A DNA stretch of 64,000 nt from an uncultured Lachnospiraceae bacterium. Its GTDB lineage: Bacteria; Bacillota; Clostridia; Lachnospirales; Lachnospiraceae. How positions within the stretch are numbered: position 1 is the stretch's first letter; each line of letters opens with the position of its first letter. Positions 1-64,000 of the stretch are shown piece by piece. A program made the position numbers and the translations under genes. The notes beneath the pieces were generated by a model. That model ran no database searches. It was not told the DNA's origin and worked only from the letters and a program-made list of their open reading frames with translations. The stretch spans positions 62,001-126,000 of the forward strand of contig CANQAR010000001.1 in the NCBI GenBank assembly GCA_947588845.1, written 5' to 3'.

Positions 1-175
1 TCGCCTTGGCTTTCGCAATGACATCCCGAAGACGGCTGTTGTTGGCGGGATCGGCCCCTCCCTCCTTGACAGCAACGGCAATTTCGCGGCCTATGATCGT
101 AAAAATCTTGCCCTTTGCCGCGTCATTCTTCTCCTTTTTGTGTTTGATATTCGCAAACTTTGAATGTCCTGACAT
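1..175 (-). CDS. yebC: YebC/PmpR family transcriptional regulator, partial (3' part lies off the left edge)
   Basis: Reverse-strand translation from ATG at 175: [58 protein letters not shown], the classic YebC N-terminus. Not in the ORF track because it is truncated. Confidence 0.95.
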
Positions 176-181
176 AGTCGG

Positions 182-1480
182 TTACTCCTTTTCTTCTTTT
201 TCTTTGTTCTCCTTCTCTTCCTCTGACCTTCTGATCTGTACCTTGCTGACCGTATTGTTTTCCACCTTTATAATCCGGAACAGATAGCCGTACTCATGGA
301 TTTCCGGCTGTTCATCCTCTGAGGGGATTCTGTTCAGGCGTGAGATCAGGAACCCGTTCAGCGTGTCAAAATTCTCTTCAAATGAGATGCCAAGCACTTC
401 CTCCGCCTCCGAAAGAGGCGTCATTCCATCCATCAGGTAGCTTCCTTCCGCTCCCTGTCGGATAAAATTCTCATCCGGATCATATTCATCCTGAATATTT
501 CCGACAATCTCCTCCAAGATGTCTTCCATCGTCACCAGCCCCGCTGTCTGTCCATACTCGTCGAGCACAATTACAAGCTGCAGTTTCTCCGCCTGCATGT
601 TTTTGAACAAAAGATCAATGTCCCGCGTCCGGGGCACAAATCTGCATATCCGGAGAAGTTCGGGAATATCCTTCACCAGCCAGTCATCGTAGCGCTCCAT
701 CGTATGAAACTTCATGGCGTCCCTGAAATGAAGAATACCAAGAATATTGTCAATGCTGTCTTCATATACCGGGAAACGGGAAACCGACTGCTCCACCATA
801 AAGGAAATCGCGTCGCGAAGATTCACGGTACCGCTGATCGCAATGATGTTTTTCCTGTGTATCATGATATCTTCCGCCTGCTTGTCGTCAAGCTCGAAAA
901 TATTCCGGATCATTTTGGCTTCTCTCTCATCAAGCACACCCTGCTCATGCCCCTCGTTGACCATGGATATAATTTCATCCTCCGTGACCTCTGTCTCAAG
1001 ATTCGACGGATCAACGCCGAACAGACGGACAATGCAGTTCGTGAGTGCAGTAAGAACGTATGTAAACGGCAGCGCGGCATGGATCAGAAAGCCCGCAATC
1101 CCGTACAGCTTCAGAAATTTCTTTTCCGGATTTTTCCTTCCAAGCACAGACGGAACGGAATTCACGACAAGATAACACAGTACCAGAAGCACGGAACACA
1201 CAGCCCACAGCGGATAATACCGCGCAAAATACAGGACGGCAAATCCCATGCAGATGCCGGTCAGCGACCGGAACAGCCACAGCGCATGAGTCAGATCCGC
1301 GGGGTTGTCCTTCAGAGCCCGCAGACGTTCCTCCTCCTTTCCTGAATCGCGCAGAGCTTCCTCAAACTCAGCATCCCCGCAGTTCCGAAGCGCCGAATTT
1401 GCGGCCGCCAGAATGCAGTCCAGAATCAGCAGCAGACATAATATGACGGTCCCCACCAGAGGACTACTGTCATAATCCAT
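182..1480 (-). CDS. Hemolysin/CorC-type (CNNM + CBS pair + CorC_HlyC) membrane transporter
   Basis: N-terminal TM segments, then EDEIISMVNEGHEQGVLDEREAKMI and CBS motifs (DEYGQTAGLVTMEDILEEIVGNIQDEYD). Confidence 0.92.
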   Translation of the reverse strand: MDYDSSPLVGTVILCLLLILDCILAAANSALRNCGDAEFEEALRDSGKEEERLRALKDNPADLTHALWLFRSLTGICMGFAVLYFARYYPLWAVCSVLLVLCYLVVNSVPSVLGRKNPEKKFLKLYGIAGFLIHAALPFTYVLTALTNCIVRLFGVDPSNLETEVTEDEIISMVNEGHEQGVLDEREAKMIRNIFELDDKQAEDIMIHRKNIIAISGTVNLRDAISFMVEQSVSRFPVYEDSIDNILGILHFRDAMKFHTMERYDDWLVKDIPELLRICRFVPRTRDIDLLFKNMQAEKLQLVIVLDEYGQTAGLVTMEDILEEIVGNIQDEYDPDENFIRQGAEGSYLMDGMTPLSEAEEVLGISFEENFDTLNGFLISRLNRIPSEDEQPEIHEYGYLFRIIKVENNTVSKVQIRRSEEEKENKEKEEKE

Positions 1481-1589
1481 AAAATTCTCAGCATCCTTTC
1501 TTTCTCTTAAAAGTCAATCTACAGCTTCTCTAGAATATATCATTTTCCTTATCATTCGTCAAGTTCCGTCTCTGCGCACTGCAGGATTT

Positions 1590-1685
1590 GTTACAGTTCA
1601 CACCTCCACCGAGTTCGAGGTGATTTCCGCATGTTTTGTGTGGAAATCCCGGGGTCTGAGGCACGAAATCAGGATTTCAAACCCA
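1590..1685 (+). repeat. Partial/degenerate copy of repeat family B (MITE-like)
   Basis: gttacagttcac...gaggtgatttccg...ggaaatcccggggtctgaggcacgaaat matches the left two-thirds of the element at 28106-28249; no right terminal repeat. Confidence 0.75.
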
Positions 1686-1704
1686 GGGCAGGGAACCGGC
1701 CGCC

Positions 1705-2049
1705 CTATGTAATCAGTTCCAGGCTGACCTGAAGCGCCCTGTCCACCCGCTCAAGCATCTCTACGTCAAGATGACAGACCCTGTCCTTAAGTCTCTTTTT
1801 ATCAATTGTGCGCAGCTGCTCCAGAAGAATTACAGAATCCTTGACGATCTGGTATCTGCCGGATTCTATCGCGACATGGGTGGGCAGCTTCGCCTTGTTC
1901 ATTCTTGATGTGATCGCCGCGCAGATTACAGTCGGGCTGTGCCTGTTTCCCACATCATTCTGTATAATCAGTACCGGACGAATCCCTCCCTGCTCGGATC
2001 CCACCACCGGTCTTAAATCTGCATAAAAGATATCTCCTCTTCGAATCAT
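1705..2049 (-). CDS. MazF/PemK (EndoA)-type mRNA interferase toxin
   Basis: [49 protein letters not shown] is a typical EndoA/MazF N-terminus; located directly downstream of alr. ORF-track start at 2073 is probably too long. Confidence 0.92.
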
Positions 2050-2183
2050 CATATCACTCACGCTCCTGTACAAAGGATTTCTTTTTGTTTCTGTTTAAAG
2101 TATTTCCATTTTTCCTTTGTATATTCACGTGCATTTCTCATATATGGCAGAAACTGCAGAACAGCCCGGGACAAAAAATCAGA

Positions 2184-3401
2184 TCAGGACACATATACAC
2201 GCGGCACCCGTCCGGCAATGTCACAGACAAACTCGTAGGGAAATCTCCCGGAGAAGGCCCCAAGCTCATCCGCCGTGATCTCTTCTCCGCCGTCCGCGCC
2301 GAGCAGCGTGACCTCGTCGAGAACTTTCACATCCATTCCCGTCACATCCGCCATGAACTGATCCATGCAGACTCTTCCCACAATGGGGACCCTCCTGCCA
2401 TGAATCAGGACGGAACCTTTATTGCTGAGACTGCGCGGATAGCCGTCCGCGTAGCCAACCGGAATCGTCGCAATTTTTGTCCTTCTGGCCGCTGTAAAGG
2501 TTCCTCCATAGCTGACGGAAACGCCTGGTTCGATCTCTTTGACACAGACAACGTGTGATTTCAGCTCCATAACCGGGCGCAGCGCCGTGCGGGATCTGTC
2601 CACCTCATCCGACGGGTAAATTCCGTAAATGCTGATGCCTGCCCGGACCAGATCCATCTGCATCTGCGGCAGATCAATAATCGCCGCGCTGTTCGCGCAG
2701 TGGCAGAGAACCGGGTGAGCCAGTTTCTCCTTCAGTCTGCCGCAGAATTTTCGGAAACGGCCATACTGAAGCATGGCTGAGGTCTTGTCGGTTTCGTCCG
2801 CTTTCGCAAAGTGCGTAAAGATCCCTTCCAGAAAAATTCCGGGCAGCTGATCGATCCGGGTAATTTCATCCACGCTTTCCTCCGAATCGGCAAACCCGAT
2901 CCTCGACATACCGGTATCCACCGCCGCATGTACCTTCGCCGTCACTTTGGCCTTTTGCGCCGCGGCCGCAAACTGCTCCGCCATCTTTGCCGTAAAAATC
3001 GTCGGACGCACGCCCGCTTTTGCCATCCATTCGTAATCCTGCTCAAAAGTGTATCCCAGAATCAGAATCGGCAGACCGATTCCGGCTTCCCGCAGCTCTC
3101 TCGCCTCGGAGACAGCAGCTACCGCAAATCCCCGGACGTATCCTTCCTGCTCCAGCATGCGGGCAAGCGGAACAGCGCCGTGCCCGTAGGCGTTCGCTTT
3201 GATCACAGCGATCATTTTCGCGTCCGGCGCAAGGCCGGCTCTCATACTCTGCATATTAAACCTGACCGCGTCCAGATGAATATACGCAGTCAGCCTGCCG
3301 TGTGAAACCATATCCGTCTCCTCCCCGGGCCGGTTTTCTGTCCGATTTTCCGGCCTCACTGTTCTTTTGTACATTTCGGCAGATTCCATGTCCGCCGTCA
3401 T
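2184..3401 (-). CDS. alr: Alanine racemase
   Basis: AVIKANAYGHGAVPLA PLP-Lys motif; VGRVCMDQFMADVT C-terminal motif. Confidence 0.96.
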   Translation of the reverse strand: MTADMESAEMYKRTVRPENRTENRPGEETDMVSHGRLTAYIHLDAVRFNMQSMRAGLAPDAKMIAVIKANAYGHGAVPLARMLEQEGYVRGFAVAAVSEARELREAGIGLPILILGYTFEQDYEWMAKAGVRPTIFTAKMAEQFAAAAQKAKVTAKVHAAVDTGMSRIGFADSEESVDEITRIDQLPGIFLEGIFTHFAKADETDKTSAMLQYGRFRKFCGRLKEKLAHPVLCHCANSAAIIDLPQMQMDLVRAGISIYGIYPSDEVDRSRTALRPVMELKSHVVCVKEIEPGVSVSYGGTFTAARRTKIATIPVGYADGYPRSLSNKGSVLIHGRRVPIVGRVCMDQFMADVTGMDVKVLDEVTLLGADGGEEITADELGAFSGRFPYEFVCDIAGRVPRVYVS

Positions 3402-4936
3402 TTTTCGGAACTTCTGTCCTCGGCCGGCTTCATCGCTTCCCCGATTCTGTCCGCAATATCCCCCGCCAGCATTCCGTACGCACCCCTGTCCTTTGCGGCA
3501 AGATCCCCTGCGAGACCGTGGATATAAACGCCGAGGGCCGCCCCTTCAAACTGCGTCATCTTCTGCGCCAGCAGACCGCAGATCAGACCGGTCAGCACAT
3601 CTCCCGAACCGCCTGTCGCCATTCCGCTGTTTCCGGACGTATTCAGATACAGCCTTACTCCGTCCGTCACAGCCGTGCGCGCGTCCTTGAGCGCACAGAC
3701 CACACGGTATCTGGCCGCAATCTCCCTGGCGCAGCCGCACACATCATTCAGGATATCTGTCTTGGACCAGCCCGAAAACCGTTCCATCTCTCCGACATGC
3801 GGGGTCAGGATCACTTTCGCCCTGGTCCGCAGAAGAAGTTCCTGACAGGAACAAAGCTCATTCAGACCATCCGCGTCCACGACAAGCGGTTTCTCATAAT
3901 GCCCGAGTACATGCCGGAGCATTTTCTGCTGCACTTCCCCTCTGCCGAGTCCCGGACCGATGCCGGCCGCATCAGACCACGCAAGCGCCTCGTCCAGCTG
4001 TGCTTCCAGTGCTTTCCCGTCTTCCAGGACGGAAACGATTGCCTCGGGGACACTGTTCTGAATGATCAGCCGGTTCGACTCATGGGTGAAGATACGCACC
4101 AGCCCGCACCCGCTCCGGTAGGCTGCCCGTGCAGCGAGCACAGCCGCTCCTCCCATCCCCCGGCTTCCGGCAATGAGAAGTACTCTCCCGTAAGTTCCTT
4201 TATGGGAACGCGCCTTTCTGGGGGCTGCTCTTGACAGGTCGTCCTCCCCGTATGTAAACGCCGCGGCCGCGCGGCGCAGCCCGTCCGCAGTGATCCCGAT
4301 ATCTCTGCGCGCGACCTTTCCGCAGTATTCCGTCCCGGGATAAAGAATATGTCCAAGCTTCCGGTAAGCGAAAGTCACCGTAAGATCAGCCCGGACCGCC
4401 GTCCCCATGATCCGGCCTGTATCCGCAGAGATTCCGGAAGGAATATCCACGGCCACACGCACGGCATGCTGCCGGTTCATCCATTCAATCAGCTCCGCAT
4501 ATCTTCCTTCCACAGGTCTGGAAAGTCCGACGCCAAAAAGTGCATCTACTATTACAGTATATTCATGATCTCTGTAATTGCTGCATGGATTTATACCGCA
4601 GTGCGCACAAATCTTCTTCTGCTGGAAAGTCTCCTCCGTCAGCGAAGTCTCCCTTCCCTCAAAAGCAGCAGTCACACGTATCCCGCGCTCGTCCAGAAGA
4701 CGCGCGATCGCGAATCCGTCCCCTCCGTTGTTCCCTGAGCCACAGACAACAAGCACCGAAGTCATGTCGAGCTGTTCCTTTTCCATTTCATCCGCGACCG
4801 CCAGGGCCGCCCGCTCCATCAATACCATGGATGGAATCCCCGTACTGTGTATCGTATAATCATCACACTGCTTCATCTGAGCAGCCGTCACAAGAAATTC
4901 CATATACACCTCCCTGCGCATCCGTCCGGATGCCAT
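3398..4936 (-). CDS. nnr: Bifunctional NAD(P)H-hydrate epimerase / ADP-dependent dehydratase
   Basis: YjeF_N (VVCGSGNNGGDGFAIARLL) plus carbohydrate kinase-like C-terminal domain (GNSGMATGGSGDVLTGLI); 4-nt overlap with alr. Confidence 0.95.
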   Translation of the reverse strand: MASGRMRREVYMEFLVTAAQMKQCDDYTIHSTGIPSMVLMERAALAVADEMEKEQLDMTSVLVVCGSGNNGGDGFAIARLLDERGIRVTAAFEGRETSLTEETFQQKKICAHCGINPCSNYRDHEYTVIVDALFGVGLSRPVEGRYAELIEWMNRQHAVRVAVDIPSGISADTGRIMGTAVRADLTVTFAYRKLGHILYPGTEYCGKVARRDIGITADGLRRAAAAFTYGEDDLSRAAPRKARSHKGTYGRVLLIAGSRGMGGAAVLAARAAYRSGCGLVRIFTHESNRLIIQNSVPEAIVSVLEDGKALEAQLDEALAWSDAAGIGPGLGRGEVQQKMLRHVLGHYEKPLVVDADGLNELCSCQELLLRTRAKVILTPHVGEMERFSGWSKTDILNDVCGCAREIAARYRVVCALKDARTAVTDGVRLYLNTSGNSGMATGGSGDVLTGLICGLLAQKMTQFEGAALGVYIHGLAGDLAAKDRGAYGMLAGDIADRIGEAMKPAEDRSSEK

Positions 4937-5063
4937 TCAAAAATTCCGATGGAAAAAGCCGACAGCTCCCCCTTTTGCACTGCCGGCCTTCCGATCGATT
5001 CCCCTGCACTGTGATTCCGTGTATGCGATGCCGCGCGGACGCCGGCACCCGGGAAGCAAACCT

Positions 5064-5696
5064 CTATAAATCATTGTGGTTCAGATTATAGGACAACTGC
5101 ATCAGACTCTCAGACAGATGAACATTCTCAACAACCACATCTCCGGGAACATTCAGATCGGTATGGGCAAAATTCCAGATCGCTTTTATCCCATTCTCGA
5201 TCAGAATCGGGACAACCTCCTCCGCTCCGGCTTTCGGAAGCGTAAGAGCCGCAATCTGAATCTGATTCTCACGGATAAACCGGGGAAGTTCATCCGTCAT
5301 TCGTATTTCAATGCCCCGGACCGTCATGCCCTTCAGCCTGGGATTCACATCAAAAATCCCCTTGATCCAGAAACCTCTCTTTTCAAACTTTACGTAATTT
5401 GCAAGCGCCTGGCCAAGATTTCCGGCACCGATGATCACCATGCTGTAAATCTTGTCAAGTCCAAGAATCTTACCGATTTCCTGGTAGAGATATTTCACGT
5501 TGTAGCCGTATCCCTGCTGTCCAAATCCACCGAAGTTATTCAGATCCTGTCGGATCTGCGATGCTGTCACATGCATCATTCTGCTGAGCTCATTTGAGGA
5601 AATACGCTCTACCCTGGCCTCAATCAGATCTCCCAGATACCTGTAATAACGTGGGAGACGCTTGACTACCGCTTTTGAAATTTCATGTTCTTCCAC
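5064..5696 (-). CDS. rex: Redox-sensing transcriptional repressor Rex
   Basis: SKAVVKRLPRYYRYLGDL...SSNELSRMMHVTASQIRQDLNNFGGFGQQGYGYNV; Rossmann motif IIGAGNLGQAL. Confidence 0.97.
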   Translation of the reverse strand: MEEHEISKAVVKRLPRYYRYLGDLIEARVERISSNELSRMMHVTASQIRQDLNNFGGFGQQGYGYNVKYLYQEIGKILGLDKIYSMVIIGAGNLGQALANYVKFEKRGFWIKGIFDVNPRLKGMTVRGIEIRMTDELPRFIRENQIQIAALTLPKAGAEEVVPILIENGIKAIWNFAHTDLNVPGDVVVENVHLSESLMQLSYNLNHNDL

Positions 5697-5726
5697 GTTT
5701 TCATCTCCATATCCTGTAATGATTTT

Positions 5727-5754
5727 ATTATAGCAAATGTATTTTTTTTGTCAA
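5727..5754 (-). promoter_or_regulatory. Probable sigma-A promoter of rex
   Basis: On the minus strand: TTGACA - 16 nt - TATAAT, both hexamers perfect, about 30 nt upstream of rex. Confidence 0.8.
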
Positions 5755-5797
5755 TCTCCGTCATGGTTAAATCGTATAATATCCAATAGAAACGGTC

Positions 5798-5825
5798 TTG
5801 TGTTTTTCCAAAAAAACATTATAAT
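5798..5825 (+). promoter_or_regulatory. Probable sigma-A promoter of the ABC-F gene
   Basis: TTGTGT - 16 nt - TATAAT upstream of the ATG at 5868. Confidence 0.65.
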
Positions 5826-5867
5826 AGGAACAGTTGCCTGTAATTTTCAGCATAAAAGAGAAAAGGA

Positions 5868-7790
5868 ATGGACGATATGATTTTATCCTGTCAGAATATA
5901 GCAAAAGCATTCGGCACCGAGGAGATCATCCGGAATGCCTCGTTCCATCTGGAAGAACACGAAAAAGCGGCCATTGTCGGGATCAACGGCGCCGGAAAGA
6001 CTACGCTCCTGAAGATTCTTGTCGGAGAGCTTGCTCCGGATGGCGGCATCGTGACTGTTTCACGCGGAAAATCCCTTGGATATCTTGAACAGCATCAGGA
6101 CGTATCCGGCGATGCCACAATCTATTCAGTCCTTCTCGAGGAAAAACGGCCGCTCCTTGATATGGAAAAGCGGCTCCGCTCCATGGAAGAAGAAATGAAG
6201 CATCTCTCAGGCGGCGCCCTCCAGAACCTGATGACCTCCTATAACCGGATCTCCACAGAATTTGAGCGTCAGAACGGATACTCCATTCAGAGCGAAGTGA
6301 CCGGCGTTCTCAAGGGCCTGGGTTTTGAAGAAAAAGATTTTGACCGCCAGGTACATACGCTCTCAGGCGGACAGAAAACAAGGGTTGCTCTCGGAAGGCT
6401 TCTTCTCTCAGCCCCGGACATTCTTCTGCTCGACGAGCCGGTCAACCATCTTGACCTTACTTCCATTGCATGGCTGGAAAATTATCTGCTGAATTACAAA
6501 GGAGCCGTGCTTGTTGTCGCGCATGACCGCTATTTTCTCAACCGGATCGCGACAAAGATTTTTGAGATTGAGAACGGCGTCGTGACGACGTTCAGCGGCA
6601 ATTACAGTGATTACGCCCGGAAAAAGGCGCAGATGCGGGAGATTCAGTGGAAAGCGTATCTGAACCAGCAGCAGGAGATCAAACATCAGGAAGCCGTGAT
6701 CACAAAGCTCCGCTCTTTCAACCGGGAGAAGTCCATACGCCGGGCGGAAAGCCGTGAAAAAATGCTTGATAAGATTGAAGTGATTGAAAAACCTGCCGAA
6801 TTAAATGACGCGATGCGTCTCGCGTTTTCTCCTTCCGTCATCAGCGGCAACGATGTGCTTACCGTCGAGGGACTTTCCAAATCTTTTCCCGGCAAACCGC
6901 TGTTTGACGGACTGAACTTTACGATTCACCGCGGGGAAAAGGTCGCCATCATCGGGGATAACGGAACAGGGAAGACCACGATCCTCAAACTCATCAACGG
7001 GCTGCTCTCTCCCGACGCCGGCACAATTCAGGCCGGAAGCAAAGTTCGGATCGGCTACTATGATCAGGAGCAGCAGGTGCTCCACATGGATAAAACGCTG
7101 ATGGATGAGGTGGCGGATACTTATCCGGATATGACGAATACCGAAGTCCGAAATCTTCTTGCCGCTTTCCTTTTTACGGGAGACGATGTTTTCAAACGGG
7201 TAAAAGACCTGAGCGGCGGAGAACGCGGACGGCTGTCTCTCGCGAAGCTGATGCGGTCGAGCGCCAATTTTCTGATCCTCGACGAGCCGACGAATCATCT
7301 TGACATCACCTCGAAGGAGATTCTCGAGGAAGCGGTACGCAATTACACAGGCACCGTCCTCTACGTATCGCACGACCGCTATTTTATCAACCAGACCGCA
7401 ACGCGCATTCTGGAACTGAAGCATCAGACGCTGATCAATTACATCGGTAATTATGATTACTACCTTGAGAAAGCCGATCTGCTCAGCCGTCTGTACGCTC
7501 CGCGGGAAGAGGAAAAGCCTCAGGAAAACGTGACAACGGCCCGGGATGACTGGACCCGCAAAAAAGAAGAGCAGGCCCGGGAACGCAAACGGCAGAATGA
7601 TATCCGCAGGACCGAAGAACGGATTACTGCTCTGGAGGACCGTGACAAAGAAATTGATGAACTGCTGGTGCACGAAGATGTCTTTACCGACGCCGCCCGG
7701 TGTACGGCCCTGAGCAAAGAGAAAGCAGAAGTTCTCGAGGAACTGGAAAATCTGTACGCGCGATGGGAAGAACTGTCGGAAGAAAACTGA
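5868..7790 (+). CDS. ABC-F family ATP-binding cassette protein (tandem ATPase, ribosome-associated type)
   Basis: Two Walker A motifs (GINGAGKTTLLK, GDNGTGKTTILK), two signatures (LSGGQKTRVALG, LSGGERGRLSLA), no TM segments. Confidence 0.95.
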   Translation: MDDMILSCQNIAKAFGTEEIIRNASFHLEEHEKAAIVGINGAGKTTLLKILVGELAPDGGIVTVSRGKSLGYLEQHQDVSGDATIYSVLLEEKRPLLDMEKRLRSMEEEMKHLSGGALQNLMTSYNRISTEFERQNGYSIQSEVTGVLKGLGFEEKDFDRQVHTLSGGQKTRVALGRLLLSAPDILLLDEPVNHLDLTSIAWLENYLLNYKGAVLVVAHDRYFLNRIATKIFEIENGVVTTFSGNYSDYARKKAQMREIQWKAYLNQQQEIKHQEAVITKLRSFNREKSIRRAESREKMLDKIEVIEKPAELNDAMRLAFSPSVISGNDVLTVEGLSKSFPGKPLFDGLNFTIHRGEKVAIIGDNGTGKTTILKLINGLLSPDAGTIQAGSKVRIGYYDQEQQVLHMDKTLMDEVADTYPDMTNTEVRNLLAAFLFTGDDVFKRVKDLSGGERGRLSLAKLMRSSANFLILDEPTNHLDITSKEILEEAVRNYTGTVLYVSHDRYFINQTATRILELKHQTLINYIGNYDYYLEKADLLSRLYAPREEEKPQENVTTARDDWTRKKEEQARERKRQNDIRRTEERITALEDRDKEIDELLVHEDVFTDAARCTALSKEKAEVLEELENLYARWEELSEEN

Positions 7791-7853
7791 TTCCGCAAAA
7801 TCTGCCGCCGGAACTCTGACAATTCAATGTCAGGGGTCCGGCGGTACGTTTCT

Positions 7854-7930
7854 ATGCGCAGGTCTACCAGCTGCTGACGCAGCACACGGGCTGCCCGGGC
7901 GGGCAGGAGGAAACCCCCTCCTGCCCCGAT
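7854..7930 (+). repeat. Repeat family A, copy A1 (two-hairpin intergenic element)
   Basis: atgcgcaggtctaccagctgctgacgcagcacacgggctgcccgggcgggcaggaggaaaccccctcctgccccgat; shares the layout and sequence blocks of copies near 14468, 15846, 35326 and 35414. Confidence 0.8.
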
Positions 7931-7962
7931 CAGCCCCATGCATGGAAACCACCTGCTGGAAC

Positions 7963-10530
7963 TCAGCTGCGGCCGCAGATCACATGATTTTTGACTCCGT
8001 CTACCCAGAGCCGGATATCGGACACTTCATAGACACGCAGAATGTCCGAGAGTTCCGCGTACTCAGGACATATTTTTCCAAACAGATTTTCCTGATCACA
8101 GAAATAATCACGCTCATAACGTCTGGTCCGGTAATCCCCGAAGACCGCGCCGTAGCAGATGTCAGCCTCAACGAGATCCTGGAACATATGGCTTCCGTAG
8201 CTGAGCTCCGGCATATAGCCTGCTCTCGTATCTGATACTTCGCAGATCGCGCAGAAACCGCAGATATCCACAAAGCGGACAGGGACGCCCAGTTCCGGCG
8301 AGGAGGTCCCGATGCGGCCCGGAACCGTCAGGAGCAGATTTTTTCCGCTGTTATTGTAATACCGGTTCACCGCGCCGATCGCGTCGGCGACAACCGGTTT
8401 TCTGACATGTTCGAATTCATAGTACGCCTTTGGTTCTACCTGGACAATCACGTCAATTTTTTTGTCGACAGATTTTCCCATTGAGGAATCTGTGATATCA
8501 AAAAAGACATCCTGCTCTTCCAGATCCGGAAGGACGATCATACCGCCTTCCTCTCCCACAAACAAAGGACGGCACTGCAGAAGATTTACAACAAAATCCT
8601 CCCCCTTGGCGAGGTTTACCGTATATTCAATGTCCACCGGATTCTCATAGGCATTCTGAAGACAATGCAGAATATCCTTCATCATCGACGTAAATCTCCG
8701 GTTTGCCAGAAGCCTCTGACAGCTCACAAAATAGACATCGCGGTAACGCCCGGTTTCCTGGAGACGTCCCTCCGCCTCGTAATCATGCTCCAGCACCGTA
8801 TTTTTGTACCAGTTCGGGAGAGACGGAAGCAGCTCTTCGAGCTTCACTTCGCAAAATTCATTTTTCATCATGTCAATGACGTCAATCCGATGCTGTGAGA
8901 ACCGGTGCTTATCCGCAATTTTCGTCAGCATTGTAACTTCCGGGCGGTCAAGATTTACGAGACGCGGATAATCATGCTCCGTCCGGTCAACAGCCTTTGT
9001 TCCAAGCCCCATGACGATGCGGAGCATCCCGGCAGCCGGATCCATATCCGGCATCCACTTGTAGGCGCTGTAACTGTATCCCACCCCTGCGACACACGGC
9101 AGATAATAATTTCCATAATAGGATCCCGAAACCCGCTGCACCAGAATCGCCATCTGCTCATCGCTGTTCGCAAGGCCTCTCATCCTGCGGTACTCCAGCG
9201 CGGACGGATCCATCGTACTTGCATAGACGGTCTTGACCGCCTGCTCAAAGACCTTCATACGCTCGTCAATGTCCCCCCGGTTCGGGCAGAACACGGATTC
9301 ATATTTTCCCGCGAAAGCATTGCCGAATCCATCTTCCAGCAGACTGGAGGAACGCACAATGATCGGATTCTGTCCAAAATATTCCAGCATGTTGCGGAAC
9401 TGTTCCCGTATGTTGTTGGGGAAGCCTCCGTTCAGCAGGGCAGTCTGCAGCTCGCCGGCCGCCTCCATATATCCTTCCTCCGTCTTCTGGCGGATTCTGG
9501 TCATCCAGCATCCGTTTGACACGATGTAGGTATAAAAGACATCCGATCCGATATAAAACGAATCGTGCTGTTCCATGTTGATCTCACATTCCGGCATGGT
9601 CTTCTCCACGATCTTGCGCGCAAGCAGCATCCCGCAGGCCTTGCCGCCGATCGAGCCGCTTCCGATCATCCGGTCGCGCAGCGCAAAATAATCGCCCGGT
9701 TCAAAATACTGCTTCAGCAGACGCTGCATCCTCTTATCATGCGTCATTGTGCTCTCAATAATCATATGTTCTGTTTCTTCCGTAAATGTCCCGTTCAGAT
9801 AGTCCATTTTCGCGCGCGACATAAACCGGTCGTGACTGTCGAACGACTGATCCTGCGTAAAGCGGGAAATCTTCTGGAGCAGATTATAGTACCGGCTTGT
9901 CTCCACTCCGTCGGTCAGAGGATGAAAACTGCCCGTCTCCGGGTCGTAGGAATGTGCCAGGAACATTGTGGAGGAATAGCGGTTCCAGACTTTCAGCGGG
10001 TGAAGGTACAGATTCTTTCCCTCGGAATAGACATCGAGCAGAAGCTGCGTCGTATCGCGGATGCGCGCCACCGCGTCAAAGGAATGTTTGCCGCGCATCA
10101 GCGGGAAAAATGCCACCGTATCAAGCTGGAACAGATAAGGACAGGTCACGCGGAAAAAATTGCCCATCATAAGATCCGTATACCAGGCAGACTGCAGTTC
10201 CGAGAGACTGTCAAAAACGTAAAATGCGTCGTATCCCTCTTCTGTGATCAGATTGTGGATCGCAACCGTGAACTGTTCAAAACCAAGATCCGGCTCAAAC
10301 CGGTGCACCTTCACGCCGTCCATCTCCGGAAGTATCGGAGGATGCTGCGCAAACCGGATATAATTGAGATTTCTTCCGTCGAGGACCGCCTGTTTTACAT
10401 ACGGCATGACAAAAAAACGAAATTCCTCCAGATCCGATACCTGCCATACTACATTGTCGCCGAGCCTGATGTAATCCAGAACCTGATCCATGCCCGGCAG
10501 TCCGCTTTTTATCTTGTCAAATGCTGCCAT
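7963..10530 (-). CDS. PEP/pyruvate-binding (PPDK_N, ATP-grasp) domain protein with a KaiC/RecA-like N-terminal region
   Basis: GSGSIGGKACGMLLARKIV and IIVRSSSLLEDGFGNAFAGKYESVFCPNRG (PPDK_N motifs); N-terminus KSGLPGMDQVLDYIRLGDNVVWQV resembles KaiC/RadA-type domains. Confidence 0.85.
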   Translation of the reverse strand: MAAFDKIKSGLPGMDQVLDYIRLGDNVVWQVSDLEEFRFFVMPYVKQAVLDGRNLNYIRFAQHPPILPEMDGVKVHRFEPDLGFEQFTVAIHNLITEEGYDAFYVFDSLSELQSAWYTDLMMGNFFRVTCPYLFQLDTVAFFPLMRGKHSFDAVARIRDTTQLLLDVYSEGKNLYLHPLKVWNRYSSTMFLAHSYDPETGSFHPLTDGVETSRYYNLLQKISRFTQDQSFDSHDRFMSRAKMDYLNGTFTEETEHMIIESTMTHDKRMQRLLKQYFEPGDYFALRDRMIGSGSIGGKACGMLLARKIVEKTMPECEINMEQHDSFYIGSDVFYTYIVSNGCWMTRIRQKTEEGYMEAAGELQTALLNGGFPNNIREQFRNMLEYFGQNPIIVRSSSLLEDGFGNAFAGKYESVFCPNRGDIDERMKVFEQAVKTVYASTMDPSALEYRRMRGLANSDEQMAILVQRVSGSYYGNYYLPCVAGVGYSYSAYKWMPDMDPAAGMLRIVMGLGTKAVDRTEHDYPRLVNLDRPEVTMLTKIADKHRFSQHRIDVIDMMKNEFCEVKLEELLPSLPNWYKNTVLEHDYEAEGRLQETGRYRDVYFVSCQRLLANRRFTSMMKDILHCLQNAYENPVDIEYTVNLAKGEDFVVNLLQCRPLFVGEEGGMIVLPDLEEQDVFFDITDSSMGKSVDKKIDVIVQVEPKAYYEFEHVRKPVVADAIGAVNRYYNNSGKNLLLTVPGRIGTSSPELGVPVRFVDICGFCAICEVSDTRAGYMPELSYGSHMFQDLVEADICYGAVFGDYRTRRYERDYFCDQENLFGKICPEYAELSDILRVYEVSDIRLWVDGVKNHVICGRS

Positions 10531-10854
10531 ATTTCTCCGCCTTTCCGAAAATAATTATTATAGGAATAAAAAAACACGCCAAAAAAATTTGACGCGCCCT
10601 TTCGTATCATAACTTAATCCTGTTATTCTTTTGTTGTATTGTGTGCCTTTCGGCTTATGTTTTTTTATTATCTCATGTTTTTTCTCAGCAGTCAAGTACC
10701 GGATCTGCAAACATCCTGTTTTTTTGATCATTTGTTACAGTTCTTATCTTTTATTCTGCAGTCAGTAATTTTATATTTTTTTTATTGGATTTTATATAAA
10801 ATTGTGATAGTATAAAAAGTACTATTCCCGGTTTTCTTTTCAGATTTCTGTTCT

Positions 10855-10939
10855 CTCACAGGAAATTTCATCCTGCGAGAGAAAAAGCCTCCGGCTGGAT
10901 GCACAGCTCGCAGAGAGGAAACTGCTGCTTCGCAGCCTG
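10855..10939 (+). repeat. Repeat family D, copy D1
   Basis: ctcacaggaaatttcatcctgcgagagaaaaagcctccggctggatgcacagctcgcagagaggaaactgctgcttcgcag is nearly identical to 35497-35580. Confidence 0.85.
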
Positions 10940-11064
10940 CTCGCGCGCAAAAAATGTCTTCTTCCCTCATGAGTGAGGGGCAGGGGAGTTGATATGCCGA
11001 AGGCATTTTTTTATTCAGAATCTGTAAGAAAGTACAGGAATGAAATGAAAAGGAGGTAACTGAT

Positions 11065-12432
11065 TTGAGTGAACTTCAATATTCTGAAATTACTCCCGAA
11101 CTGCTCCGGTTATCAAAGCTTTGCACCAGCGCGAGCGAGATCAACCCCGAGCTGTATTTTGAATACGACGTCAAACGAGGCCTGCGGGATCTTAACGGCA
11201 AAGGAGTCCTTGCCGGACTTACAGAGATTTCCGAAGTCTGCTCCAGGGAACTCATCGACGGAAAAGAGGTTCCCTGCCGCGGACAACTCTACTACCGCGG
11301 ACATAACATCCGGGATCTTGTAAAGGGTTTCATTTCTGAAGACCGGTTTGGTTATGAGGAGATCGCCTATCTTCTCCTGTTTGGAAAACTCCCGAAACGC
11401 AGAGAACTGGAAGAATTCTCCGGAATTCTTGCCCGCTACCGTCAGCAGCTTCCCTCCGGATTCGTCCGGGATATTATCATGAAAGCGCCGAGCAGCGATA
11501 TGATGAACACCCTTGCCCGCAGTGTTCTTACTTTATATTCCTATGATGACCGGGCTGACGATATATCAATCCCCAACGTTCTCCGCCAGTGTCTGCAGAT
11601 GATCAGCATTTTCCCTCTTCTCTCTGTATACGGTTATCAGACGTATCAGCATTATTACAACAATAAAAGCCTTTACATCCATTCCCCGCTCGAAGAACTT
11701 TCCTTTGCGGAGAACATTCTGCATATCCTGCGTCCGGACAGCAGTTATTCCGCTCTCGAGGCGAAAATTCTCGATCTCGCTCTCGTCCTGCACATGGAAC
11801 ACGGCGGAGGAAATAACTCTACTTTCACAACCCATGTTATATCTTCATCCGGCACGGATACGTATTCTGTCATGGCAGCGTCCCTTGGCTCGCTCAAAGG
11901 TCCGCGGCATGGCGGCGCCAACATAAAAGTAGCTCAGATGTTCGAGGATATGAAGAACAACATAAAGGACTGGGAAGATGAGGATGAGATCCGGAATTAT
12001 CTGCGGGCCCTGCTGAACCGCGACGCTTTCGACCATTCCGGACTGATTTATGGAATCGGACATGCCGTATATTCTCTCTCAGATCCGCGTGCCGAGATAT
12101 TCAAGTCCTTTGTCGGCAAACTGAGCGCCGAAAAGGGATGCGAACGGGAGTTTGCACTTGCTTCCACGGTGGAACGGCTTGCCCCCGAAGTGATCGGAGA
12201 AGTACGGAAAATTTACAAAGGCGTCAGCGCCAACGTGGATTTCTACAGCGGATTTGTCTACAACATGATGGATCTTCCGATGGAACTGTACACGCCGATC
12301 TTTGCCATGGCGCGTATTGTCGGCTGGAGCGCGCATCGGATTGAGGAGCTTGTCAATAACGGAAAGATCATCCGTCCGGCTTACCTGAACATCAAAGACC
12401 GTGTCAAATATATTCCTCTCGCGAAAAGATAA
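11065..12432 (+). CDS. gltA: Citrate/2-methylcitrate synthase
   Basis: YYRGHNIRDLVKGFISEDRFGYEEIAYLLLFGKLP; HMEHGGGNNSTFTTHVISSSGTDTYSVMAASLGSLKGPRHGGAN; GIGHAVYSLSDPRAEI. Confidence 0.94.
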   Translation: MSELQYSEITPELLRLSKLCTSASEINPELYFEYDVKRGLRDLNGKGVLAGLTEISEVCSRELIDGKEVPCRGQLYYRGHNIRDLVKGFISEDRFGYEEIAYLLLFGKLPKRRELEEFSGILARYRQQLPSGFVRDIIMKAPSSDMMNTLARSVLTLYSYDDRADDISIPNVLRQCLQMISIFPLLSVYGYQTYQHYYNNKSLYIHSPLEELSFAENILHILRPDSSYSALEAKILDLALVLHMEHGGGNNSTFTTHVISSSGTDTYSVMAASLGSLKGPRHGGANIKVAQMFEDMKNNIKDWEDEDEIRNYLRALLNRDAFDHSGLIYGIGHAVYSLSDPRAEIFKSFVGKLSAEKGCEREFALASTVERLAPEVIGEVRKIYKGVSANVDFYSGFVYNMMDLPMELYTPIFAMARIVGWSAHRIEELVNNGKIIRPAYLNIKDRVKYIPLAKR

Positions 12433-12434
12433 TT

Positions 12435-12495
12435 TTCGCGCCGGGTGCCTCATTCCAGAAGGGAAGAACTCCCTGTGAGGCAGAAACCCGGCGCG
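12435..12495 (+). terminator. Large stem-loop after gltA (CGCGCCGGGT-GCCTCA...TGAGGC-ACCCGGCGCG)
   Basis: Long inverted repeat immediately downstream of the gltA stop; T-run only weak. Confidence 0.5.
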
Positions 12496-12560
12496 TGTCG
12501 GCCTGTTTTTCTGCGTCTTTTATTTTCGGATACGCTTCCGGGCATTTTGTACCGGACAGC

Positions 12561-12926
12561 TTATTTTTTCAGTCCCCAGTACTTCTCCACCGCTTTTTTT
12601 ACGGTTATCCCGTACCAGACGAGAATGATCAGGAAAAGCAACGTGATTACAAGATACGCGTTCTCCGAGAGAATCCCCATGTAATCCACCGCAAGCCCAA
12701 GCAGCCCGCTCAGAAGGCAGATAATTCCAAGCAGCATAAACCGGGGGCTCACGTGGTTGATATAGCCGTCTTTGTCCAGACATTTTTCCGGATCAATCCC
12801 CTGCGGAAGAAACATTCCGCCCCGGATCTCGCGCGTTGTCTTCATCTGAAACCACGTATACAGAATATACCCTCCGAAAATCGTAATCAGCACATCAAAG
12901 ATTCCGCTGACTGAAGATGTTCCCAT
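12561..12926 (-). CDS. Small integral membrane protein, unknown function
   Basis: 121 aa with two or more hydrophobic helices; clear RBS-like ggaaaggagaaaaat upstream. Confidence 0.75.
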   Translation of the reverse strand: MGTSSVSGIFDVLITIFGGYILYTWFQMKTTREIRGGMFLPQGIDPEKCLDKDGYINHVSPRFMLLGIICLLSGLLGLAVDYMGILSENAYLVITLLFLIILVWYGITVKKAVEKYWGLKK

Positions 12927-12949
12927 ATTTTTCTCCTTTCCACAATCCT

Positions 12950-14437
12950 TCAGGAGAGAAGGAATCGCTTCACCGCCGCTTCCATCTCGTTTATTTCAAT
13001 CACCTGATCATGGAGCACCGAAGCTGTCCGGATTTCCTCGATCGCAGCAGGTATTTTAACGCCGCTGGTATCTGAAAGCCGGTCGATCAGTTCAAAATCT
13101 CCCAGACCTGCACAGGACGGGTCAATCGCCTGCATAACGCTGCGCGCAAATTTATATGGACTCGCCGTCGAAGCGATGACTGATTTTGCACTGTCTCCGG
13201 ATGTCTGACGATAGCTGTGATACACATGGGAGGCCACCGCCGTATGGGTATCAATCACATAATGCTCCTTCTCATACAGACGTCTGATCTCATCAGCCGT
13301 CTGTTCTTCCGTCGCATACCCTCCGACGAAATCAGAGAGACCTGTTTTCATCTCTTCCGTGATTCTGTAGGAACCTGTCTTTGTGAGAGCTTCCATAAAA
13401 GCGGCATTTTTTTCGGCATCCTCTCCCGCAATCCGGTAAATCAGACGTTCCAGATTGCTTGAGATCAGAATATCCATGGACGGAGACGAAGTCAGGTGAA
13501 ACTCTCTGTTCCTGTCGTACACTCCGCTTTCAAAAAAATCAAACAGAACTTTATTTTCATTGGAAGCACAGATCAGTCTGCCGATCGGGAGCCCCATGTT
13601 CTTTGCGTAAAACGCAGCAAGTATGTTCCCGAAATTTCCGGTCGGAACAACCACATTGATCTTCTCGCCTTCCGCAATCTTTCCCATGGAAAGCAGTCTG
13701 CCGTAAGCGTAGACATAGTAGACAACCTGCGGAACCAGCCTGCCGATGTTGATCGAGTTCGCAGAGGAAAAACAGAATCCTTTCTGATCAAGCTCTTTTT
13801 TCAATTCACGGTCCGCAAATAACTTCTTTACCCCGGTCTGCGCGTCGTCAAAGTTTCCTCTGATTCCGATAACACAGGTATTTTTCCCCTTCTGTGTCAC
13901 CATCTGGCGCTCCTGTATCGGACTCACGCCGTTCTTCGGATAAAATACGATGATTCTCGTCCCCGGCACATCGGCAAATCCGGCCAGCGCCGCCTTGCCT
14001 GTATCGCCGGAAGTAGCCGTCAGAATCACGATCTCATGTTTCTCCTGATTTTTGGCAGCGGCTGTCGTCATCAGATAAGGAAGTATCGAGAGCGCCATAT
14101 CCTTGAACGCAATCGTTGACCCATGGAATAATTCAAGATAATATGCTCCATCCGCCTCTCTCAGCGGAGCAATCTCCTCCGTATCAAACTTGCTGTCGTA
14201 CGCGTGGCTGATGCAGTATCTGAGCTCCTCCTCGGTGTAATCCGTAAGAAATTTTTTCATGACCGCAAGCGCCGTCTCCTGATAAGTCATATCCGCAAGT
14301 TCCGAAAGCGGAATATCCAGCGCGGGAATCTGCTCCGGAACATACAGTCCGCCATCCTCAGCCAGACCATTCAGGACCGCCCGGGATGCCGTCACCTGAT
14401 TTTGTGCATTTCTTGTACTTTTGTACATGATATCCAT
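12950..14437 (-). CDS. thrC: Threonine synthase
   Basis: MDIMYKSTRNAQNQVTASRAVLNGLAEDGGLYVPE...FHGSTIAFKDMALSILPYL...LTATSGDTGKAAL. Start set at MDIMYKS because the ORF-track extension overlaps repeat copy A2. Confidence 0.95.
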   Translation of the reverse strand: MDIMYKSTRNAQNQVTASRAVLNGLAEDGGLYVPEQIPALDIPLSELADMTYQETALAVMKKFLTDYTEEELRYCISHAYDSKFDTEEIAPLREADGAYYLELFHGSTIAFKDMALSILPYLMTTAAAKNQEKHEIVILTATSGDTGKAALAGFADVPGTRIIVFYPKNGVSPIQERQMVTQKGKNTCVIGIRGNFDDAQTGVKKLFADRELKKELDQKGFCFSSANSINIGRLVPQVVYYVYAYGRLLSMGKIAEGEKINVVVPTGNFGNILAAFYAKNMGLPIGRLICASNENKVLFDFFESGVYDRNREFHLTSSPSMDILISSNLERLIYRIAGEDAEKNAAFMEALTKTGSYRITEEMKTGLSDFVGGYATEEQTADEIRRLYEKEHYVIDTHTAVASHVYHSYRQTSGDSAKSVIASTASPYKFARSVMQAIDPSCAGLGDFELIDRLSDTSGVKIPAAIEEIRTASVLHDQVIEINEMEAAVKRFLLS

Positions 14438-14467
14438 TCTGTCATCCACCCTTTTCTTTTCTGTCTT

Positions 14468-14544
14468 ATGCGCAGGCCCCATATGGAGAATAATGCGGGC
14501 CGCGCGGGCGAGCAGGAGGAAAAACCGTTTCCTGCCCGATTTTT
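14468..14544 (+). repeat. Repeat family A, copy A2 (degenerate first hairpin)
   Basis: atgcgcaggccccatatggagaataatgcgggccgcgcgggcgagcaggaggaaaaaccgtttcctgcccgattttt. Confidence 0.7.
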
Positions 14545-14688
14545 ACAGCGGCAGCGCTGCAGCCGGATATCCGCTTCATCTGCCGCCGGCATGTTTCCCA
14601 TCATAACACATGAAAAGAACTGTTGCAACAACAGAATGCCCTGCAGCCAATACCGGCCTGCTCTTTAGAGACAGGAACCATAACTTTT

Positions 14689-15612
14689 TTATTCTGCGAA
14701 GGTGTAGTATTCATGTCCTCCATATTCGAACAGTTTCACCAGAGAATTGTCAAACCAGGCCGTGCTTGACGCCTCCGAAGAATCTCTTGCCAGGAAAAAA
14801 AGCGCTCCCTGCGAATAATCCTCTCCCGCAAGTACACGGTCGACAGCCTCAATGGTCGATTCCGTGACGACACAGTTATAAATCCTGCCGTCCTGCGTTG
14901 GCTGAAACTGCGCGGCTCCTCCTGTCTTCTGCCAGATTACCTCTGAGATCGTATCAGGAAAACGTGCGTCCGCAACGCGGTTCAGAACAACACCCGCAAC
15001 AATCATCTTGCTTTTGACATCTCCTCCGGTCGCCTCCGCCTCCACAAGCCTGAGCAGCGTATCATAATCATCCTTCGATATGCGGCTGGCTTCCACCATC
15101 TTTACAGCGTAATATCCGACTTCAGAAACCTTTTTCGATCCCTGCTCCATCATCGCCTGATGGAACAAAAGCTTGGGAACTCCGTTAAGACCTGCAAGAA
15201 CCTCACTGCCGTCATCTGTCACGTGGTAAATACTGACATTTCTTGAATAATCTTCCATATCAGTCACACTGTTTACAACACCCATCAGACCGGCCTGAAA
15301 ATTTTCCTGAAATCCGTTTTCTCCTGATCTCGCGTTCACCGTGTATACTTTTCCGCTGTTCCCGGTCCTGTACCCGGAAACCGCGAACGCCACTGCTCCG
15401 ACCATAGCGATACCTGCAAAAATCAGGGAAATATCTCTCAGATAAAATCTGACAATGCGCTGTAAAAAACCAGGAAATGTCCTTTTTTTTCTTTTTCTCG
15501 GCCTCATCTTGTACTCCTGCTTCATATATGTGATTACGTCAGAATGTCTCCTATTCAGTTTCATTTTCTGCAGCGTATCTATATTATATATAATGTCGGT
15601 TCTTCCTGTCAA
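14689..15612 (-). CDS. SleB-type cell wall hydrolase with N-terminal TM anchor
   Basis: LLRLVEAEATGGDVKSKMIVAGVVLNRVADARFPDTISEVIWQKTGGAAQFQPTQDGRIY matches the Hydrolase_2/SleB family; TM helix near the N-terminus. Confidence 0.88.
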   Translation of the reverse strand: MTGRTDIIYNIDTLQKMKLNRRHSDVITYMKQEYKMRPRKRKKRTFPGFLQRIVRFYLRDISLIFAGIAMVGAVAFAVSGYRTGNSGKVYTVNARSGENGFQENFQAGLMGVVNSVTDMEDYSRNVSIYHVTDDGSEVLAGLNGVPKLLFHQAMMEQGSKKVSEVGYYAVKMVEASRISKDDYDTLLRLVEAEATGGDVKSKMIVAGVVLNRVADARFPDTISEVIWQKTGGAAQFQPTQDGRIYNCVVTESTIEAVDRVLAGEDYSQGALFFLARDSSEASSTAWFDNSLVKLFEYGGHEYYTFAE

Positions 15613-15845
15613 TACTTCGTTTACAGTTTCGTAATATTTTATTTGAGCGCCAAAATATCGGGCCTTGTTACTGTAAATAATATATAATTTTTTAAGATTT
15701 TATCTGCTTGTTTTTATATATATTCCCTATATTGAAAATATTGCTTTGTCAATATGCACAAACACTCTGATTTGATTTTTTACGACAATATAAAAATATG
15801 TTTTCATTTTTTAATATTTAGTTAATATTTACGTAATATTATAAA

Positions 15846-15932
15846 AATCGGGCAGGAGGCGTTTTTTTCCTCACTGCCCGCCGCGCGGCCCAGGTGCTGC
15901 GTCAGCAGCTGGTTTCCCTGCCTGGGCCTGCC
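15846..15932 (-). repeat. Repeat family A, copy A3 (minus orientation)
   Basis: Reverse complement reads GGCAGGCCCAGGCAGGGAAACCAGCTGCTGACGCAGCACCTGGGCCGCGCGGCGGGCAGTGAGGAAAAAAACGCCTCCTGCCCGATTTT: two hairpins plus T-run; may serve as the leuA terminator. Confidence 0.85.
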
Positions 15933-15954
15933 CTCATTCTGTCCTGTATCCGGT

Positions 15955-17631
15955 TTATGCCTGTTTTGCATGCGACTCAGACATGTGATTGATCGCCGTC
16001 AGAAGGGCGTCGATGGACGCACGGATAATATCCACATCGAGACCTGCTCCCCAGTGAATCTTTCCGCTCTTGTCACGGATTCCGACATACGCAATCGCCC
16101 GGGAACTTGAACTCTGCTCAAGCGCATGCTCCTCATATGTCACAAGATCGTATTCCAGTCGGAAATGACGTTTCATCGCATTGCTGACCGCGTTCAGACG
16201 GCCGTTTCCGGAAGCAACGATGACGCTTTTCTTATTGTTGTACGTAGCAGTTACCTCGGCGATAATTCCGTTGTGCTGCTTGAAATGTACCTCGTCAATC
16301 TTGTACGGTACGGTAATGTTCTCGAATTTTTCCTTAAACAGCTTGAAAATTTCTTCCGGTGAAAGCTCTTTCTGACGCAGATCAGAGGCCTCCTTCGCGA
16401 TATAGCCCATTGCCTCGCGCATCTTCTTCGGAAGCTTCAGTCCGTAATGCTGCTCAAGAATATAGCCTACGCCGCCCTTGCCGGACTGACTGTTGATCCG
16501 GATGACATCCGCATCGTAGGATCTTCCGATATCGGTCGGATCGATCGGCAGATACGGCACAGTCCAGAGCTCGCTGTGATTCTCCTCGCGGTATTTCATT
16601 CCTTTCGCGATCGCATCCTGATGAGAGCCGGAGAAAGCGGCAAAAACGAGCGCTCCGCTGTACGGACTTCTCTCATCCACCTTCATGCCTGTGTAGCTTT
16701 CATAGGACTCAGATATATTCGTCATATCTGTAAAATCCAGCTCCGGATCAACTCCCTGCGCATACATGTTCATTGCCAGCGTGACAATGTCCACATTTCC
16801 TGTACGCTCTCCGTTTCCAAACAGCGTCCCCTCAATACGGTCCGCTCCTGCCAGAAGGCCCATCTCCGCGTCGGAGATTCCGCAGCCGCGGTCATTGTGC
16901 GGATGAAGGGAAAGAACAACGTTTTCACGGTATTTCAGGTTGTCGTTTACGTACTCAATCTGACTCGCGTATACATGCGGCATCGACATCTGCACGGTAC
17001 TCGGAAGATTGATGATCGCTTTTCTGTCCGCGGTCGGCTGCCATACGTCAAGCACCGCGTTGCAGACTTCCACCGCATAATCCACTTCCGTGCCGGTAAA
17101 GCTCTCCGGGCTGTACTCAAACCGATAGCCTGCGTGAGCCTCCTCCGCCAGTTCTTTCAAAAGCTTTGCTCCATCCACCGCGATCTGGAGAATCTCTTCT
17201 TTCGATTTGCGGAACACCTGCTCCCGCTGTGCGAGAGAAGTAGAATTGTACACGTGAACGATCGCTTTCTTTGCCCCCTTAAGCGCTTCAAATGTCTTGC
17301 GGATGATATGATCGCGGGCCTGCGTGAGCACCTGGATCGTCACATCGTCCGGAATCAGATTCTGCTCGATCAGCGCGCGCAAAAACTGATATTCCGTATC
17401 GGAAGCTGCCGGAAAGCCTACCTCGATCTCCTTGAAGCCAATCCTGACCAGAAGCTTGAAGAAATTGATTTTCTGCTCCAGAGACATTGGAACCACAAGC
17501 GCCTGGTTGCCGTCACGCAGGTCGACGCTGCACCAGACGGGGGCATGATCGACATATTCTTTTTCCGTCCACTTCATGCTGCGGACCGGAGGCATAAAAT
17601 ACTGTCTTGTGTACTTTCTGTAATTCATCAT
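15955..17631 (-). CDS. leuA: 2-isopropylmalate synthase (LeuA type 2 architecture)
   Basis: MMNYRKYTRQYFMPPVRSMKWTEKEYVDHAPVWCSVDLRDGNQALVVPMS; LHPHNDRGCGISDAEMGLLAGADRIEGTLFGNGERTGNVD. Confidence 0.96.
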   Translation of the reverse strand: MMNYRKYTRQYFMPPVRSMKWTEKEYVDHAPVWCSVDLRDGNQALVVPMSLEQKINFFKLLVRIGFKEIEVGFPAASDTEYQFLRALIEQNLIPDDVTIQVLTQARDHIIRKTFEALKGAKKAIVHVYNSTSLAQREQVFRKSKEEILQIAVDGAKLLKELAEEAHAGYRFEYSPESFTGTEVDYAVEVCNAVLDVWQPTADRKAIINLPSTVQMSMPHVYASQIEYVNDNLKYRENVVLSLHPHNDRGCGISDAEMGLLAGADRIEGTLFGNGERTGNVDIVTLAMNMYAQGVDPELDFTDMTNISESYESYTGMKVDERSPYSGALVFAAFSGSHQDAIAKGMKYREENHSELWTVPYLPIDPTDIGRSYDADVIRINSQSGKGGVGYILEQHYGLKLPKKMREAMGYIAKEASDLRQKELSPEEIFKLFKEKFENITVPYKIDEVHFKQHNGIIAEVTATYNNKKSVIVASGNGRLNAVSNAMKRHFRLEYDLVTYEEHALEQSSSSRAIAYVGIRDKSGKIHWGAGLDVDIIRASIDALLTAINHMSESHAKQA

Positions 17632-17744
17632 ATTCTTTTTCTCCTTTTTCTGAAATTTTCTCTGGCTTTGGTTACTGGATATCTGAAATCATTTATTTCC
17701 GCGAACAATGAACCGTTACGGACAGTGTCCGCTCTCCAATGACA

Positions 17745-18060
17745 AAAAAAACCGCCTCCCATGGCAAAAGCCAAAGAGACGGAAGATAACGCTTTATCTT
17801 TCGCGGTACCACTCTTATTCATGAATACTCACACACTCACAGATACATTGGACAACGTTCTCCCCATCCTCTATATCCTTCCCATGTAACGGTGGGACCC
17901 GTCTGCGCCTACTCTTCTGTCCGTTCGCCAGCCTCCCGGCCTGACCGGACACAATTTGGGACAGCCGCTCCGGGGCGAGTTCCCACAGCCGTTTTTAATA
18001 TCTCACACCACCTGATATCTCTCTGAAAAAAACCGACTGAAGTACTATTCCCCTTCAACG
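17745..18060 (-). promoter_or_regulatory. T-box leader upstream of leuA, probable Leu (CTC) specifier, with terminator/antiterminator
   Basis: T-box core AGTGGTACCGCG at 17802-17813 (minus); terminator ccgtctc...gggaggcggttttttt near 17746-17785; stem I-like cagagagatatcaggtggtgtgagata and ggaaCTCgccccggagc with CTC at 17977-17979. Confidence 0.92.
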
Positions 18061-18125
18061 CATTTGTCAAAAATTCAATTGTTCCTACCTTATCATTGAA
18101 AATGGATTTTGTCAATAGGAAATTT

Positions 18126-18728
18126 TCAGCCAAATACTCTTCGTATCACGGACAGGGAAAATCCTTTTCTCATAAGAAACTGATAAAATTTCTCCCTCTC
18201 TTTCGGAGAGGCCTCCTCCGGATGATAGCGCCTCTTCTGCTGCCAGTAGCGAATCTGTTCCTCCTCGTCAGGCACGTCGGCCTGTTCAAACGCTTTTTCG
18301 ATGTCCTCGCGGGAAACACCCTTTCCTCTCAGCTCACTTGTCAGCTGCAGCCGGCTCCGGCTGTCCTTGCGGTAATCAATGTAAGAAACCGCATAGCGGA
18401 CATCGTCAATGTAGTGGAAGCTCTTCACATAATCAATCGCGTAATCAACGAGAAATTCCGGAAACAGGGAATCTCTGAGCTTTTTGCGAAGCTGAAATTC
18501 CGTGCGGTCCATCTTCAAAAGAAAATACATTGCTCTCTGACACACCTTTTTGGGAAGAAGCTTCTCCATGATTTCATGGTAGGCTTCCTCCCCCAAAAAC
18601 GCGCCTTCACGGATGCCGTAATGCTCCACTTCTGTTTTGTTCAGAGGAAAAGGCTCCTCTCCTTCCAGATGAATCAGCCAGCGGGTGGCGGAAACTGATT
18701 CAAGACCTGTAATCTGATGCATTGTCAT
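18126..18728 (-). CDS. recX: RecX regulatory protein
   Basis: KMDRTEFQLRKKLRDSLFPEFLVDYAIDYVKSFHYIDDVRYAVSYI; adjacent to recA. Confidence 0.92.
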   Translation of the reverse strand: MTMHQITGLESVSATRWLIHLEGEEPFPLNKTEVEHYGIREGAFLGEEAYHEIMEKLLPKKVCQRAMYFLLKMDRTEFQLRKKLRDSLFPEFLVDYAIDYVKSFHYIDDVRYAVSYIDYRKDSRSRLQLTSELRGKGVSREDIEKAFEQADVPDEEEQIRYWQQKRRYHPEEASPKEREKFYQFLMRKGFSLSVIRRVFG

Positions 18729-19892
18729 TTACTCCATATCTGTATCCGTTCCCTCAAGCTGTGCGAAAAGATCCTCTTCCAGATCTTCCGCCGGGAACTG
18801 CGCGGCCTCATCCGGGACTTTTGCCTCGCCGGCCTTTCCCGCCTTTCTTCCGGAAGTCTTCGGCGCGGGCTCTTCCTTCGGCACGGACTCTTCCTCAGAA
18901 GAAATCAGGCCGTATTTCTGCCGCACTTTCTTTTCCACTTCCTCCATCACCTCCGGATGTTCCCGAAGATAAATTTTGGCGTTCTCCCGGCCCTGTCCGA
19001 TTTTATTTCCATCATATCCGTACCATGCGCCGCTCTTATTGATGATATTGTTGGCCGCGGCCAGATCGAGAATATCCCCTTCGCGGGAAATTCCTTTTCC
19101 AAACATGATGTCAAATTCCGCCTCCTTGAACGGCGGAGCGATTTTGTTCTTCACCACTTTGACTCTTGTCCTGTTGCCGATCACTTCCCCGCTCTGCTTC
19201 AGAGATTCCGTCCTTCTGACATCCATGCGGATCGAGGAATAAAACTTCAGCGCATGGCCTCCGGTAGTCGTCTCCGGATTGCCGAACATGACGCCGACCT
19301 TCTCCCGGAGCTGATTGATGAAGATCACGCTGCAGTTTGACTTGCTGATCACGCCGGTCAGCTTTCGGAGCGCCTGCGACATCAGCCTCGCGTGCAGACC
19401 GACATGGCTGTCTCCCATATCCCCGTCAATCTCGGCTTTCGGAACGAGGGCCGCCACAGAGTCCACAATAATGATGTCAACCGCTCCGGACCGGACCATC
19501 GTCTCCGTGATCTCAAGCGCCTGCTCCCCGTTATCCGGCTGGGAGATATAGAGATTGTCAATGTCAACGCCGATGTTCTTTGCATAAACCGGGTCAAGCG
19601 CATGCTCCGCATCGATAAAGCCTGCAATACCTCCGCGCTTCTGCACCTCGGCTACCATGTGCAGCGCGACCGTCGTCTTGCCGCTCGATTCCGGACCATA
19701 AATCTCTACGATACGTCCTTTGGGAATCCCTCCGAGGCCAAGCGCTATGTCAAGACTCAGGGAACCTGTGGGGACGGTTTCTACATTCATACTTGCTTCC
19801 GCCCCGAGCTTCATCACGGAGCCTTTGCCAAACTGCCTCTCTATCTGAGCAAGAGCAGCCTCCAGTGCTTTCATTTTGTCGTCCTGTCCCAT
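18729..19892 (-). CDS. recA: Recombinase RecA
   Basis: [43 protein letters not shown]. Confidence 0.99.
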
Positions 19893-19932
19893 ATTCTGTC
19901 TCCTTATATCGAACTTGTAAAATCATAATTAT

Positions 19933-19961
19933 TATATACCATTATTTTGTGATTTTGTCAA
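19933..19961 (-). promoter_or_regulatory. Probable recA promoter
   Basis: Minus strand TTGACA - 17 nt - TATATA(AT) immediately after the rseP stop. Confidence 0.6.
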
Positions 19962-21005
19962 CTAGAAGAAGATTTTCTTTACATCATTAAACATAATGAC
20001 TACCATCAGAAGCATTAAAAGAAGCAGTCCCGCGAAATGGATCCTGGCCTCTGTTTCCGGATCTACCTTTTTCCGTCTTATGGCTTCCAGAATCAGAAAA
20101 ACAAGCCGGCCTCCGTCAAGAGCCGGGATCGGAAGCAGGTTCATGACTCCCAGGTTGGCCGTGAGCAGTATGGCTATGTTCATCATATTCAGCCAGACAT
20201 AAAAGAGACCGGAAGACCGGCTCTCCTCATACGTTTCACCGATCATGTCCACCACTCCCACAGGACCTGACATGTCGTCAAGACTTACGCCCCCGTGTAC
20301 AAGCATTCCAAGGCTCTGAAGCGTGACGTCGATCCAGTAATAGACCTCATACGCGCTGTACCTGAGCGTATCAATGGGACCGGTACGCATCCGGTAACTG
20401 CTTCCCGGAATCCCGAAGCGATAAGCTCCGTTTATAACCGCCGGTGTGATTGTCGTATCGTAAATCTGTCCGCCGCGCTCATATTCAAAGCGGACCGGTT
20501 CTCCTTGGACAAAGTTCTCCTGGTGAAACGTGACGTAGTTGGAAATCTGGCGGTACAGTCGTATGCGCTTTCCGTTCATGCGGATGATCCGGTCGCCCTT
20601 CTGCAGTCCTCCTGCCTGTGCGGGAGAACCTTCGGAGACTCCCGGAAGAACAGGTATGTCATATCCTATGCTGCCCACAATAAAAACCGACAGTACAAAC
20701 GCAAGAATAAAGTTAAACAGCGGACCGGCAGCAATCACGGAGATACGCGCCCAGACGGAAGTGCTCCCGAAGGTTCCTTCCCCTTCTTCCTCGCCGTCTT
20801 CCCCGAGCATCATGCAGGATCCTCCAAACGGCAGCAGCTTCCACGAATACCGGGTTCCTCCTTTTGTAAAACTCAAAAGCCTCGGTCCCATCCCGAGAGA
20901 AAACTCAACCACGGTAATCCCGTTCATCTTTGCGAGAAGAAAATGTCCGAATTCATGCACAATTATGATCACGCTGAACACCAGCAGCGCAATAATTATA
21001 TTCAA
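19962..21005 (-). CDS. rseP: Site-2 protease family RIP metalloprotease (RseP/RasP)
   Basis: VHEFGHFLLAKMNGI; PDZ-like GSPAQAGGLQKGDRI; LLPIPALDGGRLVF. Start probably TTG (LNIIIALLVF). Confidence 0.94.
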   Translation of the reverse strand: MNIIIALLVFSVIIIVHEFGHFLLAKMNGITVVEFSLGMGPRLLSFTKGGTRYSWKLLPFGGSCMMLGEDGEEEGEGTFGSTSVWARISVIAAGPLFNFILAFVLSVFIVGSIGYDIPVLPGVSEGSPAQAGGLQKGDRIIRMNGKRIRLYRQISNYVTFHQENFVQGEPVRFEYERGGQIYDTTITPAVINGAYRFGIPGSSYRMRTGPIDTLRYSAYEVYYWIDVTLQSLGMLVHGGVSLDDMSGPVGVVDMIGETYEESRSSGLFYVWLNMMNIAILLTANLGVMNLLPIPALDGGRLVFLILEAIRRKKVDPETEARIHFAGLLLLMLLMVVIMFNDVKKIFF

Positions 21006-21006
21006 G

Positions 21007-22149
21007 TTACCACCTGCTTTCAATCATATCATAAACACCCTGCTCCACTTCCAGGATCTGCCGGATATCCGGAGCAGCGATCACCCGGTGCGCGTCCATG
21101 CAGGCACGGATGATCCGGTATATATCCGTAAAGCCAATTTCCCTGTGCAGAAACTTGCTCACCGCACGCTCATTTGCCGCGTTGAACACGGTCGGCATGG
21201 AGCCGCCGGTGCGCGCGGCCTCAATCGCATAGGAAAGACCGGCAAAGGTTTCCATGTCGGGTTCCTCAAAAGTAATGCTTCCCAGTTTCGCGAAATCAAG
21301 TCTGTCCCCCGCCAGATACCTCCGCTCGGGATAATACAGGGCATACTGGATCGGAAGTTTCATATCAGGGGTTCCGAGCTGAGCGATCACGGCCCCGTCT
21401 GTAAATTCTACCATAGAATGAATCACACTCTGAGGCTGGACAACCACCTGGATCTGATCCAGCTCCACATCAAAAAGCCACCGTGCCTCCATAACCTCAA
21501 GTCCCTTATTCACCAGCGTGGCGGAGTCGATGGTAATCTTTTGCCCCATATTCCAGTTCGGATGGCGAAGCGCATCCTCGACCTGCATCTTTTCCAGTTC
21601 TTCCCTCTTTTTCCCGCGGAACGGACCTCCCGAGGCGGTCAGCAGCAGTTTTGCGATCTGAGAACGGTTTTCTCCGTTCAGAGACTGAAAGATCGCGCTG
21701 TGCTCACTGTCCACCGGCAGAATTTTTACTCCATGCTCTTTTGCAAGGGGCATGATGATGTGCCCCGCCGTCACCAGCGTTTCCTTGTTCGCAAGCGCAA
21801 TATCCTTCCCCGCGCGGATTGCGGTCACCGTCGGCACAATTCCGATCATCCCGACAATTGCCGTCACAAGAAGCTCTGATTCCGCGCACGCGGCGACCGC
21901 CTCCAGTCCTTCCATCCCGCACAGGATATCCACGTCAAGGTCCGATACTGCCATCCTGAGCTCTTTCGCATCCTCTTCCGACCACACAGCTGCCAGACGC
22001 GGGCCGAATTCCCGGATCTGCCGTTCAAGCAGACGGATATTCCGCCCGGCGCTCACGGCCGCTACCTTCAGATCTTTATTTCTCCTCACAATCTCCAACG
22101 TCTGGGTTCCGATCGAACCGGTAGATCCCAGTATTGAAATTGTCTTCAT
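21007..22149 (-). CDS. dxr: 1-deoxy-D-xylulose-5-phosphate reductoisomerase
   Basis: MKTISILGSTGSIGTQTLEIVRR; LPVDSEHSAIFQSL; MGQKITIDSATLVNKGLEVMEA. Confidence 0.98.
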   Translation of the reverse strand: MKTISILGSTGSIGTQTLEIVRRNKDLKVAAVSAGRNIRLLERQIREFGPRLAAVWSEEDAKELRMAVSDLDVDILCGMEGLEAVAACAESELLVTAIVGMIGIVPTVTAIRAGKDIALANKETLVTAGHIIMPLAKEHGVKILPVDSEHSAIFQSLNGENRSQIAKLLLTASGGPFRGKKREELEKMQVEDALRHPNWNMGQKITIDSATLVNKGLEVMEARWLFDVELDQIQVVVQPQSVIHSMVEFTDGAVIAQLGTPDMKLPIQYALYYPERRYLAGDRLDFAKLGSITFEEPDMETFAGLSYAIEAARTGGSMPTVFNAANERAVSKFLHREIGFTDIYRIIRACMDAHRVIAAPDIRQILEVEQGVYDMIESRW

Positions 22150-22288
22150 TGTATTCCTCCTCTGTCAGCCGGATGTCTGCGCACAGTCCGGCCCGTTTCC
22201 TTTTCTTTCACTGTTTCCGTCCGCGCCTGGCAATTTCACAGCACGCGGAAAAATCCGTGGCATCATGAGCAGATCCCCGGATATCGTT

Positions 22289-23101
22289 TTACAGCAGATA
22301 CAGAGCCAGATAGTAGATCACCGGCGCGATAAAAATCACACTGTCAAAACGGTCCATGATGCCTCCATGCCCCGGAATCAGCGTGCCGTAATCTTTTATA
22401 TCATAATTTCTCTTGATCGCTGAGGCGGCAAGATCCCCGATCATGGAGATAAGTCCTCCCGCCGCGCAGATCACCGCAAAGCTCAGGATGAGATTTCCGT
22501 CCGCCGCGACGCGCCCTCCGACAGCGGCGCCATAGACTGCGCCGAGAAGCGCCGAACCCGCAACGCCGCCCACCGCTCCTTCCACGGATTTCTTCGGGCT
22601 CAGCTTCGGCGTCATTTTATGCTTCCCGATCAGTTTTCCGACACAATACGCGCACGTATCGCATCCCCAGGATGCAAAAAAAACAAGCCAGACCAGATAA
22701 ACTCCATGATCAAGAATTCTGAGCAGATAAATATTCGAAAGCATCACAGCCGCGTATACCATACTGAAAAAAGCGGCTGTCACCTGCTGTGCCTGATAGC
22801 GCGGGTACGAAAATACATAAACTGCCATAATGACAATGAGTGTTCCCGTCAGTACCATCATAGTATATGTCTGAGGCTGCCAAAATAACAATGCATAATA
22901 AATGACCGTCCCCAGATAACCGGCTCCGGAGAGCAGAGCGGCTCCTTTTTTATCTTCCACCTGGAATACCCGGTACAGTTCATGGATTCCGATCAGCGAT
23001 ACAATAAGAAGCGTCGCCGCAAGCACCGTCCCCCCGCTTATGATCGTGATAAGCGCGGCCGCCACCAGCACAATTCCGCTTCCCAGTCTTGTCCAGAACA
23101 T
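22289..23101 (-). CDS. cdsA: Phosphatidate cytidylyltransferase
   Basis: TM-rich; SPKKSVEGAVGGVAGSALLGA...AIKRNYDIKDYGTLIPGHGGIMDRFDSVIF. Confidence 0.96.
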   Translation of the reverse strand: MFWTRLGSGIVLVAAALITIISGGTVLAATLLIVSLIGIHELYRVFQVEDKKGAALLSGAGYLGTVIYYALLFWQPQTYTMMVLTGTLIVIMAVYVFSYPRYQAQQVTAAFFSMVYAAVMLSNIYLLRILDHGVYLVWLVFFASWGCDTCAYCVGKLIGKHKMTPKLSPKKSVEGAVGGVAGSALLGAVYGAAVGGRVAADGNLILSFAVICAAGGLISMIGDLAASAIKRNYDIKDYGTLIPGHGGIMDRFDSVIFIAPVIYYLALYLL

Positions 23102-23172
23102 GACAAATCTCCTTCCCTCTATTCAATTTTCCTGATTTGATTCCGTAATTCAGGCCTCTGCCGGCTTTTGAT

Positions 23173-23889
23173 TCAGCCGTCTTCTTTGATGCCGCCGTAA
23201 CGCCTTTCCCTGCCATTATACTTCTCGATCGCCTTCATCAGATCATCTTTTGTAAAAGCGGGCCACGGCACCTCCGTAAAGTAAAATTCCGTGTAGGCGA
23301 GCTGCCACATCAGATAGTTGGACAGACGCAGCTCTCCGCTCGTGCGGATCAGAAGATCAGGGTCCGGAACTTCCGCCGTATCAAGATAACCGGCAAAAAT
23401 CTCTTCTGTGATCTCTGAAGGGCGGCGTTTTCCCTCCACACAGTCTTCTGAAAGACGGCGGACGGCACGCACGATCTCATCTCTGCTGCCATAATTGATT
23501 GCGATCTGAAAGTTCAGTCCGGTATTCTCCTTCGACGATTCCACAAGATTTTTGAGGCTCTCCTGTAGATCCGGCGCCAGCGCCGAAGGATCCCCGAGCA
23601 CACGGACCTTCATGTTATTGTCGCGTGCCGTCTTGATGCAGGTTTTTGTGTACCTGCGGAAAAGACGCATCAAAGCGTCCACCTCATCCTTTGAACGTTT
23701 CCAGTTTTCCGTCGAGAACAGATAAACCGTGAGGTATTTAATCCCCATTTTCCAGGCATCTTCACAGATCACTTCCAGATTCTGCGCTCCTTTTACATGC
23801 CCATAATTGCGCGGCATTCCCTTGCCTTTTGCCCATCGCCCGTTTCCATCCAGAATGATTGCAACATGCTGCGGAATTACCATAAGCAC
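23173..23889 (-). CDS. uppS: Isoprenyl transferase (undecaprenyl diphosphate synthase family)
   Basis: PQHVAIILDGNGRWAKGKGMPRNYGHVKGAQNLE; LLIRTSGELRLSNYLMWQLAYTEFYF. Confidence 0.97.
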   Translation of the reverse strand: MLMVIPQHVAIILDGNGRWAKGKGMPRNYGHVKGAQNLEVICEDAWKMGIKYLTVYLFSTENWKRSKDEVDALMRLFRRYTKTCIKTARDNNMKVRVLGDPSALAPDLQESLKNLVESSKENTGLNFQIAINYGSRDEIVRAVRRLSEDCVEGKRRPSEITEEIFAGYLDTAEVPDPDLLIRTSGELRLSNYLMWQLAYTEFYFTEVPWPAFTKDDLMKAIEKYNGRERRYGGIKEDG

Positions 23890-23996
23890 ATCCTCCCGTT
23901 TTCAAATTCAGAACCTGCACTAAGGGCATTGTCTTCACAATGCCCTTCTCTGTCCTTCCTGTATCAGCGGAAATATTTCATTCAGGTTTCTCCTCT

Positions 23997-24548
23997 TTAT
24001 ACCGTGAGGATCTCCTTTGATTTTTCATCGACCGCCTTGTCAATATCCTTGATGAATTTATCGGTCATCTTCTGAACCTCGTCCTCGAGATCCTTGATCA
24101 CATCCTCCGAGACATCCGTCTTTCCGAGCTTTTTCAGAAAGTCGTTCGCGTCGCGCCGGATATTCCGGACCGCCACCTTTCCCGCTTCGCCCTTTTTGCG
24201 GATATCCTTTACCAGATCTTTTCTGCGCTCCTCTGTCAGTTCCGGAAATACAAGACGGATGATCCGGCCGTCATTCGACGGGTTGATCCCGAGATCCGAC
24301 GTCAGGATCGCCTTCTCGATCTTTTTCACCATGCTGGCCTCCCAGGGCTGAATCTGAAGGATCCTCGGCTCCGGCACCGTCACGTTGCCGACCTGCTGAA
24401 TCGGAGTCGGGGTTCCGTAGTAATCCACGCGGATTTTGTTCAGAACGTTCGGGTTTGCGCGGCCTGCGCGGACAGTCGCAAACTCGCCAAGCAGATTATT
24501 GTAGGTTTTTGTCATTTTTTCTTCAAAAGTTTTGATTCTCTCGTCCAT
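23997..24548 (-). CDS. frr: Ribosome recycling factor
   Basis: TVRAGRANPNVLNKIRVDYYGTPTPIQQVGNVTVPEPRILQIQPWE. Confidence 0.98.
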   Translation of the reverse strand: MDERIKTFEEKMTKTYNNLLGEFATVRAGRANPNVLNKIRVDYYGTPTPIQQVGNVTVPEPRILQIQPWEASMVKKIEKAILTSDLGINPSNDGRIIRLVFPELTEERRKDLVKDIRKKGEAGKVAVRNIRRDANDFLKKLGKTDVSEDVIKDLEDEVQKMTDKFIKDIDKAVDEKSKEILTV

Positions 24549-24560
24549 TTTGTCCTCCCA

Positions 24561-25256
24561 TTACACTGTGACGCGGGTACCGTTCAGGCGTCCGCTCACT
24601 GCATTCACGATACTGTTTTCCTCATTCAGGGCAAACACAAGCATTGGCATCTTCTGCTCCATGCACATAACCGACGCGGTCATATCCACCACCTTGAGTT
24701 TTTTGTCTATAACCTCCTGGATTGAAACCTCCTCGTATTTCTTCGCATCCGGATCGTCCTTCGGATCACCGTCATAGACGCCGTCCACGGATTTCGCCAG
24801 AAGAATGACATCCGCTCCTATCTCAACGGCCCTCAGAACCGTAGCCGTATCTGTGGAAAAATAAGGATGCCCCGTCCCTCCGGCAAAAAACAGAACCTTT
24901 CCTTCCTTAAAGCAGGCATTTACTTTGTCAAGGGAAAACAGTTCTGTAAACGCGCCGCACACAAATGGCGTCATCACCAGGGTCTGCATGCCGGCTGCGC
25001 GGAAAATTTCCGAGACATAAATACAGTTCATAACCGTCGCGAGCATACCGATCTGATCTGCCTTCGAGCGCTCGATATTTTCACTGGAACGTCCTCTCCA
25101 GAAATTGCCGCCTCCGATCACGATCCCAATTTCGGTTCCCTGGTCCGCAAGTGCTTTCACCTGCTGTGCGACCTGCATGACAGTCGGTTCGTCAAAGCCT
25201 GTCTTCCGGTTTCCTGCCAGCGCTTCCCCGCTCAGTTTCAAAAGAACTCTTTTCAT
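24561..25256 (-). CDS. pyrH: UMP kinase
   Basis: MKRVLLKLSGEALAG...IGIVIGGGNFWRG...SVDGVYDGDPKDDPDAKKYEEVS. Confidence 0.98.
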   Translation of the reverse strand: MKRVLLKLSGEALAGNRKTGFDEPTVMQVAQQVKALADQGTEIGIVIGGGNFWRGRSSENIERSKADQIGMLATVMNCIYVSEIFRAAGMQTLVMTPFVCGAFTELFSLDKVNACFKEGKVLFFAGGTGHPYFSTDTATVLRAVEIGADVILLAKSVDGVYDGDPKDDPDAKKYEEVSIQEVIDKKLKVVDMTASVMCMEQKMPMLVFALNEENSIVNAVSGRLNGTRVTV

Positions 25257-25355
25257 CTTATTCTTCTCCTCGGTTTTATAAATTTGTCCTGCAGAATCTG
25301 CGATTCTGCCGCTATTATAGCAATTTTTCTGAGCAAAATCTACAAAAATTTGTCA

Positions 25356-27920
25356 TTATGACGCTTTTTTTCTTCCGACATACCATTTGGAGAGTTTCCG
25401 TGTCAGAATACTGAGATAACGGAACGTCGGTTCGGTCAGAACCGCAAAGAGCACAAGCAGCATGAAGCTCTTTTTCGAGATGCTTGTGACCGCAAAAATA
25501 TTATTCATAAAGATCATGCAGTACAGCAGTCCTCCGGCCATGCAGATCCAGATCAGCCAGTGATACCGTGTCATGGGTGAGGCGATCTGATACAGGATCA
25601 TCAGCCCGACAATCGCAAGCACGATGGTTGATGAAGTGGAAAGATCCCTCGCGCTGACCTCAAACTCGAGGCAGAAAATGTACAGCGCGCTCACGATCAG
25701 AAAATCCGTCAGGCCTCCCGGCAGCGCCTTGAACAGGACATTGCTCAGGAAATGGCCTCTGATCTGTTCTGTATTTTTCTCCTGCGACATCAAAAACGCC
25801 GGAATCCCGATCGTAAACATACCGATCAGGGATATCTGTGAGGGTTCCAGCGGATAATTCACCGTCAGCACAATCGAATAAATGGACAATAAAAGCGAAA
25901 AAATGTTTTTAACCAGAAACAGGCTGGCTGTCCGTTCTATGTTATTGACCACACGCCGCCCTTCACTGACCACAGAAGGCATTTTCGAAAAATCAGATTC
26001 AAGAAGCACAAGCTGCGATACCTGGGCGGCAGCGTCGCTTCCCGAAGCCATGGCGATGCTGCAGTCCGCGTCCTTGAGCGCAAGCACATCATTCACGCCG
26101 TCGCCTGTCATTGCCACAGTAAGTCCCCGGTCTTTCAGTGCATGCACAAGCTGCCGTTTCTGTTCGGGATTCACTCGTCCAAACACTGTATAATTTTCTG
26201 CCGCCTCACACAATTCTTTCTCATTCGACCAGACGGATGCATCCACATACTTCTCCGCGCGGGGAATCCCGGCCTCCTTCGCAATCTCGGAAACAGTCGC
26301 CGGATTATCCCCGGAGATTACCTTGACCTCAACCCCCTGGCGGGCAAAATAGGCAAACGTCTCTCTCGCATTTTCCCGCACCGGGTTCGCGAGCATAACC
26401 ATGCCGAGTGGATCTGCCGTTTCGGTCAGCGCCTTTCCGTCCAGAAGGCCCTCGTATTTTGCGAAGACCAGCACGCGGTAGCCCTGAGACGTGTATTTTC
26501 CAATCTCGCCGGCGTATCTGTCAAACCGGTCCCGCAGAACATATTCCGGAGCGCCGAGCACGTACTGATCTTCTCCAAACACAGCGGCGCTGTATTTTGT
26601 CTCGGAAGAAAACGGGAAAACCTGTTCCGGCCGTCTTCCGCTTCTCTTTTTAAAATATTCCTTCAGCGCCTTCATAGTGATATTGTCCGTCGCCATCGCG
26701 GCGGCAAAATCTCCGATTATCAGCTCCAGCTGCGCAAGCGTTTCCATATCGGCGGGCAGAGCCCGCTGTTCTGCTTCTGATTTTTCCGCCGCATTCTCTT
26801 TTGTCTCCTGTGGCTGTTCCGTCCACGGAGGAAGCTGCAGGACTTTCTTTACGGTCATCGTGTTCTCAGTGATTGTCCCAGTTTTGTCCACGCAGAGAAC
26901 ATCGGCTCTTGCAAGCGTCTCAATACATTTCATATTATGAACGAGAACCTTCTGCACGGCAAGCCGCATCACACTCACAACAAGCGCGGCGCTGGTGAGA
27001 AGGTAGAGACCTTCCGGAATCATCCCTATGATAGCCGCCATCGTTGTGACCACACTGTCCCGCACGGATGTCCCGTTGATATAATACTGCTGGCTGAACA
27101 GGATAATCCCGATCGGAATAATCAGAATTCCGATCATCTTCACCAGGCGGTCCAGCGCGCGCATCATCTCGGAATCTTCATCCCCGTTCATCGTTTTCGC
27201 CTGAAGCGTCAGTCTGGATACGTAGGAATCCTTCCCCACTTGGTCTGCTCTTGCCCTGCACTCTCCCGATACAATAAAGCTTCCGGAAAGAAGCACGCTG
27301 CCTTCCTGCTTTTCGATGGAATCAGATTCTCCTGTGATCAGGGACTCATTGACCAGGACGGATCCCTTCTCCACGATGGCATCCACCGGAATCTGATTTC
27401 CCGCCTGGAATACAATGATATCGTCGAGAACCAGATTCTCCGCCGGGATCGTGGTTTTCTTTCCCTCGCGGATCACGGTATTTCTCGGCGCGTTCAGAAT
27501 GTTCAGTTCATCAAGAATTTTCTTTGCCCGGAGTTCCTGCACAATCCCGACCAGCGTATTGGTAAGGATTACGGGCAGAAAAGTCAGGCTTCGGAACGAT
27601 CTCACCAGACACAGACAGACTGTGATCAGGAAAAAAATCAAATTGAAATAAGTAAATATATTGCTGTAGATAATTTCCTTTTTTGTCTTGGACGGAGATC
27701 CCACCGCCGTATTGACAGCGCCGCTTTTTATTCGCTCAAGCACCTGGGATTCCGTGAGCCCCTGCTCGACAGACGGCGTATATCTTTTCGTCTGTTCCTC
27801 CTGTCTTCCTGCATGAATCGTTTCTGGCGTGATTTTCGCCCGCCTGTATTTGCTGACAACTCCCTTCATGCTTTTCCATAAAGCCTTGTCCCGCGGTCTT
27901 TCCCCGCCGTTTTCCTGCAT
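25356..27920 (-). CDS. HAD-IC family cation-translocating P-type ATPase
   Basis: VLCVDKTGTITENTMTV; GDGVNDVLALKDADCSIAM; SLITGESDS; PEGL in M4 rather than CPx; no metal-binding N-terminal domain. Confidence 0.94.
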   Translation of the reverse strand: MQENGGERPRDKALWKSMKGVVSKYRRAKITPETIHAGRQEEQTKRYTPSVEQGLTESQVLERIKSGAVNTAVGSPSKTKKEIIYSNIFTYFNLIFFLITVCLCLVRSFRSLTFLPVILTNTLVGIVQELRAKKILDELNILNAPRNTVIREGKKTTIPAENLVLDDIIVFQAGNQIPVDAIVEKGSVLVNESLITGESDSIEKQEGSVLLSGSFIVSGECRARADQVGKDSYVSRLTLQAKTMNGDEDSEMMRALDRLVKMIGILIIPIGIILFSQQYYINGTSVRDSVVTTMAAIIGMIPEGLYLLTSAALVVSVMRLAVQKVLVHNMKCIETLARADVLCVDKTGTITENTMTVKKVLQLPPWTEQPQETKENAAEKSEAEQRALPADMETLAQLELIIGDFAAAMATDNITMKALKEYFKKRSGRRPEQVFPFSSETKYSAAVFGEDQYVLGAPEYVLRDRFDRYAGEIGKYTSQGYRVLVFAKYEGLLDGKALTETADPLGMVMLANPVRENARETFAYFARQGVEVKVISGDNPATVSEIAKEAGIPRAEKYVDASVWSNEKELCEAAENYTVFGRVNPEQKRQLVHALKDRGLTVAMTGDGVNDVLALKDADCSIAMASGSDAAAQVSQLVLLESDFSKMPSVVSEGRRVVNNIERTASLFLVKNIFSLLLSIYSIVLTVNYPLEPSQISLIGMFTIGIPAFLMSQEKNTEQIRGHFLSNVLFKALPGGLTDFLIVSALYIFCLEFEVSARDLSTSSTIVLAIVGLMILYQIASPMTRYHWLIWICMAGGLLYCMIFMNNIFAVTSISKKSFMLLVLFAVLTEPTFRYLSILTRKLSKWYVGRKKAS

Positions 27921-28060
27921 ACCCTCAGTCCTCTCTTACTCATTATCCAGGATTCCCCTGCGATTCCTGGCGCGGGAGCCCAGTCTTCGCGCCGGACGAA
28001 ATGGAACCGTCCCGCAGACAATTACCCGCGCCCTGTTATTTTATCATATAACTCCGCCTC

Positions 28061-28089
28061 TTGTCATCCCCGGAGTTTTCTGTTATACT
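28061..28089 (+). promoter_or_regulatory. Probable promoter of the CapK-like gene
   Basis: TTGTCA - 17 nt - TATACT. Confidence 0.7.
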
Positions 28090-28105
28090 GCACAGGATAA
28101 ATGCC

Positions 28106-28249
28106 GTTACAGTTCACTCCCCCGTCAAGCTCGAGGTGATTTCCGAACATCTTGTTCGGAAATCCCGAGGTCTGAGGCGCGAAATGCCACGAACGTGGCA
28201 TTTCTGTGCATCGCGAAGCGCTGTTGCTGGTCACGGAGTGAACAGTAAC
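28106..28249 (+). mobile_element. MITE-like non-autonomous element (repeat family B), 144 bp, with 8-bp target site duplication TAAATGCC
   Basis: Left end GTTACAGTTCACTCC (28106-28120); right end GGAGTGAACAGTAAC (28235-28249), whose reverse complement GTTACTGTTCACTCC matches 14/15. Flanked by taaatgcc at 28098-28105 and 28250-28257. No ORF of significance inside. Confidence 0.88.
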
Positions 28250-28279
28250 TAAATGCCGCAGATACAAAGGAGAATGCTC

Positions 28280-29590
28280 ATGTCTTTACAAATCCAGAAA
28301 AAGCTGATGAACGTCACGACGTTCTTTTATCTTATGAGACTCGAAAAAAATTTTAACCGAAACCGCCAAAAGCTCAAGGCCCGGCAGAACAAAAACATCC
28401 GCAGACTTATGAAGGCCGCCTGGAAAATACCGTTCTACCGGAAACGTTTTGAAGAAAGTAATCTGCGCCCGGAAGATTTTAAATGCAGCGAGGACCTTGT
28501 CCGGTTTCCGGTTCTGACAAAAGCGGAACTTCGCGAATGGATGAGAGAACTCTATGAGCAGAACCCCGGCAAGCGGGATCTCTGGGACGCGACCAGCACC
28601 AGCGGTTCTTCGGGGATCCCGCTGAAGCTTTACCAGTCTCAGCGCGAGCACGCAATCGCGAACGCCAGCTGGATCCGGATCCTGATGAGCTTTGGCTACG
28701 ACCCGTTCTTCGGAAAAATGATTTCTTTCGAATCGAGCTACCGCGACACGAAGACCAGGCGAGATTCCGTTGTGCAGAAACTTGGAATCCTGCAAAGGCG
28801 TATTCTTTCCGAAAAACGGTGTACCGACGACGGCATGGACGATGTCATCCGGGAGCTGAATGAATACCGGCCGGACCTGATCTGCCTGCGCAAAAACTGC
28901 ATCGTGCGCCTCGCTCTGTACGCGCAGGAACATAATCTCCCCGTACATAAACCCAAATGGTACATACCGGTCAGTGAGATGGTCGATGAGATGACGGAAA
29001 ACATCCTTGCAAAGACATTCGGCGCCGGCCTTGTGGACGCCTATGGCTGCGATGAGACAGGAAGCTGCGTTGTAAAGTATCCCGGCAGAAAGTACTACGA
29101 TATCTGCAATGACACCCACGTCGTGAATATTTACGATGAGCAGAATCACCTGGCCGACAACGGAAGAATGATTCTGACCCCTCTTTATAAGACAGATTTT
29201 CCGATCATCAATTACGACGTCGGAGACCTGGCCTCCTCCTTCACCTGCGAGGGAATCCGTTATATCACAAAAATTCACGGCAGGCTCAACGACATGATCC
29301 GGCATGAGGATGGAAGCGAGTCGTCCGTGCTGGAGCTCCGCAAGATTCCGAACGGAATCACCGGAATCGTCCAGTTCCGCTATGTTCAGGAATCCTTCCA
29401 TGACCTGCGGGTTGAGCTTGTGCGCGATCCGAAGGATCACACTTACACGGACAGCCAGATTGAAGAATTTTTCAAAAAACAGATTGAGCAGCTCTACGGG
29501 GATGAGTTCCGCATTTCTGTTACATGGATGGACGTCATCCCGCCGGATCCAAACGGAAAGCTGCGCTGTTTCGTATGTAATGTACAATAA
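28280..29590 (+). CDS. Phenylacetate-CoA ligase/CapK-like AMP-forming adenylate-forming family protein
   Basis: TSTSGSSGIPLKLYQSQRE...DAYGCDETGSCV...YDVGDLASSFTCEGIRYITKIHGRLNDMI. Start placed at 28280 because AAAGGAG (28266-28272) lies inside the ORF-track extension. Confidence 0.88.
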   Translation: MSLQIQKKLMNVTTFFYLMRLEKNFNRNRQKLKARQNKNIRRLMKAAWKIPFYRKRFEESNLRPEDFKCSEDLVRFPVLTKAELREWMRELYEQNPGKRDLWDATSTSGSSGIPLKLYQSQREHAIANASWIRILMSFGYDPFFGKMISFESSYRDTKTRRDSVVQKLGILQRRILSEKRCTDDGMDDVIRELNEYRPDLICLRKNCIVRLALYAQEHNLPVHKPKWYIPVSEMVDEMTENILAKTFGAGLVDAYGCDETGSCVVKYPGRKYYDICNDTHVVNIYDEQNHLADNGRMILTPLYKTDFPIINYDVGDLASSFTCEGIRYITKIHGRLNDMIRHEDGSESSVLELRKIPNGITGIVQFRYVQESFHDLRVELVRDPKDHTYTDSQIEEFFKKQIEQLYGDEFRISVTWMDVIPPDPNGKLRCFVCNVQ

Positions 29591-29723
29591 ATATTTATGC
29601 CTGCAAGCCTGACGCCTCGCTGTTTGCAGCGGGGCCTTTGATTATAAAACAACCTTAAATTTAAAAACAGGCGTTCTGTCCCTGCGCCGCAGGGTTCCGC
29701 CATGAACGAAAGAAGCTGATACA

Positions 29724-31169
29724 TTGTCCGAAAAACGAAAGAACCAGTCCTTAAACAGTCTTGCCATGCGTGCAGGTATTTTCTATATTATCTCTCAGCT
29801 TTTTGTCCGGGGAATTTCTTTTCTCACTGCCCCCGTATTCTCGCGGCTGCTCTCGAAAACGCAGTACTCCGATTTCAGCCGCTACGAATCCTGGCTTCTG
29901 ATCTTCGCGCCGATCATGTCGCTCTGTCTGTGGCGCAGCGTTGAGCGGGCAAAATATGATGTGAAGGAACGGTTCAATGAGTTTGTGTCCAGCGTGCAGA
30001 CGCTCTCCTACCTCGCGATCACAGCTTTCTTTATTCCGTTCTGGATCTTCCGGGACAAGATCGGCCCACTGTTTGCCATGGACGGTTATATGCTCCTCAT
30101 CGCCTTTCTTTACACCTACGCGCACACCAGCATCTTTTATATGCAGCGCCGGGAAAAACAGATGATGCGGTACAAAGCGAGCACCACGCTGACCGCCTGC
30201 ACCATGATTCCGGCTACCGTATTGTCCGTTGCTCTGGTGTGCTGGGGAAAAACGCACGGTCACGAAACAGATCTGGTCAGTCTCCGGATTCTTGGCTATC
30301 ATGTCCCCGTGATCATCGGAGGATTTCTGGTCGCCATTCTGATGCTCGTTCAGGGACGGCGCGCCGTTAATTTCGCCTACTGGAAATATGCGCTCCTCTT
30401 CTCCATCCCGCTGATCCCGGAGGTTCTCTCCATCCAGATTATGAACCAGGCCGACAAGCTGATGGTACGGGAAATGACCGGAGGAAACAACGGCGGCACG
30501 ATCGCCCTTGCAACCCAGGTCTCCTACATCATCTGGATTATTGAGGATTCTGTCTGGAACGCATGGCTTCCCTGGATGTATGAGAAAATCTCCGCGAAGC
30601 AGACAGACGGCATCGAGGACTCCTGGACAGTCCTGATGCACGGCTTCGGCGTTTTTTCCTGGCTGCTTGTCGTCCTCGCCCCCGAGATCATTCTGATCCT
30701 GGGCGGCAGAAAATACGCAGACGCCGTTTATCTGGTGGCCCCTCTGGTGACAGGAACGCTGTTTCGCTTTTACAGCTACAGCTACACCGCGATACAGAAT
30801 TACTACAAAAAAACCGGCTTTGTGGCGATGTCCACATTCTTTGTAATGATCCTGAACGTCATTTTAAATTATGTATGCATCCGCTTTTTCGGTTATCAGG
30901 CAGCCGCCTACACAACTGCTTTTTCCTATCTGATGCTTCTGATCATACAGGCGCTGATGGAAAAACGGCTGACCGGCCGCAAGCTGATTCCGTTGCGAAA
31001 GACATTGCTGATCTCAGGCGCGTGGTTCCTGCTGTGCATGCTGACCATGCTCTCGTTCGGAGCTCCCTTATGGAGCCGTTATCTGCTGATTCTTCTTGCG
31101 GCGCCGTTCATTCTGTGGTATTTCCTTCCAAAGATGAAGATGATACTGGAAATCCTGAAAAAGAAATAA
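29724..31169 (+). CDS. Wzx-like flippase / oligosaccharide-lipid translocase (MATE/MOP superfamily)
   Basis: About 12 TM segments; NSLAMRAGIFYIISQLFVRGISFLTAPVFSRLLSKTQYSDFSRYESWLLI. Confidence 0.9.
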   Translation: MSEKRKNQSLNSLAMRAGIFYIISQLFVRGISFLTAPVFSRLLSKTQYSDFSRYESWLLIFAPIMSLCLWRSVERAKYDVKERFNEFVSSVQTLSYLAITAFFIPFWIFRDKIGPLFAMDGYMLLIAFLYTYAHTSIFYMQRREKQMMRYKASTTLTACTMIPATVLSVALVCWGKTHGHETDLVSLRILGYHVPVIIGGFLVAILMLVQGRRAVNFAYWKYALLFSIPLIPEVLSIQIMNQADKLMVREMTGGNNGGTIALATQVSYIIWIIEDSVWNAWLPWMYEKISAKQTDGIEDSWTVLMHGFGVFSWLLVVLAPEIILILGGRKYADAVYLVAPLVTGTLFRFYSYSYTAIQNYYKKTGFVAMSTFFVMILNVILNYVCIRFFGYQAAAYTTAFSYLMLLIIQALMEKRLTGRKLIPLRKTLLISGAWFLLCMLTMLSFGAPLWSRYLLILLAAPFILWYFLPKMKMILEILKKK

Positions 31170-31184
31170 ACAAAGCACTGAAAA

Positions 31185-31230
31185 ACTCCGGAAGCGGCAG
31201 TCCCTTACTGCATACTTCCGGAGTCCTTGT
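31185..31230. terminator. Bidirectional terminator between convergent flippase and ATP-grasp genes
   Basis: aaaaaCTCCGGAAG...CTTCCGGAGtccttgttt inverted repeat, A-run on the left and T-rich on the right. Confidence 0.75.
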
Positions 31231-31250
31231 TTGTATGAATTTCTTTTCAT

Positions 31251-32426
31251 TCACTGTACTTCTATTTTTATTTTGGACAGCGCTTCATTCAGCTTTTCTA
31301 CCGCCGCCTCCAGCGTCTTCCCCTTCGTGATTACATGCCCAATCCTGTGCGGACCGACGTGAAATTTTTTCACTTCATCGCCGACCTTGTAATCAAACTG
31401 CACTTCGCAGATATCCTCATCCGCCCCGTTGTGATTTTCCATGGCTGTGATGACGCCGTCCTTATCGCTGCGCAGAAGCATGCTCGCGTTCGGCACCGCC
31501 ATCTCCTGCGGAAACTCCACATCCTCTCCGAGCGCCGCCAGAATCAGTTTCTCATAGTAGTCGAAGCCATAGTAGATGGATACCAGCTCAGCGAGGCAGG
31601 TTGCCCCTGAACGGCCTCCCAACTCGAGCACGTAGGTCTTGTCATCTTTCAGAATGAAGTCGGCATTGATTGCGCAGTTATCCAGCCCCATCGCACGGAT
31701 CGCCGCCTCCAGCTGCTTTTTTGCGTCCTCAATGACGCCCTCCGCAAGATCGTATGGAGCAAAATGGCCGATCGGAACACCCGTGTCTCCCTGAAATACG
31801 TAATCGCCGTGCGGCAGAATAAACTTTACTTCCCCGTGATGCACAAAAGCCTGCGCGCCGAATTCTTTTCCTTCAATAAATTCTTCTATAATAAAGTGAT
31901 CCGTGCAGGTATTCGCTCTGACAATATTCCTGGCATGTTCAAATTCATCCGCCGAATTGACGCGGATGATGCCGCGGCTGCCCGATGTGTCCACAGCCTT
32001 GAAGATCAGCGGAAAGTTCAGCCCTTTTGTCTTTTCCTGCATGTCATCTTCGAAAGTGACCTCGCGGAATCTCGCCGTGCGCACGCCATACTCCTCGTAT
32101 TTCTGCTTCATGCGGATCTTATTAGAGGCAGTCCGGGCCGCCTCAAAACTCAGGCCAGTCAGTCCAAGCTCGTCGCAGACCTTTCCGATTGTGACGACCG
32201 CAACGTCTGTGCCGGCTGTCACGATTCCGTCAATCTGTTCTTTTCTGGCAGCCTCGACGACTTTCTCATAATCCACCGTGTTTTCATAAATCACCTGATC
32301 CGCGATGGCAAACCCCGGATAATTTCCCGGAATGCTGACGGCAATCGTCCAGATCCCCATCTCTTTTGCCTTTTTGATCAGAGGCACCTGATAGATTCCC
32401 GCTCCCATTATCATCAGCTTTTTCAT
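31251..32426 (-). CDS. ATP-grasp domain carboxylate-amine ligase-like protein
   Basis: FPLIFKAVDTSGSRGIIRVNSADEFEHA...IEEFIEGKEFGAQAFV...INADFILKDDKTYVLELGGRSGATCLAELVS. Confidence 0.88.
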   Translation of the reverse strand: MKKLMIMGAGIYQVPLIKKAKEMGIWTIAVSIPGNYPGFAIADQVIYENTVDYEKVVEAARKEQIDGIVTAGTDVAVVTIGKVCDELGLTGLSFEAARTASNKIRMKQKYEEYGVRTARFREVTFEDDMQEKTKGLNFPLIFKAVDTSGSRGIIRVNSADEFEHARNIVRANTCTDHFIIEEFIEGKEFGAQAFVHHGEVKFILPHGDYVFQGDTGVPIGHFAPYDLAEGVIEDAKKQLEAAIRAMGLDNCAINADFILKDDKTYVLELGGRSGATCLAELVSIYYGFDYYEKLILAALGEDVEFPQEMAVPNASMLLRSDKDGVITAMENHNGADEDICEVQFDYKVGDEVKKFHVGPHRIGHVITKGKTLEAAVEKLNEALSKIKIEVQ

Positions 32427-33508
32427 GTCATATCCTCCCTGTGCACTGCCTCATATGCCATTCTGTTCTCTTTTCTGGGACAGTCAGTTACCATCCTTCT
32501 GTCTGCAGTGCCGCAAACCAGGTTTTCCTCTTCCAGCGGCGGAAAACCCGATGTTTTATTTTTTTCTGTATTTTTATCCTCTGCTTTGTGCTCATGTACC
32601 GCGCGCACCACGAACTGCGGATTATTGCTCATTCCCTGAAAGATCCTGCCCACGTACTCCCCGATCAGCCCCATAAACAGGAGGTTGATTCCGGAGAAAA
32701 AGCAGATTGCCGCCATCATGGACGGCCACCCGAGCTGCATGTACGGACGTACAATCTTCTGAATCACGACAACAACCGCTCCGACCAGCCCGGTCAGAGA
32801 AAAAAGATAGCCCAGAGACATCGCAAACTTCAGCGGAACGATCGAAAAGCCGAGAATATTCGACCAGAGCTGGATCAGTTTTTTCAGCGTATAGTTTGAC
32901 GTGCCATAAGCGCGGTCAAAATGCCGGATCGGGACCGAACTGATATTCCGGGTTGTCCTAAGGAACAGCCCCTGCAGGTGTGTGTAGGCGCTCTTGTACT
33001 CGATCACATAATCGCGCACAAATTTCCGGATCACCCAGAAACTGGATGTCTTCATGTCTTTTGGTTTCTTAAGGAGGAACCGGATCGTCATATGGTTTAC
33101 AAAACTGCCAAAATTGCGGAAACCGCTGTGCTTTTTCTCTGGATAATAAGCATAGACGATGTCATAGCCCTTATCAAATTCTTCCAGCAGATATTTGAGC
33201 TGGGACGGATGTGTCTGCATGTCGTCATCCATCGCGACAAACACATCTCCCCGCGCGTTATTCAGCCCTGCCATGACGGCATTGTGTTGTCCGGCATTTT
33301 TTGCAAGCTCAACAAATCTCACACACTCGTAATCCCTCACCAGAGACAAAAGTTCCGCCGTTGTCGCTCCTCCGTCCGGGGAAGCGTCGTCCACCAGAAC
33401 AAACTCATACTCGTCCCGGTTCAGTTTATTCAGTTCTTCCATCGTCAGCTCAACAACACTGCGGATTGTGTGGGATGACTTGTAGCATGGAATAATTATC
33501 GAAATCAT
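32423..33508 (-). CDS. Family 2 glycosyltransferase, polyprenyl-phosphate type (GtrB/ArnC-like, two C-terminal TM helices)
   Basis: ISIIIPCYKSSHTIRSVVE...FVLVDDASPDGG...AKNAGQHNAVMAGLNNARGDVFVAMDDDMQTHP; 4-nt overlap with the downstream ATP-grasp gene. Confidence 0.92.
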   Translation of the reverse strand: MISIIIPCYKSSHTIRSVVELTMEELNKLNRDEYEFVLVDDASPDGGATTAELLSLVRDYECVRFVELAKNAGQHNAVMAGLNNARGDVFVAMDDDMQTHPSQLKYLLEEFDKGYDIVYAYYPEKKHSGFRNFGSFVNHMTIRFLLKKPKDMKTSSFWVIRKFVRDYVIEYKSAYTHLQGLFLRTTRNISSVPIRHFDRAYGTSNYTLKKLIQLWSNILGFSIVPLKFAMSLGYLFSLTGLVGAVVVVIQKIVRPYMQLGWPSMMAAICFFSGINLLFMGLIGEYVGRIFQGMSNNPQFVVRAVHEHKAEDKNTEKNKTSGFPPLEEENLVCGTADRRMVTDCPRKENRMAYEAVHREDMT

Positions 33509-33576
33509 AAATATATCATCCTTTGTGTATTCCGATCATTCGTCGTCATTTTGCCAGATATCGGTATGCATCTGCA

Positions 33577-34917
33577 TTAGATTCCAAGAATCCGTGTCGC
33601 GATCTGGAAATAGATTACCAGAGAAACCGCGTCCACGATCGTCGTGATAAACGGACTTGCCATGACAGCCGGGTCAAATCCGACCCGGTTTGCCAGCATC
33701 GGAAGCAGGCAGCCCACCATTTTTGCCACGACAACCGTAACGACCATCGTGAGGCAGACAATCAGCGCTACTACCATTGGTACACGGTCGACCAGCAGAA
33801 GCTTCCCAAAATTGACTACGGAAAGCGTCAGGCCGCAGAGCACCGCAACCCGGATCTCTTTCCAGAGTACCCTGAAAATATCGGAAAACTCCACCTCTCC
33901 AAGAGAGATGCTTCGAATGATCGTGACGGACGCCTGGCCTCCGGCATTTCCTCCGGTATCCATAAACATGGGGATGTAGGCGTTCAGCACGCTGTAGGTG
34001 GCAAGCGCCGTCTCATAGCGGAGAATAATGTTGCTCGTAAATGTTGCTGATATCATAAGAAACAATAACCATGGTATTCTTTTCTTCCATGTTTCAAATA
34101 CTGTTGTTTTTGAATACGGTTTATCCGTGGGCGTGATCGCGGCCATCTTCTCGATATCTTCCGTGGCCTCCTGCTCGATGATATCCATGACGTCGTCGAC
34201 TGTGATAATGCCCACAAGCCGGTTCTCGCTGTCCACGACCGGCATCGCGTCAAAGTCGTATTTCTGGAAGGTGCGGGCGACCTCCTCCTGGTCCGTCAGC
34301 GTACTGATCGTGATGACGTTCTCTTCCATCAGATTTCCGACCTTGTCGTCCGGCTTCCCGTACAAAAGCATACGCAGAGAGATTGTCCCTGTGATTTTGC
34401 GGTACTGGTCTGTGACGTAGCACGTATTGATCGTCTCCCGGTCCGGCCCGATCAGTCTGATTTTGTCGATAGCCTGCGTCACCGTCTGATTTTCCTTCAG
34501 ATCGATAAACTCCACGGTCATAATGCTTCCCGCGGAATCTTCCGGATACTGAAGCAGATGATTGATATCTCTTCTTGTCTCCGGTGTCGTCTGCTGCAGC
34601 AGGCGCTTGACGACATTCGCCGGCATTTCATCCATCAGGTCGGCTGCGTCGTCTGCAAACAGATTCTCGATGATATGCGCCGCTTCATTGTCCGTCAGGG
34701 AAGTAAGAATCACCTGCTCAAGCTCCAAAGGCAGAAACGAAAACACGTCCGCCGCGATCGATTTCGGAAGGATACGGAACACTTTCACAAGTTCCGCCTT
34801 CGGAAGCTCCAGATCCTCCAGCATCGCGGCAATATCAGCTTCGTTCATCTCGCTGATCTCACTGCGGATCAAAGCATACTGATGGTTATTGATATACTCC
34901 TGAATTTTTTCCAACAT
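33577..34917 (-). CDS. mgtE: Magnesium transporter MgtE
   Basis: MgtE_N, CBS pair (VVDSENRLVGIITVDDVMDIIEQEATEDIEKMAA), C-terminal TM domain FMDTGGNAGGQASVTIIRSISLGEV. Confidence 0.97.
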   Translation of the reverse strand: MLEKIQEYINNHQYALIRSEISEMNEADIAAMLEDLELPKAELVKVFRILPKSIAADVFSFLPLELEQVILTSLTDNEAAHIIENLFADDAADLMDEMPANVVKRLLQQTTPETRRDINHLLQYPEDSAGSIMTVEFIDLKENQTVTQAIDKIRLIGPDRETINTCYVTDQYRKITGTISLRMLLYGKPDDKVGNLMEENVITISTLTDQEEVARTFQKYDFDAMPVVDSENRLVGIITVDDVMDIIEQEATEDIEKMAAITPTDKPYSKTTVFETWKKRIPWLLFLMISATFTSNIILRYETALATYSVLNAYIPMFMDTGGNAGGQASVTIIRSISLGEVEFSDIFRVLWKEIRVAVLCGLTLSVVNFGKLLLVDRVPMVVALIVCLTMVVTVVVAKMVGCLLPMLANRVGFDPAVMASPFITTIVDAVSLVIYFQIATRILGI

Positions 34918-35247
34918 AACAAAAAGACCCCCTCGGTAGTTTTTATGACGGGCCAGGGCCCGGGAACATCCTGCGAACCAGTATCTTCACATCGCTTGCG
35001 CTTCACAAAAACCACCCCCTTCATCTGCTGGAATCTGATCCAACGACACAGGGAAAATCTGCCGCCTGTCCCGTGATCATCTTGAATCATTCTATCCTAC
35101 TTTGTAAACTTTCGCAAGTAAAAGCAAAGAAAAAGGTATTGTTTATTTTTTTCAAAAAGTTGTTGACTTTCTCATAATTCTGTTGTATAGTAATATCTGT
35201 CCCGAGCAAAGGACACGGATGACAATCAAATAAATAATTGTTTTTAT

Positions 35248-35319
35248 GCGCGAGTGGCTCAGAGGTGGAGTATCGCCTTGCCAAGGCGAGGGTCGCGGGT
35301 TCGAATCCCGTCTCGCGCT
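35248..35319 (+). tRNA. tRNA-Gly (anticodon GCC), CCA not encoded
   Basis: gcgcgagtggctcagaggtggagtatcgccttgccaaggcgagggtcgcgggttcgaatcccgtctcgcgct; 7-bp acceptor stem GCGCGAG/CTCGCGC, GGTTCGAATCC T arm, CTTGCCAAG anticodon loop. Confidence 0.97.
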
Positions 35320-35325
35320 TTTTTT

Positions 35326-35413
35326 ATGCGCAGGCCCGTGTAAGGAAAATAGCTGCTGGAGCAGCACACGGGCCGCGCAGACGAGCAGGAGGAAAAGCCG
35401 CCTCCTACTCGAT
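35326..35413 (+). repeat. Repeat family A, copy A4 (tandem with A5)
   Basis: atgcgcaggcccgtgtaaggaaaatagctgctggagcagcacacgggccgcgcagacgagcaggaggaaaagccgcctcctactcgat. Confidence 0.92.
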
Positions 35414-35498
35414 CGCAGGCCCGTGTAAGGAAAATAGCTGCTGGAGCAGCACACGGGCCGCGCGGCGAGCAGGAGGAAAAATCGCCTCCTGCTCGATT
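35414..35498 (+). repeat. Repeat family A, copy A5 (tandem with A4)
   Basis: cgcaggcccgtgtaaggaaaatagctgctggagcagcacacgggccgcgcggcgagcaggaggaaaaatcgcctcctgctcgatt; nearly identical to A4. Confidence 0.92.
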
Positions 35499-35580
35499 CA
35501 CAGGAAATTTCGTCCTGTGACACAAAAAGTCTCCGGCTGGATGCGCAGCTCGCAGAGAGGAAACTGCTGCTTCACAGTCC
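35497..35580 (+). repeat. Repeat family D, copy D2
   Basis: ttcacaggaaatttcgtcctgtgacacaaaaagtctccggctggatgcgcagctcgcagagaggaaactgctgcttcacagtcc versus D1 at 10855. Confidence 0.88.
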
Positions 35581-35758
35581 GGGATTTTTTTTGTTTCGGT
35601 TCAATTCTGTAATACGGATTTCAATTTTTTTGCAACTTTCTGCAATTTCTTATCGTAAATTTCCAAAAGTTGTGGTAGAATAACCCATGACAGGTTCTGC
35701 CAGCATATTTTGCCGGCGGTGCCCGAATTTTGTCATACAGAAAAAGGAGGAATTTTTT

Positions 35759-36694
35759 ATGGCACTGGTAACTACTACCGAGATGTTCAAGAAAGCATAC
35801 GATGGGCACTACGCAATCGGCGCATTCAACGTGAACAACATGGAGATCGTACAGGGTATCACAGAGGCAGCTGGTGAGCTCAATTCTCCGCTCATTCTTC
35901 AGGTATCTGCAGGAGCAAGAAAATATGCGAACCATACTTATCTTGTAAAGCTGGTTGAGGCCGCTCTCATCGAGAACGATATTCCGATCGCTCTGCATCT
36001 GGATCACGGCGCAGATTTCGAGATCTGCAAGGCCTGCATCGACGGCGGATTCACTTCTGTCATGATCGACGGCTCCCATCATTCTTTCGAGGACAACATC
36101 GCACTCACCAAGAAGGTCGTTGAGTATGCTCACTCCAAGGGTGTCGTGGTAGAAGGTGAGCTTGGCCAGCTCGCAGGTATCGAGGATGATGTCAAGGTAT
36201 CCGCTGAGGATGCAAAATATACACATCCGGATGAAGTAGAAGAATTCGTAAGCCGCACAGGTGTTGACTCTCTGGCTATCGCGATCGGTACAAGCCATGG
36301 CGCGTTCAAATTCAAACCGGGTCAGAAGCCGCAGCTTCGTTTTGACATTCTCGACGAAGTCTCAAGACGTCTTCCGGAGTTCCCGATCGTTCTTCACGGC
36401 GCTTCCAGCGTTTCACAGGAATATGTGAAGATTATCCAGGAGCACGGCGGAAATCTGAAGGATGCCATCGGTATCCCGGAGGAGATGCTTCGCCAGGCAG
36501 CAAGATCCGCAGTTTGCAAGATCAACATCGACTCTGACCTTCGTCTTGCCATGACAGCTGGTATCCGTCAGGTAATGTGGGAGAATCCGGCTGCATTCGA
36601 TCCGAGAGAATATCTGAAGGTCGGCCGCGCAAACGTCAAAGCGATCGTTGCTCACAAGATCAAGAACGTACTTGGCAGCGACGGAAAAGCCTGA
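35759..36694 (+). CDS. fba: Class II fructose-1,6-bisphosphate aldolase
   Basis: MALVTTTEMFKKAYDGHYAIGAFNVNNMEIVQGI; IALHLDHGADFE; VVVEGELGQLAGIED; RBS aaaaaggaggaatttttt. ORF-track start at 35687 is too long. Confidence 0.97.
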   Translation: MALVTTTEMFKKAYDGHYAIGAFNVNNMEIVQGITEAAGELNSPLILQVSAGARKYANHTYLVKLVEAALIENDIPIALHLDHGADFEICKACIDGGFTSVMIDGSHHSFEDNIALTKKVVEYAHSKGVVVEGELGQLAGIEDDVKVSAEDAKYTHPDEVEEFVSRTGVDSLAIAIGTSHGAFKFKPGQKPQLRFDILDEVSRRLPEFPIVLHGASSVSQEYVKIIQEHGGNLKDAIGIPEEMLRQAARSAVCKINIDSDLRLAMTAGIRQVMWENPAAFDPREYLKVGRANVKAIVAHKIKNVLGSDGKA

Positions 36695-36718
36695 GAACAG
36701 AGTTTTGCCAAAAACTGA

Positions 36719-36743
36719 GGCGCCGCAGATGCGGCGCCTTTTT
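36719..36743 (+). terminator. Rho-independent terminator of fba
   Basis: GGCGCCGCAGATGCGGCGCC followed by TTTTT. Confidence 0.9.
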
Positions 36744-36751
36744 CAGCTGAT

Positions 36752-38239
36752 TTATTTTCTGACTTCAACCACAAACAGTGTCGTCCCGTTCCTCTCATTA
36801 AGCACAAAGCTTTCTTTTATTCTGTACTCCGGATGTTTTTTGGTCCCGTCCCTGACAAACGACGGTTCCGAAGAATACAGAACCATCACCGCTTCTGATT
36901 TCAGCAGACTTCCCGCATGATCAAAAAACTTTTCATAAAGTTCCCTGATCCGGGGACGCGGGGTGCTCTGCGTCGCCTGCGGAAATTCCGTGATGATTTC
37001 ATCAAACGGATATTCATGGGTAAAGGCAAAGAAATCCCTGTTAATGTAATTTATGGTCATACCTGCAATCGACGTATTAACCCTGGCTTTCTCTATTGCC
37101 TCGCCAAACGTATCGATCCCGTACATCGTCCTGGCCCTCACGGCATAATTCCGCTCAATCAGCATCGTCCCGACCCCGCAGAATGGGTCGAGAATCTGCG
37201 CATCCTTTTTCAGATAGGGACGGGCAAGCTGCGCTGCAAGCGCCGCGTTGACCGGCGACATGGAAGCTGCCGTATACTCCTTCCGGTAGCGGAATCTGCG
37301 GTCCCTGATCGTAAAAAACTTCACCATGGGAAGATACGTTCCGTCCTTTCTCTGCAGAAGCCGGATCTCCAGCTCATATCCGGACGTACTGTTAATCCAC
37401 ATTCCTCTGGAATGCTGTTCAAAGGCATCTGAAATTCTGCGGATAAAGGTTCCTTTCTTCTCCGGAGAAAGTGTGCTTTTCAGTTCAATGCGATAGCAGA
37501 ACGGAGGTACACCTTCATGAAGATCCTGTACAAGAGAAAGCAGTCTTCCATCCGCCAGAATTTTTCCGGTCTCTTCCGGATCATTTGAAGGGATTGCCAT
37601 TCCCTCAATCGGAAAAAGCAGCTCCCTGTAGGTCCTGACCGGAAGGATGTCTTCCAGGGCAGTTTCTTTTATCCGGATGCCTCCCTGCAGCAGGGTCACC
37701 TTTCCGGCCGGAAACTGTTTCGCGGTCGCCTCCCTCTGACTGCGGTTCACCGTCAGGATCACCGGCTTCCGGCAGTCATATCCGACAAAACGATGCCGGG
37801 CCGGGGTCTCGTACCGCAGCACCATCTGCTGCAGCATGCGGATCTCTTCATTTCTGTGTTTCTTCTCTTCCGCTCCCGGATCTGTTTCCCTGAGAAGCGA
37901 CAGCTGTTTTTTCAGGGTCGGAACATAAGGCTGATAGTCCAGTTTCATCATTGCCTGAAGATAATCCGGCCTGACGAACAGAGTTTCTTCTTTTTTATAG
38001 GCGTCAAAAAGAATCGGAAGCAGATCTTCCGATTCCATTTCGCCCAGAATCAGGGCCGCATTCTTTCTGACCTTCGGATCCGTATGTCCCAGAAGGTCTG
38101 TCAGCTCTGAAAAGTCACCGGCCAGAAGATAGGCAAAGCCGCGTTTCTCCTTTTCATCTGCCAGCGCGCTGCGCAGGGAAATCAGATTCCTGCGGATATC
38201 TTCCCCCGCGCATACTCTTTCATAGTATTCTTTTACCAT
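36752..38239 (-). CDS. SAM-dependent (UPF0020/Trm11-like) methyltransferase with HEAT-like N-terminal region
   Basis: DPFCGVGTMLIERNYAVRARTMYGIDTFGEAIEKARVNTSIAG; N-terminal LTDLLGHTDPKVRKNAALILGEMESEDLLPILFDAYKKEE repeat-like. Confidence 0.8.
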   Translation of the reverse strand: MVKEYYERVCAGEDIRRNLISLRSALADEKEKRGFAYLLAGDFSELTDLLGHTDPKVRKNAALILGEMESEDLLPILFDAYKKEETLFVRPDYLQAMMKLDYQPYVPTLKKQLSLLRETDPGAEEKKHRNEEIRMLQQMVLRYETPARHRFVGYDCRKPVILTVNRSQREATAKQFPAGKVTLLQGGIRIKETALEDILPVRTYRELLFPIEGMAIPSNDPEETGKILADGRLLSLVQDLHEGVPPFCYRIELKSTLSPEKKGTFIRRISDAFEQHSRGMWINSTSGYELEIRLLQRKDGTYLPMVKFFTIRDRRFRYRKEYTAASMSPVNAALAAQLARPYLKKDAQILDPFCGVGTMLIERNYAVRARTMYGIDTFGEAIEKARVNTSIAGMTINYINRDFFAFTHEYPFDEIITEFPQATQSTPRPRIRELYEKFFDHAGSLLKSEAVMVLYSSEPSFVRDGTKKHPEYRIKESFVLNERNGTTLFVVEVRK

Positions 38240-38283
38240 AAAATCCGCCTTTCAGATATTTCTGAGGTAAAAATTTTTCATTT

Positions 38284-39021
38284 TCATGATCCACTGTACT
38301 GAGCTATGTAATTCATGATGTCGTCCTTCATCTGTTCCCATTTGTCCTCATGCTCCACGTAATACAGCGGACATTCCTTTCCTGTCACATCATAATGACG
38401 AATGATGTGATCCCTGTCAATCTGATACTCCGCCGCCAGATACGCTGCCAGCTTCACACAGGACTGATACGTTGCCTCTGTGAACCGCCCCGTCTCATCC
38501 AGGTGACAATTCTCAATCGAGATAGACTCATGATTCATGGAATTGGAAGCGTACGCGATCTCTCCGGGCGGCACACATTCGATGATCTCTCCTTCAAGGC
38601 CAACGACAAAATTCGCGCTCATCGAAGTATCCTGCAGATCCTTGAGACTCTCAAAATAATCATGGTTTTCCTGCGCTGTCGTCTTCGGATTTCCAAGATA
38701 GTGGATCACAATGTAATTAATCGCATCTGTGGCCTCCCCCGGCCTGGAATAATCATTGATCGTCAGATGCTGCACATCGATATCCGGCCTCGGAACAGGG
38801 TTTACATATTCAGGTTCAGGCGGATCCGTCTCGATCTCAATAGTCACCGGCTCTTCCAGAAGGGCATCCACATCAATATCATCTTCCGGAATCATATCCA
38901 GCAAAAACCAGACTGCCAGCCCCGTCAGTATAATTGCCGTCAGCCACACCAGCATGTGTGCAGAATGAAGACGGCGTCTGCTCTTTCCACTTTTCCTGTT
39001 TTTCTTCTTTTCTCTTTTCAT
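38284..39021 (-). CDS. N-acetylmuramoyl-L-alanine amidase (Amidase_2/PGRP fold), membrane anchored
   Basis: NYIVIHYLGNPKTTAQENHDYFESLKDLQDTSMSANFVVGLEGEIIECVPPGEIAYAS; N-terminal TM. Confidence 0.88.
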   Translation of the reverse strand: MKREKKKNRKSGKSRRRLHSAHMLVWLTAIILTGLAVWFLLDMIPEDDIDVDALLEEPVTIEIETDPPEPEYVNPVPRPDIDVQHLTINDYSRPGEATDAINYIVIHYLGNPKTTAQENHDYFESLKDLQDTSMSANFVVGLEGEIIECVPPGEIAYASNSMNHESISIENCHLDETGRFTEATYQSCVKLAAYLAAEYQIDRDHIIRHYDVTGKECPLYYVEHEDKWEQMKDDIMNYIAQYSGS

Positions 39022-39177
39022 CAGCGCTCACACTTTTCTCTGTCAGTTTTATTCCCGCATGGCTTCCGCGCACACGACACATCTGTTAGTATACAACAAA
39101 ACCTCAGATTTGTGTATCCCCTTTTTTGATTCTTTCAATCCATGCATCCCGTTAAATATTTGTCCGCCTATATGGGC

Positions 39178-39228
39178 CTGATCGAGTAAGCGGCAGTTTT
39201 TCCTCCTGCCCGCCTGCGCATAAAATCG
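39178..39228 (-). repeat. Repeat family A, remnant copy A6
   Basis: Reverse complement TTATGCGCAGGCGGGCAGGAGGAAAAACTGCC...; first hairpin missing. Confidence 0.55.
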
Positions 39229-39259
39229 GAAAAATCCGCCGGGATATGTCCCGGCGGAT
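39229..39259 (-). terminator. Terminator of guaB
   Basis: Minus strand ATCCGCCGGGACATATCCCGGCGGAT followed by TTTT. Confidence 0.85.
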
Positions 39260-39313
39260 ACAGCTTTACCGCTCACCGCCTGCCAGGGCGAGCCGCTCCA
39301 TATCTGATATGAC

Positions 39314-40819
<1,506 letters not shown>

Positions 40820-40973
40820 TCAAAACAAGCCTGTCTGATGTTTATCTACTCTAACAAATTCGGTTTTCAATGTCAACCACTGAAATACAAAAAATACAAA
40901 AAGCATGGTTTTTCGGAAATTTTACAGAAACTGACCGCGAGAGACGGACAAAATGCAGTCCCGGGCATACAGG

Positions 40974-41484
40974 CTACATCAGATTTACCTTGCGCGGCGC
41001 AAGCCTGCGCAGATCGCCGAGAACCACCTCGTCAATCTCAACTTTCACCAGCTCCTGCCCTTTCTCCTTGTTCATGACCATGGCATATGCCTTTTTGTTC
41101 GGATCTCCCGAGGTAAAATCCCTCACCCGGATACCGTTTTTGTTCCGATAGCTGTCAAGAGCATGGGATTTCTCCGGAGCAAGGATTTCCAGCTCTTCCA
41201 CATGATACTCCGCCACTCTTTTTCTCTTCTGTCTTGAATAGATCGCATCTATGTCAAGATCGCCGTTCACATACAGATATTCATACTCGACTTCCAGCTT
41301 TGGCATGAGGAAAACGCAGGCCACAATCCCGGCAATTCCCAGCAGCATCAGGGGAATAAAAACCATCCCGGCAAGAAAACCCAAAACAGTCAGAACAATC
41401 AGAACAACCTTGGCCAGCTTGTTCTGCAGCGGCGTTTTTCTCGGAACCAAAATTTCTCTGTACAAATCACTCATCTCTTTATCC
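40974..41484 (-). CDS. Small conserved membrane protein, unknown function
   Basis: MSDLYREILVPRKTPLQNKLAKVVLIVLTVLGFLAGMVFIPLMLLGIAGIVACVF; two TM helices and a soluble C-terminal domain; internal start after the ORF-track start. Confidence 0.75.
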
Positions 41485-41531
41485 TCCACATTGTAATTAT
41501 ATTGTGAACGCGTCCTTATTCCGTTCACTTT

Positions 41532-41585
41532 GTACCGGCCGCGTACCGCGTCAGCAGCTGATTTCCCTGTACGGCCGTGTGCAAT
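41532..41585 (-). repeat. Repeat family A, first-hairpin copy A7
   Basis: Reverse complement CACACGGCCGTACAGGGAAATCAGCTGCTGACGCGGTACGCGGCCGG. Confidence 0.65.
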
Positions 41586-41592
41586 CTCTTGC

Positions 41593-41632
41593 GGCAGACG
41601 GGAAAGTATCCGTTTGCCGCAGTTTTTCTGTC
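41593..41632. terminator. Stem-loop, terminator-like on + strand
   Basis: TTGCGGCAGACGG gaaagtat CCGTTTGCCGCAGTTTTT. Confidence 0.5.
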
Positions 41633-41648
41633 CGGCGTCTCCGTCCGG

Positions 41649-42335
41649 TCACAGACCCAGCAGATAATTGATAAATGCGGCGCACAGTTCCAGATGCTCT
41701 GTACCAGGCACCACCACGGCGTATGCCGCCTGCCCTCCATAGGAATTACCGCGGGCGAGCACCGGCGAGTCCCGGACATCGACCGCAAACCATGTTTCGG
41801 CATTTTCATCGGAATCCGGACCTTCCACCAGGTAATCTTTCCAGGCGGCAAGCTGCTCCCCGCCGTACACAGAGGACAGTTCCTGAAATACATCCGGATC
41901 AGGATAGCTCCGGTAAGCATTTTCATCAAGAATCATGAGATCGATTTCTCCGGCCGCCAGCAGAGCTGTCATCTTCATCTGTCCCGCCATGGAATATTCC
42001 GAAACCTCGTCCGGATTAAAACTCAGCGTTGTATCCACTGTAATCTGGTCATTGGAGCCGATTCCGCCGATATATTCCGCAAACTCCCCGCTGATCAGAT
42101 CAGGATCCGTCTCATAGCTGTTGCAGTTGACCAGGTAGGCGTTAAAGATGCGGTTAAGACGGACATTGTGAACCACCGTAACCACAATGGATATCACAAT
42201 AATCAGAACCACAGCTGCCGCCATCAGTGGCTTGTAATAATCCCAGATATAGCCAAGCCTTTGTCCCCAGGTGAGGGAGGAAAGCTTTTTCAGCTCGTCT
42301 TTTATCGTCTCCTTCAAAGATTTCTCATAATCCAT
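41649..42335 (-). CDS. Membrane-anchored protein with putative solute-binding-like extracytoplasmic region, unknown function
   Basis: Single N-terminal TM (PLMAAAVVLIIVISIVVTVV) then soluble domain; C-terminal AYAVVVPGTEHLELCAAFINYLLGL. Confidence 0.7.
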   Translation of the reverse strand: MDYEKSLKETIKDELKKLSSLTWGQRLGYIWDYYKPLMAAAVVLIIVISIVVTVVHNVRLNRIFNAYLVNCNSYETDPDLISGEFAEYIGGIGSNDQITVDTTLSFNPDEVSEYSMAGQMKMTALLAAGEIDLMILDENAYRSYPDPDVFQELSSVYGGEQLAAWKDYLVEGPDSDENAETWFAVDVRDSPVLARGNSYGGQAAYAVVVPGTEHLELCAAFINYLLGL

Positions 42336-42418
42336 ACAGTTCTTCCTGCTCTCCTTTGTAAATAGTTCAGAATTCAGACTGTGCGAGTTAAAATTCTGTT
42401 AAATATTCTAACACAAAA

Positions 42419-42446
42419 GAGGGTAAACGTCTATCCGTTTACCCTC
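42419..42446 (-). terminator. Terminator of groESL operon
   Basis: GAGGGTAAACgtctatccGTTTACCCTC just downstream of groEL. Confidence 0.8.
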
Positions 42447-42479
42447 AGTTTATATATTTTTAATTTTACATTTCCGGTT

Positions 42480-44177
<1,698 letters not shown>

Positions 44178-44260
44178 TCATCCGCCGATTTATCTGACAT
44201 TTCCTGCTGACCTGTACAGCGCGCTGTGTGCGCCCTCAGACAGAAAAATGTTTTCCATGC

Positions 44261-44545
44261 TTATTCCACAATCGCAAGGATATCGGACTGTTTTACAATG
44301 ATATATTCCTCGTCGCCAAGTTTTACTTCATTGCCTGAATATTTGGAGTAGATTACCTTATCTCCGACTTTTACCTGCATTGTGACTTCTTTTCCGTCTA
44401 CCATTCCGCCCGGTCCTACCGCGATTACTTCTGCTTCCTGCGGCTTTTCCTGTGATTTGCTGGTCAGGATAATGCCCGACTTTGTCGTCTCTTCTGCAGC
44501 TCCCTGTTTCAGTACAACACGGTCTCCTAATGGTACTAACTTCAT
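44261..44545 (-). CDS. groES: Co-chaperonin GroES
   Basis: [46 protein letters not shown]. Confidence 0.98.
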
Positions 44546-44633
44546 ATCTGATTCCTCCTTCGATGACTTTCTCTCCATTTGATTTCCGCGGACAGCGCAT
44601 CGTCACACGCCTGCAGCGGAGTTATTTGACTTA

Positions 44634-44660
44634 TTAGCACTCACTTGGTTTGAGTGCTAA
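44634..44660 (-). promoter_or_regulatory. CIRCE element (HrcA operator)
   Basis: Perfect TTAGCACTC-N9-GAGTGCTAA. Confidence 0.98.
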
Positions 44661-44671
44661 CCATCATCCTT

Positions 44672-44700
44672 ATATTAGTTAAAATATGTAAATTATGCAA
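44672..44700 (-). promoter_or_regulatory. Probable groES promoter
   Basis: Minus strand TTGCAT - 17 nt - TAATAT just upstream of CIRCE. Confidence 0.6.
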
Positions 44701-44945
44701 CTTCTATTACTCGGATTTATTCCTGTATATCTTTTGCTTTTTTCTTATTACTCTTTTTTTCTCTGTTTATCTTAATTTTTCTCATTATTTCATTTTTTAA
44801 TGTCAGGGGCAGAAGGTCATGTATTCCATGTTCATTCTATAGGGAACGACAAAACGATTTTCGTTTTGCTCGCTCCCTGCGCCGAATTTATGCCGCCCAA
44901 GCGGCATTTTTCCACTTCAAATTCGTGCGCATCTCCCCCACAGCG

Positions 44946-44977
44946 GCAAAAATGCCGTACCTTTCCGGTACGGCATT
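44946..44977 (-). terminator. Terminator of codY
   Basis: Minus strand AATGCCGTACCGGAAAGGTACGGCATTTTTG. Confidence 0.85.
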
Positions 44978-45011
44978 CTTCCCGCGGCGCTGCTTCTGGC
45001 AGACCGCGCGG

Positions 45012-45797
45012 CTAACCGATATTCTTTTCTTTCCGCAGATGTTCAAGTTCCTCAAACACGACGTCATTCAATACTTTTATGTAAGTTCCTTTCATTCCGG
45101 AAGACCGCGATTCGATCACGCCCGCGCTCTCAAACTTGCGCAGGGCATTGACGATCACGGATCTTGTAATACCGACACGGTCCGCAATCTTACTCGCTAC
45201 AAGAATCCCCTCTGATCCGTCTAATTCGTCGAAAATATGGATAACGGCCGCCAGCTCAGAGAATGACAGGGTACTGATCGCCGACTTGACAATCTGAACC
45301 TTCCGGTTCTCCTCTGCGTTCTCCTCATTCACCGAGCGCATCATCTCCAGTCCGACCACGGTCGTCCCGTATTCGCTTAATATAATATCATCGATTTCAT
45401 ACTGACTTCCGTTCTTGTACATGAACACCGTTCCGAGGCGCTCCCCGGCGATATCAATCGGATTGATGATTGCCTGATACTGTCGGATATTCTCACCTTC
45501 AAACCCAAGCGTCTGAAGATTTACATTCTCCTTTGTGGAGAGAACGCCAAGAAGTCTTTCATTCAGCAGCGGGTCAATATGACCTCCTACATTGTCGGAG
45601 ATCAGCTCCCTGATTTCCTCCACACCATCGCATAAACCAACACCAAGCACTTTCCCCTTACGGCTGATTACGAGAATATTCGAATTCAGAATGCCCGTCA
45701 ACACGTCGCAGATGTCATTAAACACCACTTTGCTGGTATTGTTGTTATGCAGAAGCTGATTTATTTTCCTTGTCTTATCCAGCAACTGTACACTCAT
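45012..45797 (-). CDS. codY: GTP-sensing pleiotropic transcriptional regulator CodY
   Basis: MSVQLLDKTRKINQLLHNNNTSKVVFNDICDVLTGILNSNILVISRKGKVLGVG; C-terminal HTH IADRVGITRSVIVNALRKFESAGVIESRSSGMKGTYIKVLN. RBS ggaggttttgtg. Confidence 0.98.
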   Translation of the reverse strand: MSVQLLDKTRKINQLLHNNNTSKVVFNDICDVLTGILNSNILVISRKGKVLGVGLCDGVEEIRELISDNVGGHIDPLLNERLLGVLSTKENVNLQTLGFEGENIRQYQAIINPIDIAGERLGTVFMYKNGSQYEIDDIILSEYGTTVVGLEMMRSVNEENAEENRKVQIVKSAISTLSFSELAAVIHIFDELDGSEGILVASKIADRVGITRSVIVNALRKFESAGVIESRSSGMKGTYIKVLNDVVFEELEHLRKEKNIG

Positions 45798-45907
45798 CAC
45801 AAAACCTCCTATACGCATCACGCTGCAACTGTCCATCCATCCGCCCAGTCACAAAATCACGCGCATGGGCTTTGCAATAAACATCCTTACAGATAGATTT
45901 CCTCCTT

Positions 45908-45936
45908 ATCTTAGCATACTGTTTTCAGAAAATCAA
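45908..45936 (-). promoter_or_regulatory. Probable codY promoter overlapping a CodY-box-like palindrome
   Basis: Minus strand TTGATT - 17 nt - TAAGAT; the spacer holds TTTTCTGAAAA (box at 45920-45934). Confidence 0.6.
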
Positions 45937-46017
45937 TGAATATTACGCCATATTATATTATATAAAACACATTAAGGCATGGCGGGCGAAACGCGTGCAT
46001 CCTGTTTCCGCCCGTTT

Positions 46018-48093
46018 TCAGGCCGGCTCATTTTTGACCGTCACATATCCGCAGGAAGCGTCAGCACAGACGATCTTATTGCCTTTCTCTACCATATAGC
46101 CTCCGCATTGCGGGCATTTCTGCAGCACCGGCTTCTGCCAGGACATGAACCCGCAGTCCGGCGCCGCCTCGCAGCCATAATACTTTCTCCCTTTCTTCGT
46201 CTTGCGGATCACCAGTTCTTTGCCGCAGAGCGGACAGGGAACCCCGATCTTTTCCAGATACGGTTTTGTGTTCCTGCATTCCGGAAAACCGGGGCAGGCA
46301 AGAAATTTCCCGTGCGGTCCGTATTTAATCACCATGTTCCTGCCGCATTCTTCGCAGACGACATCCGTCTCTTCATCCTCAATTTTGACTTTCTCCAGAG
46401 TCTGCTCCGCTTCATCCACCGCCTGCGCCAGATCCGGATAAAAATTCTCGACGACCGTCTTCCACGGAATCACGCCTTCCTCAATGGAATCAAGAAGCGA
46501 TTCCATATTTGCGGTAAAAGTAACGTCCACAATGCCTGGAAATGCCTCTTTCATTATATGATTGACAATTTCGCCCAGTTCTGTCATATACAGATTCCGG
46601 TTCTCCTTTGCCACATAGCGCCTCGCTATGATCGTTGTGATTGTCGGCGCATAGGTGCTGGGACGGCCGATTCCCTGTTCCTCGAGCGCCTTCACAAGCG
46701 AAGCCTCCGTGAAATGAGCGGGCGGCTGCGTGAAATGCTGCCTGCTGTCAAAGTCAGTCAGCTTCAGTTTCATGCCTTTCTCAAGCAGAATGCCCGGAAC
46801 ATCGGCTTCCTCTTTTTCCTCGCCGCTTTCTGTATAAACTGACATAAATCCATCAAACATAATATGCGACGCAGAGATCTGAAAATAATATTCTCCAGCT
46901 TTGATTTTGACCGTCATCGTTTCGTAGCGCGCAGGAGCCATCTGGCTTGCCACGAATCTTTTCCAGATCAGCTGATACAGTTTGAACTGCTCCCGGCTCA
47001 GGGATTCTTTCACAATCGCCGGAAGTCTTCTGACATCCGAGGGACGGATCGCCTCATGTGCATCCTGAATCCTCTTTCCGTTCTCTTTTTTCCGGCTCCC
47101 CTCCCCGGGCAGGTACTTCTCCCCGTACTGTTCGGTGATATACGCGGCTGCGGCCTCCTGCGCTTCCTCCGAGACTCGGGTGGAGTCAGTACGCAGATAG
47201 GTGATCAGTCCAACCGTTCCGCCCTCTTTCAACTCAACTCCTTCGTACAGCTGCTGTGCGATCCGCATCGTCTTCTGCGTGGAAAAATTCAGCACATTCG
47301 CGGCTTCCTGCTGGAGAGTGCTCGTGGTAAACGGCAGCGGCTGTTTTTTCTGCCGTTCTCCTCTCTTCACATCGTCCACGACAAAGCTTTCTTCAGAGAG
47401 CTCCTGTATGATCTGATCCATCTGTTCTTTGGAAGTGACGGCAGTCTTTTTGTCTTTCCCGTAAAATCTGGCCGTCAAAGGCTTTTTTTCTCCCTCCGGA
47501 CAAAGAAGCGCGTCCAGCGTCCAGTATTCCTGCGGGATAAACGCGCTGATTTCGTCTTCCCGGTCGCCGATCATCCGAAGCGCGACCGACTGCACACGCC
47601 CGGCGCTCAGTCCCCGCTTCACTTTCTCCCAGAGAAGCGGACTGATCTTGTAGCCCACCATGCGGTCCAGAATTCTTCTGGTCTGCTGTGCGTCGACAAG
47701 ATTCATGTCAATCTGACGTGCGTGCTTCAGAGACTCCTTGACCGCGCTTTTTGTGATCTCATTGAACGTAATCCGGTTCTGCTTCTCAGGTTCAAGCTTC
47801 AGCGCTTCCGCAAGATGCCAGGATATGGCCTCTCCCTCGCGGTCGGGGTCCGTCGCCAGGTAGACCTTATCCGCCTTTTTCCCCGCTTTTCGCAGCGCTG
47901 CCAGAATATCCCCTTTCCCTCTTATCGTGATATATTTCGGTTCATATCCGTGCTCTATATCGATTCCCATGCGACTCTTCGGCAAATCCCGCACATGCCC
48001 GTTCGAAGCAAGTACCTCATAGTTGGAGCCGAGGAATTTCTTAATCGTTTTGACTTTGGCAGGTGATTCAACAATGACTAAATACTTTGACAT
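46018..48093 (-). CDS. topA: Type I DNA topoisomerase
   Basis: MSKYLVIVESPAKVKTIKKFLGSNYEVLASNGHVRDLP; LITYLRTDSTRVSEEA; C-terminal Cys4 zinc fingers. Confidence 0.99.
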   Translation of the reverse strand: MSKYLVIVESPAKVKTIKKFLGSNYEVLASNGHVRDLPKSRMGIDIEHGYEPKYITIRGKGDILAALRKAGKKADKVYLATDPDREGEAISWHLAEALKLEPEKQNRITFNEITKSAVKESLKHARQIDMNLVDAQQTRRILDRMVGYKISPLLWEKVKRGLSAGRVQSVALRMIGDREDEISAFIPQEYWTLDALLCPEGEKKPLTARFYGKDKKTAVTSKEQMDQIIQELSEESFVVDDVKRGERQKKQPLPFTTSTLQQEAANVLNFSTQKTMRIAQQLYEGVELKEGGTVGLITYLRTDSTRVSEEAQEAAAAYITEQYGEKYLPGEGSRKKENGKRIQDAHEAIRPSDVRRLPAIVKESLSREQFKLYQLIWKRFVASQMAPARYETMTVKIKAGEYYFQISASHIMFDGFMSVYTESGEEKEEADVPGILLEKGMKLKLTDFDSRQHFTQPPAHFTEASLVKALEEQGIGRPSTYAPTITTIIARRYVAKENRNLYMTELGEIVNHIMKEAFPGIVDVTFTANMESLLDSIEEGVIPWKTVVENFYPDLAQAVDEAEQTLEKVKIEDEETDVVCEECGRNMVIKYGPHGKFLACPGFPECRNTKPYLEKIGVPCPLCGKELVIRKTKKGRKYYGCEAAPDCGFMSWQKPVLQKCPQCGGYMVEKGNKIVCADASCGYVTVKNEPA

Positions 48094-48148
48094 AACGGTA
48101 CCCTCCCGTGAAAAGCACGGCGGACCTCCTTGCTCTGCCCTTGCCGTG

Positions 48149-49411
48149 TCAGTTCACTTTCGCGTAATAATTCTTTGCAGTTTCCCTTGCAAGTCCGTCA
48201 AGCTCCAGTCTCAGAAGAATCTCCCCGAGTTCGGAAAAGGACAATCCTGTGTCCGACTGAAGGTCGCTCAGACTGCGGGCATGCAAATCGAGATTACTAT
48301 ACACCAATTTTTCGGAGGGTGCAAGTGTCAGCTCCATTGAAATTTCCGCTTTTTCCTTCCCTGATACGCCAAAAATAATCTCTCTGAGATGTTTTACAGA
48401 CAGAAAGATACCTGCTCCCTGAAAAATCAACTCATTGCAGCCTTCGCTTAATTCATCCCCGATCCTTCCCGGAACCGCATACACATCCCTGTTCTGTTCT
48501 GCAGCATAGTCAGCCGTGATCAGGGAGCCGCTTCTCTTTCTGGCCTCAACTACAATTACCGCATCCGCAAGCCCGCTGATCAGACGGTTTCTCACAGGAA
48601 AATGTGTCCGCAGCGGAGCGGCGTCCGGAGGAAATTCCGAGATGATTCCTCCCTGCTGTTCCAGCCGTTCAAAAAGAAGCCGGTTCCCGGAAGGATATAT
48701 TTTCCCGGCTCCGCATCCAAGTACGCCAAAGCTGAGCCCTCCGCTTTCCAGGGCCATCATCTGCGCAGTCCCGTCAATCCCATAGGCCGCCCCGCTGACA
48801 AGCTGACCGCCGCAGACAGCTGTCATGCGCGCAATCTGTTCCGCGGTCTCTCTGCCGTAACGCGTGCACATTCGCGCTCCCACCACCGCAACCGAGCGTC
48901 TGTCCTCTTCCGGCAGCCTTCCTTTATAAAAAAGACCGTTCGGAGCGTTTTCTATTGTCAGAAGGCGCTGCGGATACCTGTCATTCATCCGGCTGACAAA
49001 CTGTATCTTTCTTTTCTGCAGTTCATCGGCAAACTGCTCCGGAGATCTGTCCTTTTTAAATTGTCTTACCTTTTCAATCCACCGCCATCCCTGTTTTTCC
49101 AGCGCTTCCAGGCTTTTTCCGGACGCTTCCCACACCGCCCGCGGATCCTGGTACTGTTCCAGCAGCATTTTCTGATGCGGCAGATACAGCCCCGGAATTC
49201 CGCAGAACCATGCCCAGTATATTTCCCCGCGCTCCGTTCTGCCCGTTTTTTTGTCCGCCGCTCTGTTCTCTTTCCTTTCCTCCGTCCTTGTCCTCTTTTC
49301 CGATGGCAGACTGTTTTCTTCTGTTTTTCTTTTCTCTGCGTCTCCTGTCACATGATCCTCCTGTTCCCTGACAATTCTGTTATTCTTCCGGCCGGTAACA
49401 GACAGCCTCAC
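48149..49411 (-). CDS. dprA: DNA-processing protein DprA
   Basis: VAVVGARMCTRYGRETAEQIARM...LVSGAAYGIDGTAQMMALESGG...VVEARKRSGSLITADYAAEQNRDVYAVPG. Confidence 0.95.
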   Translation of the reverse strand: MRLSVTGRKNNRIVREQEDHVTGDAEKRKTEENSLPSEKRTRTEERKENRAADKKTGRTERGEIYWAWFCGIPGLYLPHQKMLLEQYQDPRAVWEASGKSLEALEKQGWRWIEKVRQFKKDRSPEQFADELQKRKIQFVSRMNDRYPQRLLTIENAPNGLFYKGRLPEEDRRSVAVVGARMCTRYGRETAEQIARMTAVCGGQLVSGAAYGIDGTAQMMALESGGLSFGVLGCGAGKIYPSGNRLLFERLEQQGGIISEFPPDAAPLRTHFPVRNRLISGLADAVIVVEARKRSGSLITADYAAEQNRDVYAVPGRIGDELSEGCNELIFQGAGIFLSVKHLREIIFGVSGKEKAEISMELTLAPSEKLVYSNLDLHARSLSDLQSDTGLSFSELGEILLRLELDGLARETAKNYYAKVN

Positions 49412-50894
49412 TCAAATGCCTGGTTCGTATGTTTTCCTCTCCTTCCAGATCCGCGATTGTTCTGGCCACTTTCAGAACTCTGTGATACGTGCGGGCCGTG
49501 AGACGTTTGCTTGTAAATACCGACCGCATCAGTTTTTCGCCCTCCGCATCTGTCCTGCAGTACCGGGACACAGCTTCCGCCGGCAGTTCTCCGTTGAACC
49601 GGAATTCATGACCTGCATAGCGTTCTGTCTGTATTTCATGTGCACGAAGCACACGTTTCCGGATATCCTCTGAACTTTCACCCGAGGTCTCATTCTGCAG
49701 ATCCTCGTAAGTCACAGGCTTCGCGCAGACATGAAGATCAATCCGGTCGAGCAGCGGGCGGCTGATTCTGCGCAGGTATCTGCGCACCTCGCTTTCCGAG
49801 CAGCGGCATCTTGTTCTGTCTGGATAATAACCGCATTTGCAGGGATTTCTTGACGCCACCAGGATAAAATCAGCCGGGAAAACATAGGAACCGCTGTTCC
49901 GCGTAATGGTCACCTCTCTGTCTTCCAGCGGCTGCCGCAGGATCTCCAGAGTCTCTTTTTGAAATTCCGGCAGTTCATCCAGGTAAAGCACACCCCTGTG
50001 GGCGAGACTGATCTCCCCGGGCCTTGGAATCGTCCCGCCGCCTGCCAGTCCCGCCGCGGAGACGGTGTGGTGGGGCATCCGGAAGGGCCGCTCACAGAGA
50101 ATTCCTTCTTCCGGAAGGATTCCCACCACGCTGTGGATCATGGACACCTCCAGCGACTCATCCAGCGACATCGGCGGAAGTATGGACGGAATCCTTCTGG
50201 CGATCATGGATTTGCCGGTTCCCGGCGGTCCGCTGATCAGAAGATTGTGTCTTCCGGCGGCTGCAATCTCAGCGGCACGCCGTACGATTTCCTGCCCTTT
50301 TATGTCAGAAAAATCCTCTTTCTGATATTTTCTGCCGTTTTGAAAAGTTTCTTCTATATTAATAACACACGGATCCAGCATTTTTCTGCCATGCAGATGT
50401 TCCACAACTTCACTGAGATTCTTCGCTCCGTACACGTGTATCCCCTGTATCACAGCTCCTTCCCGCGCATTCGCTTCCGGGATAATGCAGGAATGACATC
50501 CGGCTGCTTTCGCTTCACCCACCATCCCAAGGATCCCGTGGATTCCCCTCAGCTTCCCGTTCAGGCTCAGTTCCCCGGCAAAGAATATCCCTCTCACCAT
50601 TTCATTCGGGATATATCCGTATGCCGTCAGCATTGCCACGGCAACCGGCAGATCAAATCCGGAACCCGCCTTTCGGATATCAGCAGGGGACAGATTTACC
50701 GTAACCTTCCTCGGCTCCAGATTGATTCCTGAATTGTGCAGCGCGGCTCTCACCCGCTCCTGCGCTTCCTTTACCTCGGAGGAAAGATATCCCACCATCG
50801 AAACCCCCGGAAGTCCGTTGGAAATATCTACCTCCACAGAAATCAGCCTGCTCTCAATTCCGCAGACCGCTCCTGAAATAACTGATGCAAACAA
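49380..50894 (-). CDS. comM: YifB/ComM family Mg chelatase-like AAA ATPase
   Basis: VDISNGLPGVSMVGYLSSEVKEAQERVRAALHNSGI; GPPGTGKSMIARRIPSILPPM; Mg_chelatase_C. Confidence 0.96.
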   Translation of the reverse strand: MFASVISGAVCGIESRLISVEVDISNGLPGVSMVGYLSSEVKEAQERVRAALHNSGINLEPRKVTVNLSPADIRKAGSGFDLPVAVAMLTAYGYIPNEMVRGIFFAGELSLNGKLRGIHGILGMVGEAKAAGCHSCIIPEANAREGAVIQGIHVYGAKNLSEVVEHLHGRKMLDPCVINIEETFQNGRKYQKEDFSDIKGQEIVRRAAEIAAAGRHNLLISGPPGTGKSMIARRIPSILPPMSLDESLEVSMIHSVVGILPEEGILCERPFRMPHHTVSAAGLAGGGTIPRPGEISLAHRGVLYLDELPEFQKETLEILRQPLEDREVTITRNSGSYVFPADFILVASRNPCKCGYYPDRTRCRCSESEVRRYLRRISRPLLDRIDLHVCAKPVTYEDLQNETSGESSEDIRKRVLRAHEIQTERYAGHEFRFNGELPAEAVSRYCRTDAEGEKLMRSVFTSKRLTARTYHRVLKVARTIADLEGEENIRTRHLSEAVCYRPEE

Positions 50895-50958
50895 AAATCA
50901 TGCCTCCTTTCCAGCAGATCAAACGATCCATGAATCTGAACCACTGCAATCAAACAGG

Positions 50959-51041
50959 GTGGAGAGCGCAGGAATTCGGAGATGAAGATGTCTGCTGACG
51001 CGGATCCGAATCCCGCGCGCAAAACTCACAGGCGAGTTTTG
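50959..51041 (+). repeat. Repeat family C, copy C1 (83 bp)
   Basis: gtggagagcgcaggaattcggagatgaagatgtctgctgacgcggatccgaatcccgcgcgcaaaactcacaggcgagttttg; gapless alignment with C2, about 8 mismatches by eye. Confidence 0.93.
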
Positions 51042-51265
51042 AACACCCAAAAAGATAAAAAGAAAATTGCCCGGCCAAAGGGCAGAATGACTGAAAACAC
51101 AGAATTCTGTGTCTTCAGTCACAAGAATATAATAAGAAGTTAAGAAATAAGAATATTTTGACTGGTTTTCAAATTTTCCATACCATATTGTTTATTATAT
51201 CGTTCTTACGCTATGGTAATACCTTTTTGCGTTTATGTCAAGCTTTTTCAATCCTGTTTTTCAAT

Positions 51266-52576
51266 TTATTCTGCAATCGCCCGGAAAGCCTCTTCCAGAT
51301 CTTCCAGGATATCATCGATATGCTCCGCACCGATGGAAAGACGGATTGTGTTTGGCTTAATTCCCTGATCCGCAAGTTCCTCTTCGCTGCACTGGCTGTG
51401 CGTCGTCGTGGCTGGATGAATCACCAGAGATTTGACATCGGCAACATTCGCAAGCAGGGAAAACAGTTCGAGATTGTCAATAAAGTCTTTCGCCTTCTGT
51501 GCATCACCTTTGATCTCAAACGTGAAAATAGAGCCCCCTCCGTTCGGAAAATATTTTTTATACAGTTTCTGCTGTTCCGGATCCTCGCTCACGGAAGGAT
51601 GGTGTACCTTCTCGACCTGCGGATGCTGATTCAGGTACTGTACCACCTTCAGCGCATTTTCAACCTGACGCTCCACGCGCAGCGAGAGCGTCTCAAGCCC
51701 CTGCAGGAAAAAGAAGGCATGGAATGGAGAAAGCGTCGCTCCTGTGTCACGCAGCAGAATCGCGCGAATCTTCGTCACAAACGCCGCTGCCCCGACCGCT
51801 TTCGTAAAGCTGACTCCATGGTAGCTGGGATTCGGTTCCGTCAGAGACGCAAATTTCCCGGATGCCTCCCAGTCAAATCTGCCGCTGTCCACGATAACTC
51901 CCCCGATGGTCGTGCCATGTCCGCCGATAAACTTGGTCGCGGAGTGCACCACAATGTCCGCTCCGTACTCGATCGGCCGCACCAGATACGGCGTCGCAAA
52001 TGTATTGTCAACAACAAGCGGTATCCTGTTCTCGTGCGCCACCTTTGCAACCGCCTCGATGTCCACAACATCGGAGTTCGGATTGCCCAGTGTCTCGATA
52101 AAGACTGCCTTCGTGTTTTCCTGAATTGCGGCCCGCACCGCGTCGAGATCAAAGATATCGACAAAAGTTGTCTTTATGCCGTACTGCGGAAGCGTGTGCG
52201 CCAGCAGGTTAAACGTACCGCCGTAAATATTTTTCGCGGAAACGATGTGGTCCCCCGCCTGCGCCAGATTCTGGAACGTGTAGGTGATCGCCGCTGCGCC
52301 GGAAGCAACCGCGAGGGCCGCGACACCGCCCTCGAGGGCCGCCATCCTCTGCTCAAATACATCCTCTGTCGGGTTTGTCAGCCGTCCGTAAATATTCCCT
52401 GCGTCGGCAAGTCCGAATCTGGCGGCTGCATGATCGCAGTTTCTGAACACGTAGGAAGAAGTCTGATAGATTGGCACTGCTCTGGCATCCGTCACCGGAT
52501 CCGGAGATTCCTGTCCTACGTGAAGCTGTAATGTCTCAAATTTCAGTGTTCTCTCCGCTCTTGTCTTTTTGCTCAT
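51266..52576 (-). CDS. metY: O-acetylhomoserine aminocarboxypropyltransferase / cysteine synthase family (PLP)
   Basis: FETLQLHVGQESPDPVTDARAVPIYQTSSYVFRNCDHAAARFGL; VVHSATKFIGGHGTTIGGVIVDSG. Confidence 0.96.
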   Translation of the reverse strand: MSKKTRAERTLKFETLQLHVGQESPDPVTDARAVPIYQTSSYVFRNCDHAAARFGLADAGNIYGRLTNPTEDVFEQRMAALEGGVAALAVASGAAAITYTFQNLAQAGDHIVSAKNIYGGTFNLLAHTLPQYGIKTTFVDIFDLDAVRAAIQENTKAVFIETLGNPNSDVVDIEAVAKVAHENRIPLVVDNTFATPYLVRPIEYGADIVVHSATKFIGGHGTTIGGVIVDSGRFDWEASGKFASLTEPNPSYHGVSFTKAVGAAAFVTKIRAILLRDTGATLSPFHAFFFLQGLETLSLRVERQVENALKVVQYLNQHPQVEKVHHPSVSEDPEQQKLYKKYFPNGGGSIFTFEIKGDAQKAKDFIDNLELFSLLANVADVKSLVIHPATTTHSQCSEEELADQGIKPNTIRLSIGAEHIDDILEDLEEAFRAIAE

Positions 52577-52729
52577 AAGTATAATCTCCTGTCCTGTTAT
52601 TTTTAATACCTTTAATATCTATGTGATTAATAGGCATTATACAACTTCTTTTTCTGTTTGTCCAGTACAAATTACAAAATTTCTCTTTTCTTCTTTTGGT
52701 AATTCTGCTAGAATAACGGTGCAGTCAGA

Positions 52730-52812
52730 GTGGAGAGCGCAGGAATTCAGAGCTGAAGATGCCTGCTGACGCAGACCCGAATCCCGCGCGCAAAACTCGC
52801 AAACGAGTTTTG
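52730..52812 (+). repeat. Repeat family C, copy C2 (83 bp)
   Basis: gtggagagcgcaggaattcagagctgaagatgcctgctgacgcagacccgaatcccgcgcgcaaaactcgcaaacgagttttg. Confidence 0.93.
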
Positions 52813-52832
52813 AAAAAATCCGAGGTGTTTTT

Positions 52833-53069
52833 ATGAAAAAATTAAAACGTATATTTGCTCTTGCCGGGGTTGTAATCCTCATCGGATTGTATCTGATTAC
52901 TTTTATTCTGGGACTGACCGCCAGTCCGGCCACCAACGACATGCTCATGGCGGCCATCGCCTGCACAGTGATCATTCCCTGCCTGCTCTATGGAATGATG
53001 CTGCTTGCGAACGTACTCGGCAGTAACAGAGAAACCTTTCACGAAGAAGAAGAGGATTCCGGAAAATGA
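52833..53069 (+). CDS. Small two-TM membrane protein, unknown function
   Basis: 78 aa, MKKLKRIFALAGVVILIGLYLITFILGLTASPATNDMLMAAIACTVIIPCLLYGMMLLANVLG; RBS-like gaggtg. Confidence 0.8.
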   Translation: MKKLKRIFALAGVVILIGLYLITFILGLTASPATNDMLMAAIACTVIIPCLLYGMMLLANVLGSNRETFHEEEEDSGK

Positions 53070-53077
53070 AAATGGAA

Positions 53078-53122
53078 TCGCGGCCCGGGTGCTGCTGGCG
53101 CAGCACCCGGACCTGCGCATAA
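53078..53122 (-). repeat. Repeat family A, first-hairpin copy A8
   Basis: Reverse complement TTATGCGCAGGTCCGGGTGCTGCGCCAGCAGCACCCGGGCCGCG. Confidence 0.7.
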
Positions 53123-53170
53123 AAAACGCCTCAGCAGGAGATTCTTCCTGAAAATCTCCGATGAGGCGTT
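53121..53170 (-). terminator. Terminator downstream of purA
   Basis: Minus strand AACGCCTCATCGGAGA...TCTCCTGCTGAGGCGTTTTTT. Confidence 0.85.
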
Positions 53171-53235
53171 TATCCGTCTGAAACAATATCACGGCCGCCG
53201 TTCACACCTTATCCACCGCAGCCGCCATATCCCTT

Positions 53236-54516
53236 TTACCGGTAAATAATATCTTTTCTTCCCGGTCCGTTTGATACCATCGTGATCGGGAATCCGATCT
53301 GCTGTTCAATAAATTCGATGTAATTCCTGCAGTTCTCCGGAAGTTCCTCGTATTTGCGGATTCCGCGGATATCGGTCTTCCATCCCGGAAGATTTTTGAG
53401 CACCGGCTTCGCCTTCTCCAGTTTCGCCGTGATCGGAAAATCAGTCGTCACCTCTCCGTCGATCTCATAGCCCACGCAGACCGGAATTTCATCGAGATAT
53501 CCAAGGACATCGAGGACCGTGAAAGCCACGTCGGTCGTTCCCTGGATGCGGCAGCCGTATCTGGAAGCCACACAGTCAAACCACCCCATACGTCTTGGTC
53601 TCCCTGTCGTTGCGCCGTACTCGCCGCCGTCCCCGCCGCGTTTCCGCAGCTCCTCTGCTTCCGCCCCGAAGATCTCGCTGACAAAAGCTCCCGCTCCGAC
53701 AGCGCTTGAGTACGCCTTGCAGACTGTGATGATCTTTTTAATTTCATACGGAGGAATCCCGGCCCCAATCGCACCGTAAGCCGCAAGCGTGGAGGACGAG
53801 GTGACCATCGGATAAATTCCATGGTCCGGATCCTTCAGCGAACCGAGCTGTCCTTCAAGCAGAATATTCTTTCCGGCCTTAAGCGCTTCATACAGATAAG
53901 CGGACGTATCACAGACAAACGGCTCCACCATCTCCCGGTAGCTTCGCAGCTCTGCGAGAATCTCTTCCGGAACGAGCGTCGGCTTGTGGTACAGATGTTC
54001 CAGCTGCACATTTTTGATCTCACAGACGCGCTGTACCTTCTCCGCGAGACGTTCCTCATCAAAGAGTTCGCTCACCTGAAAACCAATCTTTGCGTATTTA
54101 TCTGAATAGAACGGAGCAATTCCTGATTTTGTCGAGCCAAATGACTTCCCCGCAAGACGCTCTTCCTCATACTGGTCGAACAAAATATGATACGACATTA
54201 CCATCTGCGCACGGTCTGAGACAAGGATTTTCGGCATCGGAACATTGCGGTCTGTGATCCCCCTGATCTCCCTGAACAATACCGGTATGTTCAGGGCAAC
54301 TCCGTTTCCTATAATACTGGTCGTATGGTTATAGAACACGCCGGACGGAAGCGTGTGAAGCGCAAATTTGCCGTAATTATTTACAATCGTATGTCCCGCG
54401 TTTGCGCCTCCCTGAAACCGCACGATAATGTCTGCCTTCTCGGCAAGCATATCCGTGATCTTACCCTTTCCTTCATCGCCCCAATTGGCTCCAACGACTG
54501 CTTGTACCATAGACAA
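53236..54516 (-). CDS. purA: Adenylosuccinate synthase
   Basis: VQAVVGANWGDEGKGKITDMLAEKADIIVRFQGGANAGHTIVN. Confidence 0.99.
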   Translation of the reverse strand: MSMVQAVVGANWGDEGKGKITDMLAEKADIIVRFQGGANAGHTIVNNYGKFALHTLPSGVFYNHTTSIIGNGVALNIPVLFREIRGITDRNVPMPKILVSDRAQMVMSYHILFDQYEEERLAGKSFGSTKSGIAPFYSDKYAKIGFQVSELFDEERLAEKVQRVCEIKNVQLEHLYHKPTLVPEEILAELRSYREMVEPFVCDTSAYLYEALKAGKNILLEGQLGSLKDPDHGIYPMVTSSSTLAAYGAIGAGIPPYEIKKIITVCKAYSSAVGAGAFVSEIFGAEAEELRKRGGDGGEYGATTGRPRRMGWFDCVASRYGCRIQGTTDVAFTVLDVLGYLDEIPVCVGYEIDGEVTTDFPITAKLEKAKPVLKNLPGWKTDIRGIRKYEELPENCRNYIEFIEQQIGFPITMVSNGPGRKDIIYR

Positions 54517-54542
54517 TTCCTCCTAAAATCTTTCTTTCACTT

Positions 54543-54590
54543 TGTGCCGCCGGCCGCTGATTTCTCTGCGCGGCCATGCGCATCATCAGA
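54543..54590 (-). repeat. Repeat family A remnant A9
   Basis: Reverse complement GATGCGCATGGCCGCGCAGAGAAATCAGCGGCCGGCGGCAC. Confidence 0.5.
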
Positions 54591-56037
54591 CATTGATTTC
54601 GGCCCTGATCCCGAGCAGATCCTGATTTTTCTCAAGTACCGGACGGACTTCCCTGAGAAGGAACGTTTCCACCTGCTCTTTTGAGCGGCCGACATATCTG
54701 GCCGGCTGCATGGAAGCTTTCAGATCCTCCAGCGACATGTGGAAGGACGGCTCCGCCGCAATCAGCTCAAGCAGATTATTCTCCCTGCCCTCTTCTTTGA
54801 CGTTTCTTCCGGCCTCCATCGAAAGCTCCCTGATTTTCTCGTGAAGCTCCTGACGGTCGCCGCCGGCCTTGACGGCATCCATCATGATATTCTCCGTCGC
54901 CATGAACGGAAGCTCCGCCATCAGATGCTTCTCGATCACTTTCGGATATACCTTCAGCCCGTCTGTCACATTCAGACACAGATCAAGAATACCATCCACA
55001 GCCAGAAATCCTTCCGCTACCGAAAGTCTCTTGTTCGCGGAGTCGTCCAGCGTCCGCTCAAACCACTGGCACGCGGATGTAACCGCCGGATTCAGCGCGT
55101 CGCAGATCACATATCTTGAAAGAGAAGCAATACGCTCGCTGCGCATCGGATTCCGCTTGTACGCCATCGCGGAAGAACCGATCTGTGTCTTCTCAAACGG
55201 CTCTTCCACCTCCTTCAGGTGCTGCAGCAGGCGGATGTCGTTCGACATCTTGTGCGCGCTCGCCGCAATCCCGGCCAGGACATTCAGCACTCTTGTGTCC
55301 GTCTTTCTGGAATACGTCTGGCCCGACACGGGCACGCAGGCGGAAAATCCCATCTTCTGCGCGATCATCGGATCGATCCGGTCAATTTTCTCCTGATCTC
55401 CGTCAAACAGCTCCAGAAAACTTGCCTGAGTTCCTGTGGTCCCTTTCGAGCCCAGCAGCTTCATTGTGGAAAGCACATACTCGAGATCTTCCAGATCCAT
55501 CAGGAATTCCTGCGTCCAGAGCGTTGCCCTTTTTCCTACCGTCGTCGGCTGCGCCGGCTGAAAATGCGTAAAGGCAAGCGTCGGCTGATCTTTATATTTG
55601 TCGGCAAAATCCCCAAGCTGTGCAATGACGTTTACCAGTTTTTTCTTTATGAGATGAAGCGCTTCCGTCATGATAATAATATCTGTATTGTCCCCTACAT
55701 AGCAGGAAGTTGCTCCCAGGTGAATGATCGGCTTTGCCTTCGGACACTGGATCCCGTACGCGTAAACATGGGACATCACATCATGGCGCACAATCTTCTC
55801 TCTTTCCCTCGCCACCTCATAGTTGATGTCGTCTCTGTGGGCCTTCAGTTCCTCGATCTGTTCATCGGTGATCGGAAGCCCGAGCTCCTGCTCCGTCTCG
55901 GCAAGCGCGATCCAGAGTTTTCTCCATGTACGGAATTTCATGTCCGGCGAAAAGATATACTGCATTTCCTTGCTCGCATACCGCTCTGAAAGCGGACTCT
56001 GATATCTGTCTGTGCTCATAAGATTCTCCCTTCGCAA
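54586..56037 (-). CDS. purB: Adenylosuccinate lyase
   Basis: GSSAMAYKRNPMRSERIASLSRYV; LAFTHFQPAQPTTVGKRATLW. Confidence 0.98.
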   Translation of the reverse strand: MRRENLMSTDRYQSPLSERYASKEMQYIFSPDMKFRTWRKLWIALAETEQELGLPITDEQIEELKAHRDDINYEVAREREKIVRHDVMSHVYAYGIQCPKAKPIIHLGATSCYVGDNTDIIIMTEALHLIKKKLVNVIAQLGDFADKYKDQPTLAFTHFQPAQPTTVGKRATLWTQEFLMDLEDLEYVLSTMKLLGSKGTTGTQASFLELFDGDQEKIDRIDPMIAQKMGFSACVPVSGQTYSRKTDTRVLNVLAGIAASAHKMSNDIRLLQHLKEVEEPFEKTQIGSSAMAYKRNPMRSERIASLSRYVICDALNPAVTSACQWFERTLDDSANKRLSVAEGFLAVDGILDLCLNVTDGLKVYPKVIEKHLMAELPFMATENIMMDAVKAGGDRQELHEKIRELSMEAGRNVKEEGRENNLLELIAAEPSFHMSLEDLKASMQPARYVGRSKEQVETFLLREVRPVLEKNQDLLGIRAEINV

Positions 56038-56084
56038 AAACGAAACGAACTGTGTTTCGCAGATTTTATTCCTCAGGCCTGCGC

Positions 56085-57542
56085 CTACCGGTCATATTCT
56101 CCCCGGATATCCTCTGTGGGAGGCGCCACCGGGTAATGCCCTGTAAAGCAGCCCTTGCAGATTGAAAGACCTCCTACCATCTGCTCCAGACGTTCCAGTC
56201 CAAGATAGGAAAGGGAATCAGCCCCGATGATCTGCCGAATCTCCTCGACAGACCGGTTCCACGCGATCAGCTGATCGCTCGCCGGCACATCCGTACCGAA
56301 ATAGCAGGGATACAGAAACGGCGGAGAACTGACGCGCATATGCACTTCCTTCGCCCCTGCTTCACGCAGCATCCGCACAATCCGGTCGCTTGTTGTCCCA
56401 CGGACAATCGAGTCATCGATCATAATCACCCGCCTGCCTTCCACGGCATCCCGCAGGACATTGAGTTTTACACGGACACTTGACTCACGGCTGCTCTGTT
56501 TCGGCTTGATAAACGTCCTCCCGACATAACCGTTTTTCACGAAAGCGGTTCCATACGGGATGCCCGATTCCAGCGAGTATCCAAGCGCGGCGACATTCCC
56601 GGATTCCGGCACTCCGACCACAAGATCCGCTTCCACAGGCGAGTCCATCGCGAGGTATTTCCCGGCAAGAAGCCTGGAATTGTAGACGCTGACACCGTCC
56701 ATCCGGCTGTCCGGTCTTCCAAAATAAATATATTCAAAGATACAGCGCGCAGGCTTTTCGCCGCCTTTCTCATCGAGACACATGCTGCAGTCAGAGACAA
56801 TCCCCTGGTCCGGCGTGATCGTCACAATCTCGCCGGGTCTGACATCCCGCACAAACTCCGCGCCGATTGTATCAAGCGCGCATGTCTCCGACGCGAGGAT
56901 CCAGGCATTGTCGCGCTTTCCGATGCAGAGGGGGCGAAATCCATAAGGATCCCGCGCTCCGATCAGTTTTCGGGGAGACATGACAATCAGCGAGTACGAT
57001 CCGGCAAGCCTGCGCATCGCGGCGGCAACTGCCTGCTCAACACTCGCTGTTTTTGTCCTCGCACGCGCAATATGATACGCGATAACTTCCGTGTCAATCG
57101 TGGTCTGGAAAATGGCCCCGTCATATTCCAGTTCCCGGCGAAGTTCCGGGGCATTGACCAGATTGCCATTGTGCGCAAGGCCAAGTGTTCCTTTTACATA
57201 ATTCAGTACAAGAGGCTGGGCATTCTCACGCGTGCTTCCTCCTGCCGTGGAATAGCGGACGTGACCTATTCCGATATCTCCCCTGAGCTTCGCAAGATGC
57301 TTTCCGGAAAAAACTTCATTGACCAGCCCCATTCCCTTATGGGACAAAACTTTCCTCTGCGGGCCATGTGTATCGCTGACCGCGATCCCGCAGCTCTCCT
57401 GCCCGCGGTGCTGCAGCGCAAACAGTCCATAATAGATCGTCGAAGCGACATCCTCACCGGAAAAATCATAGATTCCGAAGACGCCGCACTCTTCCTTTAA
57501 TTTGTCCGTGAAGTCAGTCTGCTCATAGATTTCACTCTTCAT
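56085..57542 (-). CDS. purF: Amidophosphoribosyltransferase
   Basis: KEECGVFGIYDFSGEDVASTIYYGLFALQHRGQESCGI; VIMIDDSIVRGTTSDRIVRMLREAGAKEVHMRVSSPP. Confidence 0.98.
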   Translation of the reverse strand: MKSEIYEQTDFTDKLKEECGVFGIYDFSGEDVASTIYYGLFALQHRGQESCGIAVSDTHGPQRKVLSHKGMGLVNEVFSGKHLAKLRGDIGIGHVRYSTAGGSTRENAQPLVLNYVKGTLGLAHNGNLVNAPELRRELEYDGAIFQTTIDTEVIAYHIARARTKTASVEQAVAAAMRRLAGSYSLIVMSPRKLIGARDPYGFRPLCIGKRDNAWILASETCALDTIGAEFVRDVRPGEIVTITPDQGIVSDCSMCLDEKGGEKPARCIFEYIYFGRPDSRMDGVSVYNSRLLAGKYLAMDSPVEADLVVGVPESGNVAALGYSLESGIPYGTAFVKNGYVGRTFIKPKQSSRESSVRVKLNVLRDAVEGRRVIMIDDSIVRGTTSDRIVRMLREAGAKEVHMRVSSPPFLYPCYFGTDVPASDQLIAWNRSVEEIRQIIGADSLSYLGLERLEQMVGGLSICKGCFTGHYPVAPPTEDIRGEYDR

Positions 57543-57639
57543 CTGCCTCTACTCTCCTGTCAATCTTCCTGCTGACACGAACAGCGCAGAGCGCTTCGGA
57601 CATTCCGCCTTTGCGCTCTGCAGACCAGTTTCCGGTCCT

Positions 57640-58344
57640 TTAAAGTCCCAGACGTCTGAATACTTCGTTGTACGCTTCCTCCACATTGCCAAGATCTCTG
57701 CGGAAACGGTCTTTATCCAGCTTTTCATGCGTATCTGCATCCCACAGTCTGCAGGTGTCCGGTGACGTTTCATCCGCAAGAAGGATCTGACCTTTGTAAC
57801 GGCCAAACTCAATCTTGAAATCAACCAGCTCGATATTTGCCTGGAGAAAATACTTTTTCAGGACGTCATTCACCTTGAACGCATATTTTGTGATCGTTTC
57901 AATCTCTTCTCTGGTGGCGAGGCCAAGCGCAATCGCAAAGTAGTCATTGATCAGCGGATCTCCAAGCTCATCATTTTTGTAGCTGAACTCCAGCGTCGGC
58001 TCCTTAAACGGCGTGCCTTCCGGCACTCCAAGGCGCTTGGAAAAGCTTCCCGCCGCAATATTTCTGACGATAACCTCAAGCGGTACGATCTCCACCTTGC
58101 GGACTGCTGTTTCGCGGTCGCTCAGCTCTTCGATCAGGTGAGTCGGAACTCCTTCTGCCTCAAGAATTTTGAACACATGGTTCGTCATGCGGTTATTCAC
58201 CACGCCCTTGCCCGTAATTGTTCCTTTCTTCAGCCCGTTGAATGCGGTCGCGTCATCCTTGTAGTCCACAATAACGACATCCTCGACATCCGTGCTGTAC
58301 ACTTTCTTGGCCTTACCTTCATAAAGCAATTCTCTTTTTTCCAT
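57640..58344 (-). CDS. purC: Phosphoribosylaminoimidazolesuccinocarboxamide synthase
   Basis: [57 protein letters not shown]. Confidence 0.98.
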
Positions 58345-58450
58345 AAATTCACCTGTCCTTTTCCTGTGTCGTTAGTCTCATGAAAATCCCGGGAGAGTCC
58401 CGGGCCTTCTTATCCGGCAGTGCCCGGCATGCCGCGGCAGCCACCTGCAA

Positions 58451-58479
58451 ATTATATCCTATCTGTTTCCAGAAAGCAA
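58451..58479 (-). promoter_or_regulatory. Probable purC(FBA) promoter
   Basis: Minus strand TTGCTT - 17 nt - TATAAT, about 107 nt upstream of the purC start. Confidence 0.7.
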
Positions 58480-58520
58480 GAGATAAGTAAAGGAGTTCTC
58501 AGATTTCCATCCGCCGGGTA

Positions 58521-59321
58521 TTACAGCTTTGCGCTTCTGCGGTACTGGCGTTTTAATTCATCCAGGTACCCGTCCACATCCCCGGAAAGTATTTCTTCCA
58601 CTTTCTTCTGCGCGTCCGCCTTCCTGCAAAGTTCCGCATTGTACTCCTGAATTCTCTGGACAAGATAGGAATCGGCATCCACTTCCTTCAGCTTTTCTTC
58701 ATATTCCTGCCCGGACAGATACAGAGGCAGCGTGCTGACGTACTTGCGGAAGGTTTCTTTCGTTTTTCCCAGTTTCCAGGATTCAAGAAAACATTCCGCC
58801 GCTTTGTCATACTGAAACAGTCCCGCATACGCGGCGCCCAGATTGTTCCAGATGGAAGAATAAAACTGCACGCCAAGCCTGCCGGGGCCTTTCTTTTTGA
58901 GAATCCGCCGGTACACGCTCACAGCCCTCGCAAACATTTTTTCTTTTACCAGGTAATCTCCTCTCATTTTCTGCCTGACTTCTTCCGACTGAACTTCAAG
59001 ACGCGAAAGCTTTTCCTGAAATTCTCTTCCTTCCTGGACATTCAGATATCCTGCTTCCCGAAAAATCGGAAACACAAAGAAAGCCGCTCCTTCCTTTTTT
59101 TCCAGCTGTGCGTACAACTGCCGGTACAGCCTCGTCAGCCCCAGTTCATCGCGGATCCAGTCACACAAACCTTCGTTTATAATCGTCTCGTCTATCAGAT
59201 AAATATTGTGATACAGATAATAGCACAGTTCTTCAAGAGAATAGATCTCTGTGCGTATACTTTCGATAAAATAAGGCTTTTTTGCCTGTTCCGTCAGGCA
59301 CAGGTCATAGCTCATATTCAC
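58521..59321 (-). CDS. Uncharacterised protein with TPR-like C-terminal half
   Basis: 266 aa; FYSSIWNNLGAAYAGLFQYDKAAECFLESWKLGKTKETFRKYV is TPR-like; last gene of the run from the right edge. Confidence 0.7.
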   Translation of the reverse strand: MNMSYDLCLTEQAKKPYFIESIRTEIYSLEELCYYLYHNIYLIDETIINEGLCDWIRDELGLTRLYRQLYAQLEKKEGAAFFVFPIFREAGYLNVQEGREFQEKLSRLEVQSEEVRQKMRGDYLVKEKMFARAVSVYRRILKKKGPGRLGVQFYSSIWNNLGAAYAGLFQYDKAAECFLESWKLGKTKETFRKYVSTLPLYLSGQEYEEKLKEVDADSYLVQRIQEYNAELCRKADAQKKVEEILSGDVDGYLDELKRQYRRSAKL

Positions 59322-59359
59322 TACCCGCTTTCCTTTGAAAAATTTCCGAACAGTTTTCC

Positions 59360-60640
59360 TCAGAACAGAATATCCCTCTCCCAGCGCATGCCGGAAGGTT
59401 TAAACAAGCCTCCAAATCCCATATCTTCAAGTTCCACATGACAGCAGTTCACCGACGTAAAATATAAAGTCATCCTGAGCCGCAGCGTACGGTCCGGACG
59501 ATCCTTCAGACCAGTGAACCGCAGGATATGCGTCACCATATCCCCCGGCGTCATGGGCCGCGACAGAATCCGTATCTCGCGCTCTCCGGACGGAATGAAC
59601 TCACAGACGTGATGCGCCTCATACCAGTTCACCCCGGCTGTCACAAGAGGATAATAGGTCTCTTTTCCGCGGATCCTCATCTCCATGCCAAGATTGACGG
59701 CTACCATGTCGCCTCCGCTGAAAATGATCCCCCGGTCCGCAATGATCCCGGCCCGTTCCATCGCGGCATAGCACGCGCCGCGGGAATAAAGATTCTGTCC
59801 CTGATAGGCACGCCGCCTGTAGCATATATACTGTATGGACCGCACGGCCCAGCTCTTACTGTAAAAATCACTGATTATATAACTGACTGTAATGTTTCTG
59901 CGCTCAAACACCTTTTTGAGAAGCTCAAAAAGCAGCCGGTCCTTCTCCGCATCCCACTCCTTGTCATTCCTGTCCCCGCGGACTTCGCTGCCGACCGGCT
60001 GTCTGGCCACTTTATCCACCGTGGCGACTGCAGGACGGGTGGAACGGTTAATGTGAAGAACATAACCGACCATCGCCTCCTCCTCATATTCAAGAAGCGC
60101 TACATCCTGTTTCCAGAGCTCCTTTTTCTGATTTACCGTATAATAATAGAAAGAAGAAAGATAGTCCTGGACAAAAATATATTTCCGTTCAATGCCGAGT
60201 CCCTCCAGCGCCTCCGCAATCACGCGGCTCCATGGCTTCGTCAGCTTTCGGACCGTCACCATAATCTGAAATCTCGTCTGCTTCGTAACAAACTTCAAAA
60301 GCTCCATACAGCATGAGAAATAAATGCCGAGAATCTTTGCGGAAGACATTTTTTCACCGCAGACGAGCGTCTCTTCTCCGCGCTCAGCCAGTTCATAGAT
60401 TCCTGTGATCTGGCACTTATCCTTCTCATTCTTTTCGTCCGGGACCCCGTCCCAGAAATGCCAGTTTCCATCCTCATCCATCCGAAGAGCCATTGGGAGA
60501 AGAGGATCCTCCTCTCCCTGTGTCCTCCCGGCCGTCACCGGCTCCCTGAAGGACTGGTGATAGTAACTCACCTGCGAATGCTCACTTCTCAGATCAATTC
60601 CAAGAATCAGTTCATTTACCGCCTGTATCATAGTCCTCAC
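59360..60640 (-). CDS. Uncharacterised protein, possibly diverged actin/Hsp70-like ATPase fold (recalls the DUF5716 family)
   Basis: NELILGIDLRSEHSQVSYYHQ (phosphate-1-like), later YSRGACYAAMERAG (adenosine-motif-like). Family name from memory. Confidence 0.65.
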   Translation of the reverse strand: MRTMIQAVNELILGIDLRSEHSQVSYYHQSFREPVTAGRTQGEEDPLLPMALRMDEDGNWHFWDGVPDEKNEKDKCQITGIYELAERGEETLVCGEKMSSAKILGIYFSCCMELLKFVTKQTRFQIMVTVRKLTKPWSRVIAEALEGLGIERKYIFVQDYLSSFYYYTVNQKKELWKQDVALLEYEEEAMVGYVLHINRSTRPAVATVDKVARQPVGSEVRGDRNDKEWDAEKDRLLFELLKKVFERRNITVSYIISDFYSKSWAVRSIQYICYRRRAYQGQNLYSRGACYAAMERAGIIADRGIIFSGGDMVAVNLGMEMRIRGKETYYPLVTAGVNWYEAHHVCEFIPSGEREIRILSRPMTPGDMVTHILRFTGLKDRPDRTLRLRMTLYFTSVNCCHVELEDMGFGGLFKPSGMRWERDILF

Positions 60641-60641
60641 C

Positions 60642-63600
60642 CTATATCAGTGTAAACAGCTCTTTTGCCAGGTACTCCTGAATCACATATGTCTCCAGCC
60701 CTTCGCGCAGAGCTTTTTCATCCCCCTGACCTTTCGCCTGTATCAGATCATTTAAAATTCTATATTTCGTAAAAGCCTTTCCCCCGCGGCTGCCCGCCGA
60801 CAGAGATCTTGTGTCAGAACGCTTTACTGTCCCTTCCGATACCTCTTCCAGATAGCACTCCAGCTCCTCTCCGAAAAACAATGTGAATTCCCTGACGAAG
60901 ATTCCCTCAAAACAGTTTTCCATTCGTTCCTTTTTGTAATCTTCCTCTTTGTTTTTCCGAAAACAGAGTGTCACCGTGCTTTCGGGATCAGCGGCATATT
61001 CTATGTAGACCTTGCCGTCCATCTGATACGGAGCCAGAAGTTTTTCATTAAACTTTGTCCAGAAAGCAAACCGCATGTTTTTCGCATTGTATTCTTCCAG
61101 AAGCTTTTCCGCAAAAGACTCCTGGAGTTCGTCAAGAGAAGGACAGTTCGCGTAATACTGCAGCAACGCGAGCCTGCACACATCCTCCTGCTCATCCAGT
61201 CTGCCTCTCTCGAAAAGTTCCTCATAATCATGTTCGATATACCGGAATACGGAAGCCGCAACGGGCATTCCCTTCACAAAATACTCGTAGGCTTTCATAT
61301 TCACATAGGCCAGACACAGCTTTCTCCGTCCCATTTTCTTCCGGTATGACTCAAATACCGGCTCCGTTCCCTGTGTGTGGCTTCGTGTAAAAAGCAGCAT
61401 CGTTATGATCTTTTCTTCGATCAGCATCGTATCAAGCTCAAACTCCATCCCGGCCTGCCAGACCTGTTCCATATCCCGCACAGGTCCCTCATAATAAAGG
61501 AGCAGATAGCGCAGAAGCTTATCGTCATATTTGCCGCTGGAAAAGCAGTAGCGGCACAGCGCAAGCAGCATGCGGTTCTCCTCGAATTCACAGGCAAGCA
61601 CCATGCGGCTGCAGACACGTACGAGCTGAATCAGAGGAATTCCTTCCACTCCAAAACGGTCAAGCAGGTCAAACGCCAGCTCGCACAGCCCCTCCTCGGC
61701 AAGCAGCGTAATCAGCGCAGCCTTATCCACCTTCACATACTCCTGAACCGGAATCTTTCGCACAAATTCCGGCATGGTTTCATCCAGCGGATGCGCCGCG
61801 TAGTACGAAAGGACGCAGGCCCTGAGCCGATTTCTGTATTTTTCAGTAAAATACTCCTTCTCACATGCATTTGTCAGATACCAGAGATCATCCGGCCCCG
61901 GTTCGTCCTGGAGCAGCGCGCGGCTGCTGACATGCAGCATCGCACCCGGCAGTTCTGTCCTCTTTCGGATACACCAGTCAAGCAGCGTCTCATTTTCAAA
62001 AATCCGCCGGATGCTGCATAACAGAAACGCCGGATACCTGGTTCCTTCCTGATCCGCCACCATAACTGCAGAGTCCGGCTCATATACCTGGATTACCGCT
62101 TTTCCGTTTACAAACGGAACCACTTCCTCCTGAGTCATATAAGGGGAGCAGACCACCGCCTGTTTCATCCTGGGAGACTCACAGACGATTTCGTAGCTCT
62201 CCAGCATACGGAACAGTTTTTCCACGCAGGAGCGGCTTAGCGCCTCCGGTCTGAGCAATTCCTGATAAAGCACGGCGAGATCATCCGTCAGATGCCCCAT
62301 CTCAAGCTGCTCCAGCGCAAATTTCTGCATCGCGGCCCGATATGTCCGATAAGTCTGCGGATCCGGCCCTTTATTCGCGAGAACCCTGCGGTATACAACC
62401 GCCCGTTTCTCATAGCCAAGCGACGTATCATAAGAAAAATACATGCGGATAATCTGGGGCATATCATTCATATCCGTGAATTCCATCGACCCCATGTAAT
62501 ATTCATAAAGGCCCGTAATACGCAGTCCCCGCTCCACGCCCAGTTCATACCATCTGAAATACTCCGGCGCCTTTTTCCGGCCCTTCATAAGAAGCAGGCA
62601 GACTGCCCTTACCAGCTCATCTGACGGAAAACTCTCATAGGCAGCCGCGAGAACTTCATACAGAATCCGGCTATACGTTTCATGGTGCAGCGCAATTTCG
62701 GAAAGCTGAAGCACAACCTCTTCCGTGAGTACCTTTTCACGCGCGGCGAAACGAAGCAGATGAAGTTCAAAATCATCCGAGCGGCGCAGCATGAACGGGC
62801 TGCGCTTCAGGATCTGCCACGCCTCCAGATACATGATTCTGCTGCGGCATCCGCAGTCAAACTGACGGGATACAGCCTTGTATCTCGCCTCATCGTCCGA
62901 GAGAAATTCCTCCTGCAGATAAAGCAGAATCCACTGCAGCACCCAGCTCGTCCTGTTTTCCTCAAACAACTGCCTGATCTCATTTTCCATCTGATCCACA
63001 TAAGCGGCATCCTGACAGAAGAACGTTGTCAGATATAGATAAAATCCATACTGCTCTACAGTTTTAAGCCGTCCGGAATCCTCTTCTATCTCCTTCAGAA
63101 GACGGACCGCTTTCTGTTTTTTATTGTCCGCATAATACAGCTGAATGAGGAACAGATCCGCAAATACATCCGTTCCGCCCGACCTCTTGTAATTCCCTAT
63201 GAGCTTTACCGACCGCGCGATCCACGTCTCTGCTTTCAGTTTCTGCAGACGGAAGCTCACATAATAATTCTCCAGCTTGCACTGCATTCTTTTGCGGATC
63301 CGGCCTGCATGAATCTTCGAAGCATCCCCTGCCTTCTTCAGAGTAAAACGCACATAAATCGTCTGGTAAACCGTGTCAATCCGTATCTGCGCATAATTGC
63401 TGCCTTCATGCATCAGCGTGTGGTCAATCACATAACCCACATCACAGGTACTCCCCGCAAACTCATCCGTCGTAATCACGTTCTTCTCAAGCTTCACAAA
63501 CGGGGCGTCTGACTGAAGGGAAATTTTCGTGAATCCCCAGCCATGTCTGGTCATGCGGAAGGATTCCCGCACACTCTCCTTCACTCCGTAACGCGCAATC

Positions 63601-64000
63601 TGATCGGCATCCACGGAAATCTCGACCGGCTCCTTCACGCCGGCGCCGTTCAGAAATTCCTCGAAGCTCTGATAATTAAACGAAGAATTCCGAATCGCCT
63701 CATACATACCAAAAAGCCCCGGCCAGTCTTTTTCAAGCAGCTCTCCAAAACGCTCCGAGATAAAACAGCGGTACGCTTTCTGGAAATCCTGCTCCGCAAG
63801 CGCGGCGAGTTCCCTGATATCCGGAATTTTATCCGGATCCTCCTCCGGAAGTTCCTCTTCCACAACAATCGTGTACGGGAGTGTATGCTCACCCAGTTCT
63901 GAGCAGATTGTAAAAAAGCCTTCTTCCTTCATACCGCTGCTCATCCCGGTCGCATCCGCCTGATAGCGGATCTCATTCGCCGTCCCGGAAAATTCCGCGG
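60642..64000 (-). CDS. Very large uncharacterised helical-repeat protein (recalls the DUF5717 family), partial at right edge
   Basis: At least 1118 aa; frame stays open past the ORF-track start (63944) to the window end: AEFSGTANEIRYQADATG|MSSGMKEEGFF. N-terminal beta-rich repeat-like segments, then long helical region. Confidence 0.75.
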   Translation of the reverse strand, partial: AEFSGTANEIRYQADATGMSSGMKEEGFFTICSELGEHTLPYTIVVEEELPEEDPDKIPDIRELAALAEQDFQKAYRCFISERFGELLEKDWPGLFGMYEAIRNSSFNYQSFEEFLNGAGVKEPVEISVDADQIARYGVKESVRESFRMTRHGWGFTKISLQSDAPFVKLEKNVITTDEFAGSTCDVGYVIDHTLMHEGSNYAQIRIDTVYQTIYVRFTLKKAGDASKIHAGRIRKRMQCKLENYYVSFRLQKLKAETWIARSVKLIGNYKRSGGTDVFADLFLIQLYYADNKKQKAVRLLKEIEEDSGRLKTVEQYGFYLYLTTFFCQDAAYVDQMENEIRQLFEENRTSWVLQWILLYLQEEFLSDDEARYKAVSRQFDCGCRSRIMYLEAWQILKRSPFMLRRSDDFELHLLRFAAREKVLTEEVVLQLSEIALHHETYSRILYEVLAAAYESFPSDELVRAVCLLLMKGRKKAPEYFRWYELGVERGLRITGLYEYYMGSMEFTDMNDMPQIIRMYFSYDTSLGYEKRAVVYRRVLANKGPDPQTYRTYRAAMQKFALEQLEMGHLTDDLAVLYQELLRPEALSRSCVEKLFRMLESYEIVCESPRMKQAVVCSPYMTQEEVVPFVNGKAVIQVYEPDSAVMVADQEGTRYPAFLLCSIRRIFENETLLDWCIRKRTELPGAMLHVSSRALLQDEPGPDDLWYLTNACEKEYFTEKYRNRLRACVLSYYAAHPLDETMPEFVRKIPVQEYVKVDKAALITLLAEEGLCELAFDLLDRFGVEGIPLIQLVRVCSRMVLACEFEENRMLLALCRYCFSSGKYDDKLLRYLLLYYEGPVRDMEQVWQAGMEFELDTMLIEEKIITMLLFTRSHTQGTEPVFESYRKKMGRRKLCLAYVNMKAYEYFVKGMPVAASVFRYIEHDYEELFERGRLDEQEDVCRLALLQYYANCPSLDELQESFAEKLLEEYNAKNMRFAFWTKFNEKLLAPYQMDGKVYIEYAADPESTVTLCFRKNKEEDYKKERMENCFEGIFVREFTLFFGEELECYLEEVSEGTVKRSDTRSLSAGSRGGKAFTKYRILNDLIQAKGQGDEKALREGLETYVIQEYLAKELFTLI

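Follow-up and report, generated by a model that had tools for sequence, protein, structure and literature searches.

Bacterial miniature inverted-repeat transposable elements (MITEs) are usually regarded as debris whose folding is accidental. Like other bacterial MITEs, MITEAba12 is non-autonomous, is derived from or mobilised by insertion sequences (IS), and is flanked by target-site duplications (TSDs) (PMC6382973, PMC10969869). The BOX and RUP elements of Streptococcus pneumoniae are short, intergenic and present in high copy number; they carry terminal inverted repeats (TIRs), and their folded transcripts can lengthen 5' leaders. BOX is modular, both elements are thought to be moved in trans, and they are centred on pneumococcus and its close relatives, with no mention of covariation or compensatory change in the paper that describes them (PMC3049150). 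The Correia/NEMIS elements of Neisseria are MITEs that lie inside transcripts, where the folded RNA is cut by RNase III (PMC10969869). A review of MITEs raises riboswitch-like or sRNA roles as possibilities, and names neither IS66 nor Clostridia (PMC10969869). Among IS66-family elements, ISDge4 of the ISBst12 group has a single transposase ORF, GTxACTxxTCA-type ends with the TIRs GTGACTACTCAGCA / GTAACTGCTCAGCA, and the 8-bp DR CCTCGATG (PMC12898284). In the literature searched, which left most subscription journals outside, we found neither an IS66-mobilised MITE nor a description of the family reported below.

Here, we have analysed a 144-bp element within 64,000 nucleotides of DNA from an uncultured Lachnospiraceae bacterium (the window is this whole stretch), and we conclude with high confidence that it is a MITE, apparently moved by an IS66-type transposase and very probably sitting in a transcribed leader. 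The best reading is that it belongs to a new MITE family, unusual for a conserved RNA-like core. Unlike BOX/RUP, this family spans ~30 genera and shows compensatory changes and near-invariant junctions, and it differs from Correia/NEMIS in both sequence and mobiliser. Its partner IS resembles the ISBst12 group in having a TIR GTTACTGTTCAC of the GTxACTxxTCA type and an 8-bp TSD, and in a full-length relative of this IS TnpC is the only transposase gene detected. Unlike that group, the 144-bp element has no transposase, being a non-autonomous passenger that would depend on such an IS.

The features of the locus are collected in Table 1. A previous reading of the sequence without database searches had described a 144-bp element with 15-nt TIRs (14/15 complementary) between exact 8-bp repeats, and our re-reading and repeat search agree with it base for base; the TSD amounts to nine identical bases when the next G is counted. 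The element was said to have no coding capacity, and indeed lacks a transposase gene and is overlapped by chance ORFs only. The strong hairpins claimed for its interior are two perfect ones, of 12/12 pairs at 28138-28164 and 11/11 pairs in core part 2, the latter with an almost invariant G-U pair and a bulged U at its base. The predicted RNA fold of the whole element has -66.9 kcal/mol (z = -6.3), which none of 200 dinucleotide shuffles equalled. Scans of the element found neither an intrinsic terminator (a stem followed by a T-run) nor a promoter, and the 4227 covariance models of Rfam gave no match to this region of the window up to E = 1. What marks a MITE is found here: a length below ~500 bp without a transposase gene, TIRs and a TSD, dispersed copies and empty orthologous sites.

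Table 1. Features of the element and its surroundings (window positions)
Feature	Position	Strand	Basis or remark
Sigma-70-type promoter TTGTCA-17-TATACT of the PaaK-like gene	28061-28089	+	Scan and conservation in congeners
Left TSD TAAATGCC	28098-28105		Direct reading; 8-bp TSDs are the rule among sister copies
144-bp non-autonomous IS66-type MITE	28106-28249	+	Conserved RNA-like fold lies on this strand
Left TIR GTTACAGTTCACTCC	28106-28120	+	Repeat search; matches left end GTTACTGTTCACTCCCCCC of the IS66 partner
Core part 1, CGAGGTG - hairpin 1 - TCCCGAG	28132-28169	+	Near-invariant junctions, covarying stem
Core part 2, GCGC - hairpin 2 (28181-28204) - TGTGC	28177-28209	+	Alignment
Mini-hairpin CGCGAAGCG, GNA loop	28212-28220	+	In most, not all, family members
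Right-end module GTTGCTGGTCACGGAGTGAACAGTAAC	28223-28249	+	Holds a nested imperfect TIR copy
Right TIR GGAGTGAACAGTAAC	28235-28249	-	Repeat search
Right TSD TAAATGCC	28250-28257		Direct reading and repeat search
RBS AAAGGAG	28266-28272	+	Direct reading
PaaK-like adenylate-forming ligase, 436 aa	28280-29590	+	ATG at 28280; orthologues in the genus

That the element is mobile is indicated by its relatives in the same genome (5.06 Mb, 280 contigs), where a search returned 43 matches, or about 40 related copies, which adjoin unrelated genes. The 12-mer GTTACWGTTCAC occurs 160 times in this genome, compared with once for a reversed control pattern. When TIRs were paired by script, 37 pairs had both flanks readable; the 8-bp TSD was exact in 19 and had one mismatch in 10, so that 29/37 carry a duplication with at most one mismatch. 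One copy (C82:4183-4326) is 100% identical to the element and lies at a different target site between ACCGCTAT repeats, and so one or both copies must have moved recently. Recent mobilisation had been proposed in the sequence-only reading, together with a search for further copies with matching ends, of which there are multiple, each with its own 8-bp TSD. The lengths of full copies group at 143-144, 152-154 and 187-196 bp, and these classes differ by whole modules, either an alternative right end, ACGTTCACGACCTGCAAGGGAG, or an extra 41-bp hairpin unit. In the 187-196-bp variants L023, L035, L042 and L118, the common extra 41-bp module CAGAAAAGCCTCCAGTGGAGGGTTTTCTG is found at one core position, and the family is therefore modular.

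Thirty copies, taken from this genome and from four congeners, were aligned; their junctions are invariant and their stems vary, and a covariance model was built from the alignment. Of 397 genomes of the same bacterial family that were sampled, 33 in 30 genera contain relatives recognised by this model, often at least eight each; a model of the core only again gave 33/397. Outside the family there were only weak matches (G759, G794, G562), all without the core pattern. The consensus reads (Y)CCGCGAGGTG - hairpin 1 - (T)CCCGAG - linker - GCGC - hairpin 2 - TGTGCA - (TCGCGNAGCG) - right-end module. When 52 diverse members are compared, pairing holds in 96.5% of pair cells, and 27 of the 45 pairs have changed on both sides. 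Double-change cells number 317, where shuffles gave 84.7 +/- 8.6 and slid structures 29-53, and the unpaired junction motifs are nearly invariant. This conserved, covarying interior common to ~30 genera goes beyond what the earlier view of a single sequence had offered. A few of the weakest matches to the model have a different body on the same ends. Four loci carry this second type (L269, L271, L273 and L274 in G283, G437, G396 and G116; 1501-1634): the ends are again GTTACTGTTCAC and the right-end module is shared, but the body consists of hairpins that surround a conserved motif similar to AAGAAARTGATTCAGGAG. The IS66 ends seem to serve more than one kind of folded body.

One could argue that the core acts as a regulatory or small RNA of use to the host or to the element, for which the IS66 ends are a mere vehicle. 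The strong covariation speaks for this, as does the fact that 30 genera share one fold and its junction motifs although the TIRs vary between genomes with both arms changed (e.g. GTTACCATTCAC, GTAACTATTCAG, GTTACTTTTCAC, GTTACAGTTCAG); the ends, we infer, may track the local IS66 elements. In other genera, copies between codirectional genes are in sense orientation 11 times and antisense 3 times, a count that relies on crude gene calling and is suggestive only. In the genome of the window, however, copies lie 7 times sense, 10 times antisense and 9 times between divergent genes; this is no orientation preference, and therefore no cis-regulatory role has been selected at individual sites. Taken with the 11:3 elsewhere, no site-by-site regulatory role is indicated. 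An apparent avoidance of convergent gene pairs (0/26) was dropped, as these make up only 7.9% of intergenic bases at baseline (P = 0.12). Also against a functional RNA are the lack of a promoter identified inside the element and the lack of an Rfam match, 11 relatives giving only matches far below gathering scores. Among the loci inspected, the core is always inside intact or recognisably decayed TIR elements, most of them with an 8-bp duplication of 7-8 matches, and none of these loci places it in a conserved position or away from mobile ends. The core therefore appears to belong to the mobile element and not to be a captured host RNA, and we regard the functional-RNA explanation as rather unlikely. 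More tentatively than our main reading, and still short of even chances, the core could be a previously undescribed structured RNA that travels in IS66-type mobile ends across a whole bacterial family. If true, it would be a selfish or useful mobile ncRNA in which the fold and not the sequence is selected, with ends re-tuned to the IS of each host.

At which level the fold is selected can be approached through the pairs that deviate from Watson-Crick pairing. TIRs must work as DNA, and their deviations are 12 G-U and 13 A-C. In the core, G-U outnumbers A-C by 93 to 5, or by 44:5 without the near-invariant G-U position, in a covariance-model alignment of related sequences that is fitted to an RNA model and leans to its own structure. 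When G-U and A-C are treated alike in the alignment, hairpin 1 keeps the asymmetry (15:2), whereas hairpin 2 has none (3:4). The core is more stable on the + strand in 48/52 sequences. The G-U excess in the core but not in the TIRs, together with the more stable + strand, points to selection on the + strand RNA, and we favour selection at the RNA level with moderate confidence.

The same data have to be weighed against a fold that matters as DNA, in which palindromes are kept by template switching or by the need for a cruciform or single-stranded hairpin in transposition, and covariation is a by-product. The hairpins are near-perfect palindromes, hairpin 2 has no G-U excess in the symmetric comparison, the copies in this genome have no orientation bias, and the mini-hairpin CGCGAAGCG includes GCGAAGC, a sequence known to form an unusually stable mini-hairpin as DNA. 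However, copying would mend a DNA palindrome to perfect, while the pair at the base of hairpin 2 is G-U in 49/52 sequences and A-U in the other 3, and a separate member (L266) has a compensated C-G version, GCCC/GGGC. The restriction of the G-U excess to the core and the conservation of unpaired junction motifs also speak against this reading. A need for hairpins is not known for IS66-type DDE transposition. We consider selection on DNA structure unlikely.

The partner of the element was traced through contigs that end near a GTTACWGTTCAC-type 12-mer. They share two repeated ends, GTTACTGTTCACTCCCCCCTCTCAGGC in 6 places and GTTACTGTTCACACGTCGGCTTGAAAGG in 11, and for every one of the six left ends there is a right end on a different contig that shares the exact 8-bp flank (AAATTTTT, TTCATCCT, CCGGACAG, TAATAAGA, AAAGCGGA and AAACTTTC). 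Both ends therefore belong to one insertion sequence, which has multiplied recently and disrupted the assembly; it is broken at contig ends in this genome and never whole. Its ends are GTTACTGTTCAC, and one right end (C20) runs into the 267-aa C-terminus of a transposase that matches DDE_Tnp_IS66 (E 2.6e-21). Relatives in named genomes are mostly from Lachnospiraceae, and from the records with the closest of them the family whose 397 genomes were sampled is very probably Lachnospiraceae. Full-length ones have ~2.25 kb and matching TIRs, and in one of 2251 bp (L173; TSD AAAGCAGC) a 571-aa TnpC (PF03050, E 3.9e-25) is the only transposase gene detected, a domain search of it finding no TnpA or TnpB domain. 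The single-ORF layout is read in this relative, the copy in the genome of the window not being assembled in full. The search for an IS with the same ends that the sequence-only reading had recommended thus leads to an autonomous IS66-family element with an 8-bp TSD. It is likely that the mobiliser is a single-transposase element of the ISBst12 type with GTTACTGTTCAC ends, and we infer from these shared ends that its TnpC moves the MITE in trans.

An ordinary internal-deletion derivative of an IS66 element, with meaningless hairpins, would share ends and TSD length with the IS, as the MITE does. The overlap is nevertheless confined to the outer ~12-18 terminal bases, with no recognisable sequence in common with either IS end beyond ~18 bp; the MITE is therefore a passenger that borrows the ends and not a simple deletion product. 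The interior is also conserved far beyond the shuffled and slid controls, and a deletion origin is very improbable.

Two other candidate partners were rejected. The end GTTACTGTTCACTCC leads to an IS1634-like transposase (C12), but that element has its own ends, CCTGAGTTTGGAAG, so it had inserted beside the tip of a MITE. A separate complete IS66 element with three ORFs (L165:4803-7576; G000:C125) has the ends GTAAACGTCAAACC, which differ from those of the MITE.

The element stands upstream of a gene that had been called CapK-like and is better described as encoding a PaaK-like (phenylacetate-CoA ligase-like, adenylate-forming) enzyme. The promoter proposed for it was recovered by scan, and its hexamers recur at the right spacing with no mismatch in 11/20 congeners and with one mismatch in 5/20, i.e. 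in 16/20 together. No element is present within the 260 bases upstream of the orthologous gene in these 20 congeners, so that the loci without the element that were to be looked for do exist, at species distance and not strain distance. The nearest leaders (L196, L197) have the same promoter without the element, and L197 retains CCGCAGATACAAAGGAG, which here directly follows the insertion point. Since the conserved promoter lies upstream, the insertion is a few bases past the expected transcription start, and the element is very probably within the transcribed leader, judging from a promoter conserved across congeners. The element makes practically no difference to the predicted pairing around the RBS and AUG (e.g. 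mean unpaired 0.55 vs 0.55 for 28096-28340), and in most models RBS accessibility hardly changes. The position between conserved promoter and RBS would suit a riboswitch or other fixed, non-mobile leader element of the PaaK-like gene, but this reading is refuted by the orthologous leaders without it and the about 40 copies beside unrelated genes.

We propose that the TnpC of an ISBst12-type IS66-family IS in the same genome would recognise the MITE ends in trans, each insertion duplicating 8 bp, and that one such insertion landed a few bases past the start predicted from a conserved sigma-A promoter. The PaaK-like mRNA would then carry the element as a self-folding leader. As the predicted fold is self-contained, leaves the RBS free and does not form an intrinsic terminator, we expect it to affect the gene only slightly; the likeliest effects would be on mRNA stability or RNase III processing, and cutting of the leader by RNase III is plausible by likeness to Correia/NEMIS. 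The family may owe its persistence in many genera to selection on its body for a single fold, most likely that of the + strand RNA. Such a fold could keep inserted copies self-contained in host transcripts and hence cheap for the host, a cost-lowering role that we put forward as a doubtful conjecture. In a family of ~30 genera that keeps its fold by compensatory changes and junction motifs while its TIRs change between genomes, the function of a folded MITE transcript becomes a directly testable question. The analysis also gives a searchable covariance model for a family without an Rfam match that is able to sit in promoters and leaders.

Several further observations concern the spread and decay of these elements. 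No close relatives were found on plasmids, and a single scan of viral contigs for an exact motif gave no match. Relatives 86-87% identical to an element of G161 lie on two unannotated 'Bacteriophage sp.' scaffolds from human feces (MT836813.1:5093-5237 and MT838670.1:4240-4382; L335, L336); this could reflect either a phage vehicle or misbinned bacterial DNA. Within the window, positions 1590-1669 hold the truncated left half of another copy (80 bp, 82.5% identical), flanked by CAGGATTT / CAGGATTT. TIR-only units of 27-37 bp, resembling the right-end module, stand alone in the same genome, for example one of 27 bp at L032:1104-1130 and one of 37 bp at L086 (C10:42009-42045). The latter, with the near-perfect 8-bp duplication TTTCCCGC/TTTTCCGC on its flanks, could represent a minimal mobile unit. 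Finally, L022 (C252:42-185) and L032 (the end of C90) have an identical right flank; the MITE is intact on one contig, and on the other the IS end CAATGTCATTAAGTTTAGGTAACGG lies within its TIR. The same IS end is found at a MITE tip on further contig ends (C2, C60, C130 and C188), and this IS appears to target the MITE TIR.

Follow-up and report, generated by a model that had tools for sequence, protein, structure and literature searches.

Three closely packed genes, lying at one end of the 64000-nucleotide stretch of DNA that we analysed (hereafter the window), encode a DUF5717 protein, a DUF5716 protein and a TPR-like protein. With a probability of roughly 0.55, we read them as a reduced, ATPase-free Hsp70 machine, the complex of which would hold particular proteins, or assemble them, without itself running an ATP cycle. 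The DUF5716 protein is a true but degenerate Hsp70, and homology and models show that it is orthologous to Hsp70-B, one of four Hsp70 paralogues encoded in a larger operon of other families of the order. Almost all genomes of a dominant gut family carry the gene set, which has so far been without an assigned function and essentially without literature: our search returned no description of the module, no mention of DUF5717, DUF5716 only in an unrelated context, and nothing otherwise relevant to the module except a paper on GAP1-N2 systems (PMC7159879).

Organization and conservation of the gene cluster

All three genes lie on the minus strand. The DUF5717 gene (60642..64000) has a frame that is open at the window edge; the full protein has 1187 residues and its start is at the window-equivalent position 64205, beyond the window (full frame L002:5643-9206). 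After 1 nt it is followed by the DUF5716 gene (59360..60640; 426 residues), which encodes the degenerate, lid-less pseudo-Hsp70, and after a further 38 nt by the TPR-like gene (58521..59321; 266 residues), thus the packing and the 1-nt gap were as the original prediction had described. Its suggestion to look for an adjoining Hsp70 gene beyond position 64000 yielded none; nrdR was found there, and then aroD, spoIIGA, sigE and sigG. No CIRCE (HrcA heat-shock) element was present upstream of DUF5717 in 78 loci, with at least 6 mismatches of 18 everywhere, and so the cluster is not an obvious heat-shock operon. The groESL genes within the window have a perfect CIRCE (0 mismatches), as does dnaK in L126.

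Pfam analysis of the window proteins gave matches far above the cut-offs to DUF5717_N (PF18984; E=8e-220, score 732.4) and DUF5717 (PF18983; E=8e-88, score 295.0), both with a curated cut-off of 25, and to DUF5716_C (PF18980; E=2e-89, score 300.1 against 34.7). The three-gene order was constant in all 80 named Lachnospiraceae loci, which together with the Pfam matches bears out the DUF5716/DUF5717 pairing that the prediction had named for this family. DUF5716 was found in 195 of 200 Lachnospiraceae genomes, the DUF5716/DUF5717 module being single copy in nearly all members, and the cluster is under purifying selection (dN/dS 0.035-0.088). The constant order and the selection show that the conservation of the cluster is far above chance. 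DUF5717 and DUF5716 co-occurred in 69 of the 76 genomes with either (order sample, n=146; Fisher p 7e-33, a value that is only indicative as the genomes are related).

The purine genes purC/F/B/A were located within 5 kb downstream on the same strand in 61 of the 68 loci with enough sequence, and this adjacency persists across ~30% identity divergence and in the divergent member G496. It would fit a module that helps the neighbouring Pur enzymes to assemble or cluster, a role that we consider distinctly improbable: no pur genes adjoin the related operons of other families, so that the adjacency is confined to Lachnospiraceae and could reflect a frozen gene order, and purine genes are near-universal whereas the module is not.

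DUF5716 has an Hsp70 fold

The AlphaFold2 model of DUF5716 (pLDDT 89.8, pTM 0.88) matched lid-truncated DnaK over both the NBD and SBDβ using Foldseek (7kru, E 3.8e-18), and the 50 best matches were all Hsp70, Hsp110 or Ssz1 entries or Hsp70-containing assemblies. In profile comparison by hhalign, DUF5716 aligned with canonical Hsp70s over 410 columns (prob 99, E 3.1e-18), and its C-terminal part also aligned with the DnaK SBDβ. The sequence profile of DUF5716 gave no matches in the PDB, and the link to Hsp70 therefore needs intermediates or fold comparison. Together with the clade that DUF5716 forms with Hsp70-B (see below), these results support the membership of the actin/Hsp70 superfamily that had been proposed for the middle protein. 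Two parts were distinguished, an NBD remnant of the actin/Hsp70 type (59729..60640, minus strand; residues 1-304) and an SBDβ-like C-terminal β-sandwich without an α-lid (59363..59728, minus strand; residues 305-426), the latter delimited by the secondary structure of the model and hhalign.

A structural match to DnaK, MreB or ParM had been named as a supporting outcome; DnaK was matched, and MreB, ParM and FtsA were absent among the 50 best. This bears on whether the module could be an actin-like cytoskeletal element of bacteria, of the MreB/ParM/FtsA type and with a giant scaffold; the actin-superfamily core fold and a two-TM coiled-coil partner in many genomes could be cited in favour. With Hsp70-type structural matches throughout the best 50 and an SBDβ sandwich present, and with nucleotide-dependent polymerization unlikely in a protein whose sequence has neither the P-loops nor subdomain IIB, we give this idea hardly any credence, and a cytoskeletal actin was rejected on the structural matches. 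Thus the chaperone/scaffold half of the predicted 'chaperone or cytoskeletal/scaffold machine' held, and the cytoskeletal half did not.

DUF5716 has lost the catalytic parts of Hsp70

Motif mapping showed that the phosphate-1, phosphate-2, Lys70 and Glu171 positions of the NBD remnant are substituted. The equivalents of Lys70, Glu171 and Thr199 are lost in the window protein, and GxDLGTTxS (phosphate-1), Lys70, Glu171 and DLGGGT are substituted both there and in almost all of the 80 relatives compared. The segment GIDL does lie at the phosphate-1 position, as had been proposed, with Gly10 and both threonine residues replaced; the proposed adenosine motif, YSRGACYAAM, was misassigned, as it aligns with the Hsp70 'NPDEAVALGAA' helix and not with the adenosine (GGSTRIP) motif. 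Subdomain IIB of the Hsp70 NBD is the docking site of GrpE. At the site of its deletion in DUF5716 (59945..60004, minus strand), alignment counts and the hhalign gap left ~16 residues compared with 84 in DnaK, and the median across relatives was 18. With the catalytic residues and subdomain IIB gone, the ATPase activity implied for the middle protein is not supported. The SBDα lid is also absent (~121 residues after the linker position compared with 265 in DnaK), and no VLLLD-type linker is recognizable. Many DUF5716 proteins still have Asp8 and one adenosine-loop glycine residue, and therefore some members may, judged from sequence, bind nucleotide weakly.

These losses also bear on a further explanation, that DUF5716 regulates ordinary DnaK as a non-cycling partner of the Ssz1/Hsp110 kind, stimulating or recruiting DnaK with DUF5717 and the TPR-like protein as an address label. 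The Foldseek matches include Ssz1/RAC (6sr6, 5mb9 and 7x3k) and Sse1/Hsp110 (2qxl and 3d2e), and the host has a normal DnaK and GrpE. However, these matches rank under DnaK and reflect the common fold, the operon has no J-domain protein, and IIB is missing in DUF5716, whereas Hsp110 and Ssz1 retain IIB and bind ATP. Regulation of DnaK is thus unlikely.

The partner proteins

The AlphaFold2 model of a 1187-residue DUF5717 orthologue in L044 (pLDDT 86.5) contained two Ig-like domains, a two-part α-solenoid, and a C-terminal β-sandwich and helices, on which basis DUF5717 is a predicted two-Ig/α-solenoid scaffold. This agrees with the β-rich N-terminus followed by helical repeats that had been described for the large partner; the segment quoted for it is the second Ig-like β-sandwich (63336..63629, minus strand; residues 193-290), and the first Ig-like domain (residues 22-116) starts outside the window, both as assigned by DSSP of the model. 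The Ig part matched ciliary ASH/central-pair Ig domains (with E values as low as 2.8e-7), and DUF5717 had no global match in the PDB by Foldseek.

The third protein, with a conserved N-terminal domain and degenerate TPRs, scored below the cut-offs of the Pfam TPR models that it matched (TPR_1, E=2e-5), and its family profile matched genuine 388-residue TPR proteins of the related operons (E 2e-22 to 4e-28), so that it had rightly been called TPR-like. DUF5716 and the TPR gene are fused in genome G366. A two-TM coiled-coil gene is added to the cluster in about half of Lachnospiraceae.

Origin from a four-Hsp70 operon

Other families of the order encode DUF5717 and the TPR protein in one operon with four Hsp70 paralogues, A, B, C and D, of which D carries a VWA domain, and with a helical protein that has a C-terminal GrpE domain. 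The Lys/Glu/Thr catalytic positions were intact in 18 of 18 proteins of types A, C and D, which also keep the phosphate-1 and DLGGGT motifs; B has lost these positions, as have almost all of the 80 DUF5716 proteins. Hsp70-B, degenerate everywhere, still matches PF00012 (score 53.4 against 20.6) and retains subdomain IIB, which DUF5716 does not. In the tree, Hsp70-B and DUF5716 were sisters in a clade with 100/100 support. The GrpE fusion was found in 60 non-Lachnospiraceae genomes and in none of 15 Lachnospiraceae. No host Hsp70 grouped with A, C or D: three fell with DnaK or an HscC-like group, and a 948-residue Hsp70 sat on a long branch, its position uncertain but not within A/C/D, and relocated copies were thus rejected. 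Homology and models show that Lachnospiraceae lost Hsp70s A, C and D, the GrpE fusion and subdomain IIB, and kept the scaffold, the pseudo-Hsp70 and the TPR protein. Outside the family, G511 was independently reduced to DUF5717 and B, and the GrpE fusion was not found there.

The ancestral operon shares Hsp70s, GrpE, TPR, Ig/FN-like domains and VWA with GAP1-N2 GTPase systems, which raises the question of a defence or conflict function. We regard this as very improbable, as a Pfam scan of the operon genes and the gene lists contained no GTPase or effector gene, and the module is single copy in nearly all family members, unlike patchy defence islands. PADLOC gave no match for the three window proteins, and weak partial matches only for the related Hsp70s.

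Proposed function

Returning to the reduced Hsp70 machine, DUF5716 is probably a protein-binding scaffold and not an ATP-driven engine. From gene order, fusion and co-occurrence we infer that DUF5717, DUF5716 and the TPR protein form a complex, in which DUF5717 would be the backbone carrying the other two and the predicted SBDβ-like sandwich of DUF5716 would bind a client or partner. Proteins held or assembled in this way might be handed on to ordinary DnaK, and the complex would be anchored to the membrane in those lineages that have the coiled-coil/TM protein. Tentatively, and at slightly under even odds, we propose further that the order contains an undescribed four-Hsp70 holocomplex with a built-in GrpE, VWA, TPR and an Ig/solenoid scaffold, which in Lachnospiraceae became an ATP-independent scaffold by losing all ATPases, the exchange factor and the docking subdomain, the pseudo-Hsp70 core being kept in nearly every member. 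As the losses from the Hsp70 machine can be traced, the role of a pseudo-Hsp70 after its ATPase partners vanish becomes testable, and a second question is what advantage a scaffold with four Hsp70s brings to a bacterium. GrpE and its docking subdomain in the NBD were lost in parallel, which amounts to a natural experiment on how Hsp70 works.

Comparison with known systems

DUF5716 resembles DnaK/Hsp70 (PF00012; 7kru and 7krv) over the whole NBD and SBDβ, but differs in having no SBDα lid, no IIB and substituted catalytic residues, and in having scaffold and TPR partners beside it in place of J-protein and GrpE genes. Ssz1 of the ribosome-associated complex and Hsp110/Sse1, non-canonical Hsp70-like partners among its structural matches, differ from it in IIB, and Ssz1 pairs with a J-protein, which DUF5716 does not have alongside. 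The window proteins are plain members of the Pfam families DUF5716_C, DUF5717_N and DUF5717, the entries for which give no function, Hsp70 link, partner TPR gene or ancestral operon. In GAP1-N2 GTPase-centred systems (Kaur et al. 2020, PMC7159879), one neighbourhood likewise combines HSP70 and GrpE with a second Hsp70 and TPR/Ig-like proteins; the related operons differ in having neither the GTPase nor an effector, and in encoding four Hsp70s, a GrpE fused to a helical protein and the DUF5717 scaffold.

The three-gene unit and its conservation

The original prediction had claimed three tightly packed minus-strand genes at one edge of the window (G000:C1:62001-126000, on the host contig), and these are real. 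A TPR-like gene (58521-59321) lies 38 nt from the DUF5716 gene (59360-60640), which is separated by 1 nt from the DUF5717 gene; the latter runs from 60642 beyond the window edge to a start at window-equivalent position 64205 and encodes 1187 aa (L002:5643-9206). A Pfam scan bore out both family names given in the original prediction. Upstream of DUF5717 are nrdR, aroD, spoIIGA, sigE, sigG, a ylmC-like gene, aroE, ftsZ, ftsQ and murA, and downstream of the module in the window are purC, purF, purB and purA (neighbour names assigned by reading translations). Since no CIRCE element was found upstream of DUF5717 while groES-groEL in the window, our internal control, has a perfect one (44634-44660), heat-shock control of the operon by way of HrcA is improbable.

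In 80/80 named loci the TPR gene comes directly after DUF5716, and in 78 of them a DUF5717 frame comes before it; the median intergenic gaps are 15 and 18 nt. In one genome (G366, L139:3315-5444), DUF5716 and the TPR protein are fused into a single 709-aa protein, in which the family HMMs cover residues 4-420 (E 2e-97) and 435-708 (E 6e-54). Compared with two close relatives, DUF5716 and DUF5717 had dN/dS values of 0.05-0.09, and TPR had one of about 0.04. The module proteins are predicted, with good probability, to form one physical complex. Genes of the pur pathway lie <5 kb downstream in 61/68 loci; a link of the module to purine enzymes is a less likely rival reading. In about half of Lachnospiraceae (matches in 27/60, 26 strong), the TPR gene is followed by a fourth, which encodes a coiled-coil protein of about 395 aa with two TM helices and is without a counterpart in the host genome; at L048:11125-12309 and equivalents, it is directly 3' of the TPR gene and carries a conserved KIRYVNNTNLLDY motif beyond the two TM helices.

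DUF5716_C was detected in 195/200 genomes of the host's family, which is Lachnospiraceae according to the named loci of the sample. Three of the five negative genomes hold DUF5717 without a DUF5716 match, and part of the five reflects missing assembly, because in at least two of them the matches lay at contig ends. DUF5716_C occurred in 4/300 genomes of an even phylum sample, and in a class sample DUF5717 occurred in 10/291, all of them Lachnospiraceae. Among 146 genomes of the order, 71 carried DUF5716_C and 74 carried DUF5717, with both present in 69 (Fisher p 7e-33, indicative only, as the genomes are related). The module therefore arose within part of this order. A role in defence is another, unlikely rival reading.

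DUF5716 is a degenerate Hsp70

The AlphaFold2 model of DUF5716 (57 sequences; pLDDT 89.8, pTM 0.88) matched full-length Hsp70s in the PDB using Foldseek, the top match being lid-truncated DnaK (7kru, E 3.8e-18, TM 0.55). Profile-profile comparison aligned DUF5716 to canonical Hsp70s along 410 columns (probability 99, E 3e-18), beginning at the start of the NBD and extending through SBDβ; the SBDα lid is absent. Across 80 relatives, the ATPase-defining residues are missing: the Lys70 position is hydrophobic in at least 74, the Glu171 position is His/Tyr in 79 and Thr199 is retained in just 7; in the window protein Gly10 has become Arg. Subdomain IIB, which spans 84 residues in DnaK, is shortened to a median of 18 in DUF5716. 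Hsp70-type ATPase function has very probably been lost. For gene content, conservation and Hsp70 descent of the module jointly, we put the probability at about 0.95.

The DUF5717 model (pLDDT 86.5, pTM 0.56) comprises Ig-like domains (residues 22-116 and 193-290), an α-solenoid interrupted by a β domain (295-668 and 739-1060) and a β-sandwich (1065-1136) followed by terminal helices. It had no whole-length counterpart among solved structures (query-normalised TM 0.15 or less).

Origin from a four-Hsp70 operon

Weak DUF5716_C matches in other families of the order were adjacent pairs. The related operons encode the DUF5717 scaffold, either as a single gene or as two, together with four Hsp70 paralogs (Hsp70-A, -B, -C and -D, of about 560, 520, 545 and 690 aa, Hsp70-D with VWA at the C-terminus), a 388-aa TPR protein and a helical protein of 565-645 aa with a C-terminal GrpE domain (E 7e-11 to 4e-7; in L039 a 279-aa form, E 5e-12). 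Such loci were L036, L037, L038, L039, L041 and L042 (G519, G532, G577, G500, G572 and G612), and the coiled-coil/TM gene also occurs in L039 and L042. Catalytic motifs are complete in A, C and D (18/18 sequences compared), and the Hsp70-B of every family is degenerate. A tree of 44 Hsp70s showed A, C and D to be each monophyletic across families and placed DUF5716 with Hsp70-B (100/100). This operon is the source of the window module. The host DnaK, a second DnaK-like and an HscC-like protein were placed elsewhere in the tree. In a less likely rival reading, the module would regulate DnaK.

A host 948-aa protein outside the window (L124:5431-8277 on C1) resembles Hsp70 in its N-terminal half (PF00012, E 9e-37), has a C-terminal half without assigned nature and forms a long branch in the tree. 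Another unusual Hsp70 cluster, in G314 (L125:6019-10637), has two Hsp70-like genes in tandem (668 and 848 aa, with GIDFGTSxSV at their starts) close to an 894-aa protein of unassigned nature.

In the order sample, 60 genomes outside Lachnospiraceae carried the GrpE fusion (E < 1e-20), among them 58 of the 59 with DUF5717; it was found in 0/15 Lachnospiraceae. It shares a contig with the scaffold in at least 41/58 genomes. In family f127 the two are usually at separate places, yet co-occur; in G593, for example, the scaffold genes (L135) and the GrpE-fusion/Hsp70-B/Hsp70-C genes (L136) are on different contigs, and both are kept. In the one exception, G511 (L134:5816-10915), outside Lachnospiraceae, DUF5717 is directly followed by a B-type Hsp70 with IIB still present (75 residues), and no GrpE fusion was found; this is an independent reduction to the same DUF5717 plus B core.

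In the lineage leading to Lachnospiraceae, IIB was lost along with the ATPase subunits and the exchange factor, with the scaffold, pseudo-Hsp70 and TPR protein retained under strong purifying selection. This joint loss around a retained core is consistent with a scaffold, with DUF5717 as its base, that binds clients or serves assembly independently of ATP, and a client-holding or assembly function is tentatively proposed, at somewhat less than even odds. In DnaK-GrpE structures, IIB is the subdomain gripped by GrpE.
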